Shown in pieces: positions 1-64,000 of a stretch of 64,000 nucleotides of DNA; position 1 is the stretch's first letter, and each line of letters begins with the position of its first letter. The position numbers and the translations under genes were made by a program. The notes beneath the pieces were generated by a model. The model did no database searches, was not told where the DNA came from, and worked only from the letters and a program-made list of their open reading frames with translations. The stretch spans positions 1 to 64,000 of the forward strand of contig WGLR01000009.1 of the NCBI GenBank assembly GCA_016125475.1. Direction: 5' to 3'. The stretch is from Betaproteobacteria bacterium (lineage in GTDB: Bacteria > Pseudomonadota > Gammaproteobacteria > Burkholderiales > Ga0077523).

Positions 1-1
1 G

Positions 2-1738
2 GTCTCGCTGATCGCCATGGCCGGGTGCAGCCACCCGGCGCCCCGGCTTCCGGTGTCGAGCGCGCATCTGCACGAGAATGCCCAGGCCGCCGGCCTTGCA
101 GAGGGCATTCCTGCCCCGGTCTCGGCACCTGTCGTACCGATGCCCACGGCGCAACCGCGACTGCCGACCTACAGTGTCGTCGTCAACGAAGTCCCCGTGA
201 AGGAACTCCTGTTCGCACTGGCTCGCGACACCAAGCAGAACATCGACATCCACCCGGCCCTCACCGGTCTCGTGAGCCTCAACGCCATCGACGAGACGTT
301 GCCCGCGATCCTGGACCGGATCACCCGCCAGGTGAACGTGAGGTGGAAGCAGGAAGGTCACACGATCTTCGTCGTGCCGGACACGCCCTACGCCAGGACC
401 TATCGCGTCGACTACGTGAACGTGACACGCGAGACGGATTCGACGGTGGCAGTGTCGGGACAGATCGGAACGGTGACCACCGGCACCGGAGGTACAGGCT
501 CGCAAGGGGGAGCGGCGGCCAGCAACAATTCGTCGTCGGCAACGGTGACCACGAAGTCGCGGAATGATTTCTGGGAGACGATGGAGAAAAACATCCGCGG
601 CATCCTGGCAGGCACACGCGCCCAGGCCATGTCCGCGGACGAGCGGGCCGCCCGTGCCGAAGCGGAGAAGGCCCGGCGGGAGGAACGTATCGCTCAGGCC
701 GAAGCCGTTGCACGTGCCGGGCAGAACGCAAAGGATCTGTTCGCGAGCGCGTTCGAGCACCAGGAATCCACGCCTCTGCCCGGCGACATCACGAACGACG
801 TCATCGTCAACTCGGTGGCAGGAACGGTCACCGTACTCGCCACCGAGCGACAGCATCGCCTCGTCCAGGAATACCTCGAGAACGTGACGGCCGCATCCCA
901 GCGTCAGGTGCTGATCGAGGCGACGATCGTCGAGGTCCAGCTTTCGCACGATTACCAGGCCGGCGTCGACTGGGGAAGGATCGCGTCGACGCCCGGGTCG
1001 GGCATCGAGTACAACCAGCAACTGCTGGGAACGACACGACTGAACGACACGCCGTTCACTGCCCTCACGTTCGGCGCTCGCGCGTCGGCCGGAATCTTCG
1101 GCGCGATTCGCCTGCTCGAGCAGTTCGGAACGACGCGCGTGCTCTCGAGCCCGAAAGTGATGGCCATCAACAACCAGACGGCACTGCTGAAGGTCGTGCG
1201 CAACGAGGTCTACTTCCAGGTCCAGCAGCAGACATCCCAGGCGGCAAATACCGGAACCCTCCAATCCACGACGACCATCGCCAGGACCGTGCCGATCGGA
1301 CTGGTGATGGCCCTGACACCGCAGATCAACGAGTCCGGCGTCGTCACCCTGACGGTGCGACCGACCGTGACGAGCGAGGTGGGGCGCGCCATCGACCCGA
1401 ATCCGGCTCTCCAGATAGAGAACTCCGTCCCGATCGTGGAGATCCGCGAGATCGAGTCGGTGCTCCAGCTGGCCAGTGGACAGACGGCGATTCTCGGTGG
1501 CCTGATCAAGGACCAGATCCAGCGCAATCGCGATCAGGTGCCCGGCGTCGGAAATACTCGGGCAGGCGATCTGTTCGCCTACCGGAACGACCAGTCCTCC
1601 AAGACCGAGCTCGTAATCTTCCTCCGGCCCACGGTCGTGAAGAACCCGTCCATCGACTTCGGGGATCTGCGTTTCCTCAGGACTCAGCTGCCCAGGGCCG
1701 AGGAGTTCGGTTCGTCGGATACCTCGACGTCACGATGA
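2..1738 (+). CDS. mshL: MSHA-type pilus secretin MshL (5' end cut by window)
   Basis: Outer-membrane secretin of an MSHA-type pilus, the pore through which the fibre passes. The frame is open to the left edge: upstream of the first ATG (17) it reads VSLIA, giving VSLIAMAGC, a lipobox-like end of a lipoprotein signal, so the true start lies before base 1. Visible order (numbered from the ATG at 17): an N0/STN-like domain (about residues 55-122), a Gly/Ser-rich linker, a charged coiled-coil (about 205-240), an N1-like domain (NDVIVNSVAGTVTVLATE), then the C-terminal secretin domain with the family signature VPGVGNTRAGDLFAYR and LVIFLRPTVV. The stop overlaps the next gene (ATGA). Family assignment is firm; the Msh rather than Gsp/Pil name rests on gene order. 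Confidence 0.9.
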   Translation, partial: VSLIAMAGCSHPAPRLPVSSAHLHENAQAAGLAEGIPAPVSAPVVPMPTAQPRLPTYSVVVNEVPVKELLFALARDTKQNIDIHPALTGLVSLNAIDETLPAILDRITRQVNVRWKQEGHTIFVVPDTPYARTYRVDYVNVTRETDSTVAVSGQIGTVTTGTGGTGSQGGAAASNNSSSATVTTKSRNDFWETMEKNIRGILAGTRAQAMSADERAARAEAEKARREERIAQAEAVARAGQNAKDLFASAFEHQESTPLPGDITNDVIVNSVAGTVTVLATERQHRLVQEYLENVTAASQRQVLIEATIVEVQLSHDYQAGVDWGRIASTPGSGIEYNQQLLGTTRLNDTPFTALTFGARASAGIFGAIRLLEQFGTTRVLSSPKVMAINNQTALLKVVRNEVYFQVQQQTSQAANTGTLQSTTTIARTVPIGLVMALTPQINESGVVTLTVRPTVTSEVGRAIDPNPALQIENSVPIVEIREIESVLQLASGQTAILGGLIKDQIQRNRDQVPGVGNTRAGDLFAYRNDQSSKTELVIFLRPTVVKNPSIDFGDLRFLRTQLPRAEEFGSSDTSTSR

Positions 1739-3125
1739 GCCTCCTGCTCAAGGCCCTTCAGCGAGCCTCCACGTCGCGTGACGCGGCGACCGCGGCGTCC
1801 CCGGGAAACGGCCTCGGCGATACGGACGCGGGAACGAAGGGACACCGTTCGCCTGTCACCCAGCGAGCACGCATCGCCTCCGCGCCCGCACGCGGGCCCC
1901 GCCAGGACGATCTGTCCGACGTGCTGACGCAGCGCGATGGAAGCGGCCGCGTACCCCGCGATGCCCGCTTCAGCGTCACCGAGTGGATACGGGACAACCC
2001 CGTTCACGCATTTGCTCTTGCAGGGTTGAGCTTCCTCGCTCTGTATTTCGTCTACGTGTTCCTGATCATCAACTACCCGGGACTTTTCACGCGTACTCGC
2101 GCGGTCGGCGCCCCCCCCTCGCCCAGTCCGGCAGCGTGTCATCCCGTCGCGCCGACACCCGCGCCACGACCCTGGCGACAAGGCAGCCCGCTGACGCACC
2201 GTCCGCGCCCATGCCGAGTCTCACCCCTGACCCCGCGACGGATACCGGAGCATCGGAACCGGAAAACACCGCTTCCGAGACGGAAAATCCGCCGGCTGTG
2301 CCAGAGGAAGTCACAAGAAACGACCCTGCGCGCCCTGTCACCCCTCCGTCCCCGGACGCGAACCGCGCACGTCGGGTCGCCCCCTCCCCGGCATCGCCCG
2401 CGCACAAGACAGCCGGAGTCCGTCGACCTGCCGGTGCGTCCGCCTCCACACCACGCAGGACAGGACCGGAGCGGATCCCAGCCCGGACACCGACGGCAGT
2501 TGCCGACGCGCACGAGCGTGTCCGCTTCCGGCGCACGGAAGCGGGCGACGTCACTGCCCGCCAGCTCGACGACGCATATGCGTCTCTCCGGAAGGGCCGG
2601 ATCGGCGACGCGAAGGACACCTACGAGCGCGTCCTCGCGAAGGACCCACGAAACATCGACGCGCTTCTCGGCGATGCGGCCGTGCAATGGCACGAGGGCC
2701 AATCGAAACTGGCAGCGGAGACCTACTACAAGGTCCTGGAACTCGACCCCGAGAATGCCGCAGCCCAGGCGGGTCTCATCGGACTGGTGGGACAGGTCGA
2801 CCCCATCGCGAGTGAATCGCGTCTGAAGCAGCTGATCGCGAGGAATCCGTCGGGGTTCCTCTACACGGCTCTCGGCAATGCCTACGCGGAACAGGGGCGA
2901 TGGCCGGTGGCCCAGCAAGCCTACTTCCAGGCCTTCCAGCTGGATCCGGCGAACCCCGACTGCGCGTTCAACCTGGCCGTCGGGCTGGACCGGATCGGCC
3001 AGTCGAAGATCGCCCTTTCCTACTATCGCCAGGCCCTCGACCTCGCCCGTGCAAAAGGCTATGCGGGTTTCGACACGCACCAGGCCGCCGCACGGATCGA
3101 GCGGATCGAGCGCGCCGTAGAATGA
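1735..3125 (+). CDS. MshN-like TPR membrane protein, split by a frameshift
   Basis: Probable pilus-assembly TPR protein anchored in the inner membrane. The N-terminal frame (ATG 1735, MSLLLKALQ) has one membrane helix at about residues 91-113. The C-terminal frame carries a Pro/Ala/Thr-rich linker and TPR repeats (YASLRKGRIGDAKDTYERVL and following), ending at 3125. The two halves are in different frames. Each looks real only on its own side of a run of eight C at 2111-2118: the first frame turns Arg/Pro-rich after it, and the second is nonsense before it. One extra C would join them into a protein of about 463 aa. It is either a sequencing/assembly error, a true mutation, or -1 slippage. It overlaps both neighbours by 4 bp (ATGA), as in a tight operon. 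Confidence 0.7.
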
Positions 3126-4873
3126 CCGTCATGGCCGTCACTCCCCTGAAACCCAATGCCAAGACTCCGGAACCGAGGCGTCGCGATCGCCTCGGCGAGG
3201 TACTCGTGCAGCAGGGCCTGATCACTCGCGACCAGCTCCGCATCGCGCTGACGGAACAGCGCACCCAGAAGGTTCCGCTCGGCCGGCTGCTGGTGCGCCT
3301 GGGGTTCGTGACCGAAGGGGTCATTCGCGACATCATGGCCCGGTCGATCGGCCAGGAAGCGATAGATCTGGCCCAGGTCGTCGTGGATGCCGAAGCCCTC
3401 AAGCTCGTCCCGCAGGAGTTCGCCCGCCGTCACCACGTGCTGCCGATCGCGTTCGACTCCCAGACCCGGACGCTCGTCGTCGCGATCACGGAGATGTTCA
3501 ACGTGGTCGTCACGGACCAGCTGCGCGCCTCACTTCCCCCCGACATCCAGCTGCGCACCCTGCTCGCCGGGGAGGCGCAGCTCGAAGAGTACATCGATCA
3601 CTTCTACGGATTCGAACTGTCCGTGGACGGGATCCTCAGGGAAATCGAAACGGGCGAACTCGACTGGCAGAGCCTGCAGGTCGGCGGGGACGAGTACACC
3701 CAGCCGATCGTCCGTCTCGTGGGTGCCCTGCTCGTCGATGCCGTGAAGCGTGGCGCGTCCGACATTCACTTCGAACCCGAGGCGTCGTTCCTGAGGATCC
3801 GCTACCGGATAGATGGTGTTCTGGAGCAGGTTCGCAGTCTGCACAAGAACTACTGGCCGGGGATAGCCGTGCGCCTGAAAGTGGTCAGCGGCATGAACAT
3901 CGCCGAACTGCGGGCGCCCCAGGACGGACGATTCTCGCTGACGCTGAACGGGCGGCCGGTGGACTTTCGTGCCTCGAGTCACCCGACCATCTATGGCGAG
4001 AACATCGTCCTGCGGGTGCTCGATCGCGAAAAGTCGATCATCGGCCTCGAACAGATGCGGCTGCCCGCCCCCACGGTCAACCGGCTGAACGTGATGCTGG
4101 CCCGACCGGAGGGCATCCTCATCATCACCGGCCCCACGGGCAGCGGCAAGACCACGACACTCTATTCGCTGCTGTCCCAGGTCAACGTCGAGGGCGTCAA
4201 TATCATGACGCTCGAGGATCCGGTCGAATATCCGGTGGCGCTGATGCGCCAGACATCCGTGAGCGAAGCTGCGAAACTGGATTTCGCCAATGGCATCCGC
4301 TCGATCATGCGGCAGGATCCGGACATCATCCTCGTGGGTGAGATCAGGGACAGGGATACGGCGGACATGGCATTCAGAGCCGCCATGACCGGCCACCAGG
4401 TTTTCACGACGCTGCACACGAACTCGGCGCTGGGTACCTTTCCGCGCCTGCTCGACATCGGCATTCTTCCCGACATCATCGCGGGCAACGTCATCGGGGT
4501 GATCGCGCAACGGCTTGCACGCGTGCTCTGTCCGCACTGCAAGAGCGAGTACCGCCCCTCTCTGGAGGAAAAGCACATTCTGGGACTGCCTCCCGAGAGC
4601 ACGGCCACCCTCTTCCGCCAGCACGAAGGCGGGTGCCGACAGTGCAACCACCGGGGATACAAGGGACGAATCGCCGTGATGGAGATACTCCCGATGGATG
4701 CCGACCTCGACGAACTCGTGGCACGGCGTGCGACCGCCCGGGAGATGAGACGGGTCGCCATGGAAAAAGGTTTCAGGCCCCTCGCGGAAGTCGGGATCGA
4801 GCGCGTGCTGGAAGGGACGACCAGCCTTGCGGAACTGTCGCGCGCCGTGGACCTCACGGGGCGCCTGCTCTAG
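3122..4873 (+). CDS. mshE: MSHA pilus assembly ATPase MshE (GspE/PilB family)
   Basis: Cytoplasmic hexameric ATPase that drives pilus extension. 583 aa. The N-terminal MshEN/T2SSE-N domain (about 20-165; RLGEVLVQQGLITRDQL) is the region that binds cyclic di-GMP in family members. The catalytic half has Walker A GPTGSGKTT at about 337, an Asp box, Walker B (ILVGEIRD), a His box (FTTLHTN), and a zinc motif CPHC with CRQC at about 470-510. The frame is open further upstream, but ATG 3122 overlaps the previous stop as ATGA and begins the conserved sequence; ATG 3131 is an alternative. It lies between the TPR gene and the GspF-like platform. Whether this copy binds cyclic di-GMP cannot be judged from sequence alone. 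Confidence 0.92.
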   Translation: MTVMAVTPLKPNAKTPEPRRRDRLGEVLVQQGLITRDQLRIALTEQRTQKVPLGRLLVRLGFVTEGVIRDIMARSIGQEAIDLAQVVVDAEALKLVPQEFARRHHVLPIAFDSQTRTLVVAITEMFNVVVTDQLRASLPPDIQLRTLLAGEAQLEEYIDHFYGFELSVDGILREIETGELDWQSLQVGGDEYTQPIVRLVGALLVDAVKRGASDIHFEPEASFLRIRYRIDGVLEQVRSLHKNYWPGIAVRLKVVSGMNIAELRAPQDGRFSLTLNGRPVDFRASSHPTIYGENIVLRVLDREKSIIGLEQMRLPAPTVNRLNVMLARPEGILIITGPTGSGKTTTLYSLLSQVNVEGVNIMTLEDPVEYPVALMRQTSVSEAAKLDFANGIRSIMRQDPDIILVGEIRDRDTADMAFRAAMTGHQVFTTLHTNSALGTFPRLLDIGILPDIIAGNVIGVIAQRLARVLCPHCKSEYRPSLEEKHILGLPPESTATLFRQHEGGCRQCNHRGYKGRIAVMEILPMDADLDELVARRATAREMRRVAMEKGFRPLAEVGIERVLEGTTSLAELSRAVDLTGRLL

Positions 4874-4941
4874 CGGTCACGGCATCTGCTGTCCTCCCGG
4901 CGACCCAAGCAACCGGCTAGTCACGAGAACCACGAGTCGAC

Positions 4942-6144
4942 ATGCCAGTATTTCGCTACAAGGCCATGGATCCTCAGGGCAACCTGGCACGCGGGAAGCT
5001 CGACGCGATCAACGACGTCGACCTGGAACTGCGACTTCGCCGCATGGGGCTCGATCTCATCACCTTTCGCGAGCTGCGCAGCGGCGACAGTGCACGCGGC
5101 GGAGGCGTCGATCGCAAGGAACTGATCAACTTCTGCTTCGACATGGAACACATCAATCGCGCCGGCATTCCGCTGCTCGAGGGTCTCCGGGACCTGCGCG
5201 ACAGTATCGAGCGGTCCCGTTTCAAGCAGATCATTTCCGCGCTCATGGAAGACATCCAGGGCGAAAAGATGCTGTCGCAGGCGATGGCCCAGTTCCCGAA
5301 GGTTTTCGACCCGGTCTTCGTGAGCCTGGTCGCAGCCGGCGAACAGACCGGCCGGCTCCCGGACGTGTTCGAGAACCTTTCGAAGTCGCTCAGGTGGCAG
5401 GACGAACTCGCAGCCGAAACGAAGAAGCTGCTGATCTATCCGACCATGCTCCTGATACTCACGATCGGAGTGTCGCTGTTCCTTCTGATGTACCTCGTGC
5501 CGCAACTGGTCGGCGTGCTCAGGACGATGCGCATCGAACTGCCCGTGCAGACGAGGATCCTCATCGCCACCTCGGATTTCGCGATGGAATACTGGTGGGT
5601 GATCATCGGCTTGCCCGTAATCGTGGTGTCGACACTCGCGATCCTGGTCCGCACGGACCCCCGCGCGCGCTACCTCGCAGATCTCGCGAAGCTGCGGTTG
5701 CCCGTCATCGGACCACTCCTGCAGAAGATCATTCTCGCCCGCTTCGCCAACTTTTTCGGACTCATGTACCAGTCCGGCATCTCCATCCTGGACGCCCTCC
5801 GCACGAGTGAGGGCATCGTCGGGAACGCGGTGATCGCGGAGGGACTGAGAAGCGCGTGGCAGCAGATCAATTCCGGCGAACCCATGTCGGACAGCTTCCA
5901 GCGTCTCGGCCTGTTTCCGCCCCTCGTGATTCGCATGCTGAGGGTCGGCGAAAGCACCGGCGCACTCGACACGGCACTGTTCAACGTGAACTACTTCTAT
6001 GGCCGTGACGTACGGGAGGGTGTCGAGCGCGCGCTCAAGGTGATGGGCCCGGCGCTCAACCTCATACTCGGCGTGCTCATGGCACTCATCCTGTTCTCGA
6101 TTCTCACGCCGATCTACGAAATGATCGGCAAGCTCAAGTTCTGA
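4942..6144 (+). CDS. mshG: MSHA pilus inner-membrane platform protein MshG (GspF/PilC family)
   Basis: Polytopic inner-membrane protein on which the pilus assembles, the partner of the ATPase upstream. 400 aa, the usual length. It has two T2SSF domains (about 65-190 and 268-390), each with the family pattern (FKQIISALMEDIQGEKMLSQ; FANFFGLMYQSGISILDALR) and glutamate-containing AAGEQTG and RVGESTG turns. Hydrophobic helices lie near 170-195, 215-240 and 370-392. A 68-base gap separates it from mshE. Its stop is one base from the next ATG. The N-terminal VFRYKAMDPQGN motif is typical for the family. Confidence 0.92.
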   Translation: MPVFRYKAMDPQGNLARGKLDAINDVDLELRLRRMGLDLITFRELRSGDSARGGGVDRKELINFCFDMEHINRAGIPLLEGLRDLRDSIERSRFKQIISALMEDIQGEKMLSQAMAQFPKVFDPVFVSLVAAGEQTGRLPDVFENLSKSLRWQDELAAETKKLLIYPTMLLILTIGVSLFLLMYLVPQLVGVLRTMRIELPVQTRILIATSDFAMEYWWVIIGLPVIVVSTLAILVRTDPRARYLADLAKLRLPVIGPLLQKIILARFANFFGLMYQSGISILDALRTSEGIVGNAVIAEGLRSAWQQINSGEPMSDSFQRLGLFPPLVIRMLRVGESTGALDTALFNVNYFYGRDVREGVERALKVMGPALNLILGVLMALILFSILTPIYEMIGKLKF

Positions 6145-6145
6145 C

Positions 6146-7702
6146 ATGATGACGGGATCGAGACTCCTCGTTTGCGTGTCTTCGGCGGGCGTGTCGGCAG
6201 CCCTCTGGCGTGGACGGATCACCAATTACTGGGAGTACGCCGCCGATCAGGACGGCGAGGAAGACTTCGCCGAGATGCTGGCGGCGATCGGCACAGCGCC
6301 GGTTTATCTCATCGTCGATTCTGTCGAGGAAGACTACCGCTTCGAAACCCTCCCGCACGCCCTCGGGGCGGACCGCCGGGCAATGGTCGCCCGCAAGCTT
6401 CGTCAGCTATACCGGTCCACACCGTTCATGGCCGCGCGCCTTCTCGGCAGGGAGGCCGGGAACCGGCGCGACGACCGCTATCTGTTCACCGCCCTGACCG
6501 ACGTCGAGATCATCGAACCATGGATCGCTGCCGTCGAGAGCAGAGGACTCCCCATTGCGGGCGTGTTCGCCGTCCCGACGGTCACGCCGGCAGTCCTGAA
6601 ACCGCTCAGGCTTCGAGCGGGGAAATTGCTGGCAGTCTCGAAGCATTCGGCCGGACTCCGCCAGACGTTCCTCGAGAACGGTCACTTCCGCTTTTCCCGA
6701 CTGACACCGTTTCGCGGCGTCCACACGGAGGCACACGATTCCACGTTCGCGTCGGAAATCGCGAACACGAGGCTGTACCTGAATGCCCTGCAGGCCACGA
6801 GCACCGACGAGATCGTCGACGTCGTCCTGCTCGATCACGACGACTCGCTCGAAGGTCTCTATCGCGCCGTGCTCGCGAATCCGGAAGGAATCAGGGTCCG
6901 ACGCATTGCACGGGACGACATCGTCGACCAGTTGAAGCTCGCACCGGAACTCCTCGCGAGCAAGGACGCCCTGCACCTTCACCTCCTGTCGCGGTTCATA
7001 CCCGTCGAGAACCTGGCACCTGCCTCCCTGCGTCAAAGATTCCGGATCCATCAGGCCAGCCGGGTCGTCTACGTCGCCGCCGCCGCTGCGGCACTCGTCG
7101 CAGGAGCCTGGCTCCTGCTCGACATGCATCGTTCGGCCAGCATCGAACGGGAAGCCTCCGAAGCAGCTCTGGAAACGTCTCGCTACCAGACCATGTACGC
7201 GGAACTCACGCGTGAATTCCCCGCCTCTCCCGTGAGTGCCACCGTTCTCAAGCAGACCGTGGACGCGTTCGATCGCCTGCGCGAGACTGCACGCACACCC
7301 GAGACCCTGTTCCGTGATGTCAGCCAGGCTCTCGCGTCGCAGCCAGCGCTTCGCCTCAACGGGATCGAGTGGCGATTCGCGCGATTCACCGACATCGGGA
7401 ATGCCTTCAACGGTACGGGGGGGCAGTTCGTGCCGCGCGGAACGCCCCGGCGACAGGCAGGACGGATCCTGGGAGAAGTTCACCCGTTTTCCGGGGACTA
7501 TCGTCAGGCGATCGGCACGATCCGGGAATTCGCGGACGAGCTGCGCCGGGTGCCAGGCGTCACGGAAACCAGAATCGTCAAGCTTCCACTGGATGACAGT
7601 TCAAAGCAGAGCCTGTCGGGAACCACCTCGACGCAGACGAGAGCCGCCGTGGGCGCCCAGTTCGAGATCATCGTCGGCTTTCGCGAGGTCGGGGCGCGAT
7701 GA
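6146..7702 (+). CDS. MshI-like pilus biogenesis protein (GspL / PilM-PilN fusion type)
   Basis: Predicted bitopic inner-membrane assembly protein, 518 aa. Residues 1-300 look like the actin-like PilM/GspL cytoplasmic domain. One transmembrane helix follows at about 307-326 (VVYVAAAAAALVAGAWLLL). The C-terminal 190 residues are periplasmic, with a coiled-coil start and a PilN/GspL-like alpha-beta fold. This PilM plus PilN layout in one chain matches GspL and MshI. It sits one base after mshG and shares ATGA with the next gene. Sequence divergence is high, so the name depends on order and topology. ATG 6149 is an equally possible start. Confidence 0.75.
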   Translation: MMTGSRLLVCVSSAGVSAALWRGRITNYWEYAADQDGEEDFAEMLAAIGTAPVYLIVDSVEEDYRFETLPHALGADRRAMVARKLRQLYRSTPFMAARLLGREAGNRRDDRYLFTALTDVEIIEPWIAAVESRGLPIAGVFAVPTVTPAVLKPLRLRAGKLLAVSKHSAGLRQTFLENGHFRFSRLTPFRGVHTEAHDSTFASEIANTRLYLNALQATSTDEIVDVVLLDHDDSLEGLYRAVLANPEGIRVRRIARDDIVDQLKLAPELLASKDALHLHLLSRFIPVENLAPASLRQRFRIHQASRVVYVAAAAAALVAGAWLLLDMHRSASIEREASEAALETSRYQTMYAELTREFPASPVSATVLKQTVDAFDRLRETARTPETLFRDVSQALASQPALRLNGIEWRFARFTDIGNAFNGTGGQFVPRGTPRRQAGRILGEVHPFSGDYRQAIGTIREFADELRRVPGVTETRIVKLPLDDSSKQSLSGTTSTQTRAAVGAQFEIIVGFREVGAR

Positions 7703-8310
7703 AGAACGGACGGCTCGCGCCGCTCTACCTGCCGGGGGCTCTGCTCCTTCTGAGTCTGCTCGTCGGGTCGATCTCCGTGTACTACGCGGAATCGCGCGTT
7801 TCACTCGCTGACCGAACCCTCCAGACCAGGCAGCGCGACCTGTCCGCGGCCATGCGCAAGCACGCCAACGCCGGCCTCGAGAAGGACATCCTGAAGCGAT
7901 TCATGGGCACCTACGCATCCCTCGAGAAGGTCGGTTTCGTCGGCGCGGAGCAGCGCATCAACTGGATCGACAGCCTGCGGGTCGCCAATCAGGAAGCCGG
8001 GCTGTTCGGCGTCGAATACCAGATAGGCCAGCAGGAACCTTTCATCTGGGGTGCGGAACTGGGGCTCGACAATCTGCACATGCGGCAGTCCCTGATGACG
8101 GTGAAAGTGCCGCTCCTGCACGAAGGGGATCTGATGAGATTCTTTCGTCTGCTGGCGGCTCAGCGCGCGGGTGTTTTCCTGATGCATTCGTGCACCCTTT
8201 CCAGACTCGGTCAGGACGGCATGCACGGAGCGCACGCCAATATTCTTGCGGAATGCGATCTCTTCTGGATCACCGTGCCGGAAACGGAGTCCGAAGGGAG
8301 GACGCAATGA
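7699..8310 (+). CDS. MshJ-like pilus assembly protein (PilO/GspM type)
   Basis: 203 aa inner-membrane protein with one N-terminal helix (about residues 7-26, LYLPGALLLLSLLVGSISVY), a coiled-coil-prone periplasmic segment (about 27-80), and a small C-terminal alpha-beta domain. Size, topology and place after the GspL-like gene match PilO/GspM/MshJ, which pairs with the upstream protein to align the periplasmic part of the machine. The ATG overlaps the previous stop (ATGA at 7699), and its own stop overlaps the next start in the same way. I could not pick out an invariant motif. Confidence 0.65.
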   Translation: MKNGRLAPLYLPGALLLLSLLVGSISVYYAESRVSLADRTLQTRQRDLSAAMRKHANAGLEKDILKRFMGTYASLEKVGFVGAEQRINWIDSLRVANQEAGLFGVEYQIGQQEPFIWGAELGLDNLHMRQSLMTVKVPLLHEGDLMRFFRLLAAQRAGVFLMHSCTLSRLGQDGMHGAHANILAECDLFWITVPETESEGRTQ

Positions 8311-8924
8311 GAGGCGCACCCGCTCGCCGGCGCGGTTCGGGACCGGCACGTCTCCGGCAGATCCGGACGTTCTGGGTGTTGCTGCTGCTGGGTATGGGCG
8401 CAGGCGCAGCCAGCGCCGACGAACCTCTCGGGCGCCTCTTCTTCACGCCGGCCGAGCGCGCGCAACTGGATGCAGCTAGGGAACGAGCCATTGCGAACGC
8501 CCGTCACCCCGAGAAGCAGCCCGTGAACGAACGTCCGAAGACACCTTCACCACGGACGATGACGCTAGACGGAGTCGTACGTCGCAGCGACGGCGAGACA
8601 ACCGTGTGGGTGAACGGCGCACCCGTCGAAAGCGGGACCGGCAGAAGCGACGTCACCGTCCATCGGGTGGAACGGAATTCCGTCGGGATCCGACTTCCCG
8701 ACACTGGCCGGAGCGTACGCATCAAGGTGGGCCAGACCGTGGAAGCGACGTCCGGACGCGTCGAGGATAGCTTCAACCGGACACCGCCCGACCCTCGTGG
8801 TTCTGCGGATGGAAGCGACGCTCCCGCCAGGGAAGGTGCGCGTGCTGACGCGCCGCCTCGTGGTGCCGGCGACGACGCGACCGGTTCGGAGACCGACGCA
8901 GAGGTCGAGGATGAACGTCCGTGA
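8307..8924 (+). CDS. MshK-like periplasmic pilus biogenesis protein
   Basis: 205 aa. An Arg-rich N-terminus and hydrophobic stretch (TFWVLLLLGMGAGAASA, about 20-36) form a signal peptide with a likely cut after ASA. The mature part begins DEPLGRLFFTPAERAQLDAA, a segment typical of MshK/PilP-like proteins in MSHA loci. A short beta-rich domain follows (LDGVVRRSDGETTVWVNGAP ... IRIKVGQTV), then a disordered acidic tail. The frame is open upstream, but ATG 8307 overlaps the previous stop (ATGA). Likely role: linking the inner-membrane complex to the secretin. The final 14 bases overlap the next gene. Confidence 0.65.
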   Translation: MRGAPARRRGSGPARLRQIRTFWVLLLLGMGAGAASADEPLGRLFFTPAERAQLDAARERAIANARHPEKQPVNERPKTPSPRTMTLDGVVRRSDGETTVWVNGAPVESGTGRSDVTVHRVERNSVGIRLPDTGRSVRIKVGQTVEATSGRVEDSFNRTPPDPRGSADGSDAPAREGARADAPPRGAGDDATGSETDAEVEDERP

Positions 8925-10422
8925 CGCGGCGAAGACCCGCGGTTTGGCCCGGCAACGGGGCCTCGCACTGCTGCTGCTCCTTGTCCTCAGCGGGCTCGCC
9001 GCGGTCATCATGATCTACAACCTGCTGCCCTCCCCGCCCGCCGACGAGGAGCGTGAACTCGTCACCCAGCGAGCGCTCGCCCGGGCGAAAGACGCCCTGA
9101 TCGCGTATGTCGTCGCCAACATCGACCGGGACACCACTAATCAGACCCCCGGGTTCCTGCCTTGCCCCGCGCGCGTGCCCGACACCGCCAACAACGAAGG
9201 GTACGAGGCGTTCGGGGACTGTGGCGGTCAGAACGTGAGCCAGATCGGCCGACTGCCCTGGAAGACGCTCGGCGTGGCGCCCATCCGGGACGCGTCCGGC
9301 GAGTGTCTCTGGTATGCCGTGTCGGGCAACTTCAAGGAAGGCGTCAATTACGGCGCGAAGCTCCTCAACTGGGACACTCCTGGCCAGTTCGAGGTCCTGG
9401 CCGCCGATGGTGTCTCCCGGGTGGCCGGAACGACACCGGAGAACCGGGCTGCCGCCGTCATCATCGCGCCTGGCGCGCCGATGGGTGGCCAGGACCGGGT
9501 CCCGCTCGCGAACACGAACGTGTGCCCGGGCAACTACGCCCCGGGGAATTATCTCGAGGCGGACCAGGGCACGGGCGCGGACAACTCGTCCGCGAGCGCC
9601 ACGCTCGTGACCCCGCCGGACATCGTGGGCGGCGGTTATTCCCGACTGATTTCCGGACGGGTCGATCCGGATACCGGGATCGAGAAGGTCAACGACCGGA
9701 TGGTCGTCGTCACACCCGATGAGATTTTCGCGGCCATCGAACGGCGACGGAGCCTCGTGGGCACCGTGGCCGCGCCCGGAATCCTTCGAACGCTCACGGA
9801 ACGCGTCGGCGAGTGCATGGCCGAATTTCCGTCCGACTTCTGGCCGGCCCCGAGTACGGACCGCCACATGCTGAGCGCGGGCAACCTCGTCCCCGGGAAT
9901 TTCGCGCTCAATTCCAACTACAACGAACAACCCGGGGAGCGGGAAGGAAGGGTTCCTGCCTACACGTACGATGCCGACAAGGTATCGGTGCTCGGCGACG
10001 AGAAGTTCATCGAGAGCCACTGTTCGCACTGGCCACAGATCAGGAACTGGTTTCAGCATTGGAAGGACCACCTGTTCTACGCGGTCGCGAACGAGTTCGA
10101 GTACACGGGGACGACGGAGGCGTCGAACACGATCTGCACGGGCACGTGTCTCTCCGTAAACGGCTCGGGCGCGTACCCTGCCGTCGTGATCTTCGCCGGG
10201 AAGCGGCTGACAGCCGGGAACCAGGTTCGCCGCACCAGGACGGATCGTGGTGACCCGAAGAACTATCTGGAGGGAATGAATCTGCTCCGGTTCACCCCCC
10301 GGAAGTCCGGGGTCGACTACGCGAACGGACCGGCGAGCGACGCATTCGACGACCTCGTCTACTGCGTGCAATTCAAGACCGTCGGAGCCGACACGAGAGT
10401 ACCCGAGGTGGGACCGTGCTAG
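8911..10422 (+). CDS. Large pseudopilin-like protein with FLPCPA motif
   Basis: 503 aa, function unknown. ATG 8911 overlaps the upstream gene by 14 bases. The N-terminus reads ...RQRG followed by LALLLLLVLSGLAAV, which resembles a class III prepilin leader and helix, but the usual Glu at +5 is missing, as in GspK-type tip pseudopilins. The large exported domain contains PGFLPCPARV, several Cys that could form disulfides, and many Gly/Asn turns. The next gene carries a related FPCPA element at the same distance from its helix, so the two look paralogous. Its size and place suggest a tip or minor pilin. The next GTG start overlaps this stop. Confidence 0.6.
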   Translation: MNVRDAAKTRGLARQRGLALLLLLVLSGLAAVIMIYNLLPSPPADEERELVTQRALARAKDALIAYVVANIDRDTTNQTPGFLPCPARVPDTANNEGYEAFGDCGGQNVSQIGRLPWKTLGVAPIRDASGECLWYAVSGNFKEGVNYGAKLLNWDTPGQFEVLAADGVSRVAGTTPENRAAAVIIAPGAPMGGQDRVPLANTNVCPGNYAPGNYLEADQGTGADNSSASATLVTPPDIVGGGYSRLISGRVDPDTGIEKVNDRMVVVTPDEIFAAIERRRSLVGTVAAPGILRTLTERVGECMAEFPSDFWPAPSTDRHMLSAGNLVPGNFALNSNYNEQPGEREGRVPAYTYDADKVSVLGDEKFIESHCSHWPQIRNWFQHWKDHLFYAVANEFEYTGTTEASNTICTGTCLSVNGSGAYPAVVIFAGKRLTAGNQVRRTRTDRGDPKNYLEGMNLLRFTPRKSGVDYANGPASDAFDDLVYCVQFKTVGADTRVPEVGPC

Positions 10423-11321
10423 ATCGCGCGCGCCTCGCACCGAAAGCGACACTCGGCCGGAACGTACGCCGCCACGTGTTCCCACACACATACGCATGCA
10501 CCGCAGGTACGCAGTGTCAGCGGGGGTTCTCCCTGCTGGAGCTGAGCATCGGCCTGCTGATCGTCGCCACGCTGCTGTCCGCACTGCTCGTTCCGATCGC
10601 GACCCAGATCGATCAGAGGCGGGCATCCCAGACGGAGGCCATCCTCGAACGGGCGCGTGAAGCCCTGTACGGATTCGTCATCGCGCGGGGACGCTTTCCC
10701 TGCCCGGCGACCGATGCGAGCAACGGATCTGAAGAGTTTGCATCAGCCAGTCCGACACCGGGTAATGCATCGAACGGTCTATGTGCTCAGTACCGTGGAT
10801 ACTTACCGGCCGCCGACCTCACGCTTTCACCACTGGACCGCGGTGGCTTTCTTGTCGATGGTTATGGAGGGGACGCAAATCGCGTTCGGTACGCCATTGC
10901 TAACGTTCCATACAACGGCGACGGTACGCTTCAGGTCTACACGGCAACGAACATGATGATGACGCTTGGGATGCTCTCCATATCTAGCGAGACGAATCGC
11001 TATCTGATCTGTACCGGTGCTCTCAAGGCAGATTCCACTGCATGCGACCTATCGTTCGTGACATTGGCCAAAGGAACCGCAATCGCGGTGATCTGGTCTG
11101 TCGGCAAGAACGGATCGGACCGCGTCCGGACGCCGTCGACGGACGAAACCCGCAACCTCGATGACGCCGCAACCAACCGGATCTTCATATCCCGGACCCG
11201 AAGCGACGTGGCCGGCAACGAATTCGACGACCTGCTGATCTGGATCTCCCCGAATGTCCTCATCAGTCGCCTGGCCGCAGCGGGTGTCCTGCCGCCGTAC
11301 CCTCCTCCGCCAACCCCCTAA
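10416..11321 (+). CDS. Prepilin-like protein with long leader
   Basis: 301 aa minor prepilin. GTG 10416 overlaps the previous stop (GTGCTAG). A leader of about 37 residues precedes a canonical prepilin peptidase site QRG/FSLLELSIG with Glu at +5 and a hydrophobic helix (LLIVATLLSALLVPI). RFPCPATDAS shortly after matches the motif of the upstream gene. I found no in-frame ATG nearer the cleavage site, so the long leader may be real. The last 59 bases overlap, tail to tail, the coding end of the opposite-strand histidine kinase. Base composition between about 10,700 and 11,080 is slightly less GC-rich than its neighbours. Confidence 0.75.
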   Translation: MLDRARLAPKATLGRNVRRHVFPHTYACTAGTQCQRGFSLLELSIGLLIVATLLSALLVPIATQIDQRRASQTEAILERAREALYGFVIARGRFPCPATDASNGSEEFASASPTPGNASNGLCAQYRGYLPAADLTLSPLDRGGFLVDGYGGDANRVRYAIANVPYNGDGTLQVYTATNMMMTLGMLSISSETNRYLICTGALKADSTACDLSFVTLAKGTAIAVIWSVGKNGSDRVRTPSTDETRNLDDAATNRIFISRTRSDVAGNEFDDLLIWISPNVLISRLAAAGVLPPYPPPPTP

Positions 11322-13044
11322 CAGGCTCCAGGACGAAGCTCACCCTCCCCGGTTCGTTGGATGCCAGCACGAGTCGGTAGCCTTGTTCGGACGCCTGTCT
11401 GCTCCCCTGATACAGCCCGACGCCGAGGCCGTACTCCGAGCGCACGGGGGAGACGAACAGGGTCTTCGCGAGTCTCTCGGGAATCGGGTTGCCCGTATCC
11501 GACACCGCGAGCCTGCAACGCCCGTGACCCGCGTCTTCCAGCAGGACGGAAATGCTTCCCGCGTCGCCGCGTCGCCGTTTCTCGACGGCGTTCTGGACGA
11601 GATTATTGCCGACGCTGTCGAACAGGTCGGACGGCACGCGGTGAGCGGCACCCACGCCTTGCAGGACGAATTCGACCCGCTCGTGGCCGTAGCGCTGGTT
11701 GAGCCCACGCCACCACTCGACCGCGCCTTCACTGTCTCCCGAAGCAGCCTTTCCGGCTTCGAGCTTGCCCAACGTGATCTGGAGGCGATACGCGATCTGG
11801 GGGAGCTGCCGCTTGATGAGCCCGCGCAGTGCCTCGGCATTTTCGCTGTCCCCGCCCTGCTCGGCGGCGGCACAGAGCGACCTCAGGGACTGGAGGAGAT
11901 TCTTGACGTCGTGCGTGACACGCGACCCTGTCTCGTAGATCGCCTGGAGATAGGCCGTGTCCCGCTGCGCCTGCTCGCGCACCTTCGCGTCGTGATAGTC
12001 ACCGAGGAGGCGCGCGAGAAGGCGCATGTGGACTACCATGCCCGGGCCCGGACGCCACTTGCTGTGCAGCCTGAGATCGAGACCGCCGAACTCGAACCGG
12101 GTGACGTGCGTCGTCGGGACGCCGACGCTGCCCTCCCGGCCCCGCGCCCGCCATTCCACCGCGGAGATCCACGTCAGCGAGAGAATTTCACGGCAGGCCT
12201 TCTCGACGAAGTCGTCGGGGTCGACTTCGCTGTCGGCGAGATTGGCCAGACTGTACATCCACCGCTCGAACGGCATCCCGAGGCTCAGGAAATACCGCGA
12301 GAGGAGCTGGCCGATTCCGTCGAACCCCCCTCTCGGATCCCATAGCCATGACAGGATGAACATCAGGATCGCGATGCCGATCACGGTCTGGACGAGCGCG
12401 ATCGCGTAGTCGCTGCGCGTGACACGCTGGATGAAGAGCGCACCCAGAACCAGAACGACGACCAGGAGAAACAGCATGACGCTGTAAACGAGGTCGACCG
12501 CCTGACGCGGCGCCTCGCTTCCCGCGTCGCCCGGCATGACGAGAATGACGATCAGGGGAATGGCCAGGAGATATCGAACCGCGAGGGCAATGGCCGGCTG
12601 TCCGTCGAACGATTCGATCAGATGCGGAACGACCCAGACGAGAAGGATGGAGAGGAGATAGAGGGCGGCGAGCAGCGGAGCAAGCCTCGGCCTCAGTTCC
12701 CGCATGCCAGGCACGTTGCCGCCGATCAGTGAAAAGAGGACCGCTATCCAGAGTGCCACGAGCCACCAGTTGCTCCACCACGCGAGCAACGCGCCGCCCG
12801 TCACGATGAGCAGCGCCCGGCCGGCATGCAGCTTGTGCGCACCCTGCCACAGGGGCTGCCAGAGCAGGAACAGTCCGAAGTGTGCAAGCAGGAATGCCCG
12901 CGACGGCGCGGACTCGACGCCGACGATGAGCCCGATGTGGAGCACCAGCAGCATCAGGCCCAGCGCCAGGTTGGGCCCAGGCCAGCGGAATCTTCGTCTT
13001 TCCGCAGCCGCGGTTCTCGTCCGTTCGGCGATCGACTCCGGCAT
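11263..13044 (-). CDS. Membrane histidine kinase with HDVKN phosphorylation box
   Basis: 593 aa sensor kinase. About seven hydrophobic helices fill the first 235 residues. A GAF-like region follows (about 265-345), then a kinase core with the phospho-acceptor His378 in VTHDVKNLLQSL, an N box (SVGNNLVQNAVEK) and a G1 box (SDTGNP). The HDxKN form and membrane N-terminus recall PrsK-like kinases of PEP-CTERM systems, but the overall match is loose, so I do not give that name. No response regulator is adjacent. It is divergent from the permease gene 51 bases away, and its 3' end overlaps the prepilin gene by 59 bp. Confidence 0.8.
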   Translation of the reverse strand: MPESIAERTRTAAAERRRFRWPGPNLALGLMLLVLHIGLIVGVESAPSRAFLLAHFGLFLLWQPLWQGAHKLHAGRALLIVTGGALLAWWSNWWLVALWIAVLFSLIGGNVPGMRELRPRLAPLLAALYLLSILLVWVVPHLIESFDGQPAIALAVRYLLAIPLIVILVMPGDAGSEAPRQAVDLVYSVMLFLLVVVLVLGALFIQRVTRSDYAIALVQTVIGIAILMFILSWLWDPRGGFDGIGQLLSRYFLSLGMPFERWMYSLANLADSEVDPDDFVEKACREILSLTWISAVEWRARGREGSVGVPTTHVTRFEFGGLDLRLHSKWRPGPGMVVHMRLLARLLGDYHDAKVREQAQRDTAYLQAIYETGSRVTHDVKNLLQSLRSLCAAAEQGGDSENAEALRGLIKRQLPQIAYRLQITLGKLEAGKAASGDSEGAVEWWRGLNQRYGHERVEFVLQGVGAAHRVPSDLFDSVGNNLVQNAVEKRRRGDAGSISVLLEDAGHGRCRLAVSDTGNPIPERLAKTLFVSPVRSEYGLGVGLYQGSRQASEQGYRLVLASNEPGRVSFVLEPVRGLAEEGTAAGHPLRPGD

Positions 13045-13095
13045 CCCGCCTCGCTATTGAGCAGTGTGCGACAAAGCCGGTACGCTACCATCGCC

Positions 13096-13890
13096 ATGGA
13101 AACAAGCCCAAACGCCGCGCGACTGAGACACGTGGCCGCCATCGCGGCATTCGCGTGGACGGAGGCCCGTCGAACGCGCCTGCCCTGGGTCGCGCTGGGT
13201 ACGTGCGGCCTGCTCGTGGCCGTGTCGGCCTTCTTCCGCTCGCTCGCGGTGATCGAGGGCGCAAGGCTGCAGCTGAGCTTTCTCGCGCCGGCGATCCGGA
13301 TATCCGCGATCGTCCTGGTGTGCCTGCACACGATCGGGAGCCTGCTGCGTGAGCAGCAGGACAAGGGCACGGAGCTGCTGCTTTCCCTCGATCTTGCGAG
13401 AGCCGAATATCTTCTCGGCAAGCTCGCAGGCTACATGCTCGTGGCCGCCGGCGTATGCGTCGTCCTGTGGCTGCCGCTTCCGTTCCACGCTTCCGTCGTG
13501 CCGAGCCTCTGCTGGCTCCTGTCACTGATCCTCGAAGCCTGGATAGTCGTGGCAGCGGCAGTGTTCTGTGCGATCACGTTCAACCAGATGCTGCTGGGGG
13601 TGGCGTTCGTGCTCGCGTTCTACGTGCTGTCACGCGCGATGCCGGCGATCGTGCTCATCGCCACCGCGAGCCCGTTCGTAGAACCCACCTGGACGCACGC
13701 GATCCTCGCGGCGTCCGTGCGGGCGGCGGCACTCGGTCTGCCCCCGCTGGACCGCTTCACGAGCACGCAGTGGCTCATCGGTCAGGGTCCGCCCCTCACG
13801 GTTCTCGTCTCGCTGGCCGCGTCGGCTTTCGTATACGCTGCGCTCCTGTCGACGGCAGCTCTGGTCGACCTTTACCGGAGGAATTTCTGA
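13096..13890 (+). CDS. ABC-2-type membrane permease-like protein
   Basis: 264 aa polytopic inner-membrane protein with six predicted helices. LLREQQDKGTELLLSLDLARAEYLLGKLAGY is the cytoplasmic segment typical of ABC-2 permeases of the NatB/CcmB-like kind. ATG 13096 begins METSPN. There is no Shine-Dalgarno sequence, and a TACGCT hexamer lies ten bases before it, so the mRNA could be leaderless. No ATP-binding partner is encoded next to it; a separate ATPase would be needed for transport. One base separates it from the following gene, so the two are probably co-transcribed inside the pilus locus. Confidence 0.7.
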   Translation: METSPNAARLRHVAAIAAFAWTEARRTRLPWVALGTCGLLVAVSAFFRSLAVIEGARLQLSFLAPAIRISAIVLVCLHTIGSLLREQQDKGTELLLSLDLARAEYLLGKLAGYMLVAAGVCVVLWLPLPFHASVVPSLCWLLSLILEAWIVVAAAVFCAITFNQMLLGVAFVLAFYVLSRAMPAIVLIATASPFVEPTWTHAILAASVRAAALGLPPLDRFTSTQWLIGQGPPLTVLVSLAASAFVYAALLSTAALVDLYRRNF

Positions 13891-13891
13891 G

Positions 13892-14635
13892 ATGCGGCCA
13901 CGATCGGGAAAGGAGCGTTCCTTCCGCGCCGTACCCTCGTGGCTCTTGTTCGCGTTCGGCGTGACACTGGTCCTGCAGGTAGCGCTGCGGGGAACGGCTC
14001 CGGCGCCGCATGCGGCTGCGCAGGATCTCCCCGATCCGCCTTCCTTGAATGCGCTGGAGATACTCGCACTCGGCGAACCGGTCGGTCTCGCCTATGCACT
14101 CGGACTGCGTCTGCAGACATTCGACAACCAGCCCGGCGTCAGCATCCCGTTCGCGCGCCTCGACTACCCGAAGGTCGAGAAATGGCTGGACGCCATGCTC
14201 GCTCTCGACCCGCGCGGGCAGTACGCGATGATGATGGCGACCTACCTGTATGCCCAGGTGTTCACGCGACCGGACAAGCAACGCGAGATGTCCGCGTTCG
14301 TCTATCGCCATTTCGTCGAGGCACCGGACCAGCGGTGGCAGTGGCTCGCACACATGACGATCATGGCGAAGCACCGCCTGCACGACCTTCCGCTGGCGAT
14401 CCGTTACGCCGATGCGATCCACGCACTCGCGACAGGACCGGAAGTACCTGCCTGGGCCCGGCAGATGCGGATCTTTCTGCGCGAGGACGTGGGCGAAGTG
14501 GAGAGCGCCCGCGCACTCCTGGGCGGCCTCCTCGCGAGCGGCACCGTCAAGGATCCCCGGGAGTTCCGCTTTCTGTCGGAACGTCTGAAGTCCATGGGAA
14601 GCGCCGAGAATTCGACAGGAGTGACGAAACGGTGA
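13892..14635 (+). CDS. Uncharacterised membrane-anchored helical protein
   Basis: 247 aa. One N-terminal hydrophobic helix (about 16-33, PSWLLFAFGVTLVLQVAL) could be a signal anchor. The rest is alpha-helical with repeat-like spacing (LDYPKVEKWLDAMLALDP, HDLPLAIRYADAIHALATG), reminiscent of TPR/SEL1 folds but without a clear consensus. It follows the permease gene by one base, so the pair probably acts together. Position within the pilus locus suggests a link to assembly or to the neighbouring kinase, but nothing in the sequence proves it. Function unknown. Confidence 0.6.
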   Translation: MRPRSGKERSFRAVPSWLLFAFGVTLVLQVALRGTAPAPHAAAQDLPDPPSLNALEILALGEPVGLAYALGLRLQTFDNQPGVSIPFARLDYPKVEKWLDAMLALDPRGQYAMMMATYLYAQVFTRPDKQREMSAFVYRHFVEAPDQRWQWLAHMTIMAKHRLHDLPLAIRYADAIHALATGPEVPAWARQMRIFLREDVGEVESARALLGGLLASGTVKDPREFRFLSERLKSMGSAENSTGVTKR

Positions 14636-14797
14636 CAGTGTCTAGTCCTGACCCCCTCCGAAACACGCAACTGGACTTTACGTAGCACGACCAAAAACCA
14701 CATACAAACAATAGCTTGACCGGTAATGCGCTGGCGCTGGCCGTACCGCTGCGGCGACGAACGCGACAAAATCTCCCGCTCGTGAGGTTTCGCTCGC

Positions 14798-14813
14798 TGG
14801 CACGGAAATCGCG
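14798..14813 (+). promoter_or_regulatory. Sigma-54 promoter match upstream of first prepilin
   Basis: TGGCACGGAAATCGCG: the -24 element TGGCACG is a perfect match and the -12 element has GC at the right spacing (TCGC against TTGC). Transcription would start near 14824, about 30 bases before ATG 14855. rpoN is encoded at 22092. This is a sequence match only. Confidence 0.55.
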
Positions 14814-14854
14814 CCGATGAAGGCGCCGCATCGCCGACAGGAGACCCATTCAAA

Positions 14855-15553
14855 ATGAACACCGCGCAGCCGCAGAAAGGCTTCACTCTCATCGAGATTG
14901 CAATCGTCCTCGTGATCATCGGCCTGCTGCTCGGCGGGATCCTCAAGGGCCAGGAACTGATCACGAGCGCCCGCGTCCGGAATCTGATCTCGCAGCAGGA
15001 CGGCATCAAGGCAGCCTTCTACGGCTTCCAGGACCGCTATCGTGCTCTTCCGGGTGACTACCAGCTCGCGAGCGAGAATCTCGGGGGCACCGGCACCATC
15101 ACGAACGGGAACGGCGACGGCCGTATCCGTGATGCGTCGACCGGAGGCGGCACGGTGGACGAACAGAACCTGGTCTGGGATCACCTCACGCGAGCCGGTT
15201 TTCTGAACGGCAACTTCGTCTACGCGGCGGGGCTTCCCACGGACGCCAGCACACCCAAGAATCCCTATGGCCAGTTCATTCAGCTCATCTACGACGACAA
15301 GTATTACTCGATCGCATCGACGACGCCGCCGGCCCGCCACAACCTGAAGACAGGTCCGCAGATCCCGGTGGAAATCGCGGCCGAGGTCGATCGCAAGACC
15401 GACGACGGCAACGCAGGCTCGGGGTCCTTCGTCTTCTCCGATTTCGCCGGAACCGGCACGGGACCGACGCGGGCCTCCTGCGCCTCCGACACGGGCGTAT
15501 GGGTGCTGCAGGGTTCGACCGACGTGAACTGCGGCGGGACCACGCTGCTCTGA
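14855..15553 (+). CDS. Type IV / MSHA-like major prepilin candidate
   Basis: 232 aa. It has a short 9-residue leader ending MNTAQPQKG, cleavage before FTLIEIAIVLV with Glu at +5, a classic long hydrophobic helix (IVLVIIGLLLGGILKGQ), and a globular domain with DGRIRD-type turns and a C-terminal Cys pair (TRASCASD ... DVNCGG) that could close a D-region loop. It is the best candidate for the structural pilin: it stands alone with its own promoter and terminator-like hairpin, and it has the most canonical prepilin sequence here. The downstream gene at 15798 is a diverged paralogue with the same length and domain order. Confidence 0.85.
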   Translation: MNTAQPQKGFTLIEIAIVLVIIGLLLGGILKGQELITSARVRNLISQQDGIKAAFYGFQDRYRALPGDYQLASENLGGTGTITNGNGDGRIRDASTGGGTVDEQNLVWDHLTRAGFLNGNFVYAAGLPTDASTPKNPYGQFIQLIYDDKYYSIASTTPPARHNLKTGPQIPVEIAAEVDRKTDDGNAGSGSFVFSDFAGTGTGPTRASCASDTGVWVLQGSTDVNCGGTTLL

Positions 15554-15588
15554 CCGTCCAGCCGTCACGGCATTCCGACGCAACACGG

Positions 15589-15609
15589 ACGGGGCCCGGC
15601 GGGCCCCGT
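15589..15609 (+). terminator. GC-rich hairpin after first prepilin
   Basis: A perfect 9-bp stem, ACGGGGCCC with GGGCCCCGT, closes a 3-base loop 36 bases after the prepilin stop. The T tract after it is weak (TTCCGCTTT), so it may attenuate rather than fully stop transcription. Confidence 0.6.
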
Positions 15610-15746
15610 TCCGCTTTCCAGGCACCCTCGACTAGACAGGTGAGCCGTCCCGCGTGAAGCGGGGGCTTCCAGGCACAGACCACGCGCTCACCCGCGCCTG
15701 ACACGGTGGAAGTGCGACGTGAAGTCCGTCAGAAAATCTCTCGTTT

Positions 15747-15762
15747 TGGCATGTTCGGTGCT
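15747..15762 (+). promoter_or_regulatory. Sigma-54 promoter match upstream of second prepilin
   Basis: TGGCATGTTCGGTGCT matches TGGCACG-N4-TTGCW at 10 of 12 fixed positions, with exact GG-N10-GC spacing. The predicted start near 15773 gives a leader of about 25 bases to ATG 15798. Confidence 0.6.
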
Positions 15763-15797
15763 TTTCGAGCGGCCGGGAAACGAGAGACGCAGCATCG

Positions 15798-16496
15798 ATG
15801 CAAGCGCGGGACGGCAGACAGACGGGAATGGCGATCGTCGAGGTGGCACTTGCGATCGTGGTGTTCGTGCTGCTCGCGAGCGCCGTGCTGGCCGCAAGCG
15901 AAATGATCATGTCCGCGCGAGCGAAGGCCGTCGCGACGGAGATCGATACATATCGCAGTGCCTATCTCGGATTTCGCGACCGCTACTCGGAAGCGCCGGG
16001 CGATTACTCGAAGGCCACGCGATCGATCCCGGGCGCATCCGTCGACGGCGACGGCAACGGGCGTATCGAGGACCACCCCATGGGGCGGGGTATCGATGAA
16101 ACGACCGCCGCATGGGAACACCTTGCACGCGCCGGCTTCATTCGAGGCGATTTCGTCTACCGCGAAGGCCCGCCTTCCGCATCGTCCGCCCCCGTGACGA
16201 CGTTCGGCGCATACCCACGAATGGAATTCGGGCGGCGCTTCGCTGGCGCCGGCCGCGGCCGGGAGAACCTCAACACCGGCAACCTGATACCGGCCACGGT
16301 CCTCGCGGAGGTCGACCGCAAGCTCGACGACGGTCTCGCCGCCCACGGGGAGCTTCGCTATTCCTGGGTCGACACGACCGACTTTCCGCCGGTAGCCGAG
16401 ACGTGCTTCGACACGCTGGGTACAAGGGGGGGCGTGTGGCGCGTGTCAGGCAGAGGGGAGCCGAACTGTGGCGCGACATGGCTGCTTCCGCCTTGA
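15798..16496 (+). CDS. Diverged second prepilin (paralogue of 14855 gene)
   Basis: 232 aa, the same length as the upstream pilin and colinear with it: RDRYSEAPGDYSKA against RDRYRALPGDYQLA, DGDGNGRIED against GNGDGRIRD, NLIPATVLAEVDRKLDDG against TGPQIPVEIAAEVDRKTDDG, and a C-terminal Cys pair. The processing site is altered: QTG/MAIVEVALAIVV keeps Gly at -1 and Glu at +5 but has Met at +1, which becomes the N-methylated residue if it is cut. It arises from a tandem duplication and has its own sigma-54-like promoter. It could be a minor or alternative pilin. Confidence 0.8.
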   Translation: MQARDGRQTGMAIVEVALAIVVFVLLASAVLAASEMIMSARAKAVATEIDTYRSAYLGFRDRYSEAPGDYSKATRSIPGASVDGDGNGRIEDHPMGRGIDETTAAWEHLARAGFIRGDFVYREGPPSASSAPVTTFGAYPRMEFGRRFAGAGRGRENLNTGNLIPATVLAEVDRKLDDGLAAHGELRYSWVDTTDFPPVAETCFDTLGTRGGVWRVSGRGEPNCGATWLLPP

Positions 16497-16524
16497 CCGA
16501 AGGCGGAACGCGGTCAGCCGCGAC

Positions 16525-18489
16525 TCACGAGCGCCCCTGAAGCAGGATCATCTCGGCGGCGGCCAGATCCTCCTCGCGACCGCGCATGACCACCACGTCG
16601 CCTGCAAGCAACTGCGTGTCAGGCGTCGGGGCGGGACTGCGAATGTTGCGACGCCGAATGGCGGTCACCTCGACGCTCGCGCTGTCGAGATGCAGTTCCG
16701 ACAGGGTGCGACCGATGGCCCTTGCCCCCTCGGGCAGGAGCACCGAGTGCAACCGGACTGGCTCGGAATCGTCCTCGTCCGTGATGCCCCGGAAGAACCC
16801 CCGGAAAAGGCTGTAGCGCTGCTCGCGGGCGAGCCGGATCCGCTTCAGGACACGGTGCAGGGGCACACCGAGCAGCATCAGCGCATGCGACGCGAGCATG
16901 AGGCTGCCCTCCATGACCTCTGCGACGACCTCCACTGCGCCCGCCGCCTGCAGACGCTCGATATCGGCGTCATCGACCGTCCGGACCACGACGGGAAGAT
17001 CCGGGCGAACTTCCTTCACGTGATCGAGGATTCGCAGGGCGGACGCGGTGTCGGCGTAGGTCACCACGAGTGCCGATGCGCGCATGAGACCGGCAGCCAT
17101 GAGAACTTCACGGCGTCCGGCATCACCGAACACGACCGATTCCCCGGCGATAGCGGCCTCGCGGATTCGCTGCGGATCCAGGTCGAGCGCGATGAACTGG
17201 AGGGCCTCCTGTTCGAGAACCCGCGCGAGATTCTGACCCGTCCGCCCATAGCCGCAGATGATCACGTGACCCTGAACGCCCATCGACCGGACTGCGATCT
17301 CGTGGAGCGCCATCGCTCGACGCATCCATTCCGACCGCACCCACTTCTGCACGACCAGATCGCTGCTCTGCACGATGAAGGGCGACGCAAGCATCGACAG
17401 GAGCATGGCAGCGAGCACGATCTGCAGTGACTCCGCGGACACGACACCGAGCTGCCCCGTGCGCGACAGGAGCACGAAACCGAACTCCCCCGCCCCGGCC
17501 AGTGCGAGGCCGACCCTGAGCGCCACGCCCGTGTCCGCACCGAACAGCCTCGCGAGGCCCGTGGCGATGGCCGCCTTCGCCACGAGCAGCCCGGCGACGA
17601 GAACCAGCACCGCCACGGCATGTTCCCACACGGTGAAGAGGTTCAGCATGGCCCCGACGGTCACGAAGAACAGGCCGAGCAGCACGTCGCGAAAGGGCTT
17701 GATGTCCTCCTCGACCTGGATCCGGAACTCGGTCTCCGAGATCAGCATCCCCGCGATGAACGCACCGAGCGCCAGGGAGAGGCCGGCCGTTTCCGTGAGC
17801 CACGCGAGGAGCAGTGTGAACAGCAGAACGTTGAGCACGAACAGCTCGGGCGACTTCTGCGCCGCGACGACGTGGAACCACGGCCGCACGAGCCGCTGGC
17901 CGACCCCGAGGAGAAGAAGGAGTGCCGCGAGAATCTTGACGGAAGCCAGGCCCAGTTCGGTCCAGAGATGGGACGACTCCGCCGAGAAAGTTGGCAGAAC
18001 GATCAACAGGGGTACGACCGCGAGGTCCTGAAAGAGGAGGACACCCATGATCTGGCGCCCATGGACCGTGCCCAGTTCCACGCGTTCGGAGAGAATCTTG
18101 CCGAGGATCGCGGTCGACGACATGGCCGCCGCCCCGCCGAGCGCGACGCCGGCCTTCCATCCCATGCCGAGCGCCATGGCGGTCCCGGCAATCGCGGCCA
18201 GCGTGAGCAGGACCTGCGCGCCGCCCAGGCCGAACACCAGGGTCTTCATCGTCACAAGCTTGGGCAGGCTGAACTCGAGCCCGATCGAGAACATCAGGAA
18301 GACGACACCGAACTCGGCGAGGTGCGTGGTGCTGTCGTCGTCCGGGAGCCACCCCAGGGCGTGCGGACCGATCGCCACGCCCGCCAGAAGGTAACCGATG
18401 AGCGGCGGGAGCCTGAACTGACGGCACAACACGACGACCGCAACAGCGGCTGCCAGGAGGATGAGAGTCGTGCCGAGCCCGTTGTCCAT
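16525..18489 (-). CDS. Kef-type monovalent cation/proton antiporter (CPA2) with RCK domain
   Basis: 654 aa inner-membrane antiporter. About 12-13 helices (residues 5-385) form the CPA2 exchanger, starting LPPLIGYLLAGVAIGPHALG with the conserved LFQDLAVVPLL segment. A cytoplasmic TrkA-N/RCK nucleotide-binding domain follows (HVIICGYGRTGQNLARVL), then a TrkA-C domain at the end (TRRRNI-type; LLAGDVVVMRG). ATG 18489 is chosen because it has a GGAACC spacer; GTG 18516 is possible. KefB/KefC or YbaL-like; the substrate (K+ or Na+) cannot be decided. It is divergent from kdsD and converges on the prepilin gene 28 bases away. Confidence 0.88.
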   Translation of the reverse strand: MDNGLGTTLILLAAAVAVVVLCRQFRLPPLIGYLLAGVAIGPHALGWLPDDDSTTHLAEFGVVFLMFSIGLEFSLPKLVTMKTLVFGLGGAQVLLTLAAIAGTAMALGMGWKAGVALGGAAAMSSTAILGKILSERVELGTVHGRQIMGVLLFQDLAVVPLLIVLPTFSAESSHLWTELGLASVKILAALLLLLGVGQRLVRPWFHVVAAQKSPELFVLNVLLFTLLLAWLTETAGLSLALGAFIAGMLISETEFRIQVEEDIKPFRDVLLGLFFVTVGAMLNLFTVWEHAVAVLVLVAGLLVAKAAIATGLARLFGADTGVALRVGLALAGAGEFGFVLLSRTGQLGVVSAESLQIVLAAMLLSMLASPFIVQSSDLVVQKWVRSEWMRRAMALHEIAVRSMGVQGHVIICGYGRTGQNLARVLEQEALQFIALDLDPQRIREAAIAGESVVFGDAGRREVLMAAGLMRASALVVTYADTASALRILDHVKEVRPDLPVVVRTVDDADIERLQAAGAVEVVAEVMEGSLMLASHALMLLGVPLHRVLKRIRLAREQRYSLFRGFFRGITDEDDSEPVRLHSVLLPEGARAIGRTLSELHLDSASVEVTAIRRRNIRSPAPTPDTQLLAGDVVVMRGREEDLAAAEMILLQGRS

Positions 18490-18537
18490 GGATGGTTCCG
18501 CACTCGAATCTAGCACAGGCCGCGTCGGGGCCCGGGG

Positions 18538-18543
18538 TATACT
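18538..18543 (+). promoter_or_regulatory. TATACT -10-like element just before kdsD
   Basis: TATACT lies six bases before the kdsD ATG (18550). There is no Shine-Dalgarno sequence in the gap. If it is used, the transcript would begin at or near the AUG. No convincing -35 is visible. Confidence 0.35.
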
Positions 18544-18549
18544 TTCGCC

Positions 18550-19542
18550 ATGCAGTCGCGCCTCGAAAAACTATCCTTCGACGAAGCGATCAGAATCGGC
18601 AAACGCGTCCTCGACATCGAGTCCAGGGCGGTAGCATTGCTTTCCGGTCGCCTCGATCAAAGTTTCGCGCATGCGATCGGGATCATTCTGTCATGCGACG
18701 GGCGCGTCGTCGTGAGCGGAATCGGCAAGTCGGGTCATATCGCACGCAAGATCGCCTCCACGCTCGCGAGCACCGGCACGCCTGCCTTCTTCGTTCACCC
18801 GGCCGAGGCCAGCCACGGGGATCTCGGAATGATCACCGAAGAAGACGTCATGATCGCCCTGTCGAATTCCGGCGAAAGTGCCGAGCTCCTCACCATCGTG
18901 CCGCTCATCAAGAGACGAGGGGCCCGGCTCGTGGCGATTACCGGGAACGCCACCTCGACGCTGGCGAGGGAGGCGCACGTGCACCTGAACGCCGCCGTGG
19001 ACGAGGAAGCCTGCCCGCTCGGTCTTGCGCCCACTGCCAGCACGACCGCGGCACTCGCCCTCGGTGACGCACTGGCGGTGGCGCTGCTCGAAGCCCGGGG
19101 CTTCGGGGAGAGCGACTTCGCGCAGTCCCATCCAGGGGGCGCGCTCGGACGCAAGCTGCTCACGCGCGTCCGCGACGTCATGAGGACGGGGGCCGCCGTC
19201 CCGAGCGTCAGTACCGGTGCCACGCTCTCCGAAGCGCTGTTCGAAATGACAGGCAAGGGCCTCGGCATGACCGCCGTCGTGGACGAGAACGGAGCAATCC
19301 GCGGCATCCTAACGGACGGGGACCTGCGCCGCGCGCTCGCACGGGGCGTCGACCTGGCACGAGCGATGGTCGAGGAAGTCATGACACCGTCTCCGCGGAC
19401 GATCAGCGAGGATCGGCTCGCCGTCGAAGCGGTCGAAGACATGGAGAGACACCGCATCAATGGACTGCTCGTGGTAAATGACGATGCAACACTGGTCGGC
19501 GCACTGAACATGCACGACATGTTCAAGGCGAGGGTGGTCTGA
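18550..19542 (+). CDS. kdsD: D-arabinose 5-phosphate isomerase KdsD
   Basis: Converts D-ribulose 5-phosphate to D-arabinose 5-phosphate, the first committed step of Kdo synthesis for LPS. 330 aa. SIS sugar-isomerase domain (about 35-190) with GIGKSGHIARKIASTLASTG and the conserved HPAEASHGDLGM. Two CBS domains follow (about 210-325; ILTDGDLRRAL). It heads the kdsD-kdsC-lptC-lptA-lptB-rpoN run; kdsC follows after 4 bases. No ribosome-binding site is visible before ATG 18550 (see the -10-like element). Confidence 0.95.
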   Translation: MQSRLEKLSFDEAIRIGKRVLDIESRAVALLSGRLDQSFAHAIGIILSCDGRVVVSGIGKSGHIARKIASTLASTGTPAFFVHPAEASHGDLGMITEEDVMIALSNSGESAELLTIVPLIKRRGARLVAITGNATSTLAREAHVHLNAAVDEEACPLGLAPTASTTAALALGDALAVALLEARGFGESDFAQSHPGGALGRKLLTRVRDVMRTGAAVPSVSTGATLSEALFEMTGKGLGMTAVVDENGAIRGILTDGDLRRALARGVDLARAMVEEVMTPSPRTISEDRLAVEAVEDMERHRINGLLVVNDDATLVGALNMHDMFKARVV

Positions 19543-19546
19543 CGCC

Positions 19547-20074
19547 ATGGCCGACCCGCGCATCGACAAGGCCGCCAACATCCGACTCGCCGTCTTCGAT
19601 GTGGATGGGGTGCTTACCGACGGGACGCTGTTCATTTCTGATCGCGGTGAGGAAACGAAGGGGTTCAACATTCGTGACGGCCTGGGCCTGAGACTCCTCA
19701 AGAGCAGCGGTGTCGATCTCGCGATCCTCACGAGCCGCAGGAGCGGCTGCGTGGAGCGGCGCTGCGTCGAACTGGGGATCGAACTCGTGATGCAGGGTGT
19801 GACCGACAAGCGAGTCGGCTTCAACCAGTTGCTCGAGTCTTGCCACCTTCGCGCCGACCAGGTCTCCTACATGGGAGATGACCTCGTCGATCTTCCGGTG
19901 CTCAAGTGCTGTGGTTTTTCCGCAACCGTGCCGGACGCGCCGAACGAGCTCCGGGCGCTGGTCGACTATACGACCCGCTCGGCAGCGGGTAACGGTGCGG
20001 TGCGCGAGTTCTGTGAACTCGTCATGCGCGCGCAGGGCACGTACGAACGGATGGTCGCTCCATACCTCGCCTGA
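19547..20074 (+). CDS. kdsC: 3-deoxy-D-manno-octulosonate 8-phosphate phosphatase KdsC
   Basis: HAD-superfamily phosphatase that releases Kdo from Kdo-8-phosphate. 175 aa, typical of the C0-type (capless, tetrameric) family. Motif I is FDVDGVLTDG (nucleophile and acid/base Asp), motif II is AILTSRRS, and the loop with GVTDKR and YMGDDLVDLPVL carries the Mg-binding acidic residues. It directly follows kdsD and precedes lptC by 7 bases, so synthesis of Kdo and transport of LPS are coupled in one transcription unit. Confidence 0.95.
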   Translation: MADPRIDKAANIRLAVFDVDGVLTDGTLFISDRGEETKGFNIRDGLGLRLLKSSGVDLAILTSRRSGCVERRCVELGIELVMQGVTDKRVGFNQLLESCHLRADQVSYMGDDLVDLPVLKCCGFSATVPDAPNELRALVDYTTRSAAGNGAVREFCELVMRAQGTYERMVAPYLA

Positions 20075-20081
20075 AACGCGC

Positions 20082-20687
20082 ATGAGCAACTGGAACGACC
20101 GTTTGTTTCGCTGGTATCCCGCAGTGCTTCTGCTCGCACTCGCGGCAGTTACTTTCTGGCTCGATCAGAAAGTTCAGCCGCTGCCGATCCCCAGGGACGG
20201 CAGCACGCGGCATGACCCGGATTTCCTGATCGACGACTTCTCCGCGATGCGCATGAATCCGGACGGAAGCCAGCGCTACGCGCTTCGGGGTACCAAGATG
20301 ACCCACTATCCGGACGACAACAGCACCGTCATCGAGCAGCCGCGCTTCATCCACTACGATCCCAAGACGGCTCCGGTCCGAATCCGCTCGGACGAGGCGC
20401 TGATTTCCCAGAACGGCGACGACGTCTACTTTTCCGGGAATGTCCACATCGTGCGCGAGGCATACGCAGATCAGAAGCCGATGTCGCTGGTGACCGAATA
20501 CCTCCATCTCATGCCGGACCAGGACCTCGCAGAGACTGACAAGGCCGTACGTATGACTCAGGGAAAGACCGTGGTCGAATCCGTCGGCATGCGCTTTGAC
20601 AACAAGGCGCGCATACTGAATCTTTTATCCAACGTAAGGGTGGACTATGCGTCGCCCCTCAATTTGTCGGCATTCGGCCGTAAATAA
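20082..20687 (+). CDS. lptC: LPS export protein LptC
   Basis: Bitopic inner-membrane component of the Lpt bridge that passes LPS from LptBFG to LptA. 201 aa. It has one N-terminal helix (about residues 11-26, PAVLLLALAAVTFWL) and a periplasmic beta-jellyroll (DFLIDDFSAMRMNPDGSQRY, the usual family start). The frame is open upstream into kdsC, but ATG 20082 after GAAACGCGC gives the correct length. lptA begins 41 bases before the lptC stop, in another frame. Confidence 0.92.
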   Translation: MSNWNDRLFRWYPAVLLLALAAVTFWLDQKVQPLPIPRDGSTRHDPDFLIDDFSAMRMNPDGSQRYALRGTKMTHYPDDNSTVIEQPRFIHYDPKTAPVRIRSDEALISQNGDDVYFSGNVHIVREAYADQKPMSLVTEYLHLMPDQDLAETDKAVRMTQGKTVVESVGMRFDNKARILNLLSNVRVDYASPLNLSAFGRK

Positions 20688-21264
20688 GACAGTGATCTGC
20701 ATCGCGCTCGGAGCCTGGCTTCAGGCCACGCAACTGGCATGGGCGGAGAAGAGTGATCGGGAAAAACCGGTCCACATCGACGCGGACAAGATGATGCTCG
20801 ACGATGCCAAGAAGGAGTCGGTCTTCGAGGGCAACGTCGTCCTCACGCAGGGCACGCTCGAGATAAAGGGCGACCGCGTGATCGTCCGACAGGATGCTCA
20901 GGGGTTCCAGTACGGGATCGCCTACGGGAACCCTGCGACGTTCCGACAGAAGCGCGAAGGTCACGACGAATACATCGAAGGGTTCGCGGATCGGCTCGAA
21001 TATGACGGCAAAAAGGATCTCCTGCAGATGTTCAACGCGGCCAGACTGACGAAAGGCCATGACGAAGTCGTGGGCGACTACATTTCCTACAACGCGAAGA
21101 CGGAATTCTTCAAGGTTACGGGTGGCGGCAAGACCGCGCCGTCCGGCAGCCCGGAGAACGGGCGGGTACACGCTGTCATACAGCCTCGCGGCCGCGACGA
21201 CACGGGCACGAAGCAACGCCCGGCTGGCACCTCCCTCAAACCGTCCACGTCGCTGGAACGCTAG
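20647..21264 (+). CDS. lptA: LPS transport periplasmic protein LptA
   Basis: Periplasmic beta-jellyroll protein that polymerises to form the LPS bridge. 205 aa. Signal peptide about 1-33 ending QLAWA. The mature part begins EKSDREKPVHIDADKMMLDD, then the OstA-like repeat region (ESVFEGNVVLTQGTLEIKGD). ATG 20647 has AAGGGTGG upstream; it lies inside lptC (41-bp overlap). A GTG at 20692 would remove the charged N-region of the signal, so it is less likely. The C-terminal Pro/Thr-rich tail is probably disordered. Confidence 0.9.
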   Translation: MRRPSICRHSAVNKTVICIALGAWLQATQLAWAEKSDREKPVHIDADKMMLDDAKKESVFEGNVVLTQGTLEIKGDRVIVRQDAQGFQYGIAYGNPATFRQKREGHDEYIEGFADRLEYDGKKDLLQMFNAARLTKGHDEVVGDYISYNAKTEFFKVTGGGKTAPSGSPENGRVHAVIQPRGRDDTGTKQRPAGTSLKPSTSLER

Positions 21265-21267
21265 CGC

Positions 21268-22041
<774 letters not shown>

Positions 22042-22091
22042 CGTCACCCCCCCTCCCGCCAGCACGAAGTACTCCGCCTCCCAGACCCCAC

Positions 22092-23660
22092 ATGAAACCG
22101 TCCCTGCAGCTCAAGCTGTCGCAGCACTTAACTCTCACGCCCCAGCTGCAGCAGTCCATTCGTCTGCTTCAACTCTCGACGCTCGAACTCAACCAGGAAC
22201 TGGAACGGTTCCTCCAGGAGAATCCGCTGCTAGAGAGGGAGGAGGAAGGCGACGAGCACGGTGGCGCGGAGAATCCCGACCAGCAAGGTGCGCCCGCCAG
22301 CGACGAGGCCCCTCGCGGCGAGGGCGAGAGGGAGGGAGACGGTGCGGGCAATGAAGCGCCCGAGTACGACACGGCTTCGAGTTCCGCGACCACTTCCAGC
22401 AATCAGGAAGAGTTCGACGAAGCCTCGAGCCCCGAGATGCCGGAAGTGCCGGACGTGGGCAGCGAACCCGCTCGGGAAGCCCTGGATGACGCCGACTGGG
22501 TGGACGAGGGCTCATATTCCGGGAGCGGCGGCAGCGCGGAGAGCGACGACAACGACTTTCCCCAGGTTGCCTCGGGCGGTCCCTCGTTGCGCGAACACCT
22601 CCTCTGGCAGCTCAACATCACGCCATTGTCGGTGCGCGACAAGCAGCTCGCCGCCATCGTGATCGACTCGCTCGATGACGACGGCTATTTCAAGCAGGAC
22701 GTGAACGAACTCGTTGGCCTCATGCCGCCGGAAGCAGAGGTCGACGTCGATGACATTCAGATCGCGTTGCGTCACGTGCAGCAGATGGAGCCGACCGGGG
22801 TTGGTGCCCGTACTCTGAGCGAATGCCTGCAGTTGCAGATCGAATCGCTTCCGCCCGACGTCCCGCACCGCGAAGAAGCCCTGACCATCGTCAAGAACCA
22901 CCTGGACGCACTGGCTGCGAGAGACTACGCGAAGCTCAAGAAGGTGCTTCGCTGTGAAGACGACACCTTGCGCGCGGTTCAGAAGCTGATCACCGGGCTG
23001 AACCCCCGTCCCGGCCTGAGTTTCTCGAAGGACGACGCGCGCTACGTCGTCGCCGATGTCATAGTCAAGAAGATCAAGGGTGCCTGGGTTGCATCGCTCA
23101 ACCCGGACGCGATGCCCAAGCTCAAGATAAACAGGATGTATGCGGACATCCTGTCCCGCAATCGTGACGCGAGCTTTCAGCAGCTGTCCGGACAGCTCCA
23201 GGAAGCAAAGTGGCTCATCAAGAACGTCCAGCAGCGTTTCGACACGATTCTCAGGGTGTCGCAATGCATCGTGGATCGACAGCGCCATTTCTTCGAACAC
23301 GGCGAAGTGGCCATGCGCCCGCTCGTGCTCCGGGAGATCGCCGAACTCCTCGGATTGCACGAGTCAACGGTGTCACGGGTGACGACGCAGAAGTACATGC
23401 TCACACCGAGAGGCATCTTCGAACTCAAGTACTTCTTCGGCAGTCATGTGGCAACGGAAACCGGTGGCGCGTGTTCGGCCACGGCCATCCGAGCACTGAT
23501 CAAGCAACTCGTCGGCGAAGAAGACTCGAAGCGACCGCTTTCGGACAGCCAGATCTCCGAAATTCTCGGGAAACAGGGAATCGTCGTCGCTCGTCGCACG
23601 ATCGCCAAGTATCGCGAATCGCTGCAGATTCTTCCCGTCAATCTCCGCAAGACCCTGTAA
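22092..23660 (+). CDS. rpoN: RNA polymerase sigma-54 factor RpoN
   Basis: 522 aa. Region I is Gln/Leu-rich (LQLKLSQHLTLTPQLQQSI), which contacts activators. Region II is long and acidic with many Glu/Asp/Ser. The core-binding domain follows (LREHLLWQLNITPLS), then the helix-turn-helix, and a C-terminal RpoN box ARRTIAKYRE (canonical ARRTVAKYRE). It would read the TGGC-N8-GC promoters seen before the prepilin and PEP-CTERM genes. The gap from lptB is only 50 bases, so it is probably part of the same unit. No hpf gene follows, unlike many relatives. Confidence 0.97.
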   Translation: MKPSLQLKLSQHLTLTPQLQQSIRLLQLSTLELNQELERFLQENPLLEREEEGDEHGGAENPDQQGAPASDEAPRGEGEREGDGAGNEAPEYDTASSSATTSSNQEEFDEASSPEMPEVPDVGSEPAREALDDADWVDEGSYSGSGGSAESDDNDFPQVASGGPSLREHLLWQLNITPLSVRDKQLAAIVIDSLDDDGYFKQDVNELVGLMPPEAEVDVDDIQIALRHVQQMEPTGVGARTLSECLQLQIESLPPDVPHREEALTIVKNHLDALAARDYAKLKKVLRCEDDTLRAVQKLITGLNPRPGLSFSKDDARYVVADVIVKKIKGAWVASLNPDAMPKLKINRMYADILSRNRDASFQQLSGQLQEAKWLIKNVQQRFDTILRVSQCIVDRQRHFFEHGEVAMRPLVLREIAELLGLHESTVSRVTTQKYMLTPRGIFELKYFFGSHVATETGGACSATAIRALIKQLVGEEDSKRPLSDSQISEILGKQGIVVARRTIAKYRESLQILPVNLRKTL

Positions 23661-23768
23661 CCATGGACGCCCGCGACCGCCTAGGGCACATCCGTGGGAG
23701 CATCTGGCTCTGAAGCACGGGACAGGCAAGATGGACAAGTTGGCACGGTCCGCCGACACTTCGGCATC

Positions 23769-24254
23769 ATGACCCTGATCGCGAAGCTCCTGCCGATATC
23801 GCGTGTGCTCGTGGACCTGGACGTCGCGAGCAAGAAGCGAGTGTTCGAGCACGTCGGTCTGGTTTTCGAGAACGAGCTCGGCATCGGTGCCGGAACTGTC
23901 TATGACAGTCTGTTCGCGCGGGAACGCCTCGGGTCGACCGGGCTCGGTCACGGCATTGCGGTTCCGCACGGGCGCATCAAGGGTCTGCGGGACGCGGCGG
24001 GCGCTTTCGTCCGCCTGAAACAACCCGTACCGTTCGAGGCTCCGGACGGCAATCCGGTCGGCCTCGTGTTCGTCCTTCTCGTGCCTGACAAGGCTACCGA
24101 CGTTCACCTTCAGATTCTGTCCGAACTCGCGGAAATGTTCAGCGACCGCGCCGTTCGCGAGCAGCTCGAGAAGGCGCCCGACGCCGTCACCCTCCAACGG
24201 ATCATTGTCACCTGGGAGCCACATGCCCCAGCTCAGCATCGCGCGGCTGTTTGA
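23769..24254 (+). CDS. ptsN: Nitrogen PTS EIIA component PtsN
   Basis: 161 aa EIIA-Ntr, the terminal phosphate acceptor of the nitrogen-related PTS and a regulator of K+ and envelope functions. The active-site His is in LGHGIAVPHGRIKGL. The start MTLIAKLLP at ATG 23769 gives the normal length; the frame is open 75 bases further up but without homology. The last 32 bases overlap hprK. The usual hibernation factor gene between rpoN and ptsN is absent. Confidence 0.92.
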   Translation: MTLIAKLLPISRVLVDLDVASKKRVFEHVGLVFENELGIGAGTVYDSLFARERLGSTGLGHGIAVPHGRIKGLRDAAGAFVRLKQPVPFEAPDGNPVGLVFVLLVPDKATDVHLQILSELAEMFSDRAVREQLEKAPDAVTLQRIIVTWEPHAPAQHRAAV

Positions 24255-25167
24255 CGACAACAGGGCAGAGCTCAAGCTCACCTGGCTGCAGGGTGATCGC
24301 GACAGCGGCCCGACCCTGGAATCGCAGCGCATCCGCAGCTCCAGCAAAGGCCTGATCGGGCACCTGAATTTCATCCACCCCAACTGGATACAGATCTTCA
24401 GCCATACGGAAGCAGAGTACTTTGCGGGGTTGAGCGATTATGCGCATGACGAGATCGTATCCAACCTCGCCGACAGTGGTACGGCATGCTTCATCCTGAG
24501 CGACGGCGAGCGCGCTCCGGACGTCCTGAAGGAACTGACGGCCCACATGGGGATACCGGTCCTGGCCTCGCCACTGCCGAGCCTGCAGATCATCTGGTTC
24601 ATACGGACGTATCTGGGGCGGGAACTCGCCGACTTCGTGACGCGGCATGGCGTGCTGCTGGACGTCCTGGGGATGGGAGTCCTCCTGACAGGGGACAGCG
24701 GTGTGGGCAAGAGCGAACTCGCGCTCGAACTCATCACGCGCGGAAGCGGCCTCGTCGCGGATGACGTGGTCGAGCTCTATCATGTGGCGCCGCAGACGCT
24801 CGAGGGGCGCAGCCCGGAGATGCTGAAGGACTTCCTCGAGGTACGAGGCCTCGGTATGCTCAACATTCGCACGATATTCGGCGAAACGGCAGTGCGGATC
24901 CGGAAGAACCTCAAACTGATCGCGCAACTCGAACGTCCTGTCGGCGGGAGCGTTCCCGGACTGGAACGATTGCCGCTGCACGCCAGCACCGAAGAGATCA
25001 TGGGCGTCGCCGTCCGCAAGGTCCAGCTCCCCGTTGCGGCCGGACGCAATCTCGCGGTGCTGGTGGAAGCCGCCGTGCGGAATTACGTCCTGCAGTTGCG
25101 CGGCATCGACAGCACGCACGAATTCATACGTCGCCAGGAACAGCACCTCGGCGACATGGACACCTGA
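24223..25167 (+). CDS. hprK: HPr kinase/phosphorylase HprK
   Basis: 314 aa bifunctional kinase/phosphorylase acting on a Ser of HPr-like proteins. An N-terminal HprK-N domain precedes Walker A GDSGVGKS (about 157-164), and the family signature EVRGLGMLNIRTIFG follows. ATG 24223 has GGGAG upstream and overlaps ptsN by 32 bases. In Proteobacteria HprK occurs with PTS phospho-carriers that mostly regulate; ptsH and ptsI are not in this window. Confidence 0.95.
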   Translation: MPQLSIARLFDDNRAELKLTWLQGDRDSGPTLESQRIRSSSKGLIGHLNFIHPNWIQIFSHTEAEYFAGLSDYAHDEIVSNLADSGTACFILSDGERAPDVLKELTAHMGIPVLASPLPSLQIIWFIRTYLGRELADFVTRHGVLLDVLGMGVLLTGDSGVGKSELALELITRGSGLVADDVVELYHVAPQTLEGRSPEMLKDFLEVRGLGMLNIRTIFGETAVRIRKNLKLIAQLERPVGGSVPGLERLPLHASTEEIMGVAVRKVQLPVAAGRNLAVLVEAAVRNYVLQLRGIDSTHEFIRRQEQHLGDMDT

Positions 25168-25173
25168 TTCGTC

Positions 25174-26040
25174 ATGATGCGCCTCGTCATCATCAGCGGC
25201 CTGTCGGGCTCGGGCAAGAGCATCGCCCTGAACGTACTCGAGGACAGCGGGTACTTCGTGGTGGACAATCTTCCGGCAAAACTGCTCATGGCGCTGGTCG
25301 ACTACCTGGAGGCGTCCGGTTACGAACGTGCTGCGATCAGTGTCGACGTGCGAAGTGGCCAGGGGCTCGGCGACCTGCCCGGGCTCGTCCGGGAAATCCA
25401 GGCGAGGTCGATGGACTGCAAGGTTCTTTACCTCGAGGCCAAGACGGACACGCTCGTGAAGCGGTTTTCCGAGACGCGGCGGCGGCACCCGCTGTCGGAC
25501 AGCCTGTCGACCCTCACCGAGTGCATCGAGCGCGAGCGCGGCATGCTCGAGCCACTCAAGGCCGTCGCACACCGAATCGACACGAGTGACCTTTCGGCGA
25601 ACGCCTTGCGAGCATGGGTAAAGGAATTCGTGAGTGCGAATACCCACTCGGGCATCACTCTGCTGATCGAGTCATTCGGCTTCAAGCACGGGATTCCCCT
25701 GGATGCCGACTATGTGTTCGATGTCAGATGCCTGCCAAATCCGCACTATGATGAGCGACTGCGTCTGCTGACGGGCCGGGATACCGCCGTCATCAATTTC
25801 CTGCGCGAGTCCGAGGTCGTGGACGCCATGCTCGAGGACATCCAGTCGTTCGTCGCCAGATGGCTGCCCTGTTTCGAGCGAGACAATCGCAGTTATCTCA
25901 CGATCGCAATTGGATGTACCGGCGGAAGGCACCGATCCGTCTACATCGCCGAATCGCTCGCGAACACGTTTCGCGGCGACCACACTGTCCTGCTGCGCCA
26001 TCGGGAACTTTCCAGCGCCGAACTGTTGCCGCTCAAATGA
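25174..26040 (+). CDS. rapZ: RNase adapter RapZ
   Basis: 288 aa. N-terminal P-loop GLSGSGKS with Walker B-like VVDNLP. The C-terminal domain has [11 protein letters not shown] and CTGGRHRS, which binds sRNAs and presents GlmZ-type RNAs to RNase E in enterics. The order ptsN-hprK-rapZ is common in Betaproteobacteria. ATG 25174 or 25177 (MMRL) are both possible. The stop overlaps the next start (ATGA at 26037). Confidence 0.95.
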
Positions 26041-26615
26041 AGTTTGCCGTCACGCTGATGCTCCTGAGCTGCGCATTGATATCTCAGCGCGGATTCTGTG
26101 CCGACTGGGTGCGTGTCCCGGCCGCCGGCGCAGACGAGCACTATTACGACCGGTCGAAGATCGTGATCCAGGGCGACGAGATCACATACTGGCGCAAGGT
26201 CGTGTTTGCCAACTCGGTACGCGTGGCGAACGGGGTCGCCCGGCAGGCGATCTATCAGGAACGCATCGACTGTCACGACCACACCCTGCAGAGCCTCGCC
26301 TGGCAGCTCTACGCTGCCAGCGGCGTCCTGCTGGAGAGTTCCACCACCCCCGACGCGGACGCGAAGGCAATAGTGCCGGAGACGATCGGTGACAGATTCC
26401 AGACCGCCATGTGCAAGCAGGTGGAGGACCGGCAGCGCCGCATCGAGGAACTCCGGCAGGACGAAGCCCTGGTCAAGGCGAAGCGCAAGGAACTCGAGAC
26501 CCTCAAGGCCGAAATCGAACGTCTCGAATCGACGGTCAGACGAATCAGGGCGCTGGACCCGGCGCTCGCCGAACCCCCTGCAAAGACCGACGAGCAAGGG
26601 GGGTCGCCGCCTTGA
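26037..26615 (+). CDS. Secreted surface-adhesin E-like protein with C-terminal coiled coil
   Basis: 192 aa. Signal peptide about 1-22 ([20 protein letters not shown]). A small domain follows with [20 protein letters not shown] and two Cys (DCHDHT, AMCKQV), matching the surface-adhesin E / DUF4124-like secreted family. A heptad-rich coiled coil comes next (about 130-172, [20 protein letters not shown]), then a Pro-rich tail. It overlaps rapZ by 4 bases; ubiX starts within its last 4 bases. Its biological role is unknown. Confidence 0.65.
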
Positions 26616-27244
26616 CGGGAGGTACCCGCACGGTCGCGCTAGCCTGGACCGGCGCCTCGGGCATGCGCTACGGGCTTCGATTGCTCGAATGCCTGATCCG
26701 CTCGGACGCCACGGTCTGGCTTCTCTACTCGCAGGTTGCCCAGATCGTTGCGCACCAGGAGCTGGACCTGAAACTCCCGGTGCAGCCGCGACAGGCCCAG
26801 CGCCACTTCGCGGAACTCTATGGTGCCCGGCCGGGGCAGCTCCGGGTCTTCGGCCGCGACGACTGGTATGCGCCCCCGGCCTCCGGCTCCAGCGCGCCCG
26901 ATGCGCTGGTCGTCTGCCCATGCTCCATGGGCACCCTCGCAGCGATCGCTGGCGGACTTTCCGACAATCTGATCGAGCGCGCGGCGGACGTCGTGCTGAA
27001 AGAGCGCCGGACGCTCGTGCTGGTGCCCCGGGAGACGCCATTTTCCACACTCCATCTCGAGAACATGCTCAGGCTCTCGCGCAACGGCGCCGTGATCCTG
27101 CCTGCAAACCCGGGGTTCTATCACCGCCCGGAATCGATCGAAGGGCTCGTCGACTTCGTCGTCGCGAGAATTCTCGACCAGATCGGAATCGAGCAGGATC
27201 TGGTCGGACGATGGGGCGAGCCTGGCAGTGGGTCCGATGCCTGA
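26612..27244 (+). CDS. ubiX: Flavin prenyltransferase UbiX
   Basis: Makes prenylated FMN, the cofactor of UbiD-type decarboxylases in ubiquinone synthesis. 210 aa. Motifs: [17 protein letters not shown] at the N-terminus (FMN), [31 protein letters not shown] and [13 protein letters not shown]. The only suitable start is TTG 26612, which overlaps the previous stop (TTGA) and has AGGGGGG upstream. ubiD is not in the window. Its stop overlaps the LON-domain gene by 8 bases. Confidence 0.93.
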
Positions 27245-27836
27245 ACGCAGCCGTCCCGCGGAACGATCCGAGATTCCGATATTTCCGCTTCAGACCGTGC
27301 TCTTCCCCGGTGGCGTGCTGCCGCTGCGTATCTTCGAACAGCGCTATCTGGAGATGACGAAGGCCTGCCTCCGGGACAATTCGGCGTTCGGGGTGTGCCT
27401 GATAAGCGAGGGATCGGAAGTCGGGGAACCGGCGCTGCCGGTGGACGTCGGGTGCCTTGCGCGTATCAGCGAGTGGGAGATGCCCCAGCTCGGGATCTTC
27501 AACCTCGTCACGCGGGGCGAGGAACGGTTTCGCCTCCTTTCCACGCAGACGCGTCCGGATGGGCTCCTGACCGGAGAGATCATTCCTCTCGAGCCCGAAC
27601 CGCATGCCGGAGTCGGACCACAGCACGCCACCTGCGTGGAAGTGCTGGAGCAACTCGTCGACAAACTCGGCGAATCCTATTTCCCTCAGCCTCATCCGTT
27701 CGACGATGCGACCTGGGTGGGCTACCGGCTCGCCGAACTGCTGCCGCTCGATCTGCTCGAGAAACAGCGGATGCTGGTTTCGAACGATGCCCTGGCCCGT
27801 CTGGACCGGGTTCTTCAACTGCTACGACGGGGCTGA
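27237..27836 (+). CDS. Stand-alone LON substrate-binding domain protein
   Basis: 199 aa. It is a single LON N-terminal (PUA-like) domain with [22 protein letters not shown] at the start and [13 protein letters not shown] near the end, without the AAA+ or protease domains of Lon. Such proteins are common in Proteobacteria; function is unproven, and a role in peptide or protein recognition is inferred. ATG 27237 overlaps the ubiX stop. The last 15 bases overlap the opposite-strand mutY end. Confidence 0.85.
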
Positions 27837-28886
27837 CGGCGCCGTCGTAGCGAGAGACTCGAGCAGCCGCCGCACGGGGGCCGGGACCTCCGACTTCGTT
27901 GCCTCGTCGAGCGGCAGCCAGACGCCAGCGACTTCCGCTGCGCCAGCCTCGACAACAGATGCGTGAATCACGAACGGCAGGATTTCCAGCGAGAAGTGCG
28001 TGAAGCCGTGTTCTACCGGGCGCAGCGGGATGACTCGCTGCACGCACACGCCATGTCGTTCGCGACAGACTGCCTCGATTCCGTCGACGTCATCCGTCTC
28101 GTGTTCGGGCAGGGACAACAGCCCTCCCCATATCCCGACCGGCGGTCTGCGCACCAGCAACACCCGGGCGTCGTGGATGATCACCAGGAATGCCCGTCGA
28201 CGCCGAGGCCGTGCCGTCCTCGGCCGAGGTCCCGGATATCTGCCTACCGCGTCGAGCGCCCTCGCCCTGCACATGGACGCGATCGGGCAGACTTCACAAC
28301 GGGGCTCGCTCCGGACGCATATCAACGTACCCAGATCCATCAACCCCTGCGTATAGGGCTCGATCCCGGAAACCGGCAGCAACGACTCCGCGAGGCGCCA
28401 CAGCTCGTTCTCCACGCGCCGATCTCCCGGCCATCCTGCGACGGCATGCGCGCGGGCGAGAATCCTCTTCACGTTTCCGTCCAGAATGGCCGCTTTCGCC
28501 CCGAACGCGAAGACGGCGATGGCTGCCGCCGTCGATCGGCCGATTCCCGGGAGTTTCGCCAGCGCCTCCGCAGTGTCAGGAAATCGTCCGGCGCATTCGT
28601 CCATGACGATTTGCGCAGTGCGATGCAGGTTTCGAGCGCGCGCGTAATAGCCGAGCCCGCTCCAGAGACGCAGGACTTCGCCGACATCCGCGCGAGCGAG
28701 CGTGGCGACATCCGGAAAGGCAGTGATGAAACGCTCGTAATAGGGGATGACGGTCCCGACCTGCGTCTGCTGCAGCATGATCTCGGACAGCCATACGTGA
28801 TACGGATCCCGCGTGCGTTGCCATGGCAGACCGTGGCGACCGTGAGTGGCCTGCCAGGACACGATCATTGCCGCAAAGGACGACAT
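27822..28886 (-). CDS. mutY: Adenine DNA glycosylase MutY
   Basis: Removes A mispaired with 8-oxoG. 354 aa. HhH-GPD domain with Glu35 (LSEIMLQQTQ), helix-hairpin-helix LPGIGRSTAAAIAV, and catalytic Asp in AILDGNVKRIL. The [4Fe-4S] motif C-X6-C-X2-C-X5-C is in CVRSEPRCEVCPIASMC. The C-terminal NUDIX-like domain that recognises 8-oxoG is present (about 230-340). It converges on the LON-domain gene with a 15-bp overlap. It is complete. Confidence 0.95.
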   Translation of the reverse strand: MSSFAAMIVSWQATHGRHGLPWQRTRDPYHVWLSEIMLQQTQVGTVIPYYERFITAFPDVATLARADVGEVLRLWSGLGYYARARNLHRTAQIVMDECAGRFPDTAEALAKLPGIGRSTAAAIAVFAFGAKAAILDGNVKRILARAHAVAGWPGDRRVENELWRLAESLLPVSGIEPYTQGLMDLGTLICVRSEPRCEVCPIASMCRARALDAVGRYPGPRPRTARPRRRRAFLVIIHDARVLLVRRPPVGIWGGLLSLPEHETDDVDGIEAVCRERHGVCVQRVIPLRPVEHGFTHFSLEILPFVIHASVVEAGAAEVAGVWLPLDEATKSEVPAPVRRLLESLATTAPSAPS

Positions 28887-29056
28887 CAGCCGGCGCTAGC
28901 TGGAGAGGATGTCGCCCACCGCGCTCAGGCGCATTGGTCGCGGCCAGCGTTCAGACAGGGAACCGCCCGCCGCAAGATGAGGGGCACGCACCGGAAACCG
29001 GGCCACGTCGGCGCAGGCACGGGCCCGGTGTCTCGTGCAGTCGGTATCCCCCGCCC

Positions 29057-30040
29057 TCAACCCCGTGTCCTTCTCCGCCTCGAGCGCACGGCGAACCATC
29101 CGGCCACCCCGATCAACGGGACCGTGATCGTCATCACGGGCGGCTCCGGCAGCGCGGAACGGAAACCGGCCGCCAGCAGCGCGTGTGCAGCGGTGGTCGG
29201 GTGGACTTCGTCCACGAAGAGATATCCGGCACAGTTGCTGGCCACTGCGGCAGGGTCGTCGATACACCGACCGGTCGTGTTCGTGAATCCGAACGCGGCA
29301 GGGTCGGCAAGCACCTGCGAGAAAAAGTTCATCGTGTCGAAGACGACGATGTCCGCACCCGTGCTCTGCCTGACCTGCCCCATGGCGACGTTCAGTGCAT
29401 CGTTGAAACCCCTCGAGAGTTCCGAAAGCAGCTGAGAGGTCCCGCTTCCGAGGCTCAGCCCGAGGGGTGTCTGACCAAGGTCCACCAGCCCAGGCACCAG
29501 GATCTTTCGAGCACCCGTGCTCGCCAGACCTCCGACCATCGTGGCCAGATTGGTCACGGCATTGGATGCGACCACGCCGGGATCCTGACCGGTGGCGCCG
29601 CCGAGGAAGAAGTCGTTCGGCCCCCCCCATACCATGAACAGCGTCGTCGTCGGATCGAAGACCGGTGTACCACCGATGAATGCGGCGACCTGCGTACTCA
29701 TGCCCGTATTGGCGAACGTCGACGGGAGGGCCGCCGGAAAACTGGCCTCGTAGTTGAAATTCGCGGTCCCGGTGGTGGCGCCACCCACGGCATAGTCGGT
29801 CCCGCCCAGCCCGAATGCCCCGAAACCGGAAATTCCGTAATAGTCCGCCATGTACTGAGCAGCGACCGGGCCATTCGAGAAGGTGCCTGTCGGCGTTCCC
29901 GGAAACGCGCCCCCGGACAACAGGGAAGCATTGCCGACATCGGACAGGCTGTCTCCGAACACGTAGAAGGCATCGTATCCCGCGAACGCGGGCCGCACGA
30001 TCGCCAGGGCGGCAACGAGCAAGATCTGTCGCAGATTCAT
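29057..30040 (-). CDS. PEP-CTERM GDSL/SGNH hydrolase
   Basis: 327 aa secreted esterase/lipase-like protein. Signal peptide 1-20 (ends PAFA). The SGNH block I FGDSLSDVGN carries Ser31; block III is GGPND; block V is DEVHPT with the catalytic His. The tail LPEPPVMTITVPLIGVAGWF followed by RSRRRR is a PEP-CTERM sorting signal: PEP motif, hydrophobic helix, Arg cluster. It is therefore exported and probably cleaved and anchored by an exosortase, which is not in the window. ATG 30040 (MNLRQ) is chosen because the signal peptide starts there and GGAGA lies upstream. It is downstream of prsT on the same strand, 153 bases away. Confidence 0.88.
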   Translation of the reverse strand: MNLRQILLVAALAIVRPAFAGYDAFYVFGDSLSDVGNASLLSGGAFPGTPTGTFSNGPVAAQYMADYYGISGFGAFGLGGTDYAVGGATTGTANFNYEASFPAALPSTFANTGMSTQVAAFIGGTPVFDPTTTLFMVWGGPNDFFLGGATGQDPGVVASNAVTNLATMVGGLASTGARKILVPGLVDLGQTPLGLSLGSGTSQLLSELSRGFNDALNVAMGQVRQSTGADIVVFDTMNFFSQVLADPAAFGFTNTTGRCIDDPAAVASNCAGYLFVDEVHPTTAAHALLAAGFRSALPEPPVMTITVPLIGVAGWFAVRSRRRRTRG

Positions 30041-30193
30041 CTTTTTTGGTCTCCGGTCGAGCATCGAGGTTTTTCTCGGCCCCGTGCGGTGGTCGCAGTT
30101 CTCGGGGAGACCAATCTTACGCACGCGCGGGCAGGTCTGGCCAGAAACTTGTGCGTGCCGCCCGACCCCGGATGTCCGGGAACGGCTCTTCCG

Positions 30194-32959
30194 CTAGAGC
30201 GCCCCGATCAGACTCGAGATCTCCCGGGCCAGGGGTCCGTCCGTCGCAACCCTGGATGCAGCCTCGAGCTGGACTTTCGCGTCCTGCTTCCGGTCGACCT
30301 GCATGAGCAGCCGTGCAAGATGGACCCTTGTCGCCGCAGCGTTCGGATCGACCGCGACAGCCTGCTCGAAATATGAAATCGCACGCGCGAGGTCTCCCGA
30401 CTGCGCACTCAGCACTCCGAGCGTATCCAGCACGACGCCGTTTCGCGGAGCGATGACCAGCGCGCGCTTCGCGATGCTCATCGCCGCAGGATCACGCGCC
30501 TGGCCCAGAGCGCGCGCCAGATTGCTCATCGCCACCGGGTCGTTCGGACGGCTGTCCAGCACCCTCCGGTACCAGCGCACCGCTCTGTCGTGCTCACCAT
30601 GCGCGGACCGAAGCTGGGCGATGAAGGTCATGGGCGCCGTAGAGGCGGGATGGGCCTTGGTCCACCGCTCGACCTCGAGTTCCGCCGCGTCCAGCTGGTT
30701 CTGCACGGCCAGCAAGGCGACCAGCCGGTTGAAGAGGCCGTCGTCCGGCACACGCGCGAGCGCAGCGCGCAACACCTGCTGCGCCGCTGCGTAATCGCCC
30801 ATCGCCGCGTGCACCTGGGCCTCCGCAGCGTATCCTCCCGCCAGTCCCGGCCAGCGCTTCTGCACGTCTCTCGCGTCGGCCAGCGCCCGGTCGTATGCCT
30901 TCGCTCTCACATCGACATCCACCAGTGCCACATACAGTGCCGGTTTGCGCGGCTGGACGCGGATCGCCTGCTCGATCGAAGAGCGTGCAAGCGCATACTC
31001 ACCCCGTTGAGCGTGGATTTCGGCTGCCCCCAGGTACGGGATTTCGGAATCCGGCATCAGGGGAGGCAATTTCCCGTAGCTGGCGAGTGCCTGACCCAGA
31101 TCACCGCCCAGTTGCTGACTCCGGGCAAGCGACAGAAGGACTGCCGGTTCCGCCGGCAAGGCCGCCTGCGCTGTTTGGGCAGCCTCGATGGCCTCGCGTT
31201 TGCGCCCTGTACGGGACAGGTAATTTATCTTCGCGATGCGCAGACTCACGGACTCGGCGTTGGCGAGGATCGCACGGTCGAGCACACCGACAACTTCCTC
31301 GTGAGCGGCGTTCGTGCGTTCGAGCAGCCCTGCCAGAAGCAAGGCTGCCTCTTCGTTTCGGGGCTGCGACGCGAGCGCGCGCGTGTATCGCGTCTTGGCG
31401 CTTCCGATTTCGCCGTCGTCGACGTCCAGACGTGCGAGATCCCGGATGGCCGGGAAGTATCCAGGGGTCACGGACAGCGCCGCCTCGAGGGCGTTGCGTG
31501 CGCCAGTCCGGTCCGAGCGCGCGAGCATCACGATCGCCGACAAACGATGGAATTCCGGCTTCTTCGGGAACGCCGCGATCAGGTGGTCGATCCGTTTCTG
31601 CGCCTCGTCCGGCCGGCGCAACCTCAGAAGTTCCCTGACGAGGGCTTCCGCGGCCGACGCGTTACCGGGCGCGAGTTCGACCCCGCGCTCCAGGTGTGAG
31701 AGTCCCTCGCCTGCCTTGCCGGCGGACGCGAGCAATTGCCCAAGCCTCGTCTCGGCACGAGAATTTGCCGGGTCCAGCGCGACCGCCTTTCGCAAGCTGT
31801 CGATCGCGTTCGCCGTGTTGCCCGATGCGGCCAGGGCGTCGGCCGCAACCACCAGGGTCGACGCATCGACGGAAGCCCCTGACAGAAGTGGTTCGATGAC
31901 CGTCATCGCCCGATCGGGACGCCCCAACCGGAGGTGCGCCGTGGCCAGGAGCCGTCGCGGTTCGGCCTCGCTTCGCGCAAGCGTCACCAATCGCGACAGG
32001 TGCTTTTCGGCCAGTTCTGGTCGACCCTCCTCGAGTTCGATGGTCCCCGCCAGCAACAGGGCGCGAAGATCGTCCGGCACGGCCTTGAGCACGAGCCGGA
32101 TCAACTCCCGTGCCTGACTTACGTCACCTGTATGAAGCGCGACGAGTGCCGCGAGATAGTAGGTGGCCGGCGTCGCTGGCGCGAGTCGCCTCAGTTGTGC
32201 CACGCGTTCCGAGGCGGCCTTGGTGTCGTCGAGGGCGAGGAGGATGGGTACAAGGGCTGTATAGGCACGCAACTCGCCCGGGCGCGCCGTGATCGCCTTC
32301 CCGTAGGCGTCGGCCGCCTCCGCCAGCTTCCCGGCACCAGTGAGGATGTTCGCCCTCACGAACGAGGCATTCGGCGCATCCGGCGCGGCGCGCAGGATGT
32401 CGTCCAGCATTTCCAGCGCGCGGTGGCTGTCGCCCTCCGCGAGGACCACCCGAGCCAGGCCGACACGGGCGGCCGCGTTGTCACGATCGCGGGAGAGAAC
32501 CCGGCCGAACACGGCACGCGCGTCCGCCGTCCGATCAGTCGCCAGGAAGGCGTTTCCTTTCAGTACGGCCATCGCGGCAGACGTCGTGTCCAGCCGGTCG
32601 ATGAGCTGGAGCGCCTCTTCCGCCTTCCCCGATTCAACCAGCACATCACCCAGTTCGGGCACGACGCGTTCGGCATCCATGCCGAGCTTCATCGCCCTCC
32701 GGAACTCGATTTCGGCCTCGGCGGTCGCCACGGACTGACGAAGGGCAAGACCCAGAAAGAAATGGGGCTCCGCGGCCTCGGGCGCGCGCTTGACAGCGTT
32801 CTTGAACTGGATGACCGCGCCCGCATAGTCGTGGCGCTGAAGAGCCTGCTGGCCAAGCTCGAAGTACGGTTCGTCTTTTTCACTCGAACAGCCTGCCAGG
32901 ACGACGAAAGCGCTCATCGCCAGGAAGGTCTGCATCCGTGAAACGCAACGCGTGTTCAT
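30194..32959 (-). CDS. prsT: PEP-CTERM system TPR lipoprotein PrsT
   Basis: 921 aa. Lipoprotein signal with lipobox VVLAGCSS (Cys about residue 24), then about twenty TPR units through to the C-terminus (for example YFELGQQALQRHDYAGAVIQ and YFEQAVAVDPNAAATRVHL). Length, lipobox and TPR content match the PrsT family of exosortase/PEP-CTERM loci, which is thought to help exopolysaccharide or protein export. It lies beside two PEP-CTERM genes. It is a single intact frame despite high repetition. Confidence 0.88.
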   Translation of the reverse strand: MNTRCVSRMQTFLAMSAFVVLAGCSSEKDEPYFELGQQALQRHDYAGAVIQFKNAVKRAPEAAEPHFFLGLALRQSVATAEAEIEFRRAMKLGMDAERVVPELGDVLVESGKAEEALQLIDRLDTTSAAMAVLKGNAFLATDRTADARAVFGRVLSRDRDNAAARVGLARVVLAEGDSHRALEMLDDILRAAPDAPNASFVRANILTGAGKLAEAADAYGKAITARPGELRAYTALVPILLALDDTKAASERVAQLRRLAPATPATYYLAALVALHTGDVSQARELIRLVLKAVPDDLRALLLAGTIELEEGRPELAEKHLSRLVTLARSEAEPRRLLATAHLRLGRPDRAMTVIEPLLSGASVDASTLVVAADALAASGNTANAIDSLRKAVALDPANSRAETRLGQLLASAGKAGEGLSHLERGVELAPGNASAAEALVRELLRLRRPDEAQKRIDHLIAAFPKKPEFHRLSAIVMLARSDRTGARNALEAALSVTPGYFPAIRDLARLDVDDGEIGSAKTRYTRALASQPRNEEAALLLAGLLERTNAAHEEVVGVLDRAILANAESVSLRIAKINYLSRTGRKREAIEAAQTAQAALPAEPAVLLSLARSQQLGGDLGQALASYGKLPPLMPDSEIPYLGAAEIHAQRGEYALARSSIEQAIRVQPRKPALYVALVDVDVRAKAYDRALADARDVQKRWPGLAGGYAAEAQVHAAMGDYAAAQQVLRAALARVPDDGLFNRLVALLAVQNQLDAAELEVERWTKAHPASTAPMTFIAQLRSAHGEHDRAVRWYRRVLDSRPNDPVAMSNLARALGQARDPAAMSIAKRALVIAPRNGVVLDTLGVLSAQSGDLARAISYFEQAVAVDPNAAATRVHLARLLMQVDRKQDAKVQLEAASRVATDGPLAREISSLIGAL

Positions 32960-33281
32960 TCATGTCTTTCCGTGGACCCCTGATGCGACACGGAAAACTC
33001 CGGGCCGGTCTCGGGTCTGCCCGACGAGGTCGTCCGACCAGCAGGACGCGTTTCGCCAGCGCCTCCCGTCGCAAAAAGTATCCGTGCGAGCATTCCGAGG
33101 GGTCAAGTGGCGACCGCTCCGCCGAGAAGAAGGATTGATTTTGCTCAAGAGCACGGTGCTTCACGAGAACCGATACTCTTCTTCAGCGGCATTGATGGGC
33201 TCTTGCTTGCCATCACTGCCGCGAGACATGACTTCGGGATCCTTGACGGCCCTGCAGCACCCGGCAGCGGACTAGATTTTT

Positions 33282-33294
33282 TATCATTTAATTA
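33282..33294 (+). promoter_or_regulatory. IHF-like binding site
   Basis: TATCATTTAATTA matches WATCARNNNNTTR at 8 of 9 fixed positions, inside an AT-rich patch unlike the surrounding GC-rich DNA. It lies just upstream of the -24 element, where IHF often bends DNA at sigma-54 promoters. Confidence 0.4.
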
Positions 33295-33300
33295 GAATCC

Positions 33301-33316
33301 TGGCGCAAACGATGCG
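33301..33316 (+). promoter_or_regulatory. Sigma-54 promoter match upstream of PEP-CTERM gene
   Basis: TGGCGCAAACGATGCG has the essential GG-N10-GC spacing and TGGC/TGC cores, with mismatches elsewhere (8 of 12). Predicted start near 33327, with a leader of about 56 bases carrying AGGAGGG before ATG 33383. PEP-CTERM genes in relatives are known to be controlled by PrsK/PrsR and sigma-54. Confidence 0.5.
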
Positions 33317-33382
33317 CGGCGCAGGGACACCCGATTCCAGACCAGGAAACAAGCCCACTTTGCGTGAGAGGAGGGACCAAGA

Positions 33383-34549
33383 ATGACTAGAAGAAAACTG
33401 CAGGCCTGGTGCATCGGGGCATCCGCCCTTGCATCACTGAGCGGCCAGGCACTGGCCATCAATCTGACCGGGATCGGATACACGACATTCGGTGACGCGA
33501 ATTCGTATTCGATGCCCTTCGCGAACTTCCAGGCGACGGGCGATTCCACCCCGCAGCCGGGCGACCCGTACTACATCGCGAGTTCCCCGGGGCAGATCAG
33601 CATGCTCGCCGTCATCGGTACTGGGGCGAGCGGGCAACCGGTCAACACCAACTTCGCCGGCATGGACGACGCGTATCCGACACCGAGCGGCGTGAGCGGA
33701 TCGAACTTCTTCTCGACCGGAACCATCGCCGATCCCGTGCCGGCGACACCGTTCGCCGGTGACGACCCCGACACATGGGATGCCACCCTGGAGGCACTGA
33801 GCACCTTCCTGCAGGGCAACCAGATGGTGTTCTTCTTCAACAACAACCAGTTGAACAGCCTCGGGACATACGGACAATCCCTTGGTGTCTGGGCTCAGGC
33901 CTGGATCTCGGACACCGCGGGCAACGTGATCGATCCGGACGGCGCCGGGCCACAGACTGGCTACTACGAACTCACGAACCAGATGAAGCCATTCCAGCTC
34001 CAGACCGAGGGCGGCGGTGGCACCTATCTCGGGGACCCCACGGCGTTCACTTCGTCAGGGCGAACAAACCCGGGAGGAAACGCCAACGGAACGGATTACG
34101 TCCTCTCGGGTGGACAGCTCTGTGCCGCCACTTCGCTTGGCGGAGCACCCGTGAGCTGCTCGAGCCCGCTGGCGGACATCGGCCCGGTCAATCACAACCT
34201 GGGCGCCAACAACGCTACCTACGCAGTGGTCGTCCCGGAACTCAATGCACTGATGGACTCCCTCATCAGCAGCGCCGCCGGCACGCTGTCGAACTACGTG
34301 CTTCACCTGGACGTGCGGATGGGCTGTGACCCGACCCTGTTCGGAACGGATCCGACGGCGGCGATCTGCGACGGCGACGGTGTGACATGGAACAAGAACC
34401 TCAACAACGGCTACGAGCAGATCTTCATCGGTCAGCTCGAGCGGCCGGGCGTGGCGGAGCCCGGCGCACTCGCGCTACTCGGGATGGCCTGCCTCGCCGC
34501 ATTCGCAGGCAAGCGTCGAGCGCCGAAAGAGGTTCTTGCGCTGGCGTAG
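33383..34549 (+). CDS. PEP-CTERM sorting-domain exported protein
   Basis: 388 aa. Signal peptide 1-25 (ends GQALA). The exported body is rich in Gly, Asn, Ser and Thr, with repeated aromatic/Asn clusters (NQMVFFFNNNQLNS) and a Cys-bearing segment; I do not recognise its fold. The C-terminal VAEPGALALLGMACLAAFAGK with following Arg/Lys is a PEP-CTERM signal (EP core, helix, basic tail). AGGAGGG precedes the ATG. It has its own terminator. Such proteins are secreted to the surface or matrix; in relatives they take part in floc formation, which is only an inference here. Confidence 0.82.
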   Translation: MTRRKLQAWCIGASALASLSGQALAINLTGIGYTTFGDANSYSMPFANFQATGDSTPQPGDPYYIASSPGQISMLAVIGTGASGQPVNTNFAGMDDAYPTPSGVSGSNFFSTGTIADPVPATPFAGDDPDTWDATLEALSTFLQGNQMVFFFNNNQLNSLGTYGQSLGVWAQAWISDTAGNVIDPDGAGPQTGYYELTNQMKPFQLQTEGGGGTYLGDPTAFTSSGRTNPGGNANGTDYVLSGGQLCAATSLGGAPVSCSSPLADIGPVNHNLGANNATYAVVVPELNALMDSLISSAAGTLSNYVLHLDVRMGCDPTLFGTDPTAAICDGDGVTWNKNLNNGYEQIFIGQLERPGVAEPGALALLGMACLAAFAGKRRAPKEVLALA

Positions 34550-34588
34550 GATCGATCGCCGGGCGACGATCCCGGCACACGGCGAAGG

Positions 34589-34620
34589 AAGGCGCCGGCT
34601 TGCCCGGCGCCTTTTTTCTT
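34589..34620 (+). terminator. Rho-independent terminator after PEP-CTERM gene
   Basis: AAGGCGCCGG and CCGGCGCCTT form a perfect 10-bp stem with a 5-base loop, followed by TTTTTTCTTT. It lies 39 bases after the stop codon. Confidence 0.88.
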
Positions 34621-34844
34621 TCCTTTCCCGAGGTCGCGAACTGCACGCCGATCCCGGACATCGCAGTCCTCCCGTAAAGGAGACACCGGCGCCAGGCCAG
34701 CGTGACAGCCGTGCCTCGGGTCGTCCCCCTACGCTGATGACGCTGCAGCGGCGCACGCGGACGCACCGGCGAGGGCCGGGATCAAACCGGGGACGTCGTC
34801 GGTCACTGGGGGAGCGTTCGGCAACCGCCGTCAAACTACGGGAT

Positions 34845-34918
34845 TGGAGCGGGTGATGGGAATCGAACCCACGTCTAAAGCTTGGGAAGCTTTCGTTCTA
34901 CCATTGAACTACACCCGC
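34845..34918 (-). tRNA. tRNA-Gly (anticodon CCC)
   Basis: 74 nt including an encoded CCA. Acceptor stem GCGGGTG pairs with CACCCGC; D arm GTTCAATGGTAGAAC; anticodon arm AAAGC-TTCCCAA-GCTTT with CCC at positions 34-36; T arm GTGGG-TTCGATT-CCCAT. Reads GGG codons. All arms are well paired, and no intron is present. Confidence 0.97.
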
Positions 34919-35017
34919 ACCGCGCGGATTCTACGACGAATCCCGCGCGTTGCGTGACCGGAAGTCGAGCGGCTCGGCCGGCCTCGTGCCTGCGGGGAAC
35001 GATGACCGCGCGCCCGC

Positions 35018-35509
35018 TCACGCCTCCGGCAGGGTCTTGGGCCGTTTGGAGTGATGCCGGCGCCGCCTCATGTGCGTTCGCCGCCAGAAGACCGCGAGAT
35101 TGAAAGACACCATCGCGACGAGAATGAGTGCGTAGCCGAACCAGCCGATGAACGCGCCGTGCTCCGAGAATTCGTCATAGATGGCCATGAACAGGAATTT
35201 GAGCCACAGAACGGCAAAGACGGTAAGAAGGATCGACCAGACGAAACCCTTGGAGAGCCAGCGCGTGGAACGAGACGAACGCTTTCTCCAGAGATAGACC
35301 CACAGATTCACGTCCGACGAAATGGCCATCGCGAAGATGCACAGGACCATGGCGTGGAAGACGGTTTCAGCCGTCTGCGACGCCGGGCTCGGCTGGTACG
35401 TGAGTATCCACAGGACGCCCGCGCAAAGCGGGATCGTCCAGACCAGAGCCAGAAACACCCAGATCATCCACCAGCCGTGAGTTCGCATAGGCGTAACAAA
35501 TGTCGACAT
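35018..35509 (-). CDS. Small four-helix inner-membrane protein, unknown function
   Basis: 163 aa. Four predicted membrane helices (about 14-36, 48-68, 83-105, 118-139) with basic loops, and a very basic C-terminus (RRTHMRRRRHHSKRPK) that should be cytoplasmic. No family motif recognised. The frame is open to 35581, but MSTF at 35509 is the best start; MRTHGW at 35488 is possible. It is divergent from thiS. Confidence 0.6.
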   Translation of the reverse strand: MSTFVTPMRTHGWWMIWVFLALVWTIPLCAGVLWILTYQPSPASQTAETVFHAMVLCIFAMAISSDVNLWVYLWRKRSSRSTRWLSKGFVWSILLTVFAVLWLKFLFMAIYDEFSEHGAFIGWFGYALILVAMVSFNLAVFWRRTHMRRRRHHSKRPKTLPEA

Positions 35510-35603
35510 GTCCCTGCACCATTCCCTGCGCGGTCGTGCGCGCCATAACGTGTTGTCCGGAAGGACTGTTTTCGCGCTCACCCGCCACGACAGCGACGCC
35601 GCG

Positions 35604-35609
35604 TATACT
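35604..35609 (+). promoter_or_regulatory. TATACT -10-like element before thiS
   Basis: TATACT lies 48 bases before the thiS ATG, leaving a normal leader that ends in AGGAAAC. No matching -35 hexamer is obvious. Confidence 0.35.
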
Positions 35610-35656
35610 TTAATCCTCCTTCAGGGCGACTGTCAGCAACAAGGGTTCCAGGAAAC

Positions 35657-35860
35657 ATGATTTCAGTCTCGGTCAATGGCCAGACCCTCCAGTTCGACAC
35701 CCCGGTCACGATCCGCGCGCTCCTGGAGCGCATGAGCCTCGGCGACCGGCGCGTGGCCCTGGAGCGCAATGGCGAAATCGTTCCCCGCGGACAACACGGG
35801 GAGGAACTCATCCATGATGGCGACACGATCGAGATCGTCGCCGCCGTCGGAGGCGGTTAA
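35657..35860 (+). CDS. thiS: Sulfur carrier protein ThiS
   Basis: 67 aa ubiquitin-fold carrier that brings sulfur, as a C-terminal thiocarboxylate, to the thiazole ring of thiamine. It begins [13 protein letters not shown] and ends AAVGGG with the required C-terminal Gly-Gly; one extra Gly is usual in some ThiS. AGGAAAC upstream. thiG starts 13 bases later. No TPP riboswitch is apparent in the short leader. Confidence 0.92.
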
Positions 35861-35873
35861 TCAGGGTATCCCC

Positions 35874-36668
35874 ATGCATCAGCAACTGACCATCGGAACA
35901 CGCACCTTCACCTCAAGATTGCTCGTGGGAACGGGCAAGTACCGGGATTTCGAGGAGACCCGCGCCGCGATCGTCGCGAGCGGTGCCGAGATCGTCACGG
36001 TCGCGATCCGCCGCACGAACATCGGGCAGACCCCCGGCGAGCCGAGTCTTCTCGAGTACATCCCTCCTTCCGAGTTCACCATCCTTCCCAACACGGCCGG
36101 CTGCTACTCGGCCGCGGAGGCGGTAAGAACCCTTCGGCTCGCTCGCGAGCTGCTCGACGGACACAACCTCGTGAAGCTCGAGGTGCTCGGAGACCCCAAG
36201 ACCCTGTACCCGAACGTCATGGAGACGCTCGCGGCGGCCAAGACGCTCGTTTCGGACGGTTTCGACGTCATGGTCTACACGTCCGACGATCCCATCGTGG
36301 CACGACAGCTCGAGGACCTCGGCTGCGTGGCTGTCATGCCTCTGGCGTCGTTGATCGGTTCCGGAATGGGCATCCTGAATCCGTGGAATCTGCAGATCAT
36401 CATCGATCAGGCAAAGGTGCCGGTCCTCGTCGACGCGGGTGTCGGTACGGCCTCGGACGCCGCGATCGCCATGGAACTCGGCTGTGACGGGATCCTCATG
36501 AACACTGCCATCGCGGCAGCGAAGGACCCGGTACTGATGGCCTCCGCCATGCGCAAGGCCGTGGAGGCCGGTCGTGAAGCGTTCCTTGCCGGCCGGATGC
36601 CGAAGAAGGCGTATCAGGCAACGGCCAGTTCGCCCGAGAGCGGCGTCATGGCTCCCCGCGCGGCCTGA
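35874..36668 (+). CDS. thiG: Thiazole synthase ThiG
   Basis: 264 aa TIM-barrel enzyme that forms thiazole phosphate from DXP, ThiS-thiocarboxylate and dehydroglycine. Motifs [14 protein letters not shown], the imine-forming Lys in [16 protein letters not shown], and the phosphate loops [13 protein letters not shown] and [21 protein letters not shown] 35874 chosen by homology. thiO/thiH and thiE are not nearby. trmB follows after 14 bases. Confidence 0.95.
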
Positions 36669-36682
36669 TCCCCGAACGCCGG

Positions 36683-37372
36683 ATGTCGAACGAGCTCGCC
36701 ACGAGGCCGGTTCGCAGCTTCGTGCTGCGACAGAGCCGCACGTCGACCGCTCAGCGCCGGGCCGTCGATACACTGCTGCCCAGGTACGGAATCCCGTACG
36801 CGACAGCGCTGCTGGACCTGCCGCGAGTCTTCGGCAGGGATGCCCCACGCGTGATCGAGATCGGATTCGGGATGGGAGAGACGACCGCTGCCATCGCGAC
36901 CAATCATCCGGAGATGGACTTCATCGGGGTGGAGGTCCACACGCCCGGCGTCGGCAACCTGCTCAAGCTCGTGGCAGCGGGCGGCCTGTCGAACGTGCGG
37001 GTGATCCAGCACGACGCGGTCGAGGTCTTCACGCACATGATTCCGGAGGGTTCCCTCGACGGGATCCACGTCTACTTCCCGGACCCCTGGCCCAAGAAGC
37101 GCCACCACAAGCGCCGCCTCGTCCAGCCTGCGTTCGTCCTACTGGCAGCGTCCAGACTGAAGCCCGGCGGTTACATCCACCTCGCGACGGACTGGGTCGA
37201 ATACGCGGAACAGATGCTCGAAGTACTCGAGGCCGAACCGCGCCTCGAGAACACGACGGGCGGGTTTGCGCAGAAGCCCGCGTGGCGCCCAGAGACGAAG
37301 TTCGAGCAGCGCGGCATCCGGCTCGGACACGAAGTCCGCGATCTGGTGTTCCGGCGACGCGCTTCGGACTAG
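36683..37372 (+). CDS. trmB: tRNA (guanine-N7)-methyltransferase TrmB
   Basis: 229 aa. SAM-binding motif [16 protein letters not shown]. Class signature [17 protein letters not shown], with the conserved Asp and Lys of the catalytic region, and [14 protein letters not shown] near the end. It methylates G46 of the tRNA variable loop. It is co-directional with thiSG and probably in the same unit. It converges on hemW 16 bases away. Confidence 0.95.
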
Positions 37373-37388
37373 CGATTCGCCGGGAAGA

Positions 37389-38573
37389 TCAGGGCAGGAA
37401 TACCTGCAGGAGATCGTTCAGGAACCGTCGGCCGCGCAGGGTCGGCCGCACGGACGCGTGGTCGCGCTCGATGAATCCCTCGGCTTCGGCGCGCCCGAGA
37501 CCATCCAGCACGTGCTGCAGCGCCAGTCCCGTGCGAGCCTCGAACAGGCCGAGCGGGAACCCGCCTCCGAGCCGCAACGCGTTCATCATGAACTCGAACG
37601 GCAGATCACTCGGCGGGACGTCGGTCTCCGAGAGGATCGCCCCGTCCTGTCCGGCTCTCGCCATGTACTCCCGGGGGTGCCGGCATCGTACCTGGCGCAC
37701 CACGCGATCCCGGAACGACAGCTTGCCGTGGGCGCCGGCGCCGATGCCGAGGTAGTCACCGAACGTCCAGTAGTTGAGGTTGTGCACACACTCTCGTCCA
37801 GGGCGCGCGAACGCGGACGTCTCGTAGTTCTCGAACCCCTCCTGCGCCAGGTGCGCTTCGATCGCCTCCTGCATGCGGGCACTTTCGTCGTCGTCGGGAA
37901 GTGACGGTGGATAGCGGTGGAAATAGGTGTTGGGCTCGATCGTGAGGTGATAGGCCGACACGTGCGTGGCACCGCTCCTGACCGCCTGCGAGACGTCTTC
38001 GAGCGCCCCGTCCAGGCTCTGGCCCGGAAGCGCATACATGAGATCCAGATTGAAGTTGTCGAAACAGGCCGCTGCGATCTCGACGGCCTTCCGGGCTTCC
38101 CGGTCATCGTGAACGCGGCCGATGGCCTTCAGGCGCGGAGCCGAGAAACTCTGGATGCCCACCGAGAGCCGGTTGATTCCCGCGGCGCGAAACTCGGCAA
38201 ACCGCGACTGCTCGAACGTTCCGGGATTTGCCTCCAGGGTGATCTCCGCGTCGACCGCGACCGGAACGAGCGCGCGCACACGCGACAGCAGGCTCGCGAG
38301 AGCCTCGGGCGAGAACAGGCTGGGCGTACCGCCCCCGAAGAATATCGTGTGGACGGTACGCCCCCAGATGGCTGGGACGCTGCGTTCGAGATCCGCGACG
38401 AGCGCCTCGACGTAACGGGTCTCCGGAATCTCGCCGCGCATCTCGTGCGAGTTGAAATCGCAGTACGGGCACTTCCGGATGCACCACGGTATGTGCACGT
38501 ACAGCGACAGCGGCGGCAGCACGTCGAACTTCACGACGGGGTCGCCCGTCGGCATGGCGACCCGGATGGCCAT
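37389..38573 (-). CDS. hemW: Radical SAM heme chaperone HemW
   Basis: 394 aa. The iron-sulfur motif CIRKCPYC (CX3CX2C) lies near residue 31. It continues with FFGGGTPSLF, EANPGTF and the HemN-C domain. HemW lacks coproporphyrinogen oxidase activity in characterised cases and instead delivers heme; the short N-terminus (no extra Cys) agrees with HemW rather than HemN. It lies 20 bases after the SDR gene on the same strand. The usual neighbour rdgB is absent. Alternative start MPTGD at 38555. Confidence 0.92.
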   Translation of the reverse strand: MAIRVAMPTGDPVVKFDVLPPLSLYVHIPWCIRKCPYCDFNSHEMRGEIPETRYVEALVADLERSVPAIWGRTVHTIFFGGGTPSLFSPEALASLLSRVRALVPVAVDAEITLEANPGTFEQSRFAEFRAAGINRLSVGIQSFSAPRLKAIGRVHDDREARKAVEIAAACFDNFNLDLMYALPGQSLDGALEDVSQAVRSGATHVSAYHLTIEPNTYFHRYPPSLPDDDESARMQEAIEAHLAQEGFENYETSAFARPGRECVHNLNYWTFGDYLGIGAGAHGKLSFRDRVVRQVRCRHPREYMARAGQDGAILSETDVPPSDLPFEFMMNALRLGGGFPLGLFEARTGLALQHVLDGLGRAEAEGFIERDHASVRPTLRGRRFLNDLLQVFLP

Positions 38574-38593
38574 CCCGCGCCCGCAGTGCCCGG

Positions 38594-39352
38594 TCAGCCG
38601 CGACCGACGAACGGCATCTTGGTCGCCATGATCGTCATGAACTGCACGTTCGTCTCGAGCGGAAGGTTCGCCATGTGCAGGACTGCATCACCGACGTGCT
38701 GCACATCCATGAGGGGTTCGACCGCGACCTCCCCGTTCGCCTGGGGCACGCCCTTGGCCATGCGCGCGGCCATCTCGGTGGCCGCGTTGCCGATGTCGAT
38801 CTGACCGCAGGCGATGTTGTACCGGCGCCCGTCGAGCGACGTGGACTTCGTGAGCCCCGTGATCGCGTGCTTCGTGGACGTGTAGGGTGCCGAATTCGGT
38901 CGCGGTGCGCGCGCGGAGATCGATCCGTTGTTGATGATGCGTCCACCCTGCGGATCCTGATCCTTCATGATCCTGATCGCCTCCTGGGTGCACAGGAAGG
39001 CGCCCGTGAGGTTGATGTCGACCACGCTCTTCCATTGCTCGAAGGTGAGTTCTTCCATCGGCACGGCCGGTGCGCCGACACCCGCGTTGTTGAAGAGCAC
39101 GTCGAGGCGCCCCCAGGTCTCCTTCACTCTGGCGAACAGTGCCTTCACCGAATCGGGACTGGCGACATCGGTAGGCACGGCCAGCGCACGGTCCGCGTTG
39201 ATGCCGGACTCCGCGATCGCCTGATCGAGCGGCTCGCGCCGGCGACCGGCGAAAGCAACCCTGTACCCATCCTTCAGCAGCGTGACGGCGGCCGCCTTGC
39301 CGATACCCGTTCCCGCACCCGTCACGATCGCCACTCTGTTGTGCATGCTCAC
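38594..39352 (-). CDS. Short-chain dehydrogenase/reductase
   Basis: 252 aa classical SDR. Cofactor motif [16 protein letters not shown], catalytic Ser (NNGSISA) and YTSTK. AGRRREP after beta-2 suggests NADP(H) preference. The substrate is unknown. GTG 39352 is used because AGGGG lies at good distance; ATG 39346 is possible. It precedes hemW and follows the ligase gene on the same strand after 125 bases. Confidence 0.88.
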
Positions 39353-39477
39353 GACTCATCCCCTCTCGTCTCGACTGGGTCCCGCACCGTGGATCGGTGC
39401 CCGTAGACGGCGGATTGTACGGCGCGTGACGGGAATCGACAGGCTTGCGTCGCCGTACCCCGCGCGGACCCGGAGAT

Positions 39478-41073
39478 TCAGTCCGATGCCTCGTCCGCAA
39501 TGCGTATGCGCAATTCCCGCTTGAGGATCTTGCCGCTCGCATTCTTCGGCAACGCTTCGACGAACATCACGCGCTTGGGAGCCTTGAAGTGCGCGAGCCG
39601 CTCGCGGCAGTGCTCGATGAGACTCGCCTCGTCGACGTCGTGTCCGGCCCGCCTGACCACCGCGGCCGTCACCGCCTCGATCCACTGCGGATGCGGCAGG
39701 CCGAAGACCGCCGCTTCGGCGACGGAGGCGTGCTGATACAGCACTTCCTCCACCTCGCGGCTCGCGACGTTCTCGCCACCGGTCTTGATCATGTCCTTCT
39801 TCCGGTCGACGACCCGCAGATATCCGTCCGCGTCCATCACCCCCAGGTCGCCGCTGTGGAACCAGCCGTTGCGAAAGGCTTCCGCCGTCTTGTCTGGGTC
39901 GTGCCAGTAACCGAGCATGACGTGCGGACCGCGATGCACGATCTCTCCCGTCGCACCCGGTGGCAGAGGCCTGTCGTCGTCGTCGACCACGCGCGTTTCG
40001 ACGTTGATGCATGCGCGCCCTGCCGAGCCGAGCTTCCGCACCTGGTCTTCGGGCTTGAGCACGGTCGCGAGCGGCGACATCTCGGTCTGGCCGTAGAAGT
40101 TGAAGAGTCTCATCCGCGGGAGTCGCTCTCCGAGTTCGCGAACGACCTCCATCGGCATGATCGACGCGCCGTAGTAACCCTTCCGCAGCGAAGACAGGTC
40201 CCGTCGGTCGAAATCCGCGTGCCTCAGGAGACTGATCCAGACCGTCGGGGGGCAGAAGAGCTTGGTCGCCCGTTCCGCCTCGATCGTCGCCAGCATCGTG
40301 GCCGCATCCGCACCCGGCAGCAGGATGTTCGTCGCTCCGAGGTACAGACCCGGCATCAGGAAGCAGTGCAGCTGGGCGCAGTGGAACAGGGGCAGTGCGT
40401 GGACCTCGACGTCGTCCTCGCTCATTTCGCCGTCGACGATGCAGCTCACGTACTGGGCGATGAAGTTCCGCGCGGACAGCGTGGCCCCCTTGGGTCTCGA
40501 TTCCGTGCCGCTCGTGTAGAGGATCTGGGCCGGCTCGTCGTCCGCGACGTCGACGTCGCCGGGGGAGAAATCCGGCCCCTCGACGGTAACCCAGTCGTCG
40601 GTAGTCTCCCATCCGGCAGGCACGCGCAGTCCGCGCTCGGGGATGACCACCTTCACGCGCACGACTGGCGGTACGAGCGAAAGCGCCTCGTCGGCCACCG
40701 TGTGCAGTGCGTCCTCCACGACGAGTCCGATCGCCCCCGAGTGCTCGAGTATGTAGGCGACCTCCGGACCCTTCAGCATGAAGTTGATCGGCACGAGGAT
40801 CGCACCGAGGCGCGCGACGGCGAAGTGCACGAGGACGAAGGCGTCGTTGTTGTGCGAGAGCAGGGCGACGCGATCCCCCTTGGCGACGCCTCGCGCGAGC
40901 AGGCTCTGCGCGACCCGGTTCACGGCAGCGTCGAGCTGCTCGTACGTCCACCGCCGGTCCCGGTAGGCCAGGGCGCGCTTGTGCGGAGTGCGCCTGGCGC
41001 TGCGCCACAGGAGTTCGCCGAGGCCGTGACGGCGGGTACGGGATACGGTCTGCGAAAGCTTGTCGTGGTTCAT
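39478..41073 (-). CDS. Acyl-CoA ligase (AMP-forming)
   Basis: 531 aa member of the ANL superfamily. AMP motif YTSGTESRPKGA, NFYGQTEMSPL, GYWHDPDKTAEAF, hinge DLGVMDADGYLRVVDRKKDMI, and catalytic Lys near the end in PKNASGKILKREL. It resembles medium/long-chain fatty acid or feruloyl-type ligases; the exact acid is unclear. ATG 41073 begins MNHDKLSQ; upstream residues look non-homologous. With the nearby SDR it may work in fatty or aromatic acid breakdown. Confidence 0.88.
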   Translation of the reverse strand: MNHDKLSQTVSRTRRHGLGELLWRSARRTPHKRALAYRDRRWTYEQLDAAVNRVAQSLLARGVAKGDRVALLSHNNDAFVLVHFAVARLGAILVPINFMLKGPEVAYILEHSGAIGLVVEDALHTVADEALSLVPPVVRVKVVIPERGLRVPAGWETTDDWVTVEGPDFSPGDVDVADDEPAQILYTSGTESRPKGATLSARNFIAQYVSCIVDGEMSEDDVEVHALPLFHCAQLHCFLMPGLYLGATNILLPGADAATMLATIEAERATKLFCPPTVWISLLRHADFDRRDLSSLRKGYYGASIMPMEVVRELGERLPRMRLFNFYGQTEMSPLATVLKPEDQVRKLGSAGRACINVETRVVDDDDRPLPPGATGEIVHRGPHVMLGYWHDPDKTAEAFRNGWFHSGDLGVMDADGYLRVVDRKKDMIKTGGENVASREVEEVLYQHASVAEAAVFGLPHPQWIEAVTAAVVRRAGHDVDEASLIEHCRERLAHFKAPKRVMFVEALPKNASGKILKRELRIRIADEASD

Positions 41074-41404
41074 GGCAGTGCGTGACGGTGAGCGCAGGTA
41101 CTGACAGGAGACGGGATCCACCTGCAGGTCTGACATTCCCGGCACATCGCGCGTTCGCGGCTACGGCCGGACTCATCACCCGGCGATCGGACATTCGCTT
41201 CATGCTCCGAAGCAGCCTGGCCGTCCGCCGAGGCATTACACGCCGCAGTCGCCCGATCGCTTCCGGCGCCCGGGACCTTCGTCCGGCATTCTCGCAGACA
41301 TCGGCCTTGTCCGTTTCCCCGGGACGCCCGACCGGCACGCAGTCCGCTGCCCCCCTCCCTCGGTGCCCGCACAACACGGCCGGCGGATGGTAGGCTACGT
41401 CGCC
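41074..41404. other. Intergenic region between ligase and cinA-like gene
   Basis: 331 bases between divergent genes. No coding sequence is supported. A TAGGCT hexamer at 41391-41396 lies eight bases before the cinA-like ATG. Nothing else is recognisable. Confidence 0.6.
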
Positions 41405-42673
41405 ATGCGAATCGAGATCATCTGCACGGGCGACGAAGTTCTCACGGGCGCCACCGTCAACACCAACTTCAGCCATATCAGCCAGACCCTGGGCGATCTG
41501 GGGCTCGATGTCCGCTGGGGCACCACGGTCGGAGACGACCGCGAGACCCTCCTCGAGGCATTCCGCCTCGCGGCGGGTCGCGCCGACGCAGTCGTCGTGA
41601 ACGGAGGGCTCGGCCCCACGGTCGACGATCTGTCCCAGGAGATGGCCGCGCGTGCGGCGGGAGTCGAACTCGCCTTCAGCGAGGAATGGTTCGTGCGGAT
41701 GGAATCCTACTTCCGAAAGCGCGCGCGCGTGATGCCGGCGAGCAACCGGAAACAGGCGATGCTGCCGGCCGGTGCCGAGCTTCTCGACAACCCGATCGGC
41801 ACGGCGTGCGGTTTCGCGATCGACATCGGCCGGGCGCGCTTCTTCTTCACGCCCGGCGTGCCCCGCGAACTCCACCGCATGCTTGCGGAGCAGGTCGTGC
41901 CCCGACTGCTCGAACGTGCGGGCGAGCCCGCGACGACACGCCTCAAGCGTTTCCATTCTTTCGGGCTCGGGGAGTCCCACGTCGACAGCATGCTCGCCGG
42001 CCTCGAATCGCTCGTAGCCGACGGAAGCCTCAAGCTCGGATTCCGGGCGCACTACCCCCAGCTCGAGACGAAGCTGCATGTCCGCGGCACGAGCATGGAC
42101 GACGTGCGAAACAAGCTCGCCCCTGCCGAACGCGAGGTTCGGGCGCGGCTCGGCAACTTCATCCTCGCCGAGGACGACCAGAAGCTCGAGGGCGTGGTGC
42201 TGGAGGCACTGACGCAGTCCGGTGCGACGCTCGCGATCGTGGAAATGTTCACGGGCGGGGCGATCGCCTCGCGCCTTGCCCCGCTCCCGGGGGCCGAGAC
42301 GGTGTTCCGGCGTGGTGTGGTCGCACGCGAACTCGGCGAGATCGGCGCCGCCGTCGGCCTCGACATCGACCCGGGCACGGAACTCACGCCGGACGTCGCA
42401 GGAGCCGTGGCGGAAGCCGCCCGGCGTGCGTCCGGCGCCACGCACGCGCTCGTGGTGCTGGTCGCGCTGGACGACGGTGACGACCGCGTCGAATTCGGCG
42501 GCACGATCTGCCTCGCGATCGCCGCAGGGGAGCACGTGGCAACCCGTCGAAGCCGCCTGCTCGGCGGTCGCGAGTGGATCCGTCTCGGCGCTACCGAGAT
42601 GGGACTCGACTGCCTGAGGCGCGAACTCCGGGGATTGCCCGTCGACGAGCGGATCGACTTCGAGCAGTCATAG
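41405..42673 (+). CDS. cinA: CinA-family protein with inactive amidase domain
   Basis: 422 aa. The N-terminal MoCF/COG1058 domain is intact (IICTGDEVLTG, VVNGGLGPTVDDLS, FTPGVPRELHRML), the ADP-ribose pyrophosphatase part of CinA. The C-terminal CinA domain should carry ESCTGG with a nucleophilic Ser, but here it reads EMFTGG (Ser to Met281, Cys to Phe282), and the GVVAY motif is GVVAR (Tyr to Arg308). NMN deamidase activity is therefore unlikely. The frame is uninterrupted. No ribosome-binding site precedes ATG 41405. The stop overlaps the desaturase stop by 6 bp on the opposite strand. Confidence 0.85.
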   Translation: MRIEIICTGDEVLTGATVNTNFSHISQTLGDLGLDVRWGTTVGDDRETLLEAFRLAAGRADAVVVNGGLGPTVDDLSQEMAARAAGVELAFSEEWFVRMESYFRKRARVMPASNRKQAMLPAGAELLDNPIGTACGFAIDIGRARFFFTPGVPRELHRMLAEQVVPRLLERAGEPATTRLKRFHSFGLGESHVDSMLAGLESLVADGSLKLGFRAHYPQLETKLHVRGTSMDDVRNKLAPAEREVRARLGNFILAEDDQKLEGVVLEALTQSGATLAIVEMFTGGAIASRLAPLPGAETVFRRGVVARELGEIGAAVGLDIDPGTELTPDVAGAVAEAARRASGATHALVVLVALDDGDDRVEFGGTICLAIAAGEHVATRRSRLLGGREWIRLGATEMGLDCLRRELRGLPVDERIDFEQS

Positions 42674-43705
42674 CACCGGTTCTGCCGCACTGCGCTCGGC
42701 GTAGATGCGCTGCCACGTCTCCCGGAACGACCGCACTTCTGCACCGTCGAGCATGCCACGACTCGCAAGCTCGCCATGCAGCGCCGGCAGCCTGTAATGG
42801 GGCACTGCGGGATACAGATGGTGCTCGACGTGGTAGTTCACGTGGTGCGGAAACAGAAAGAACGCCGTGAACGGGCCCGGCAGGTTCGTCCGGGCGGCGC
42901 GCAGCGGGGAATCCAGACTCGCGGGAGCGCCGTGCTCGGCGATCGCCCGTAGTCGCAGGATCGCCTGGAGAACCGTGGCGAGTGGCAGCAGCCACAGCAC
43001 CGCATAGCGGACGAGCCCTTCCGGCCCACCCGCCACGAGGAACACGACTGGCAGCAGTGCCTGGGTGATGAGCACGCCCCGACGGTCCCGCAGGGCGGCC
43101 TGACGCAGAGCCGGTGCAGTGTCGTCGAGCGGGCGCTGGCGCGTGCTCGTCGCGGCATTGACGGCCGGAGCCCCGAAGAAATACCGATAGGTCTTCCAGG
43201 CCGTCAGCCCCGTGAGATCTGCCGCCAGCTTCCGCAGCAGATAGGCCCGGCCGCGCGGGTAGCCACCGTGCAGGGCGATGTCGGGGTCCTGCTGCCCGTA
43301 CAGGTGGTTGTGGTGCAACCGGTGGATCACGCGATACGCGCACATCGAGATGCCCGCGATCGATCCCATGACGCGGCCGGCGAAATCGTTGAGACGTCGA
43401 TTCGCGAACAGGCGATAGTGGGCCGCGTCGTGTGCGAGCACGAACATCGCGTGCTGCTGCGCGGCGATCACGAAGATGGCCGGGATGACGATCCACGGCT
43501 CCCAGACACGTGCCGCGACGACGATGGCACAGGCCGCGATACCGGCCGTCTTCGCGAGCGCCGCCAGTGAACGCCTGTCGTCCAGCGCCGTGAATCGCGC
43601 CAGGACGTCCCTCGGCAGCGAACGAGCCCCGACCGTGCGCGTGTCGTCGCGGAACTCTTCGCCGGTACCACCGCGAGACGAACGATGCGGTCGGGCCGCC
43701 GTCAT
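42668..43705 (-). CDS. Membrane fatty-acid desaturase
   Basis: 345 aa. All three histidine boxes of the di-iron desaturase/hydroxylase family are present: HDAAH, HRLHHNH and HVEHH (box 3 in NYHVEHHLYP). Two pairs of membrane helices flank them. It probably inserts a double bond or hydroxyl into an acyl or terpenoid chain; the substrate is unknown. ATG 43705 overlaps the stop of the aminotransferase gene (ATGA), so the two are translationally coupled. The open frame continues upstream to 44692 but as a shadow of the aminotransferase. Confidence 0.88.
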   Translation of the reverse strand: MTAARPHRSSRGGTGEEFRDDTRTVGARSLPRDVLARFTALDDRRSLAALAKTAGIAACAIVVAARVWEPWIVIPAIFVIAAQQHAMFVLAHDAAHYRLFANRRLNDFAGRVMGSIAGISMCAYRVIHRLHHNHLYGQQDPDIALHGGYPRGRAYLLRKLAADLTGLTAWKTYRYFFGAPAVNAATSTRQRPLDDTAPALRQAALRDRRGVLITQALLPVVFLVAGGPEGLVRYAVLWLLPLATVLQAILRLRAIAEHGAPASLDSPLRAARTNLPGPFTAFFLFPHHVNYHVEHHLYPAVPHYRLPALHGELASRGMLDGAEVRSFRETWQRIYAERSAAEPVL

Positions 43706-45000
43706 GTCCCGCCGCGCAGCGCGTGGAAGGCCTCGTCGACGATGTCGAGCGTGCGATCCACGTCCGCGTCCGTGTGCTGGATCGAGATGTAGAACTTCTC
43801 GTTCGGGTTCACGAGCAGCCCCCGTTTCATGAGCTCGATCGCCCAGCGCCAGCCGAGGTCCTTGTCCGCGGTGGTCAGGTCCATCCACGTACGCAGAGGC
43901 TTGCGGGACGTGAACCTGATGCCGAACACGGCGTCCTCGCCGGGTGCCTGCACGTCGAACCCGTGGCGCGTCCCGGCCTCGACGATGCCTGCGCGCAGGC
44001 GGGACCCGACACGTCCGAGATGATCGTATACGCCAGGTGCCGAGAGGGCATCGAGCGCCGCGAGGCCCGCCGCCGCACACACCGGATTGCCATTGAGCGT
44101 GTTCGTCGCCCAGACGACGTCGGACTTCGGACGATTGCGCGCATCGAGCACCGACATGATCTCGGCATCTCCCGCCATGACGGCGAGCGGAAATCCGCCG
44201 CTCACGGCCTTGCCGTAGCACGCGATGTCCGGCCGGACACCGTAGCGCTCCTGAGCGCCGCCCCACGCGATGCGGAATCCCGTCACGATCTCGTCGAACA
44301 CGAGCACGATCCCGTGCCTGCGCGTGACCTCGCGCAGGGCTTCGAGAAACCCCGGCTCGGGCTGGAGCACACGCTGCAGAGGCTCGACGATCACGGCGGC
44401 GAGCTCGTGCGCATGCCGCTCGATCATCGCCACCGCCTGCTCGGTCTCGTTGAACGGCGTGACCAGCACGGTGTCGCCGGTCTGCGCGGGCACGCCGACC
44501 GAGTCCGGCGCCGCCCGCGGGTAGTCCGAAGCGCGCGCGGGCACGGTCCCCCAGAGGTTGTAGTCGTGCATCCCGTGCCAGGCGCCCTCGAACTTCAGCA
44601 CCTTGTCGCGCCGCGTCCACGCACGCGCGACGCGCAGCGCGTAGAAGGTCGCTTCCGTGCCGGATCCGGTGTAGTGAACCACGTCGGCACACGGAATCGC
44701 CTCGACGAGCCGCTGCCCGAGCAGGATCTCCGGTTCATTCAGGAAGAAGTAGGTCGTCCCCTTGGAAAGCTGCTCTTCCACGGCGCGCGTGACGGCGGGG
44801 TGGGCGTGGCCGAGCAGTATCGGTCCCGAACTCAGGTGGTAGTCGAGGTATTCCCGGCCGGCAACGTCCCAGATCCTGCTGCCTTCGCCACGTGCGACGA
44901 CCAGGTTGAGCTCCGGTGGCAGCAGGAAGAGCCCGGTCCCGCCTCCCGCCAGATAACGACCGGCCAGCGCGAGCAGTTCGGCCTGACGTGCAGCATCCAT
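43702..45000 (-). CDS. Class III aminotransferase (glutamate-1-semialdehyde aminomutase-like)
   Basis: 432 aa PLP enzyme. PLP Lys in CYGKAVSGGFPLAV; FDEIVTGFRIAWGG gives the Asp for pyridine N; GSGTEATFYALRVAR binds phosphate. It resembles HemL but lacks some HemL-specific context, and coupling to a desaturase gene argues for a specialised role rather than tetrapyrrole synthesis. GGGAGACGAGA lies upstream of ATG 45000. It is divergent from the two-component system gene. Confidence 0.85.
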   Translation of the reverse strand: MDAARQAELLALAGRYLAGGGTGLFLLPPELNLVVARGEGSRIWDVAGREYLDYHLSSGPILLGHAHPAVTRAVEEQLSKGTTYFFLNEPEILLGQRLVEAIPCADVVHYTGSGTEATFYALRVARAWTRRDKVLKFEGAWHGMHDYNLWGTVPARASDYPRAAPDSVGVPAQTGDTVLVTPFNETEQAVAMIERHAHELAAVIVEPLQRVLQPEPGFLEALREVTRRHGIVLVFDEIVTGFRIAWGGAQERYGVRPDIACYGKAVSGGFPLAVMAGDAEIMSVLDARNRPKSDVVWATNTLNGNPVCAAAGLAALDALSAPGVYDHLGRVGSRLRAGIVEAGTRHGFDVQAPGEDAVFGIRFTSRKPLRTWMDLTTADKDLGWRWAIELMKRGLLVNPNEKFYISIQHTDADVDRTLDIVDEAFHALRGGT

Positions 45001-45161
45001 TTTCTCGTCTCCCTGGTCCGCGATGGTGCAAGTCTACGACGTCGGCGCACCGCCGTGGACGGCCCTCTTGCGAAGACCGGCCCATTCGTCGCAGCATGAA
45101 GGCGTCGCGTCGGGTCGTGGCGCGCCACGTGCAGTGACAGCCCGTACACTCCGTTCGACGC

Positions 45162-45167
45162 AGGAGG
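45162..45167 (+). promoter_or_regulatory. Strong AGGAGG ribosome-binding site deciding a GTG start
   Basis: Perfect AGGAGG eight bases before GTG 45176. It fixes the start of the histidine kinase although the frame is open about 150 bases further upstream. Confidence 0.8.
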
Positions 45168-45175
45168 ATCCACCC

Positions 45176-46516
45176 GTGACCACCTCTCAGATCCGCGGCC
45201 CCGCATCCCCGATCGCCGACGCGGGAATCGTGATGCACGAGCTGCAGCACGCGAAGCGCAAGCGAGCCGCAGCGGAAGAGCGCGCGTGGCGGCTGCAGCA
45301 GGCCAATGTCCTGCTCGAACAGGAGGTCACCCAGCGCCGGCTCGCCGAGGAACTCGCGCGCGGCCAGTCGGAAATGCTGATCCACTCCCTCGAGATGCTT
45401 GCCGTGGGAGCGAACCTCGACGTCTTCCTCGGCCACGTGCTGAAGGCTACGGTCGACCAGATGGGTGCCGTGGGCGGAACCCTCTGGTTTCCCGAGGACG
45501 ACGGCGGCGCGGCACGACTGCACCTCGAGTACATCGACGGCGCGATCGTGGACGGCACCGTGTCCCGGCACCCGGCCGCCCGGCGGAAACTCCCGGCCGG
45601 GGGCGGCCCCCGCTCGACGTTCCCGGACGAACGCGCCGAAACCTACACGCTCCTCCACGAAGTCGCGGGCATGCCGGAGGAAAACCGTGCCTACATCGCG
45701 TCGCTCGGCGTGCATGCCCTGCTCACCGTCCCGATGAAGTTCGGCGGCGAACTCGTCGGCTGGATCTGCCTCCGGTCGAATCGGCCCGATCCCAAGGAAA
45801 TGCACCGGAAGCTGCGGATCGCGGAGGCGCTCGCCGGGCAGGCGACGCTGGCGATCCAGATGGCACGGTTGAACGAGAGGATCCGGCAGGCCGCCCTCCA
45901 CGAGGAGCGCAACCGCATCGCCCGCGACATCCACGACACGATCGCGCAGGCCCTGACGGGCGTCGTGGTGAACCTGGAGGCCGCGACGCGCGCGCTGCGC
46001 AAGGACGGCACCGACTCCGCGCTGACACACATCGACCACGCACGCGAGCTCGCCCAGACCGGTCTGCAGGAGGCACGCACGTCGGTGCGCGCGTTGCGCC
46101 CGGACACGCAAGAGCCCGTCGAACTGGCTCCGCTCATCGAGGGCCTGGTCCGGCGCACGGGTACGACCGGCACCCTCAACGCGCGCTTCGCCGTGACCGG
46201 TGAGCCCCGCCTGCTTCCCCCGCACGTGACCGTCGAGCTCTGGCGCATTGCGCAGGAGGCCATCACGAACGTGATGAGACACGCGCACGCGGGCGAAGTC
46301 ACGCTGCGACTCGTCTACGACCCGGCGGGCGTGGCACTCACGATAGCGGACGACGGCGTCGGATTCGATGCGGAAGCCCGGCACGAGGGGTTCGGCCTGC
46401 TCGGAATGCGCGAGCGGGCGCGCAGCGCGGAGGCCGTGCTGACGATTCGGAGCGAGCGCGGTCGGGGCACGGTCGTTCACGCTTTCGTGAGCGCTCCCGC
46501 CGAGGGCAGAACCTGA
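45176..46516 (+). CDS. NarL-type system sensor histidine kinase with GAF domain
   Basis: 446 aa, no membrane helices, so cytoplasmic. N-terminal coiled coil (about 18-65), GAF domain (about 75-230), HisKA_3 dimerisation domain with His253 in RIARDIHDTIAQAL, then HATPase_c with N box AQEAITNVMRHA and G box DDGVGFD, GLLGMRER. This is the DegS/NarX-like kinase class, which pairs with NarL-type regulators such as the next gene. The signal sensed is unknown; a GAF domain suggests a small ligand or redox cue. Confidence 0.92.
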   Translation: MTTSQIRGPASPIADAGIVMHELQHAKRKRAAAEERAWRLQQANVLLEQEVTQRRLAEELARGQSEMLIHSLEMLAVGANLDVFLGHVLKATVDQMGAVGGTLWFPEDDGGAARLHLEYIDGAIVDGTVSRHPAARRKLPAGGGPRSTFPDERAETYTLLHEVAGMPEENRAYIASLGVHALLTVPMKFGGELVGWICLRSNRPDPKEMHRKLRIAEALAGQATLAIQMARLNERIRQAALHEERNRIARDIHDTIAQALTGVVVNLEAATRALRKDGTDSALTHIDHARELAQTGLQEARTSVRALRPDTQEPVELAPLIEGLVRRTGTTGTLNARFAVTGEPRLLPPHVTVELWRIAQEAITNVMRHAHAGEVTLRLVYDPAGVALTIADDGVGFDAEARHEGFGLLGMRERARSAEAVLTIRSERGRGTVVHAFVSAPAEGRT

Positions 46517-47190
46517 TGGCACTCACGACCCGCGACGTCCGGCCGGCCGGCGCCACCCACGACGCCGGTTCGGGATCGATCCGGCTGCTCATCGCGGACG
46601 ATCAGGCGCTCGTTCGCAAGGGACTCGTCACGATCATCAATCTCGAGGAACGGATGACGGTCGTGGGGGAGGCGGGCAATGGCGTGGAAGCCGTGGCCAA
46701 GTGGCGTACCGAACGTCCCGACGTCGTGCTCATGGACCTGCGCATGCCGGAAATGGGCGGCGTGGAAGCGATCCGCGAGATCCGCGCGGAGGACCCGAAG
46801 GCCGCGATCATCGTGCTCACGACGTTCGACCACGACGAAGACGTCTACGCGGGTCTGCGGGCGGGAGCGATGGCCTTCGTGCTCAAGGACGTGCAGCCGG
46901 AGGAACTGTTCGAGTGCATTCGTGCCGTGCACCACGGCGAGGTATACCTGCCGCCGAAGATCGCCTCGAAGATCGCGCTGCGCGTGCAGGAAGACCCGCT
47001 GACGCCCCGGGAGATCGAGATCCTGGACCTGCTCGCGCAGGGCAAGAGCAACAAGGGCATCGCGCAGGCGCTCGCGATCGGCGAAAGTACCGTGAAGAGC
47101 CATCTCAAGAGCCTCTTCACGAAGCTCGACGTGACCAGCCGCGCCGAGGCGGTCGCCCTTGCCGCACGCCGCGGTCTCGTCAGGTTCTGA
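46516..47190 (+). CDS. NarL/FixJ-family response regulator
   Basis: 224 aa. Receiver domain (about 23-140) with DD acid pocket (LLIADDQ), phospho-acceptor Asp74 (VVLMDLRMPEMGG) and Lys in FVLKDV. The C-terminal LuxR-type helix-turn-helix is LTPREIEILDLLAQGKSNKGI and VKSHLKSLFTKLDV. Its ATG overlaps the kinase stop (TGATG), so the two are a coupled pair. It probably controls neighbouring genes, the porin being a candidate, but no target site is evident. Confidence 0.95.
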   Translation: MALTTRDVRPAGATHDAGSGSIRLLIADDQALVRKGLVTIINLEERMTVVGEAGNGVEAVAKWRTERPDVVLMDLRMPEMGGVEAIREIRAEDPKAAIIVLTTFDHDEDVYAGLRAGAMAFVLKDVQPEELFECIRAVHHGEVYLPPKIASKIALRVQEDPLTPREIEILDLLAQGKSNKGIAQALAIGESTVKSHLKSLFTKLDVTSRAEAVALAARRGLVRF

Positions 47191-47200
47191 CGCGCATACC

Positions 47201-47238
47201 GGGCGCGGAGAGACGGCATGACGGCCACCTCCGCGCCC
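47201..47238. terminator. Hairpin between convergent regulator and porin genes
   Basis: GGGCGCGGAG and CTCCGCGCCC form a perfect 10-bp stem around an 18-base loop in the 57-base gap between the two stop codons. No T tract, so it may act in both directions weakly. Confidence 0.4.
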
Positions 47239-47247
47239 GCAACGAGG

Positions 47248-48522
47248 TCAGAACATGTAACCCACGCCCACGTTGACCCGATCCTTCTTGTCGTCCGTCC
47301 TGAAGTTCTGGTAGTCCACCTTGAAGACGACCTGCGGATGTACCTTGAAGCTCAGACCGACTGTCGTGACCTTCTCGTTGTTGAGCGGGTCGATCGTGAA
47401 GCCCGGCGCCACGCTCTCCTGCGTGTCGTAGCGCGCGTAGCGCACGAACGGCGCGACATCGAGGTCCCCTTTCTTGTAAGCGTGGTAGGCGGCTTCGACG
47501 TACCAGCCGTAGAACGACTCGGGCGCCGCGCTGTTCGATCCCGCCGCGAGACCGGCCGCGCTGTTGATCGCCGCCGTGTCTCCCAGCGATCCCTTCGCAT
47601 AGAGCGCGCGCAGGTCGAAGCCACCCGCGGAGAATCGCGTGTGCGCCTCCCAGAGCGTCAGACGAGCGCTCACTCCGGCGAGGGCGACTGCGTTCGCACC
47701 CGTCCCCTGGCCGTCGTGGGCGGTGTTCCCGGTGTAGACGCTGCCGCCGACGAGCAGACCCGGTACGCCGCGGTAGTTGAGCGCGAGGTAGTAGGCGAAG
47801 TCGTTGGCAGTCGCCTGCCCGCCTGCCGTGCGCATGCTCCGGAATCCCGCCGACGCGTTCGTGAAGTGGCTCGCGTCGGGAGAGGTCACGAGCCCCGTGT
47901 TGTACTCCAGCCCGTCGAGGACGTGCCCCTGGAGCGCGAACCCGAGTTCGCGCCACGTGGACGGGATGATCCGGGTCTCGACTTCGTTGCGCTCGACGCC
48001 GTAGAAGGTGGGCGGTTCGTGGTACTCGTTGAGGATGCCGGACGGGATCAGCATGAGACCGGCACGAAGGTTCGCCCACTCCGCCAGCTGGTACTGAAGG
48101 AACGCCTGCTCCATCGCCACCTCGCCGCTGGCCTCGTTGCCCTCGACGAACGCGTGCTCGACTTCGAGCTCCGAATACAGGCGGAGCCTCTCGCTGAACT
48201 TGTGACCGAAGAACAGCACGAACCGGCGGAGATCCGCCCGATCGCGGACCGTCCCGTCGCGATAGTTGTTGTAGTTGAACTCGCCGTAGCCCCCGATCGC
48301 GGTCTGCTCGGTCTCGGCACGCTCGGCCGCACTCTGGAACTCCCCGTACGAGCCGGATTTCCCGGAATCCTCGCGGGCCCCCTGCGATTTGCCGACCTGA
48401 GCCTTGAGTTGCTCGATCTCCTTCGTGAGTGTCTCGAGCCGACTCTCGACGGATTCATCGGCGCTCGCGCAGGTGGCGGCGAGAACACTTGCGGCGGCGA
48501 TTGCGGCAGCCAGTCTTTTCAC
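47248..48522 (-). CDS. Outer-membrane porin with N-terminal coiled coil
   Basis: 424 aa. Signal peptide about 1-22 (LAAAIAAASVLAATCASA), then a periplasmic coiled coil (about 26-45, VESRLETLTKEIEQLKAQVG), then a beta-barrel of amphipathic strands rich in aromatic girdle residues, ending in RVNVGVGYMF with the C-terminal Phe needed for Bam assembly. It resembles phosphate-selective (OprO/P) or carbohydrate porins; the substrate is not decidable. GTG 48522 is preceded by GAGGGGAAC. A Fur-box-like site lies about 100 bases upstream. Confidence 0.85.
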   Translation of the reverse strand: MKRLAAAIAAASVLAATCASADESVESRLETLTKEIEQLKAQVGKSQGAREDSGKSGSYGEFQSAAERAETEQTAIGGYGEFNYNNYRDGTVRDRADLRRFVLFFGHKFSERLRLYSELEVEHAFVEGNEASGEVAMEQAFLQYQLAEWANLRAGLMLIPSGILNEYHEPPTFYGVERNEVETRIIPSTWRELGFALQGHVLDGLEYNTGLVTSPDASHFTNASAGFRSMRTAGGQATANDFAYYLALNYRGVPGLLVGGSVYTGNTAHDGQGTGANAVALAGVSARLTLWEAHTRFSAGGFDLRALYAKGSLGDTAAINSAAGLAAGSNSAAPESFYGWYVEAAYHAYKKGDLDVAPFVRYARYDTQESVAPGFTIDPLNNEKVTTVGLSFKVHPQVVFKVDYQNFRTDDKKDRVNVGVGYMF

Positions 48523-48882
48523 GGCGTTGTTCCCCTCTTGTGGTGCAGGCCCCGAAGCGGCCGGCGGCGTGATGGTTCGACAGGGACGGTCTGCGCGGCT
48601 GCCGCCAGACCTCCCAAGAACGCAAATGATAACGATTCGTATTAATGGAAGCAATCGCTACGGCGTCAGACCGGTGCGCGGACTTTCTCCCCCTTTTGGG
48701 GGGGATGGAACTCCCCCTTGGTGGCGACGCCCGAGCCCCCCCTCTGCCCGATGCCGGACAGGGCACCACCCATCCATACTGCCCGGGCGGAAATTCACCG
48801 TCGTCGCCCCTCTCCATGAATGTCCGGACGCAACGACGACCTGCTTATGCGAAGTGCCTATCCAAGAAGGAGAGATGCAGCC
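48523..48882. other. Intergenic region between porin and molybdenum hydroxylase genes
   Basis: 360 bases between divergent genes. It holds the Fur-box-like site (48624-48645) and a C/G-run element that can form alternative hairpins (48688-48717). A Shine-Dalgarno AAGGAGAG lies just before the IorA start. No coding sequence supported. Confidence 0.6.
48624..48645 (-). promoter_or_regulatory. Fur-box-like operator upstream of porin
   Basis: AAATGATAACGATTCGTATT resembles the GATAATGATAATCATTATC family (12 of 19 by eye) and beta-proteobacterial Fur boxes. Its position about 100 bases before the porin start fits iron-dependent repression. AT-rich in a GC-rich region. Confidence 0.45.
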
Positions 48883-49359
48883 ATGGCAGAACTGACCATC
48901 AACGGCCAGAGTTACTTCACCGACTCCCCGCCCGACACCCCGCTCCTGTGGGTGATCCGGGAAGACCTGCGCCTCACCGGAACCAAGTACGGGTGCGGTG
49001 TCGGACTGTGTGGCTCCTGCACGGTTCACATCAATGGCGAAGCCGTGCGCTCGTGCCGGATGCCGCTCGGCGACGTTTCGGGCGATGCGCTCATCACGAC
49101 GATCGAAGGTCTGCATCCCGCGAATGCCCATCCCGTGCAGAAGGCCTGGATCGAGCATCAGGTCCCGCAGTGCGGATACTGTCAGTCGGGCCAGATCATG
49201 CAGGCCGCCGCGTTCCTCGCACGCAATCCGACCCCCTCGCACGAGCAGATCGTCGATGCCATGAACGGGAACCTCTGCCGGTGCGCCACCTACGGTCGCA
49301 TCCCCGACGCGGTCGCACGGGCTGCCGAACTCATGAAGGAGGATTCCTCAAATGTCTAA
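48883..49359 (+). CDS. Molybdenum hydroxylase small [2Fe-2S] subunit (IorA type)
   Basis: 158 aa. Two iron-sulfur domains: a plant-type motif [21 protein letters not shown] (residues near 45-68) and a C-terminal four-helix domain with CGYCQSGQ and CRCATYGRI. It passes electrons from the molybdopterin subunit. The frame is open to 48820 but ATG 48883, after AAGGAGAG, gives the family length. It overlaps the large-subunit gene by 8 bases. It lacks its own Tat signal, so it probably rides out with the large subunit. Confidence 0.93.
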
Positions 49360-51817
49360 GCGTCCCGCCCGCAGCACGGACAGCGCGGCCCCGGCCAGAC
49401 CCGGCCGTCGCGAATTCTTCGTCCGGTCGTCGATGCTCGCGGCCGGCGGGTTCCTGAGCATCGGCGTACCGGGTCTACTGCGCAGCACGGACGCGGAAGC
49501 AGCGATGGGCACCCCCGCGTTCACGCCGTCCATATGGTTCACGATCACGCCCGACGGCCGCACGACGATGCACATCGTGAAGGCGGAAATGGGGCAGCAC
49601 ATCGGCACGGGACTCGCGCAGGTCATCGCCGACGAACTCGAGGTGAACTGGGACGACGTGCGCCTGGATTCACCGCTCGAATCCGTCGACAACTTCGCGA
49701 TCTACGGGCTCGCGTACACGGTGAACAGCGGAAGCGTCACGACGGAGTTCGACAGGATCTCGCGCGCCGGTGCGGCCGGCCGCATCGCGCTGATCGAAGC
49801 CGGCTCCGGCCTTCTCGGCGCGCGCGCATCGGACTGCCATGCGGCGAACAGCCACGTGATCCACCCGGCCTCCGGACGCTCCATCTCCTATGGCGAAATC
49901 CTGCAGAAGGTCCGTATCGACCGGAAGTTCTCCTATCCCGACGACTTCCGGAAGATCCCGGTCAAGCCTCGCAGCGCCTACAAGATCATCGGCAAGTCGA
50001 TTCCGGCGCTGGACATCCCGGCCAAGACCTGCGGACAGGCCAAGTACGGCATCGACATGTTCCTGCCGAACATGCTCTACGGCGCGCTCGTGATTCCGCG
50101 TTCGCGCTACGGATCGAAGGTCCTCAGCGTCGACGACAGCGAGGCACGCAAGATTCCGGGTTTCGTGAAGGCCGTGACGATCAACGATGCCATGGGCAAG
50201 TGCACGGGATGGGTGGTGGCCCTCGCCGAAAAATTCCCCGCGGCGATGAAGGCGGCCTCCGCGCTCAAGGTGAGTTACGACCCAGGTCCCTACGGCAGCC
50301 TCAGCACCTCCGACATGATGGAAGAGTTCAGCGAACTCGTGAAGAACGTCGACGCCGGCGCGAACTGGGTGCTCGAGGGTGACGTGGATCAGGCGCTCGC
50401 GGAAGCGGACAAGGTCCTCGAGATGGAATACACGACGGACAGCGTCGTGCACGCCACGATGGAACCGCTCAACGCCACGGTGCAGTACGCGAACGACGAG
50501 TGGCACGTGTACGTCGGCACGCAGAGCACGTCCTTCGCGCGCATGACCCTGAGCGCGTACCTCTCCAAGGTGCTGAACAAGAAGCCCGAGGATCTGAAGA
50601 TCTTCGTGCACCAGTACCTCGTGGGCGGTGGCTTCGGTGGCAAGCAGGACTACGACGAGATCCTCGCGGCAGCCTACTGCGTGCACGAGTCCGGGCGACC
50701 CGTGAAACTCATCCAGACGCGTGAATCCAATTTCGCGACGAGCTTCCCGCGCACGCCGACACTGCACCGGCTCAAGGCCGCGGTCAAGGACGGTGAACTG
50801 GTCGGCATGAATCACGACCTCGCGTGCGGCTGGATGGGCCCGCGGTTCTACGTCGGCAAGAAGTACGGCACCGACTGGCTGCAGCTCGACTCCTGGGACA
50901 AGAAGAAGGTCGACATCGACCAGTGGTCGATCGGCGGGAGCGACCACTGGTACGACATCCCGAACCATCGGGTCCGCGCGTGGGACAGCGACCGGACGAC
51001 GTGGGCGATCCAGGCGAGCGCGCTGCGTACCGTATCGAACTCGTACAACATGTTCGTCGTCGAGTCGTTCATGGACGAGGTCGCACACTCCCTCGGACGC
51101 GATCCGGTCGATTTCCGGCTGGACATCCTGAACGGAAAGGGCGGCAACCGCGGGATTCCGAACACGGGCTACTCACCCGGCACGGGGTCCGACTACTACA
51201 TGGACCACCTCTGGATTTCCCTGCCCTGGGGCAAGGACGGAACGTGGATCCCCTACGAATCCGCGACGGTCGGTGGCGCGCTGCGACTCGCGAACTGCCT
51301 GCGGGTCGCCGCCGGCAAGGCCGGCTGGGGCAAGCGCATGGCGCCGAACACGGGCATGGGCGTGGCCGTATCGTCCGCCGAGGAACGCCAGAGTCCCACC
51401 TGGGTCGCGGGTGTCGCCGAAGTCGAGGTGGATCCGGGTTCGGGCCAGGTCCGCGTGAAACGCCTGACCATCGCGATGGACATGGGAACGGCGGTGAATC
51501 CCGGAAACATCAAGGCCCAGATTCAGGGTTCCGCACTCTGGGGAACGAGTCAGTTCCTGCACGAGAAGCTCACCACGAGAAACGGTTCGTTCGAACAGCA
51601 CAACTTCGACACGTACCGGACGATCCGTCTTCACGAGGTGCCGGAGATAAACGTGGAACTCATCGAATCGGGCCATCACCCGAGCGGCGTGGGCGAGCCC
51701 GCCTCGACGGTCGCGGCGCCCGCGATCGCGAATGCGATCTTCAATGCCGTCGGCGTCCGCGTGCGGTCGATGCCGATGCGGCCGGAAGACATCCTCGCGG
51801 GCATGAGGAAGACCTGA
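49352..51817 (+). CDS. Molybdenum hydroxylase large subunit (IorB type), Tat-exported
   Basis: 821 aa aldehyde oxidase/xanthine dehydrogenase-family molybdoprotein. N-terminal twin-arginine signal [20 protein letters not shown]. Molybdopterin motifs [12 protein letters not shown] and the C-terminal catalytic Glu in [17 protein letters not shown]. The family oxidises aldehydes or N-heterocycles (isoquinoline 1-oxidoreductase is the namesake). A third gene for a c-type cytochrome often follows this pair, but here the amidase gene comes next. The exact substrate is unknown. Confidence 0.9.
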
Positions 51818-51888
51818 CGGCATCACCCGACGGCCGCCCCCGGGCGTACCGTGCGTGTTCCCGATCATTCGCATCACGGGGGTGACAG

Positions 51889-53337
51889 ATGACCGAGGAC
51901 GTGAGCGCGTTCTCTGCGACGAAACTCGTCGCCCACTACAGAAACCGGCAGATCTCTCCGGTGGAGGCCACGCTGGCCGCCATCACGCGCTACGAGGCGC
52001 TCAACCCGACCTTCAACGCGTTCGTCCGCTTCGATCCGGACGGCGCGATGCTCGCCGCGCGCGAATCCGAAGCGCGCTGGTTCCGGGGCGAACCGCTGGG
52101 TCCCGTCGACGGCCTGCCCGTGACGGTGAAGGACCTCATCCTCGTCAGGGGATGGCCCACGCTCCGGGGCTCCCGGACGATCGATCCGAACCAGCCGTGG
52201 ACCGAAGACGGCCCTCCGCCCGCACGGCTGCGCGAGAGCGGAGCCGTCTTCCTGGGCAAGACGACGACACCGGAATTCGGCTGGAAGGGCGTCACGGACA
52301 GTCCGCTCACCGGGATCACCGGCAATCCCTGGAACCCGGCCCTCACGCCCGGCGGCAGCAGTGGGGGCGCGGCCGTGGCGGCAGCGCTCGGGATCGGCTC
52401 CCTGCACCTCGCCACGGACGGCGGCGGGTCGATCCGCATCCCTGCCGGATTCTGCGGGCTGTTCGGATTCAAGCCCACATTCGGCATCGTGCCGGTGCAT
52501 CCCCACTCGCCGGCGCTCACGCTCTGGCACCAGGGCCCCATATCCCGAACCGTCGAGGACGCGGCGCTCATGATGTCCGTGATCGCGGCCCCGGACGCGC
52601 GGGACTGGTACGCGGCACCCTTCCCCCGCACGAACTTCCTCGACGGGCTGGATGCGGGGATCGCCGGCGCGAGGATCGCGTACAGCCGGACACTCGGCTA
52701 CGCGAAGGTCGATCCCGACGTGGCCACCCTGGTCGATGATGCAGTGCGCCGGTTCGAGTCGCTCGGCGCGCACGTGGAGGAAATCGACCTGTCGCTGACG
52801 GATCCGATCGAGATCATGCAGCCGCTCTGGGCGACGGCGCTCGCACTCGCCGTGGAGCCCATGACTGCTCAGCAGCGCGCTGCCGTCGACCCGCCCCTGC
52901 TCGCCCTGGCGGAACCCGGCACGAGGCTGAGCGCGCTCGATTACCGCAAGCTCGAGCGCGCGCGCGAGCAGTTCGGACGTCGCATGAACGACCTGCATGC
53001 CGAGTGGGATTTCCTGGTGACGCCGCAGCTCGCGACGACCGCATTTGCGACGGGACACGAAGTCCCGCCGGGCACCCACATGCGACGCTGGTGGGAATGG
53101 TCTCCGTTCACGTATCCGTTCAACCTCTCGCAGCAGCCTGCGGCCACGGTACCCTGCGGTTTCGCCCCGAACGGCCTGCCGGTCGCGATGCAGATCGTCG
53201 CCAGGAAGTTCGAGGACCGGCGGCTCATGCAGGCCGCGCGGGCCTTCGAGTCACTCCAGCCGTTCCGGATGCCTGACCCGAGGACCACGGAGTCCACGCG
53301 AGCGTCCCGGGCAAAGCCGGAACCCGTCCGGAGCTGA
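51889..53337 (+). CDS. Amidase (amidase-signature family)
   Basis: 482 aa. The Ser-cisSer-Lys triad is intact: Lys81 (TVKDLI), cis-Ser in GGSSGG (about 158) and nucleophile Ser181 in DGGGSIRIPA. No signal peptide, so cytoplasmic. It begins 71 bases after the IorB-type gene on the same strand. A hydrolysable amide or lactam is the likely substrate. In N-heterocycle breakdown an amidase can open the ring oxidised by a molybdenum hydroxylase, so the pairing is suggestive. Confidence 0.9.
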   Translation: MTEDVSAFSATKLVAHYRNRQISPVEATLAAITRYEALNPTFNAFVRFDPDGAMLAARESEARWFRGEPLGPVDGLPVTVKDLILVRGWPTLRGSRTIDPNQPWTEDGPPPARLRESGAVFLGKTTTPEFGWKGVTDSPLTGITGNPWNPALTPGGSSGGAAVAAALGIGSLHLATDGGGSIRIPAGFCGLFGFKPTFGIVPVHPHSPALTLWHQGPISRTVEDAALMMSVIAAPDARDWYAAPFPRTNFLDGLDAGIAGARIAYSRTLGYAKVDPDVATLVDDAVRRFESLGAHVEEIDLSLTDPIEIMQPLWATALALAVEPMTAQQRAAVDPPLLALAEPGTRLSALDYRKLERAREQFGRRMNDLHAEWDFLVTPQLATTAFATGHEVPPGTHMRRWWEWSPFTYPFNLSQQPAATVPCGFAPNGLPVAMQIVARKFEDRRLMQAARAFESLQPFRMPDPRTTESTRASRAKPEPVRS

Positions 53338-53349
53338 GAAGACAGCCGA

Positions 53350-53387
53350 GAACCGGACCCCCCGTCCACACGGGGCGGTTCCGGTTC
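53350..53387 (+). terminator. Hairpin after amidase gene
   Basis: GAACCGGACCCCCCG pairs with CGGGGCGGTTCCGGTTC, with a small bulge and a 6-base loop, 13 bases after the amidase stop. No T tract. Probably a weak terminator or mRNA 3' structure. Confidence 0.45.
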
Positions 53388-53418
53388 ACAATGCGGGATC
53401 ATCCTTCCAGGAACGATC

Positions 53419-53841
53419 GTGTCCGTCTCGCATCCGTTTCACCTCGCCTTCCCCGTCACCTCTCTCGAGAAAGCTCGCGGGTTCTATGGAACGCTGCTCC
53501 GCTGTCCGGAGGGCCGCTCTTCCGACGACTGGGTGGACTTCGATCTTTACGGTCACCAGATCGTCGCGCATCTCGCACCGGCGGAAGCCGGGCAAGCCCG
53601 CACGAACAGCGTGGACGGTGACGACGTCCCGGTCCGGCACTTCGGTGTCGTCCTCCCGATGGCGGAATGGCAGGAACTGGCCGACCGCCTTCGGGCCGCG
53701 GGCGTCAGATTCCTGATCGAGCCGCACGTCCGGTTCGCGGGCGAAGTGGGGGAGCAGGCGACCATGTTCTTCCTGGACCCGTGTGGCAACGCGCTCGAAT
53801 TCAAGGCGTTCGCCGACCCGTCGCGCCTGTTCGCGAGGTGA
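53419..53841 (+). CDS. VOC-family (glyoxalase/bleomycin-resistance fold) protein
   Basis: 140 aa. Single vicinal-oxygen-chelate module pair (beta-alpha-beta-beta-beta): [20 protein letters not shown] and [14 protein letters not shown], with metal-ligand candidates His8, His85-like (VRHFGVVL) and Glu near the end. Such proteins include dioxygenases, glyoxalases and resistance proteins. GTG 53419 has CAGGAACG upstream. It is downstream of the amidase but after a hairpin, so it may be a separate unit. Confidence 0.8.
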
Positions 53842-53868
53842 CGGGAGCTTCGGGCGTCCAGCTCGACC

Positions 53869-54558
53869 TCACTCCGACGCGACGCTCGCCGCCGGCGCCG
53901 GCCGGACCGCATCGATCAGTCGCACGAGGCGTTCGAGGTGGCGATCCGGAAGGCCTTCGCGTGCCAGACTCTCCGCGGTCATCGTGAGGTAGTCCGCGCA
54001 GGGCCCGTAATGGCCGCGGGCACGCAGCATCACCGAGACGATCTGCTCGTCGGTCAGCTTTCCCGCGTACGTGGGCTTGTCCCGGTTGATCACGAATGCG
54101 ATCGCCCGGACGGGGCCGCCAGCCGTCGACACGGAGACCCATCTCGGTGTGTACGTCGACATGATCATCTCCCGCCGCCAGATGAGGGCGAGTTCGTCGC
54201 GGAGCACGGATTCGTCCAGACGGTATGCCACCCCCGTGCAGGAACCGCCTCGGTCGAGTGCGAGCACGAGACCGGGCGATTCGGGGGATCCTCGATTGAT
54301 GAACGACCAGAGATAGAAGCCGCGGTGATAGCCGTGAACGCGGGCGACACGTCGCTCGACGGAATGGAACAGAGGGCTCCAGATGAGCGAGCCGTACCCG
54401 AAGATCCAGACGGGGTCCCGGCCCTGGCGCTGCGCCAGCGCGAGTTCGAGTGACCGCTCGAGGTCCTCGTCGGACACGAGAAGGTGCCCGTGCCCCGAGG
54501 CGCGGACGGCTGCGCGGATCCGGTCTTCCTCGAGGTGAATCCTCTCGATTCGCGTCAC
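53869..54558 (-). CDS. chaC: Gamma-glutamylcyclotransferase, ChaC family
   Basis: 229 aa. The signature VWIFGYGSLIWSP lies near residue 50 and the catalytic Glu is in the region after GSCTGVAYRL. ChaC enzymes cleave glutathione to 5-oxoproline and Cys-Gly. The N-terminal 45 residues are extra. Converges on the VOC gene 27 bases away. The upstream pseudo-protease gene on the same strand ends 22 bases before it, so the two may be co-transcribed. Confidence 0.9.
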   Translation of the reverse strand: MTRIERIHLEEDRIRAAVRASGHGHLLVSDEDLERSLELALAQRQGRDPVWIFGYGSLIWSPLFHSVERRVARVHGYHRGFYLWSFINRGSPESPGLVLALDRGGSCTGVAYRLDESVLRDELALIWRREMIMSTYTPRWVSVSTAGGPVRAIAFVINRDKPTYAGKLTDEQIVSVMLRARGHYGPCADYLTMTAESLAREGLPDRHLERLVRLIDAVRPAPAASVASE

Positions 54559-54580
54559 GTCGTGCCAGGGCCGGCCGGTT

Positions 54581-55555
54581 TCAATGCAGACGGGGCTTCT
54601 TCAGGAAATCCGCTCGGTCGGCCGACCGGATCCTGGCATGCCTCAGCGAGCCGTCGCGCGCGAACGCGAGCGGAATCTCCGTCCCTGCGGGTCCCGTCGC
54701 CCAGACCTTTCGGAACAGGTCCGCCAGAGTCGTGACACGCTCGCCCCCGACCTCGAGCACGAGGTCGCCCACCCGCATTCCCGCGCGCTCGGCCGGTCCG
54801 CCCGGAGCCATGCCGGCCACGATGAGCTGACCTTCTGCCTCGGTCGTATACATGCCGAGCCACGGGCGGGTGGGGCGCGAAACGCGCCCGAGATGCAGGA
54901 GATCGTCACGGATGGGACCGAAGAGGTCCGTCGGCACGAACATGTTTCCCTGCACCTTCCGCCCGTCGACGCTTTCCTCGAGGAGCAGCGAGCCGATTCC
55001 CACGAGCCGGCCCTCGTGATCCACGAGCGCGGCCCCTCCCCACTGCGGATGGGCGGGAGTCACGAAGAGCGCCTCGTCCAGAACGTACTCCCAGTAACCT
55101 GCGAACTCCCGCTTCGCGAATATCTCTGCCTTCAACGCGTGCTCGGCACCGCCATGACCGATGACGAAGACCTGATCACCCACGCTGCAGTTCGCAGACG
55201 AACCAATGGGCATGGCCGGAAGCTCGAGTCGCCCGAGCGGCTGGACGAGCCCGAAACCGGTTGCGAAGTCGAAGGCGAGCGGATGCCCCACGACGACCTG
55301 TCCGTCGTTCGTGGACAACCAGAGAGTCTCGGCTTCGGTGATGAGGTATCCGATCGTCAGGATGAGCCCGTCGTCGGCGATCACAACGCCGTTGCCGGCT
55401 CGCTCGGTTCCGAGGATCGATGCGGTGAAGGCGTCGTCGGGCACTTCCGACCGCACGGTGACGACCGCATCGAGCGCGGCCTCCAGATCGAACGCCACTT
55501 CAGCCTGACGTGGTCGCAGCTCCTTGGGGAATGCCCATTCTCTGTCGTCTGCCAT
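54581..55555 (-). CDS. HtrA/DegP-fold protein with PDZ domain, catalytic triad lost
   Basis: 324 aa. The trypsin-like fold is clear (GNGVVIADDGLILT, VGDQVFVIGHGG, WGGAALVDHEGRLVGI), and a PDZ domain follows (about 230-315, GMRVGDLVLEVGGERV). Each triad position is replaced: His by Tyr70 (LTIGYLI), Asp by Gly100 (FATGFGLV), Ser by Trp172 (PQWGGAA). There is no signal peptide or membrane helix, so unlike DegP it should be cytoplasmic. It is an intact frame with ordinary codon use, so a pseudo-enzyme rather than a decaying gene. Function unknown; binding via PDZ is inferred. Confidence 0.85.
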   Translation of the reverse strand: MADDREWAFPKELRPRQAEVAFDLEAALDAVVTVRSEVPDDAFTASILGTERAGNGVVIADDGLILTIGYLITEAETLWLSTNDGQVVVGHPLAFDFATGFGLVQPLGRLELPAMPIGSSANCSVGDQVFVIGHGGAEHALKAEIFAKREFAGYWEYVLDEALFVTPAHPQWGGAALVDHEGRLVGIGSLLLEESVDGRKVQGNMFVPTDLFGPIRDDLLHLGRVSRPTRPWLGMYTTEAEGQLIVAGMAPGGPAERAGMRVGDLVLEVGGERVTTLADLFRKVWATGPAGTEIPLAFARDGSLRHARIRSADRADFLKKPRLH

Positions 55556-55685
55556 GCCATCCGGAAGTCGGTTTTCGCCAGCGGTCGCCGACGATTGTCG
55601 TGCGCCCGATCATAACCCACGATCGCGCGCGTGCACCCGCCATGAGACACTTGCCCGCTTCAAGGAACACCCTTCTTCCGTGATC

Positions 55686-56924
55686 ATGAACGGCTCGGCC
55701 ACGCAATCCGTTGCGGGCATCGACTCGGGCTACGCGTGGATGCGCCTGGTTTCCGCGGTTGCACTCTCGACGACGGGTGGCGTGGGCATGTGGGCGGTCG
55801 TCGTCGCGCTTCCCACGATCCAGGCCGCGTTCGGCGTTGCACGCGCGGGCGCGTCACTACCCTACACGCTGACGATGGTGTGCTTCGGACTCGGCGGAAT
55901 CGCGATGGGACGACTCACGGACCGGTTCGGCATCGTGATTCCCGTCGCGCTTGGTTCGGTCACCCTCTGCACCGGGTTCGTGACGGCGAGCCACGCCGAA
56001 TCGCTGACGGCCTTTGCGCTCGCCCAGGGCATTCTCGTCGGATTCGGTGCCTCGGCGACCTTCGCACCGCTGCTCGCCGACACGTCGCACTGGTTCGTGC
56101 GTCGCCGCGGCATCGCGGTCGCCGTGGTCGCGAGCGGAAACTACCTCGCCGGGACGCTCTGGCCACCCGTCGTGCAGCACTTCATCGGCACCGCGGGCTG
56201 GCGCGCGACCTACCTCGGCATAGGGGTCTTCTGCGTGCTCGTCATGGCGCCGCTTGCCTGGACACTCCGCCGCCGTCCGCCCCCGCACGACGAATCCGAC
56301 CCGAACCGACCCTCGCAGTCGCAGCCGGCGAGGATCGCGGTCCGGCCGGTCGTTCTGCAGGGAGCCCTCATCGTGGCGGGCGTCGGCTGCTGTGTCGCGA
56401 TGTCCATGCCGCAGGTGCACATCGTCGCGTACTGCGGAGACCTCGGCTACGGCCCCGCTCGAGGCGCCCAGATGCTCTCCCTGATGCTGGGTCTCGGAAT
56501 CGTGAGCCGCCTAACGTTCGGCTGGATCTCGGACCGCATCGGCGGGCTGCGCACGCTGCTGCTCGGTTCGAGCCTGCAGGCGCTCGCCCTGCTCATGTTC
56601 GTGCCGTTCCGCGGACTCGTGTCGCTCTACCTGATCTCGGCGATGTTCGGCCTCTTCCAGGGCGGGATCGTCCCGTCCTACGCCATCATCATCCGCGAGT
56701 ACTTCTCTCCGCGTGAAGCGGGCGCCCGCGTCGGGGCCGTGATTACCGCGACGCTGTTCGGCATGGCTCTCGGCGGGTGGATGTCCGGGGCGATATTCGA
56801 CCTCACGGGCTCGTACCGCGCGGCGTTCGTGAACGGCGTCGCCTGGAACCTTCTGAACCTCGCGATCGTCGTCTGGCTGCTTCGACGCCGCGTTGCACCC
56901 GTGCCTGTGCCGGCAGTGACCTGA
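55686..56924 (+). CDS. MFS transporter (monocarboxylate/oxalate-formate type)
   Basis: 412 aa, twelve predicted helices. MFS motif A GRLTDRFGIVIP after helix 2, the matching GWISDRIGGLRTLLL after helix 8, and a long cytoplasmic loop (PPPHDESDPNRPSQSQ) between halves. WPPVVQHFIGTAGWRATY resembles MCT-type carriers for organic acids. Substrate unknown. The frame is open upstream to 55524, but ATG 55686 starts the conserved region. It is divergent from the pseudo-protease gene. Confidence 0.85.
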   Translation: MNGSATQSVAGIDSGYAWMRLVSAVALSTTGGVGMWAVVVALPTIQAAFGVARAGASLPYTLTMVCFGLGGIAMGRLTDRFGIVIPVALGSVTLCTGFVTASHAESLTAFALAQGILVGFGASATFAPLLADTSHWFVRRRGIAVAVVASGNYLAGTLWPPVVQHFIGTAGWRATYLGIGVFCVLVMAPLAWTLRRRPPPHDESDPNRPSQSQPARIAVRPVVLQGALIVAGVGCCVAMSMPQVHIVAYCGDLGYGPARGAQMLSLMLGLGIVSRLTFGWISDRIGGLRTLLLGSSLQALALLMFVPFRGLVSLYLISAMFGLFQGGIVPSYAIIIREYFSPREAGARVGAVITATLFGMALGGWMSGAIFDLTGSYRAAFVNGVAWNLLNLAIVVWLLRRRVAPVPVPAVT

Positions 56925-56937
56925 CCTGTCGCGCCGG

Positions 56938-58821
<1,884 letters not shown>

Positions 58822-58926
58822 ACCGGACTTATCGTCGGGTGCAGTCGTTACTTGAGCCGACGTACTCTCTGGTGGCCAGGCGCTCCCGGCGGGTCGCGCC
58901 GCGCGTCCGACACCCTGCTGCGCCGT

Positions 58927-60480
58927 TCAGCCGACGACGCCGAGGTTCCAGGGTACGAACTCGTGGTCACCGAGACCGAGGAGTTCGCTCTTCGTGCGGG
59001 TGCCGGAAGCAACCGCGAGAATGTGCTCGAAGATCTTCTGTCCCATCGTGCGGATCGAGGCCGTGCCGTCCAGCACCTCGCCGCAGTTGACGTCCATGTC
59101 CTCCTCGAGGCGCCGGTACATCGGCGTGTTGGTCGCGAGCTTGATCGACGGGACCGGCTTCGCCCCGAACATGGACCCGCGCCCCGTCGTGAATGCGATC
59201 ACGTTCGCGCCGCCGGCGATCTGGCCGGTCGCCGAACACGGATCGAAGCCCGGCGTGTCCATGAAGACGAGTCCCTTCCGGGTCACGGGTTCCGCGTACC
59301 GGTAGACCGCCATGAGCGGGCCGGTGCCCCCCTTCATCGAGGACCCGAGGGATTTCTCGATGATGTTCGCGAGGCCGCCCCGCTGGTTGCCGGGGCTCAC
59401 GCGCCCGTTGATCTGCGTGTCACGGCCGACGGTGTATTCGTCCTTCCACCAGCGGATGCGCTCGATGAGTCTTTCCCCCACCTCGCGGCTGCTGGCCCGA
59501 CGCGTGAGCGTGTGCTCGACACCGTAGATCTCGGGCGTCTCCGAAAGTATCGCCGTACCGCCGTGACGGACGAGAATATCCATCGCCGCACCGAGCGCGG
59601 GATTCGCCGTGATCGACGAAAAACCGTCGGACCCGCCGCACTGGAGCCCCACGGTGATGTGACTCGCGGGCACACGCGTGCGCGTCACGCGGTTCGCGTC
59701 GGGCAGCATCTCCTTCACGGCCGCGATGCCGGCCTCGATCGTGCGGCGGGTCCCGCCCGACTCCTGCATCACGAACGTGCGCAGCCGACCACTCTCCTCC
59801 AGGGACTGTTCCTGCACGAGACCGGCGATCTGGTTCCGTTCGCAGCCGAGCCCCACCACGAGGCAGCCGGCGAGGTTCGCGTGCCGGGCATATCCGCCCA
59901 GGGTCCGGCGCAGCAGATCCATCGGCTCGCCGGTCTGCTCCATGCCGCAGCCCGTATCGTGCGCGAACGCCACGACACCGTCGACGTCGGGATAGTCCGC
60001 GAGTCTCTCCGGCGTGAACCACTCCGCGATCCGGTGCACGACGGTCGCGGAGCAGTTCACCGTCGAGAGGATGCCGATGAAGTTGCGCGTCCCGACCTGG
60101 CCGTTGTCGCGGACGATGCCCATGAACGAGGCACGCTCGGCGTCGGGGACGAACTCGACCGCTCGAAAGTCGGCGCCGTAGGCGTAGTCGCGGTCGAACT
60201 CGCGGAACTCCATGTTGTGCGCGTGCACCCACGTTCCCGCGGGAATGTCGGCCGCGGCGAACCCGATCACCACGTTGTACTTGAGGATCGGCTGCCCCGC
60301 CGCGATGGTCACGGCGGCGAACTTGTGTCCGGCCGGAGCCTGGCTGCGCGACCGGAGGCCGTCCGGCGTCAGCGGCGTGCCGATCCCGACGTCGGTACGG
60401 GCCACGACGACGTTGTCGGCAGGATGGAGCCGGATGGTCGCGCCGGTTTCCGGCCGGTCGTGAATCTCTATCATTGGCAT
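58927..60480 (-). CDS. UxaA/GarD-family sugar-acid dehydratase
   Basis: 517 aa. N-terminal SAF domain (about 1-95) followed by the UxaA/GarD core with GIVRDNGQVGTRNFIGIL, VVAFAHDTGCGM and LQCGGSDGFSSITANPALG. Altronate and galactarate dehydratases (Fe2+-dependent) belong here; the fused form is typical of single-chain enzymes. Exact sugar acid unknown. The MPM start gives ATG at 60480 or 60474; no strong ribosome-binding site. It sits next to a secreted hydrolase on the same strand. Confidence 0.85.
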   Translation of the reverse strand: MPMIEIHDRPETGATIRLHPADNVVVARTDVGIGTPLTPDGLRSRSQAPAGHKFAAVTIAAGQPILKYNVVIGFAAADIPAGTWVHAHNMEFREFDRDYAYGADFRAVEFVPDAERASFMGIVRDNGQVGTRNFIGILSTVNCSATVVHRIAEWFTPERLADYPDVDGVVAFAHDTGCGMEQTGEPMDLLRRTLGGYARHANLAGCLVVGLGCERNQIAGLVQEQSLEESGRLRTFVMQESGGTRRTIEAGIAAVKEMLPDANRVTRTRVPASHITVGLQCGGSDGFSSITANPALGAAMDILVRHGGTAILSETPEIYGVEHTLTRRASSREVGERLIERIRWWKDEYTVGRDTQINGRVSPGNQRGGLANIIEKSLGSSMKGGTGPLMAVYRYAEPVTRKGLVFMDTPGFDPCSATGQIAGGANVIAFTTGRGSMFGAKPVPSIKLATNTPMYRRLEEDMDVNCGEVLDGTASIRTMGQKIFEHILAVASGTRTKSELLGLGDHEFVPWNLGVVG

Positions 60481-60526
60481 GGCGTCGGTGGGAAGTGTGT
60501 GGAAGAGAGCATTCGAAGGGCAACCG

Positions 60527-61549
60527 TCACCGGCCGATCCGCGAACGAAGAAAGCCCGTGAGCGCCGCGATGTAGCGGTCGAACGCCTCGAACTGCGGGA
60601 CGTGGCCGACGCCGTCCAGTTCGACGAGCCTCGCACCGGGGATCGCACGTGCCGCCGCGCGTCCGAGCTCCGGATAGTGGCCAATGGTCTCCGCCACCTC
60701 ACGCGGCACGAGATTCCGGCCGGGCGCCGTGCGGTCCCGCTGCCCGATGATGAGCAGCGTCGGCACGCGAATGTCCGGGAACTCGTAGACGACGGGCTGC
60801 GTGAACAGCATGTCGTACGTGAGCGCGGAGTCCCAGGCGATGGCGGGGTAATCCGGCCCGCGCAGCCAGCCGACCGCGATGTCGAGCAGGGGGTCGTAAT
60901 CGGGTTTCCACGACCCCCCGAAGTAGACCTTCTGCATGTAGGCCTTCACGCTCTCCGGCGTCTTCGCGAGCTCGTGCTGGTAGAGCACGTCGACCGACGT
61001 GTAGGGGACCTTGACCTTCCAGTCCTCGAGCCCGATGGGGTTCACGAGCGAGAGGCTCCTCGTTATCTCGGGATACATGAGCGCGAAACGGGTCGCGAGC
61101 ATGCCCCCCATCGAGTGGCCCACCACGTGCACGGAATGCACGCCCCGCGCGTCCAGGAGCAGCCGCGTCTGGCGCGCAAGTTCCTGGAACGTGAACTGGA
61201 ACGCCGCGGGCTTCGAGGACTTTCCGAATCCGATCTGGTCCGGAACGACGACGCGGTACCCGAGCGCAACGAGCGCCGCGATCGTGCTGCCCCAGTAGGC
61301 GCCCGAGAAGTTCTTGCCATGCAGCAGGAGGACGGTCTCGCCATTGGGCTTCTCCGGGGCCACGTCCATGTAGGCCATCTCCAGATGCTGACGCTGGGAG
61401 TCGAATGCGAAGATGGATACGGGGTAGGGATAGGCATACTCGCTGAGCCTTCGGTCGAAACCTTCGGCCGCGTGCGAGGTACCGGTGACCAGGCACAGCG
61501 AGACGAGCAGGAACCGCAATGCATCGAGCCGAGCGAGTCTTCGCAGCAT
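60527..61549 (-). CDS. Secreted alpha/beta hydrolase
   Basis: 340 aa. Signal peptide about 1-28 ([15 protein letters not shown]). Alpha/beta fold with oxyanion [10 protein letters not shown], nucleophile Ser146 (VVGHSMGG), Asp in [10 protein letters not shown] and His in [10 protein letters not shown]. The triad is complete. ATG 61549 is preceded by GAGGAGAT. Homologous to epoxide hydrolase/haloperoxidase-like esterases; substrate unknown. It is on the same strand as and just upstream of the sugar-acid dehydratase gene (46-base gap). Confidence 0.88.
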
Positions 61550-61699
61550 GAAATCTCCTCGTGTATGTGCGTGACCGTCTGCGACCCTCGCACGCGGGGG
61601 GACCGACGCACGTGCACCACTGCGGCGTGGAACGGTCGTGCAGGCTGCCACCCGCCCGAAGGGAGCGTCGGCCCGATCGGATGCGAAGGGCCAGACCGT

Positions 61700-61718
61700 G
61701 TTCTAGCGTGTCTAGAAC
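61700..61718. repeat. CTAG-containing inverted repeat
   Basis: GTTCTAG, 5-base spacer, CTAGAAC: a perfect inverted repeat overlapping the GST stop codon. CTAG is rare in proteobacterial DNA, so two copies in a symmetric site are noticeable. It could be an operator or 3' structure; no protein partner is known. Confidence 0.4.
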
Positions 61719-62365
61719 TCCGCGTCCAGTTCCTGGACTTCGTCGGGCTCGCTCCGGGCAGCCTCCGTCCACTCCGCGAGTGGCGCCCAGCCGAGGATGG
61801 TGTCGCGATAGCGCGCGCAGACCGCGTCCAGTTGCACGTCGTACGTACGGAAGCGCGTGCACACGGGAGCGTACATCGCGTCGGCCATGGTGGGTGCGCC
61901 GAAGAGAAAGGGGCCGCGATACGTCGCCAGGCAGTCGCGCCAGATCTCGGTGACACGATCGATGTCCGCCTGCGCGCCGGTCCAGAGCCGGAAGCCGGGG
62001 TACTGCGCCTTCAGGTTCATCGGCAGGGCCGAACGCAGGTTGCCGAAGCCTGAGTGCATCTCGCCGGATATCGCCCGGCAGTGCGCTCGCGCGGCGCGGT
62101 CGGCCGGCAACAGCCCGGCCGCGGGCCGGATCTCGTGCAGGTACTCGCCGATCGCGAGCGTGTCCCAGACATGGACACCCTCGTGCTCCAGTCGCGGCAC
62201 GAGGAAGGACGGCGACAGCAGGAGGAGCTCCGCGCGCGTCGACGGATCGTCGCTCGGCATGACCTGCTCGTCGAACTCGAGACCCGCCATGCGGCACAGG
62301 AGCCAGCCACGCAGCGACCAGGAAGAGTAATTCTTGCTGCTGATGATGAGGGTTGCCTTCGCCAT
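61712..62365 (-). CDS. Glutathione S-transferase
   Basis: 217 aa. N-terminal thioredoxin-like domain with SSKNYSSWSLRGWLL, cis-Pro in FLVPRLEHEG and ES-like DTLAIGEYL; C-terminal all-helical GST domain. No classical catalytic Cys; Ser/Tyr type. ATG 62365 begins MAKATLI; the frame is open far upstream but only as a shadow of phaZ. It ends in the inverted repeat. Likely function is detoxification; substrate unknown. Confidence 0.88.
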   Translation of the reverse strand: MAKATLIISSKNYSSWSLRGWLLCRMAGLEFDEQVMPSDDPSTRAELLLLSPSFLVPRLEHEGVHVWDTLAIGEYLHEIRPAAGLLPADRAARAHCRAISGEMHSGFGNLRSALPMNLKAQYPGFRLWTGAQADIDRVTEIWRDCLATYRGPFLFGAPTMADAMYAPVCTRFRTYDVQLDAVCARYRDTILGWAPLAEWTEAARSEPDEVQELDAEF

Positions 62366-62488
62366 GACGCCGGTCCGGTAGGAGTTGGTGCGATTCGTGC
62401 GGAGACCGGAGCACAGACCAGACCAAGCGCGCGCCCGCGCCGCGCGTGACGCCACGATGCAAAGCACCGAGACAAGGGCCAGTGCGCC

Positions 62489-63706
62489 ATGATCTATTCC
62501 GCCTACCAGTCGGCGGCTGACGCGATGCTGCCCCTCCGGGCGGCTGCGGGCGCCGTCGTGGCAGCACTGCGACATCCGCTGCATGCGATGTGGCTTCCCG
62601 GCCCGCTTCAGAGCGTGGCAGCCGCGTGCGAGATGCTCGCACGCGCAGGCCTCACGCATCACCGGCCCGCATTCGGCCTCGACACGACCGTCGTCCACGG
62701 CAGGGACGTGGCGGTGACGGAGGAATCCGCGTTCTCGACGGCCTTCGGGACCCTGCTGCACTTTCGCAAGGACACCTCCGCGGAGCAGCCCCGCGTACTG
62801 GTCGTTGCACCACTTTCGGGCCATTTCGCGACCCTGCTGCGCGGAACGGTGCACGGCCTGCTGCCGGATCACGACGTCTACCTCACCGACTGGCACAACG
62901 CCCGGGACGTCGCGCTCGAACACGGACGGTTCGGCCTCGACGAGTACACGGAGCACCTCGTGCAGTTCCTCGAGTTCCTCGGGCCGGGCGCTCACGTCGT
63001 CGCGGTGTGCCAGCCCTGCGTGGCGACGCTCGCCGCCGCCGCGATCATGGCCGAGGCGAATCACGTCGCCCAGCCGCGCAGCATGACGCTGATGGCCGGA
63101 CCGATCGACGCGCGCGTGAATCCCACGCGCGTCAACGAACTGGCGACGAGTCGCCCGATCGACTGGTTCGAGCGCAACCTCGTCGCAACCGTACCGAACC
63201 GGTTCGCGGGCAGGGGCCGTCGTGTCTATCCGGGATTCGTGCAGCTCTTCGCGTTCATGGCGATGAACCCCGACCGCCACCTCCATGCCCACGGCGAGCT
63301 GTTTCTCGAACTGGCCCGGGGCGAGGTCGAGGCAGCCGAGACGCGCAAGAAGTTCTACGACGAGTACTTTGCCGTACTCGATCTCGCGGCCGAGTTCTAC
63401 CTCGAGACGGTGCGCACGATCTTCCAGGAGTTCGCGCTCGCCCGGGGCCGTCTCACGTTCCGCGGACGCCCGGTCGATCCGAGGGCCATCCGCCGGACGG
63501 CGCTGCTCACCGTGGAGGGCGAGAAGGACGACATCTGCTCGATCGGGCAGACGCTCGCGGCACAGGATCTGTGCAGCAGCCTGAAACCGTACATGAAGCG
63601 GCATCACATGCAGGCCGGTGTCGGGCACTACGGCGTCTTCAGCGGCAGGAGGTGGGAACAGCAGATCTGTCCGATCGTGAGAAACACGATCCTCGCCGCG
63701 AGTTAG
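62489..63706 (+). CDS. phaZ: Intracellular polyhydroxybutyrate depolymerase PhaZ
   Basis: 405 aa, no signal peptide. Alpha/beta fold with the PHB-depolymerase nucleophile Cys174 in AVCQPCVATLAA (the VCQP motif of intracellular PhaZ), YLTDWHNARDV near the start of the core, and VEGEKDDICSIGQT and GVGHYGVFSGRRW near the end holding the Asp and His. It degrades storage PHB granules. Divergent from the GST gene. The host therefore probably makes PHB, though phaCAB are not in this window. Confidence 0.93.
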   Translation: MIYSAYQSAADAMLPLRAAAGAVVAALRHPLHAMWLPGPLQSVAAACEMLARAGLTHHRPAFGLDTTVVHGRDVAVTEESAFSTAFGTLLHFRKDTSAEQPRVLVVAPLSGHFATLLRGTVHGLLPDHDVYLTDWHNARDVALEHGRFGLDEYTEHLVQFLEFLGPGAHVVAVCQPCVATLAAAAIMAEANHVAQPRSMTLMAGPIDARVNPTRVNELATSRPIDWFERNLVATVPNRFAGRGRRVYPGFVQLFAFMAMNPDRHLHAHGELFLELARGEVEAAETRKKFYDEYFAVLDLAAEFYLETVRTIFQEFALARGRLTFRGRPVDPRAIRRTALLTVEGEKDDICSIGQTLAAQDLCSSLKPYMKRHHMQAGVGHYGVFSGRRWEQQICPIVRNTILAAS

Positions 63707-63808
63707 GCCCGTAAATCTGCCGCATAATCCGGACGGTTCAACGCATCGTCCCGAACGTCGCGACTCCTGCCACAGGAGGCGCAGGCGCCGGCCACCGGTC
63801 CCGCACAG

Positions 63809-64000
63809 ATGTTCAGCTACCGCCACGGGTTCCACGCAGGCAACCACGCCGACGTCCTCAAGCACGTCGTGCTCGTGCAGCTGCTCGAGCACCTCCTCCG
63901 GAAGGAAAAGCCCTTCTGGGTCGTCGACACGCACGCCGGCGGCGGGGAGTACCCGCTCGAGGGCGGCTATGCGGGGAAGAGTCGCGAGTTCGAAGGCGGC
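63809..64000 (+). CDS. rlmJ: 23S rRNA (adenine-2030-N6)-methyltransferase RlmJ, 3' cut by window
   Basis: Only 64 residues are visible before the edge: MFSYRHGFHAGNHADVLKHV, then WVVDTHAGGGEYPL (SAM-binding motif). The N-terminus is a near-exact family signature of RlmJ. It methylates A2030 of 23S rRNA. ATG 63809 is 103 bases after phaZ on the same strand; AGGAGG lies upstream (about 63774) but rather far. The rest of the gene is outside the window. Confidence 0.9.
   Translation, partial: MFSYRHGFHAGNHADVLKHVVLVQLLEHLLRKEKPFWVVDTHAGGGEYPLEGGYAGKSREFEGG

Follow-up and report, generated by a model that had tools for sequence, protein, structure and literature searches.

An HtrA-fold pseudoprotease from a betaproteobacterium and the large family to which it belongs

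We describe a bacterial protein that has kept the fold of an HtrA/Deg protease and its PDZ domain, has lost the residues with which such proteases cut, and is one of a large conserved family, although it was originally predicted as a single odd gene. It is encoded on a 64,000-nucleotide stretch of contig WGLR01000009.1, and it is this whole stretch that we call the window. With the cutting machinery and the export signal lost, and a copy kept in many related bacteria, the protein probably grips other proteins inside the cell. Our favoured reading is of a cytosolic pseudoprotease with the HtrA/Deg fold, an adaptor or holdase to which C-termini or unfolded chains would bind; as a whole we put this statement forward tentatively, a shade short of evenly balanced.

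The fold and the remade active site

The original prediction was of an HtrA-fold protein with a PDZ domain on an uninterrupted gene, and in this it was right; it named no strand, and we can add that the 324-residue reading frame fills its interval on the minus strand (Table 1). Pfam's Trypsin_2 model matches at 65 bits (cut-off 27.6) and PDZ_2 at 40.9 bits (cut-off 27), with three PDZ models in all above their cut-offs across residues 231-309, and the W-L-G that opens the PDZ domain stands at the presumed place of the carboxylate-binding loop. Among solved structures the top sequence matches are DegS and DegP/DegQ (best E 1.1e-17, or 1.6e-25 with a family profile). In NCBIfam, the best of the 17 families listed reaches 77.6 bits against a cut-off of 416.2, so that no named HtrA subfamily can be assigned. 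The AlphaFold2 model, built on an alignment of 63 of 81 family sequences, is confident and HtrA-like (mean pLDDT 93.1, pTM 0.90); a structure search with it found plant Deg1 (Z 25.4, rmsd 5.6 over 283) and the catalytic domain of HtrA1 (Z 22.6, rmsd 2.7 over 180), and the top Foldseek rows are DegP chains. An antisense frame of 343 residues on the plus strand (54584-55615) spans the whole gene. The conserved protein at the locus is the minus-strand one, and the plus-strand frame is apparently a side effect of a coding sequence rich in GC.

Table 1. Positions in the window of the pseudoprotease gene, its domains and its altered sites
Feature	Positions	Strand	Remarks
Entire gene for the HtrA-fold pseudoprotease, with a single PDZ domain at the C-terminus	54581..55555	minus	324 aa, ATG at 55555
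Degenerate trypsin-like (Trypsin_2) domain, residues 54-187	54995..55396	minus	Pfam match
PDZ domain, residues 232-309	54629..54862	minus	Pfam match; opens with W232-L-G234 (54854-54862)
Tyr70, at the catalytic His position	55346..55348	minus	Alignment with 29 active HtrA rows
Gly100, at the catalytic Asp position	55256..55258	minus	Alignment with 29 active HtrA rows
Remade serine loop P167-A-H-P-Q-W-G-G-A175	55031..55057	minus	Contains Gln171, Trp172 and Gly173
Hairpin tip E150-F-A-G-Y-W-E-Y157	55085..55108	minus	Model strands 140-153 and 157-166; W155-E156-Y157 invariant in the family

The active HtrA rows to which we aligned the protein comprise four from the window's genome and 25 from a search of that genome and 12 related ones, and some genes stand twice among them. 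Their NPGNSGG aligns with H169-P-Q-W-G-G-A, which places Gly173 on the serine and Trp172 on the Asn that precedes it. Gln171 falls on the oxyanion-hole Gly (position 193), a residue found in 29 of 29 active rows, and a fourth catalytic element is thus lost too. The triad had first been read as Tyr, Gly and Trp. Tyr70 and Gly100 are borne out; Trp172 as the replacement for serine is ruled out, standing one residue before it. A corrected alignment in which His, Asp and Ser would reappear was sought and none was found, the only correction being the shift of the serine position by one residue, to Gly173. As to the features of HtrA/Deg (S1C) membership, then, a trypsin-like domain followed by a PDZ domain is present, the His-Asp-Ser triad is absent, and so is the oxyanion-hole Gly. 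With four catalytic elements gone, proteolysis is implausible, and, as far as an alignment with active HtrAs can tell, the protein is almost certainly not a protease, in agreement with the non-catalytic role first proposed for it.

Conservation, selection and spread of the family

A scan of genome contigs found at least 587 stretches that encode a relative, the best 80 of these at least 587 being 53-66% identical. Because the peptide patterns used for the scan included EFAGYWEY and AFDFATGF, these best 80 lean towards those motifs; 99 loci from profile searches (L088-L126 and L152-L211), which are independent of the two patterns, agree with them. Eighty of the stretches fetched from profile searches were chosen by hand, and the sampling of relatives lies within Pseudomonadota. 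In all we compared 180 loci, the window's included, and dropping seven duplicates left 173 sequences that are distinct over residues 40-309.

Throughout these 173 sequences the position of the catalytic His is taken by Tyr (172) or Phe (1) and that of the Asp by Gly (173), the oxyanion position is something other than Gly in 172 and Gly in one, and W155, E156 and Y157 are invariant. The residue preceding the serine position is W in 149, H in 14, F in eight and Y in two, and the serine position itself is quite variable (Gly 108, Ser 48, Ala 12, Gln 3, Pro 1, Asn 1). Of the triple substitution that the original prediction proposed to look for in homologues, the loss of His and Asp is seen in every sequence, while a Ser survives at the third position in 48. 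The losses of His and Asp are more than chance, since they are common to all 173 distinct sequences and the gene is under purifying selection (see below). On the tree, the serine position has changed at least 12 times among 57 rows and positions 70, 100 and 155-157 not once, a pattern to be expected of a serine that has fallen out of use. It might of course be asked whether the Ser-keeping members retain some residual activity, or whether the family is an enzyme with a new catalytic arrangement, for which R52, T67, E74, D96, E156, Y157, S189 and N204, all nearly invariant, would offer polar residues. However, all 49 loci with Ser at this position are without the His, the Asp and the oxyanion Gly, a Ser in such company would not be expected to be catalytic, and the position changes freely on the tree; we regard either form of activity as very improbable.

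A second way to account for lost catalytic residues is that the gene is simply decaying. Here the evidence is firmly on the other side: the dN/dS ratios in six gene pairs are 0.05-0.18 (three of the pairs, with dS above 1, giving rough values), none of the family matches listed from the genome samples of the phylum, the order and the second class has an internal stop, and members are present in 10 of 12 genomes of the window's genus, including eight of the eight of good quality (the two that lack one are 79% and 64% complete). On these ratios the gene is under purifying selection, and decay, refuted by the ratios and by retention across the genus, has next to no probability left.

For finer comparison we set apart the loci that carry both W79 and H169, the window's group, with 117 loci against 63 for the rest of the family; the invariance of these two residues inside the group follows from how it was delimited. 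W232 and G234 are also kept in all 117 loci of this group in the family alignment. Nine members outside it (L152, L153, L157, L158, L162, L165, L168, L177 and L211) have an 'NGH' stretch just before the domain, doubled in L162 and L165. A tree of 74 hand-picked rows (45 from the window's clade, 12 divergent and 17 of the 29 active HtrA rows; a quick method with SH-aLRT support) splits the family from the active HtrAs at support 100 and unites the window's clade at 99. Of the remaining 12 family rows, which form no single supported group, one (L115) joins the window's clade with support 89. That clade also has a few members, L122 among them, that lie outside the W79 and H169 group.

The family is widespread. 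With E <= 1e-50 as the threshold, a member was found in 35 of the 398 genomes of a phylum-wide sample, in 52 of 200 from the window's order and in 56 of 240 from a second class, that of genome G035, which we take to be Alphaproteobacteria from its place in the tree next to a Bradyrhizobium row. Members scoring at least 436 bits are present in 32 of the order's 200 genomes and members scoring at most 349 bits in 33; 13 genomes have both kinds. Relatives 50-55% identical stand on 26 plasmid records, from Neorhizobium, Rhizobium, Azospirillum, Phyllobacterium and Pararhizobium. A genome of only 1.2 Mb that looks complete (G359) has retained a family member, L113, whose N-terminus is hydrophobic, and this suggests a gene that repays its cost. 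Three loci (L009, L037 and L055) come from metagenome-assembled genomes titled Klebsiella pneumoniae, Bordetella parapertussis and Asaia bogorensis, which are apparently environmental bins with unreliable names. A viral origin was considered and dropped: 38 pattern matches in viral contigs include no relative, and nine records of a phage collection match at 24-27% identity, being DegS-, DegQ- or Do-like where annotated.

Place in the cell and gene neighbourhood

Bacterial HtrAs are generally exported to the envelope. This last membership feature is absent from the window protein by a hydropathy scan, the measure (distinct from a signal-peptide predictor) by which we judged export under one rule for all loci. 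No signal peptide was seen: residues 1-40 reach only 1.3 at their most hydrophobic, and the 18 polar codons that precede the ATG, back to the upstream stop, give with the first five residues a best 12-residue mean of -0.7. The same genome has five HtrA matches; the four triad-bearing paralogues among them that we examined each have, in contrast, a hydrophobic N-terminal stretch, and the lack of an export signal noted at the outset is upheld. The same is seen across the window's group, where 116 of 117 loci have no hydrophobic stretch before the domain; in the exception, L047, the stretch lies upstream of the likely start. Outside the group, at the same threshold, 37 of 63 loci have a hydrophobic N-terminal stretch and 26 have none. 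The window protein is thus probably cytosolic, and the simplest reading is that export was lost once, the ancestor having been exported, although the direction of that change is our presumption.

Gene neighbours have so far been less telling. A ChaC-like gene (PF04752, 127 bits; 53869-54558, minus strand) starts 22 bases downstream on the same strand and may, given this spacing, be co-transcribed with the pseudoprotease gene here, but the pairing is not conserved in the family, the ChaC cluster holding four loci with the window's. Seven neighbours in the window were assigned by Pfam (ChaC, glyoxalase-like, amidase, molybdopterin oxidoreductase, MFS transporter, hybrid histidine kinase and altronate dehydratase). 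Two clusterings of neighbours, in which star clustering and short contigs can lead to undercounting, found no gene common across the family and none, at that breadth, that would suggest protein quality control, and the idea of naming a partner from the neighbourhood was dropped. In the window's group, genes of a binding-protein family are the most frequent neighbours, present in mixed orientation at 19 of 117 loci and within 400 bases at 10 of them. Two contexts are bound to a lineage: one is seen at eight Acetobacteraceae-type loci, and in the other a helicase gene, by its motif a putative UvrD, lies upstream on the opposite strand at eight of the 63 loci outside the group (L115, L163, L169, L171, L174, L178, L183 and L184). 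Simple scans of 53700-55800 gave no promoter- or terminator-like sites, and a defence system was dismissed, PADLOC giving no match.

A putative binding role, its precedents and its meaning

What, then, might such a protein do? What has been kept is the fold, the PDZ domain and a new, aromatic-rich hairpin and serine loop. We suggest that it works by binding rather than by cutting: the PDZ domain would take the C-termini of clients, an extended stretch of the client would be gripped in the protease-fold cleft as remade by Tyr70, Trp172 and the W-E-Y hairpin, and misfolded or tagged proteins of the cytosol could in this way have an adaptor or a holdase. It is by inference, of course, that we arrive at peptide binding, the role of the cleft, the adaptor or holdase function and the oligomer state, as at the chaperone or regulator role first proposed.

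The nearest precedent, we think, is MamO of Magnetospirillum magneticum, a non-catalytic HtrA in which, in the part of the paper available, a Trp of the L1 loop makes the bound peptide sit off-centre, out of the catalytic centre (PMC4794232). Set beside MamO by description and not by alignment, and as far as that account goes, the window protein shares an HtrA-like protease domain with a degenerate triad, a residue other than Gly at position 193 and a bulky Trp in L1 (here Gln171 and Trp172), whereas the Trp of MamO is at 192 and Trp172 aligns with 194. Again from what is available of the source, MamO is confined to magnetotactic bacteria, unlike the family described here, which is found in many genomes; the seven neighbours scanned with Pfam include no magnetosome gene. 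Inactive HtrA variants, according to the available part of a further paper, retain protective and anti-aggregation functions (PMC11642142). It is from these functions, and from the Trp and non-Gly likeness to MamO, that we infer a binding role, which by analogy we would put as an even call.

The main rival is a dedicated regulator or scaffold, which would use its PDZ domain and remade cleft to bind and tune a single specific partner in place of many clients. The iRhom pseudoproteases are reportedly a precedent for pseudoproteases with regulatory roles, and the surface motif W155-E156-Y157 and the PDZ domain are indeed strongly conserved. MamO would be another such precedent, since it activates MamE-dependent proteolysis (PMC4794232, in the part available). 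No neighbour recurs across the family, however, even the commonest being one of mixed orientation near a minority of loci, and we rate a regulator as possible and on the unlikely side. MamO also binds transition metals, with a di-histidine site and metal-binding residues in loop LC and helix 2, and so shows that the fold can turn to metal binding (PMC4794232, same portion); a ligand- or metal-binding protein on an HtrA scaffold would fit H169, which all 112 distinct sequences of the window's group carry, in part because the group was so defined. Yet outside that group the position is His at just 23 of 63 loci, and the list of conserved residues holds no second invariant His or Cys, which leaves this alternative improbable. 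The W-E-Y motif, and H169 in the window's group, could equally serve a specific partner or a ligand.

The adaptor or holdase reading invites a bolder one, for which our expectation is low: Proteobacteria might possess a two-compartment, ATP-independent and non-proteolytic HtrA system made of exported and cytosolic dead HtrA-PDZ proteins, whose PDZ domains would capture C-termini and whose Trp-blocked clefts would hold the chains across them, the cytosolic one being a holdase or a C-degron adaptor.

Non-catalytic proteins of the HtrA fold are already known, and the family adds to them. Its closest sequence and structure matches, DegS, DegP and DegQ, share the order of a Trypsin_2 and then a PDZ domain; the window protein differs in having no triad, no oxyanion Gly and no export signal, and just one PDZ, and its family parts from the 17 active rows at the full support given above. 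Inactive plant Deg proteins, such as AtDeg16 and the second protease domain of AtDeg7, likewise combine the fold with mutated catalytic residues and are eukaryotic (PMC3473262, in the portion available). A 2008 survey of 91 prokaryotic genomes, among them Bradyrhizobium japonicum, counted inactive homologues among serine proteases as 42 of 966, and as two of 247 for the trypsin-like ones; the available part of its text describes no family like this one, and one of those two proteins may be a member (PMC2605481). Such proteins were proposed to be little studied, and the literature covered, which takes in few subscription journals and no bioRxiv preprints, yielded no study of the family.

Six of the 26 plasmid records label the relative that they carry, five as 'S1C family serine protease' and one as 'signal protein PDZ', and so members of a common family bear the name of an activity that is not expected of them. 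If the protein does bind C-termini or unfolded chains in the cytosol, protein quality control in bacteria would gain a component, and in the family nature supplies a large set of cases in which to see how a protease fold becomes a binding fold.
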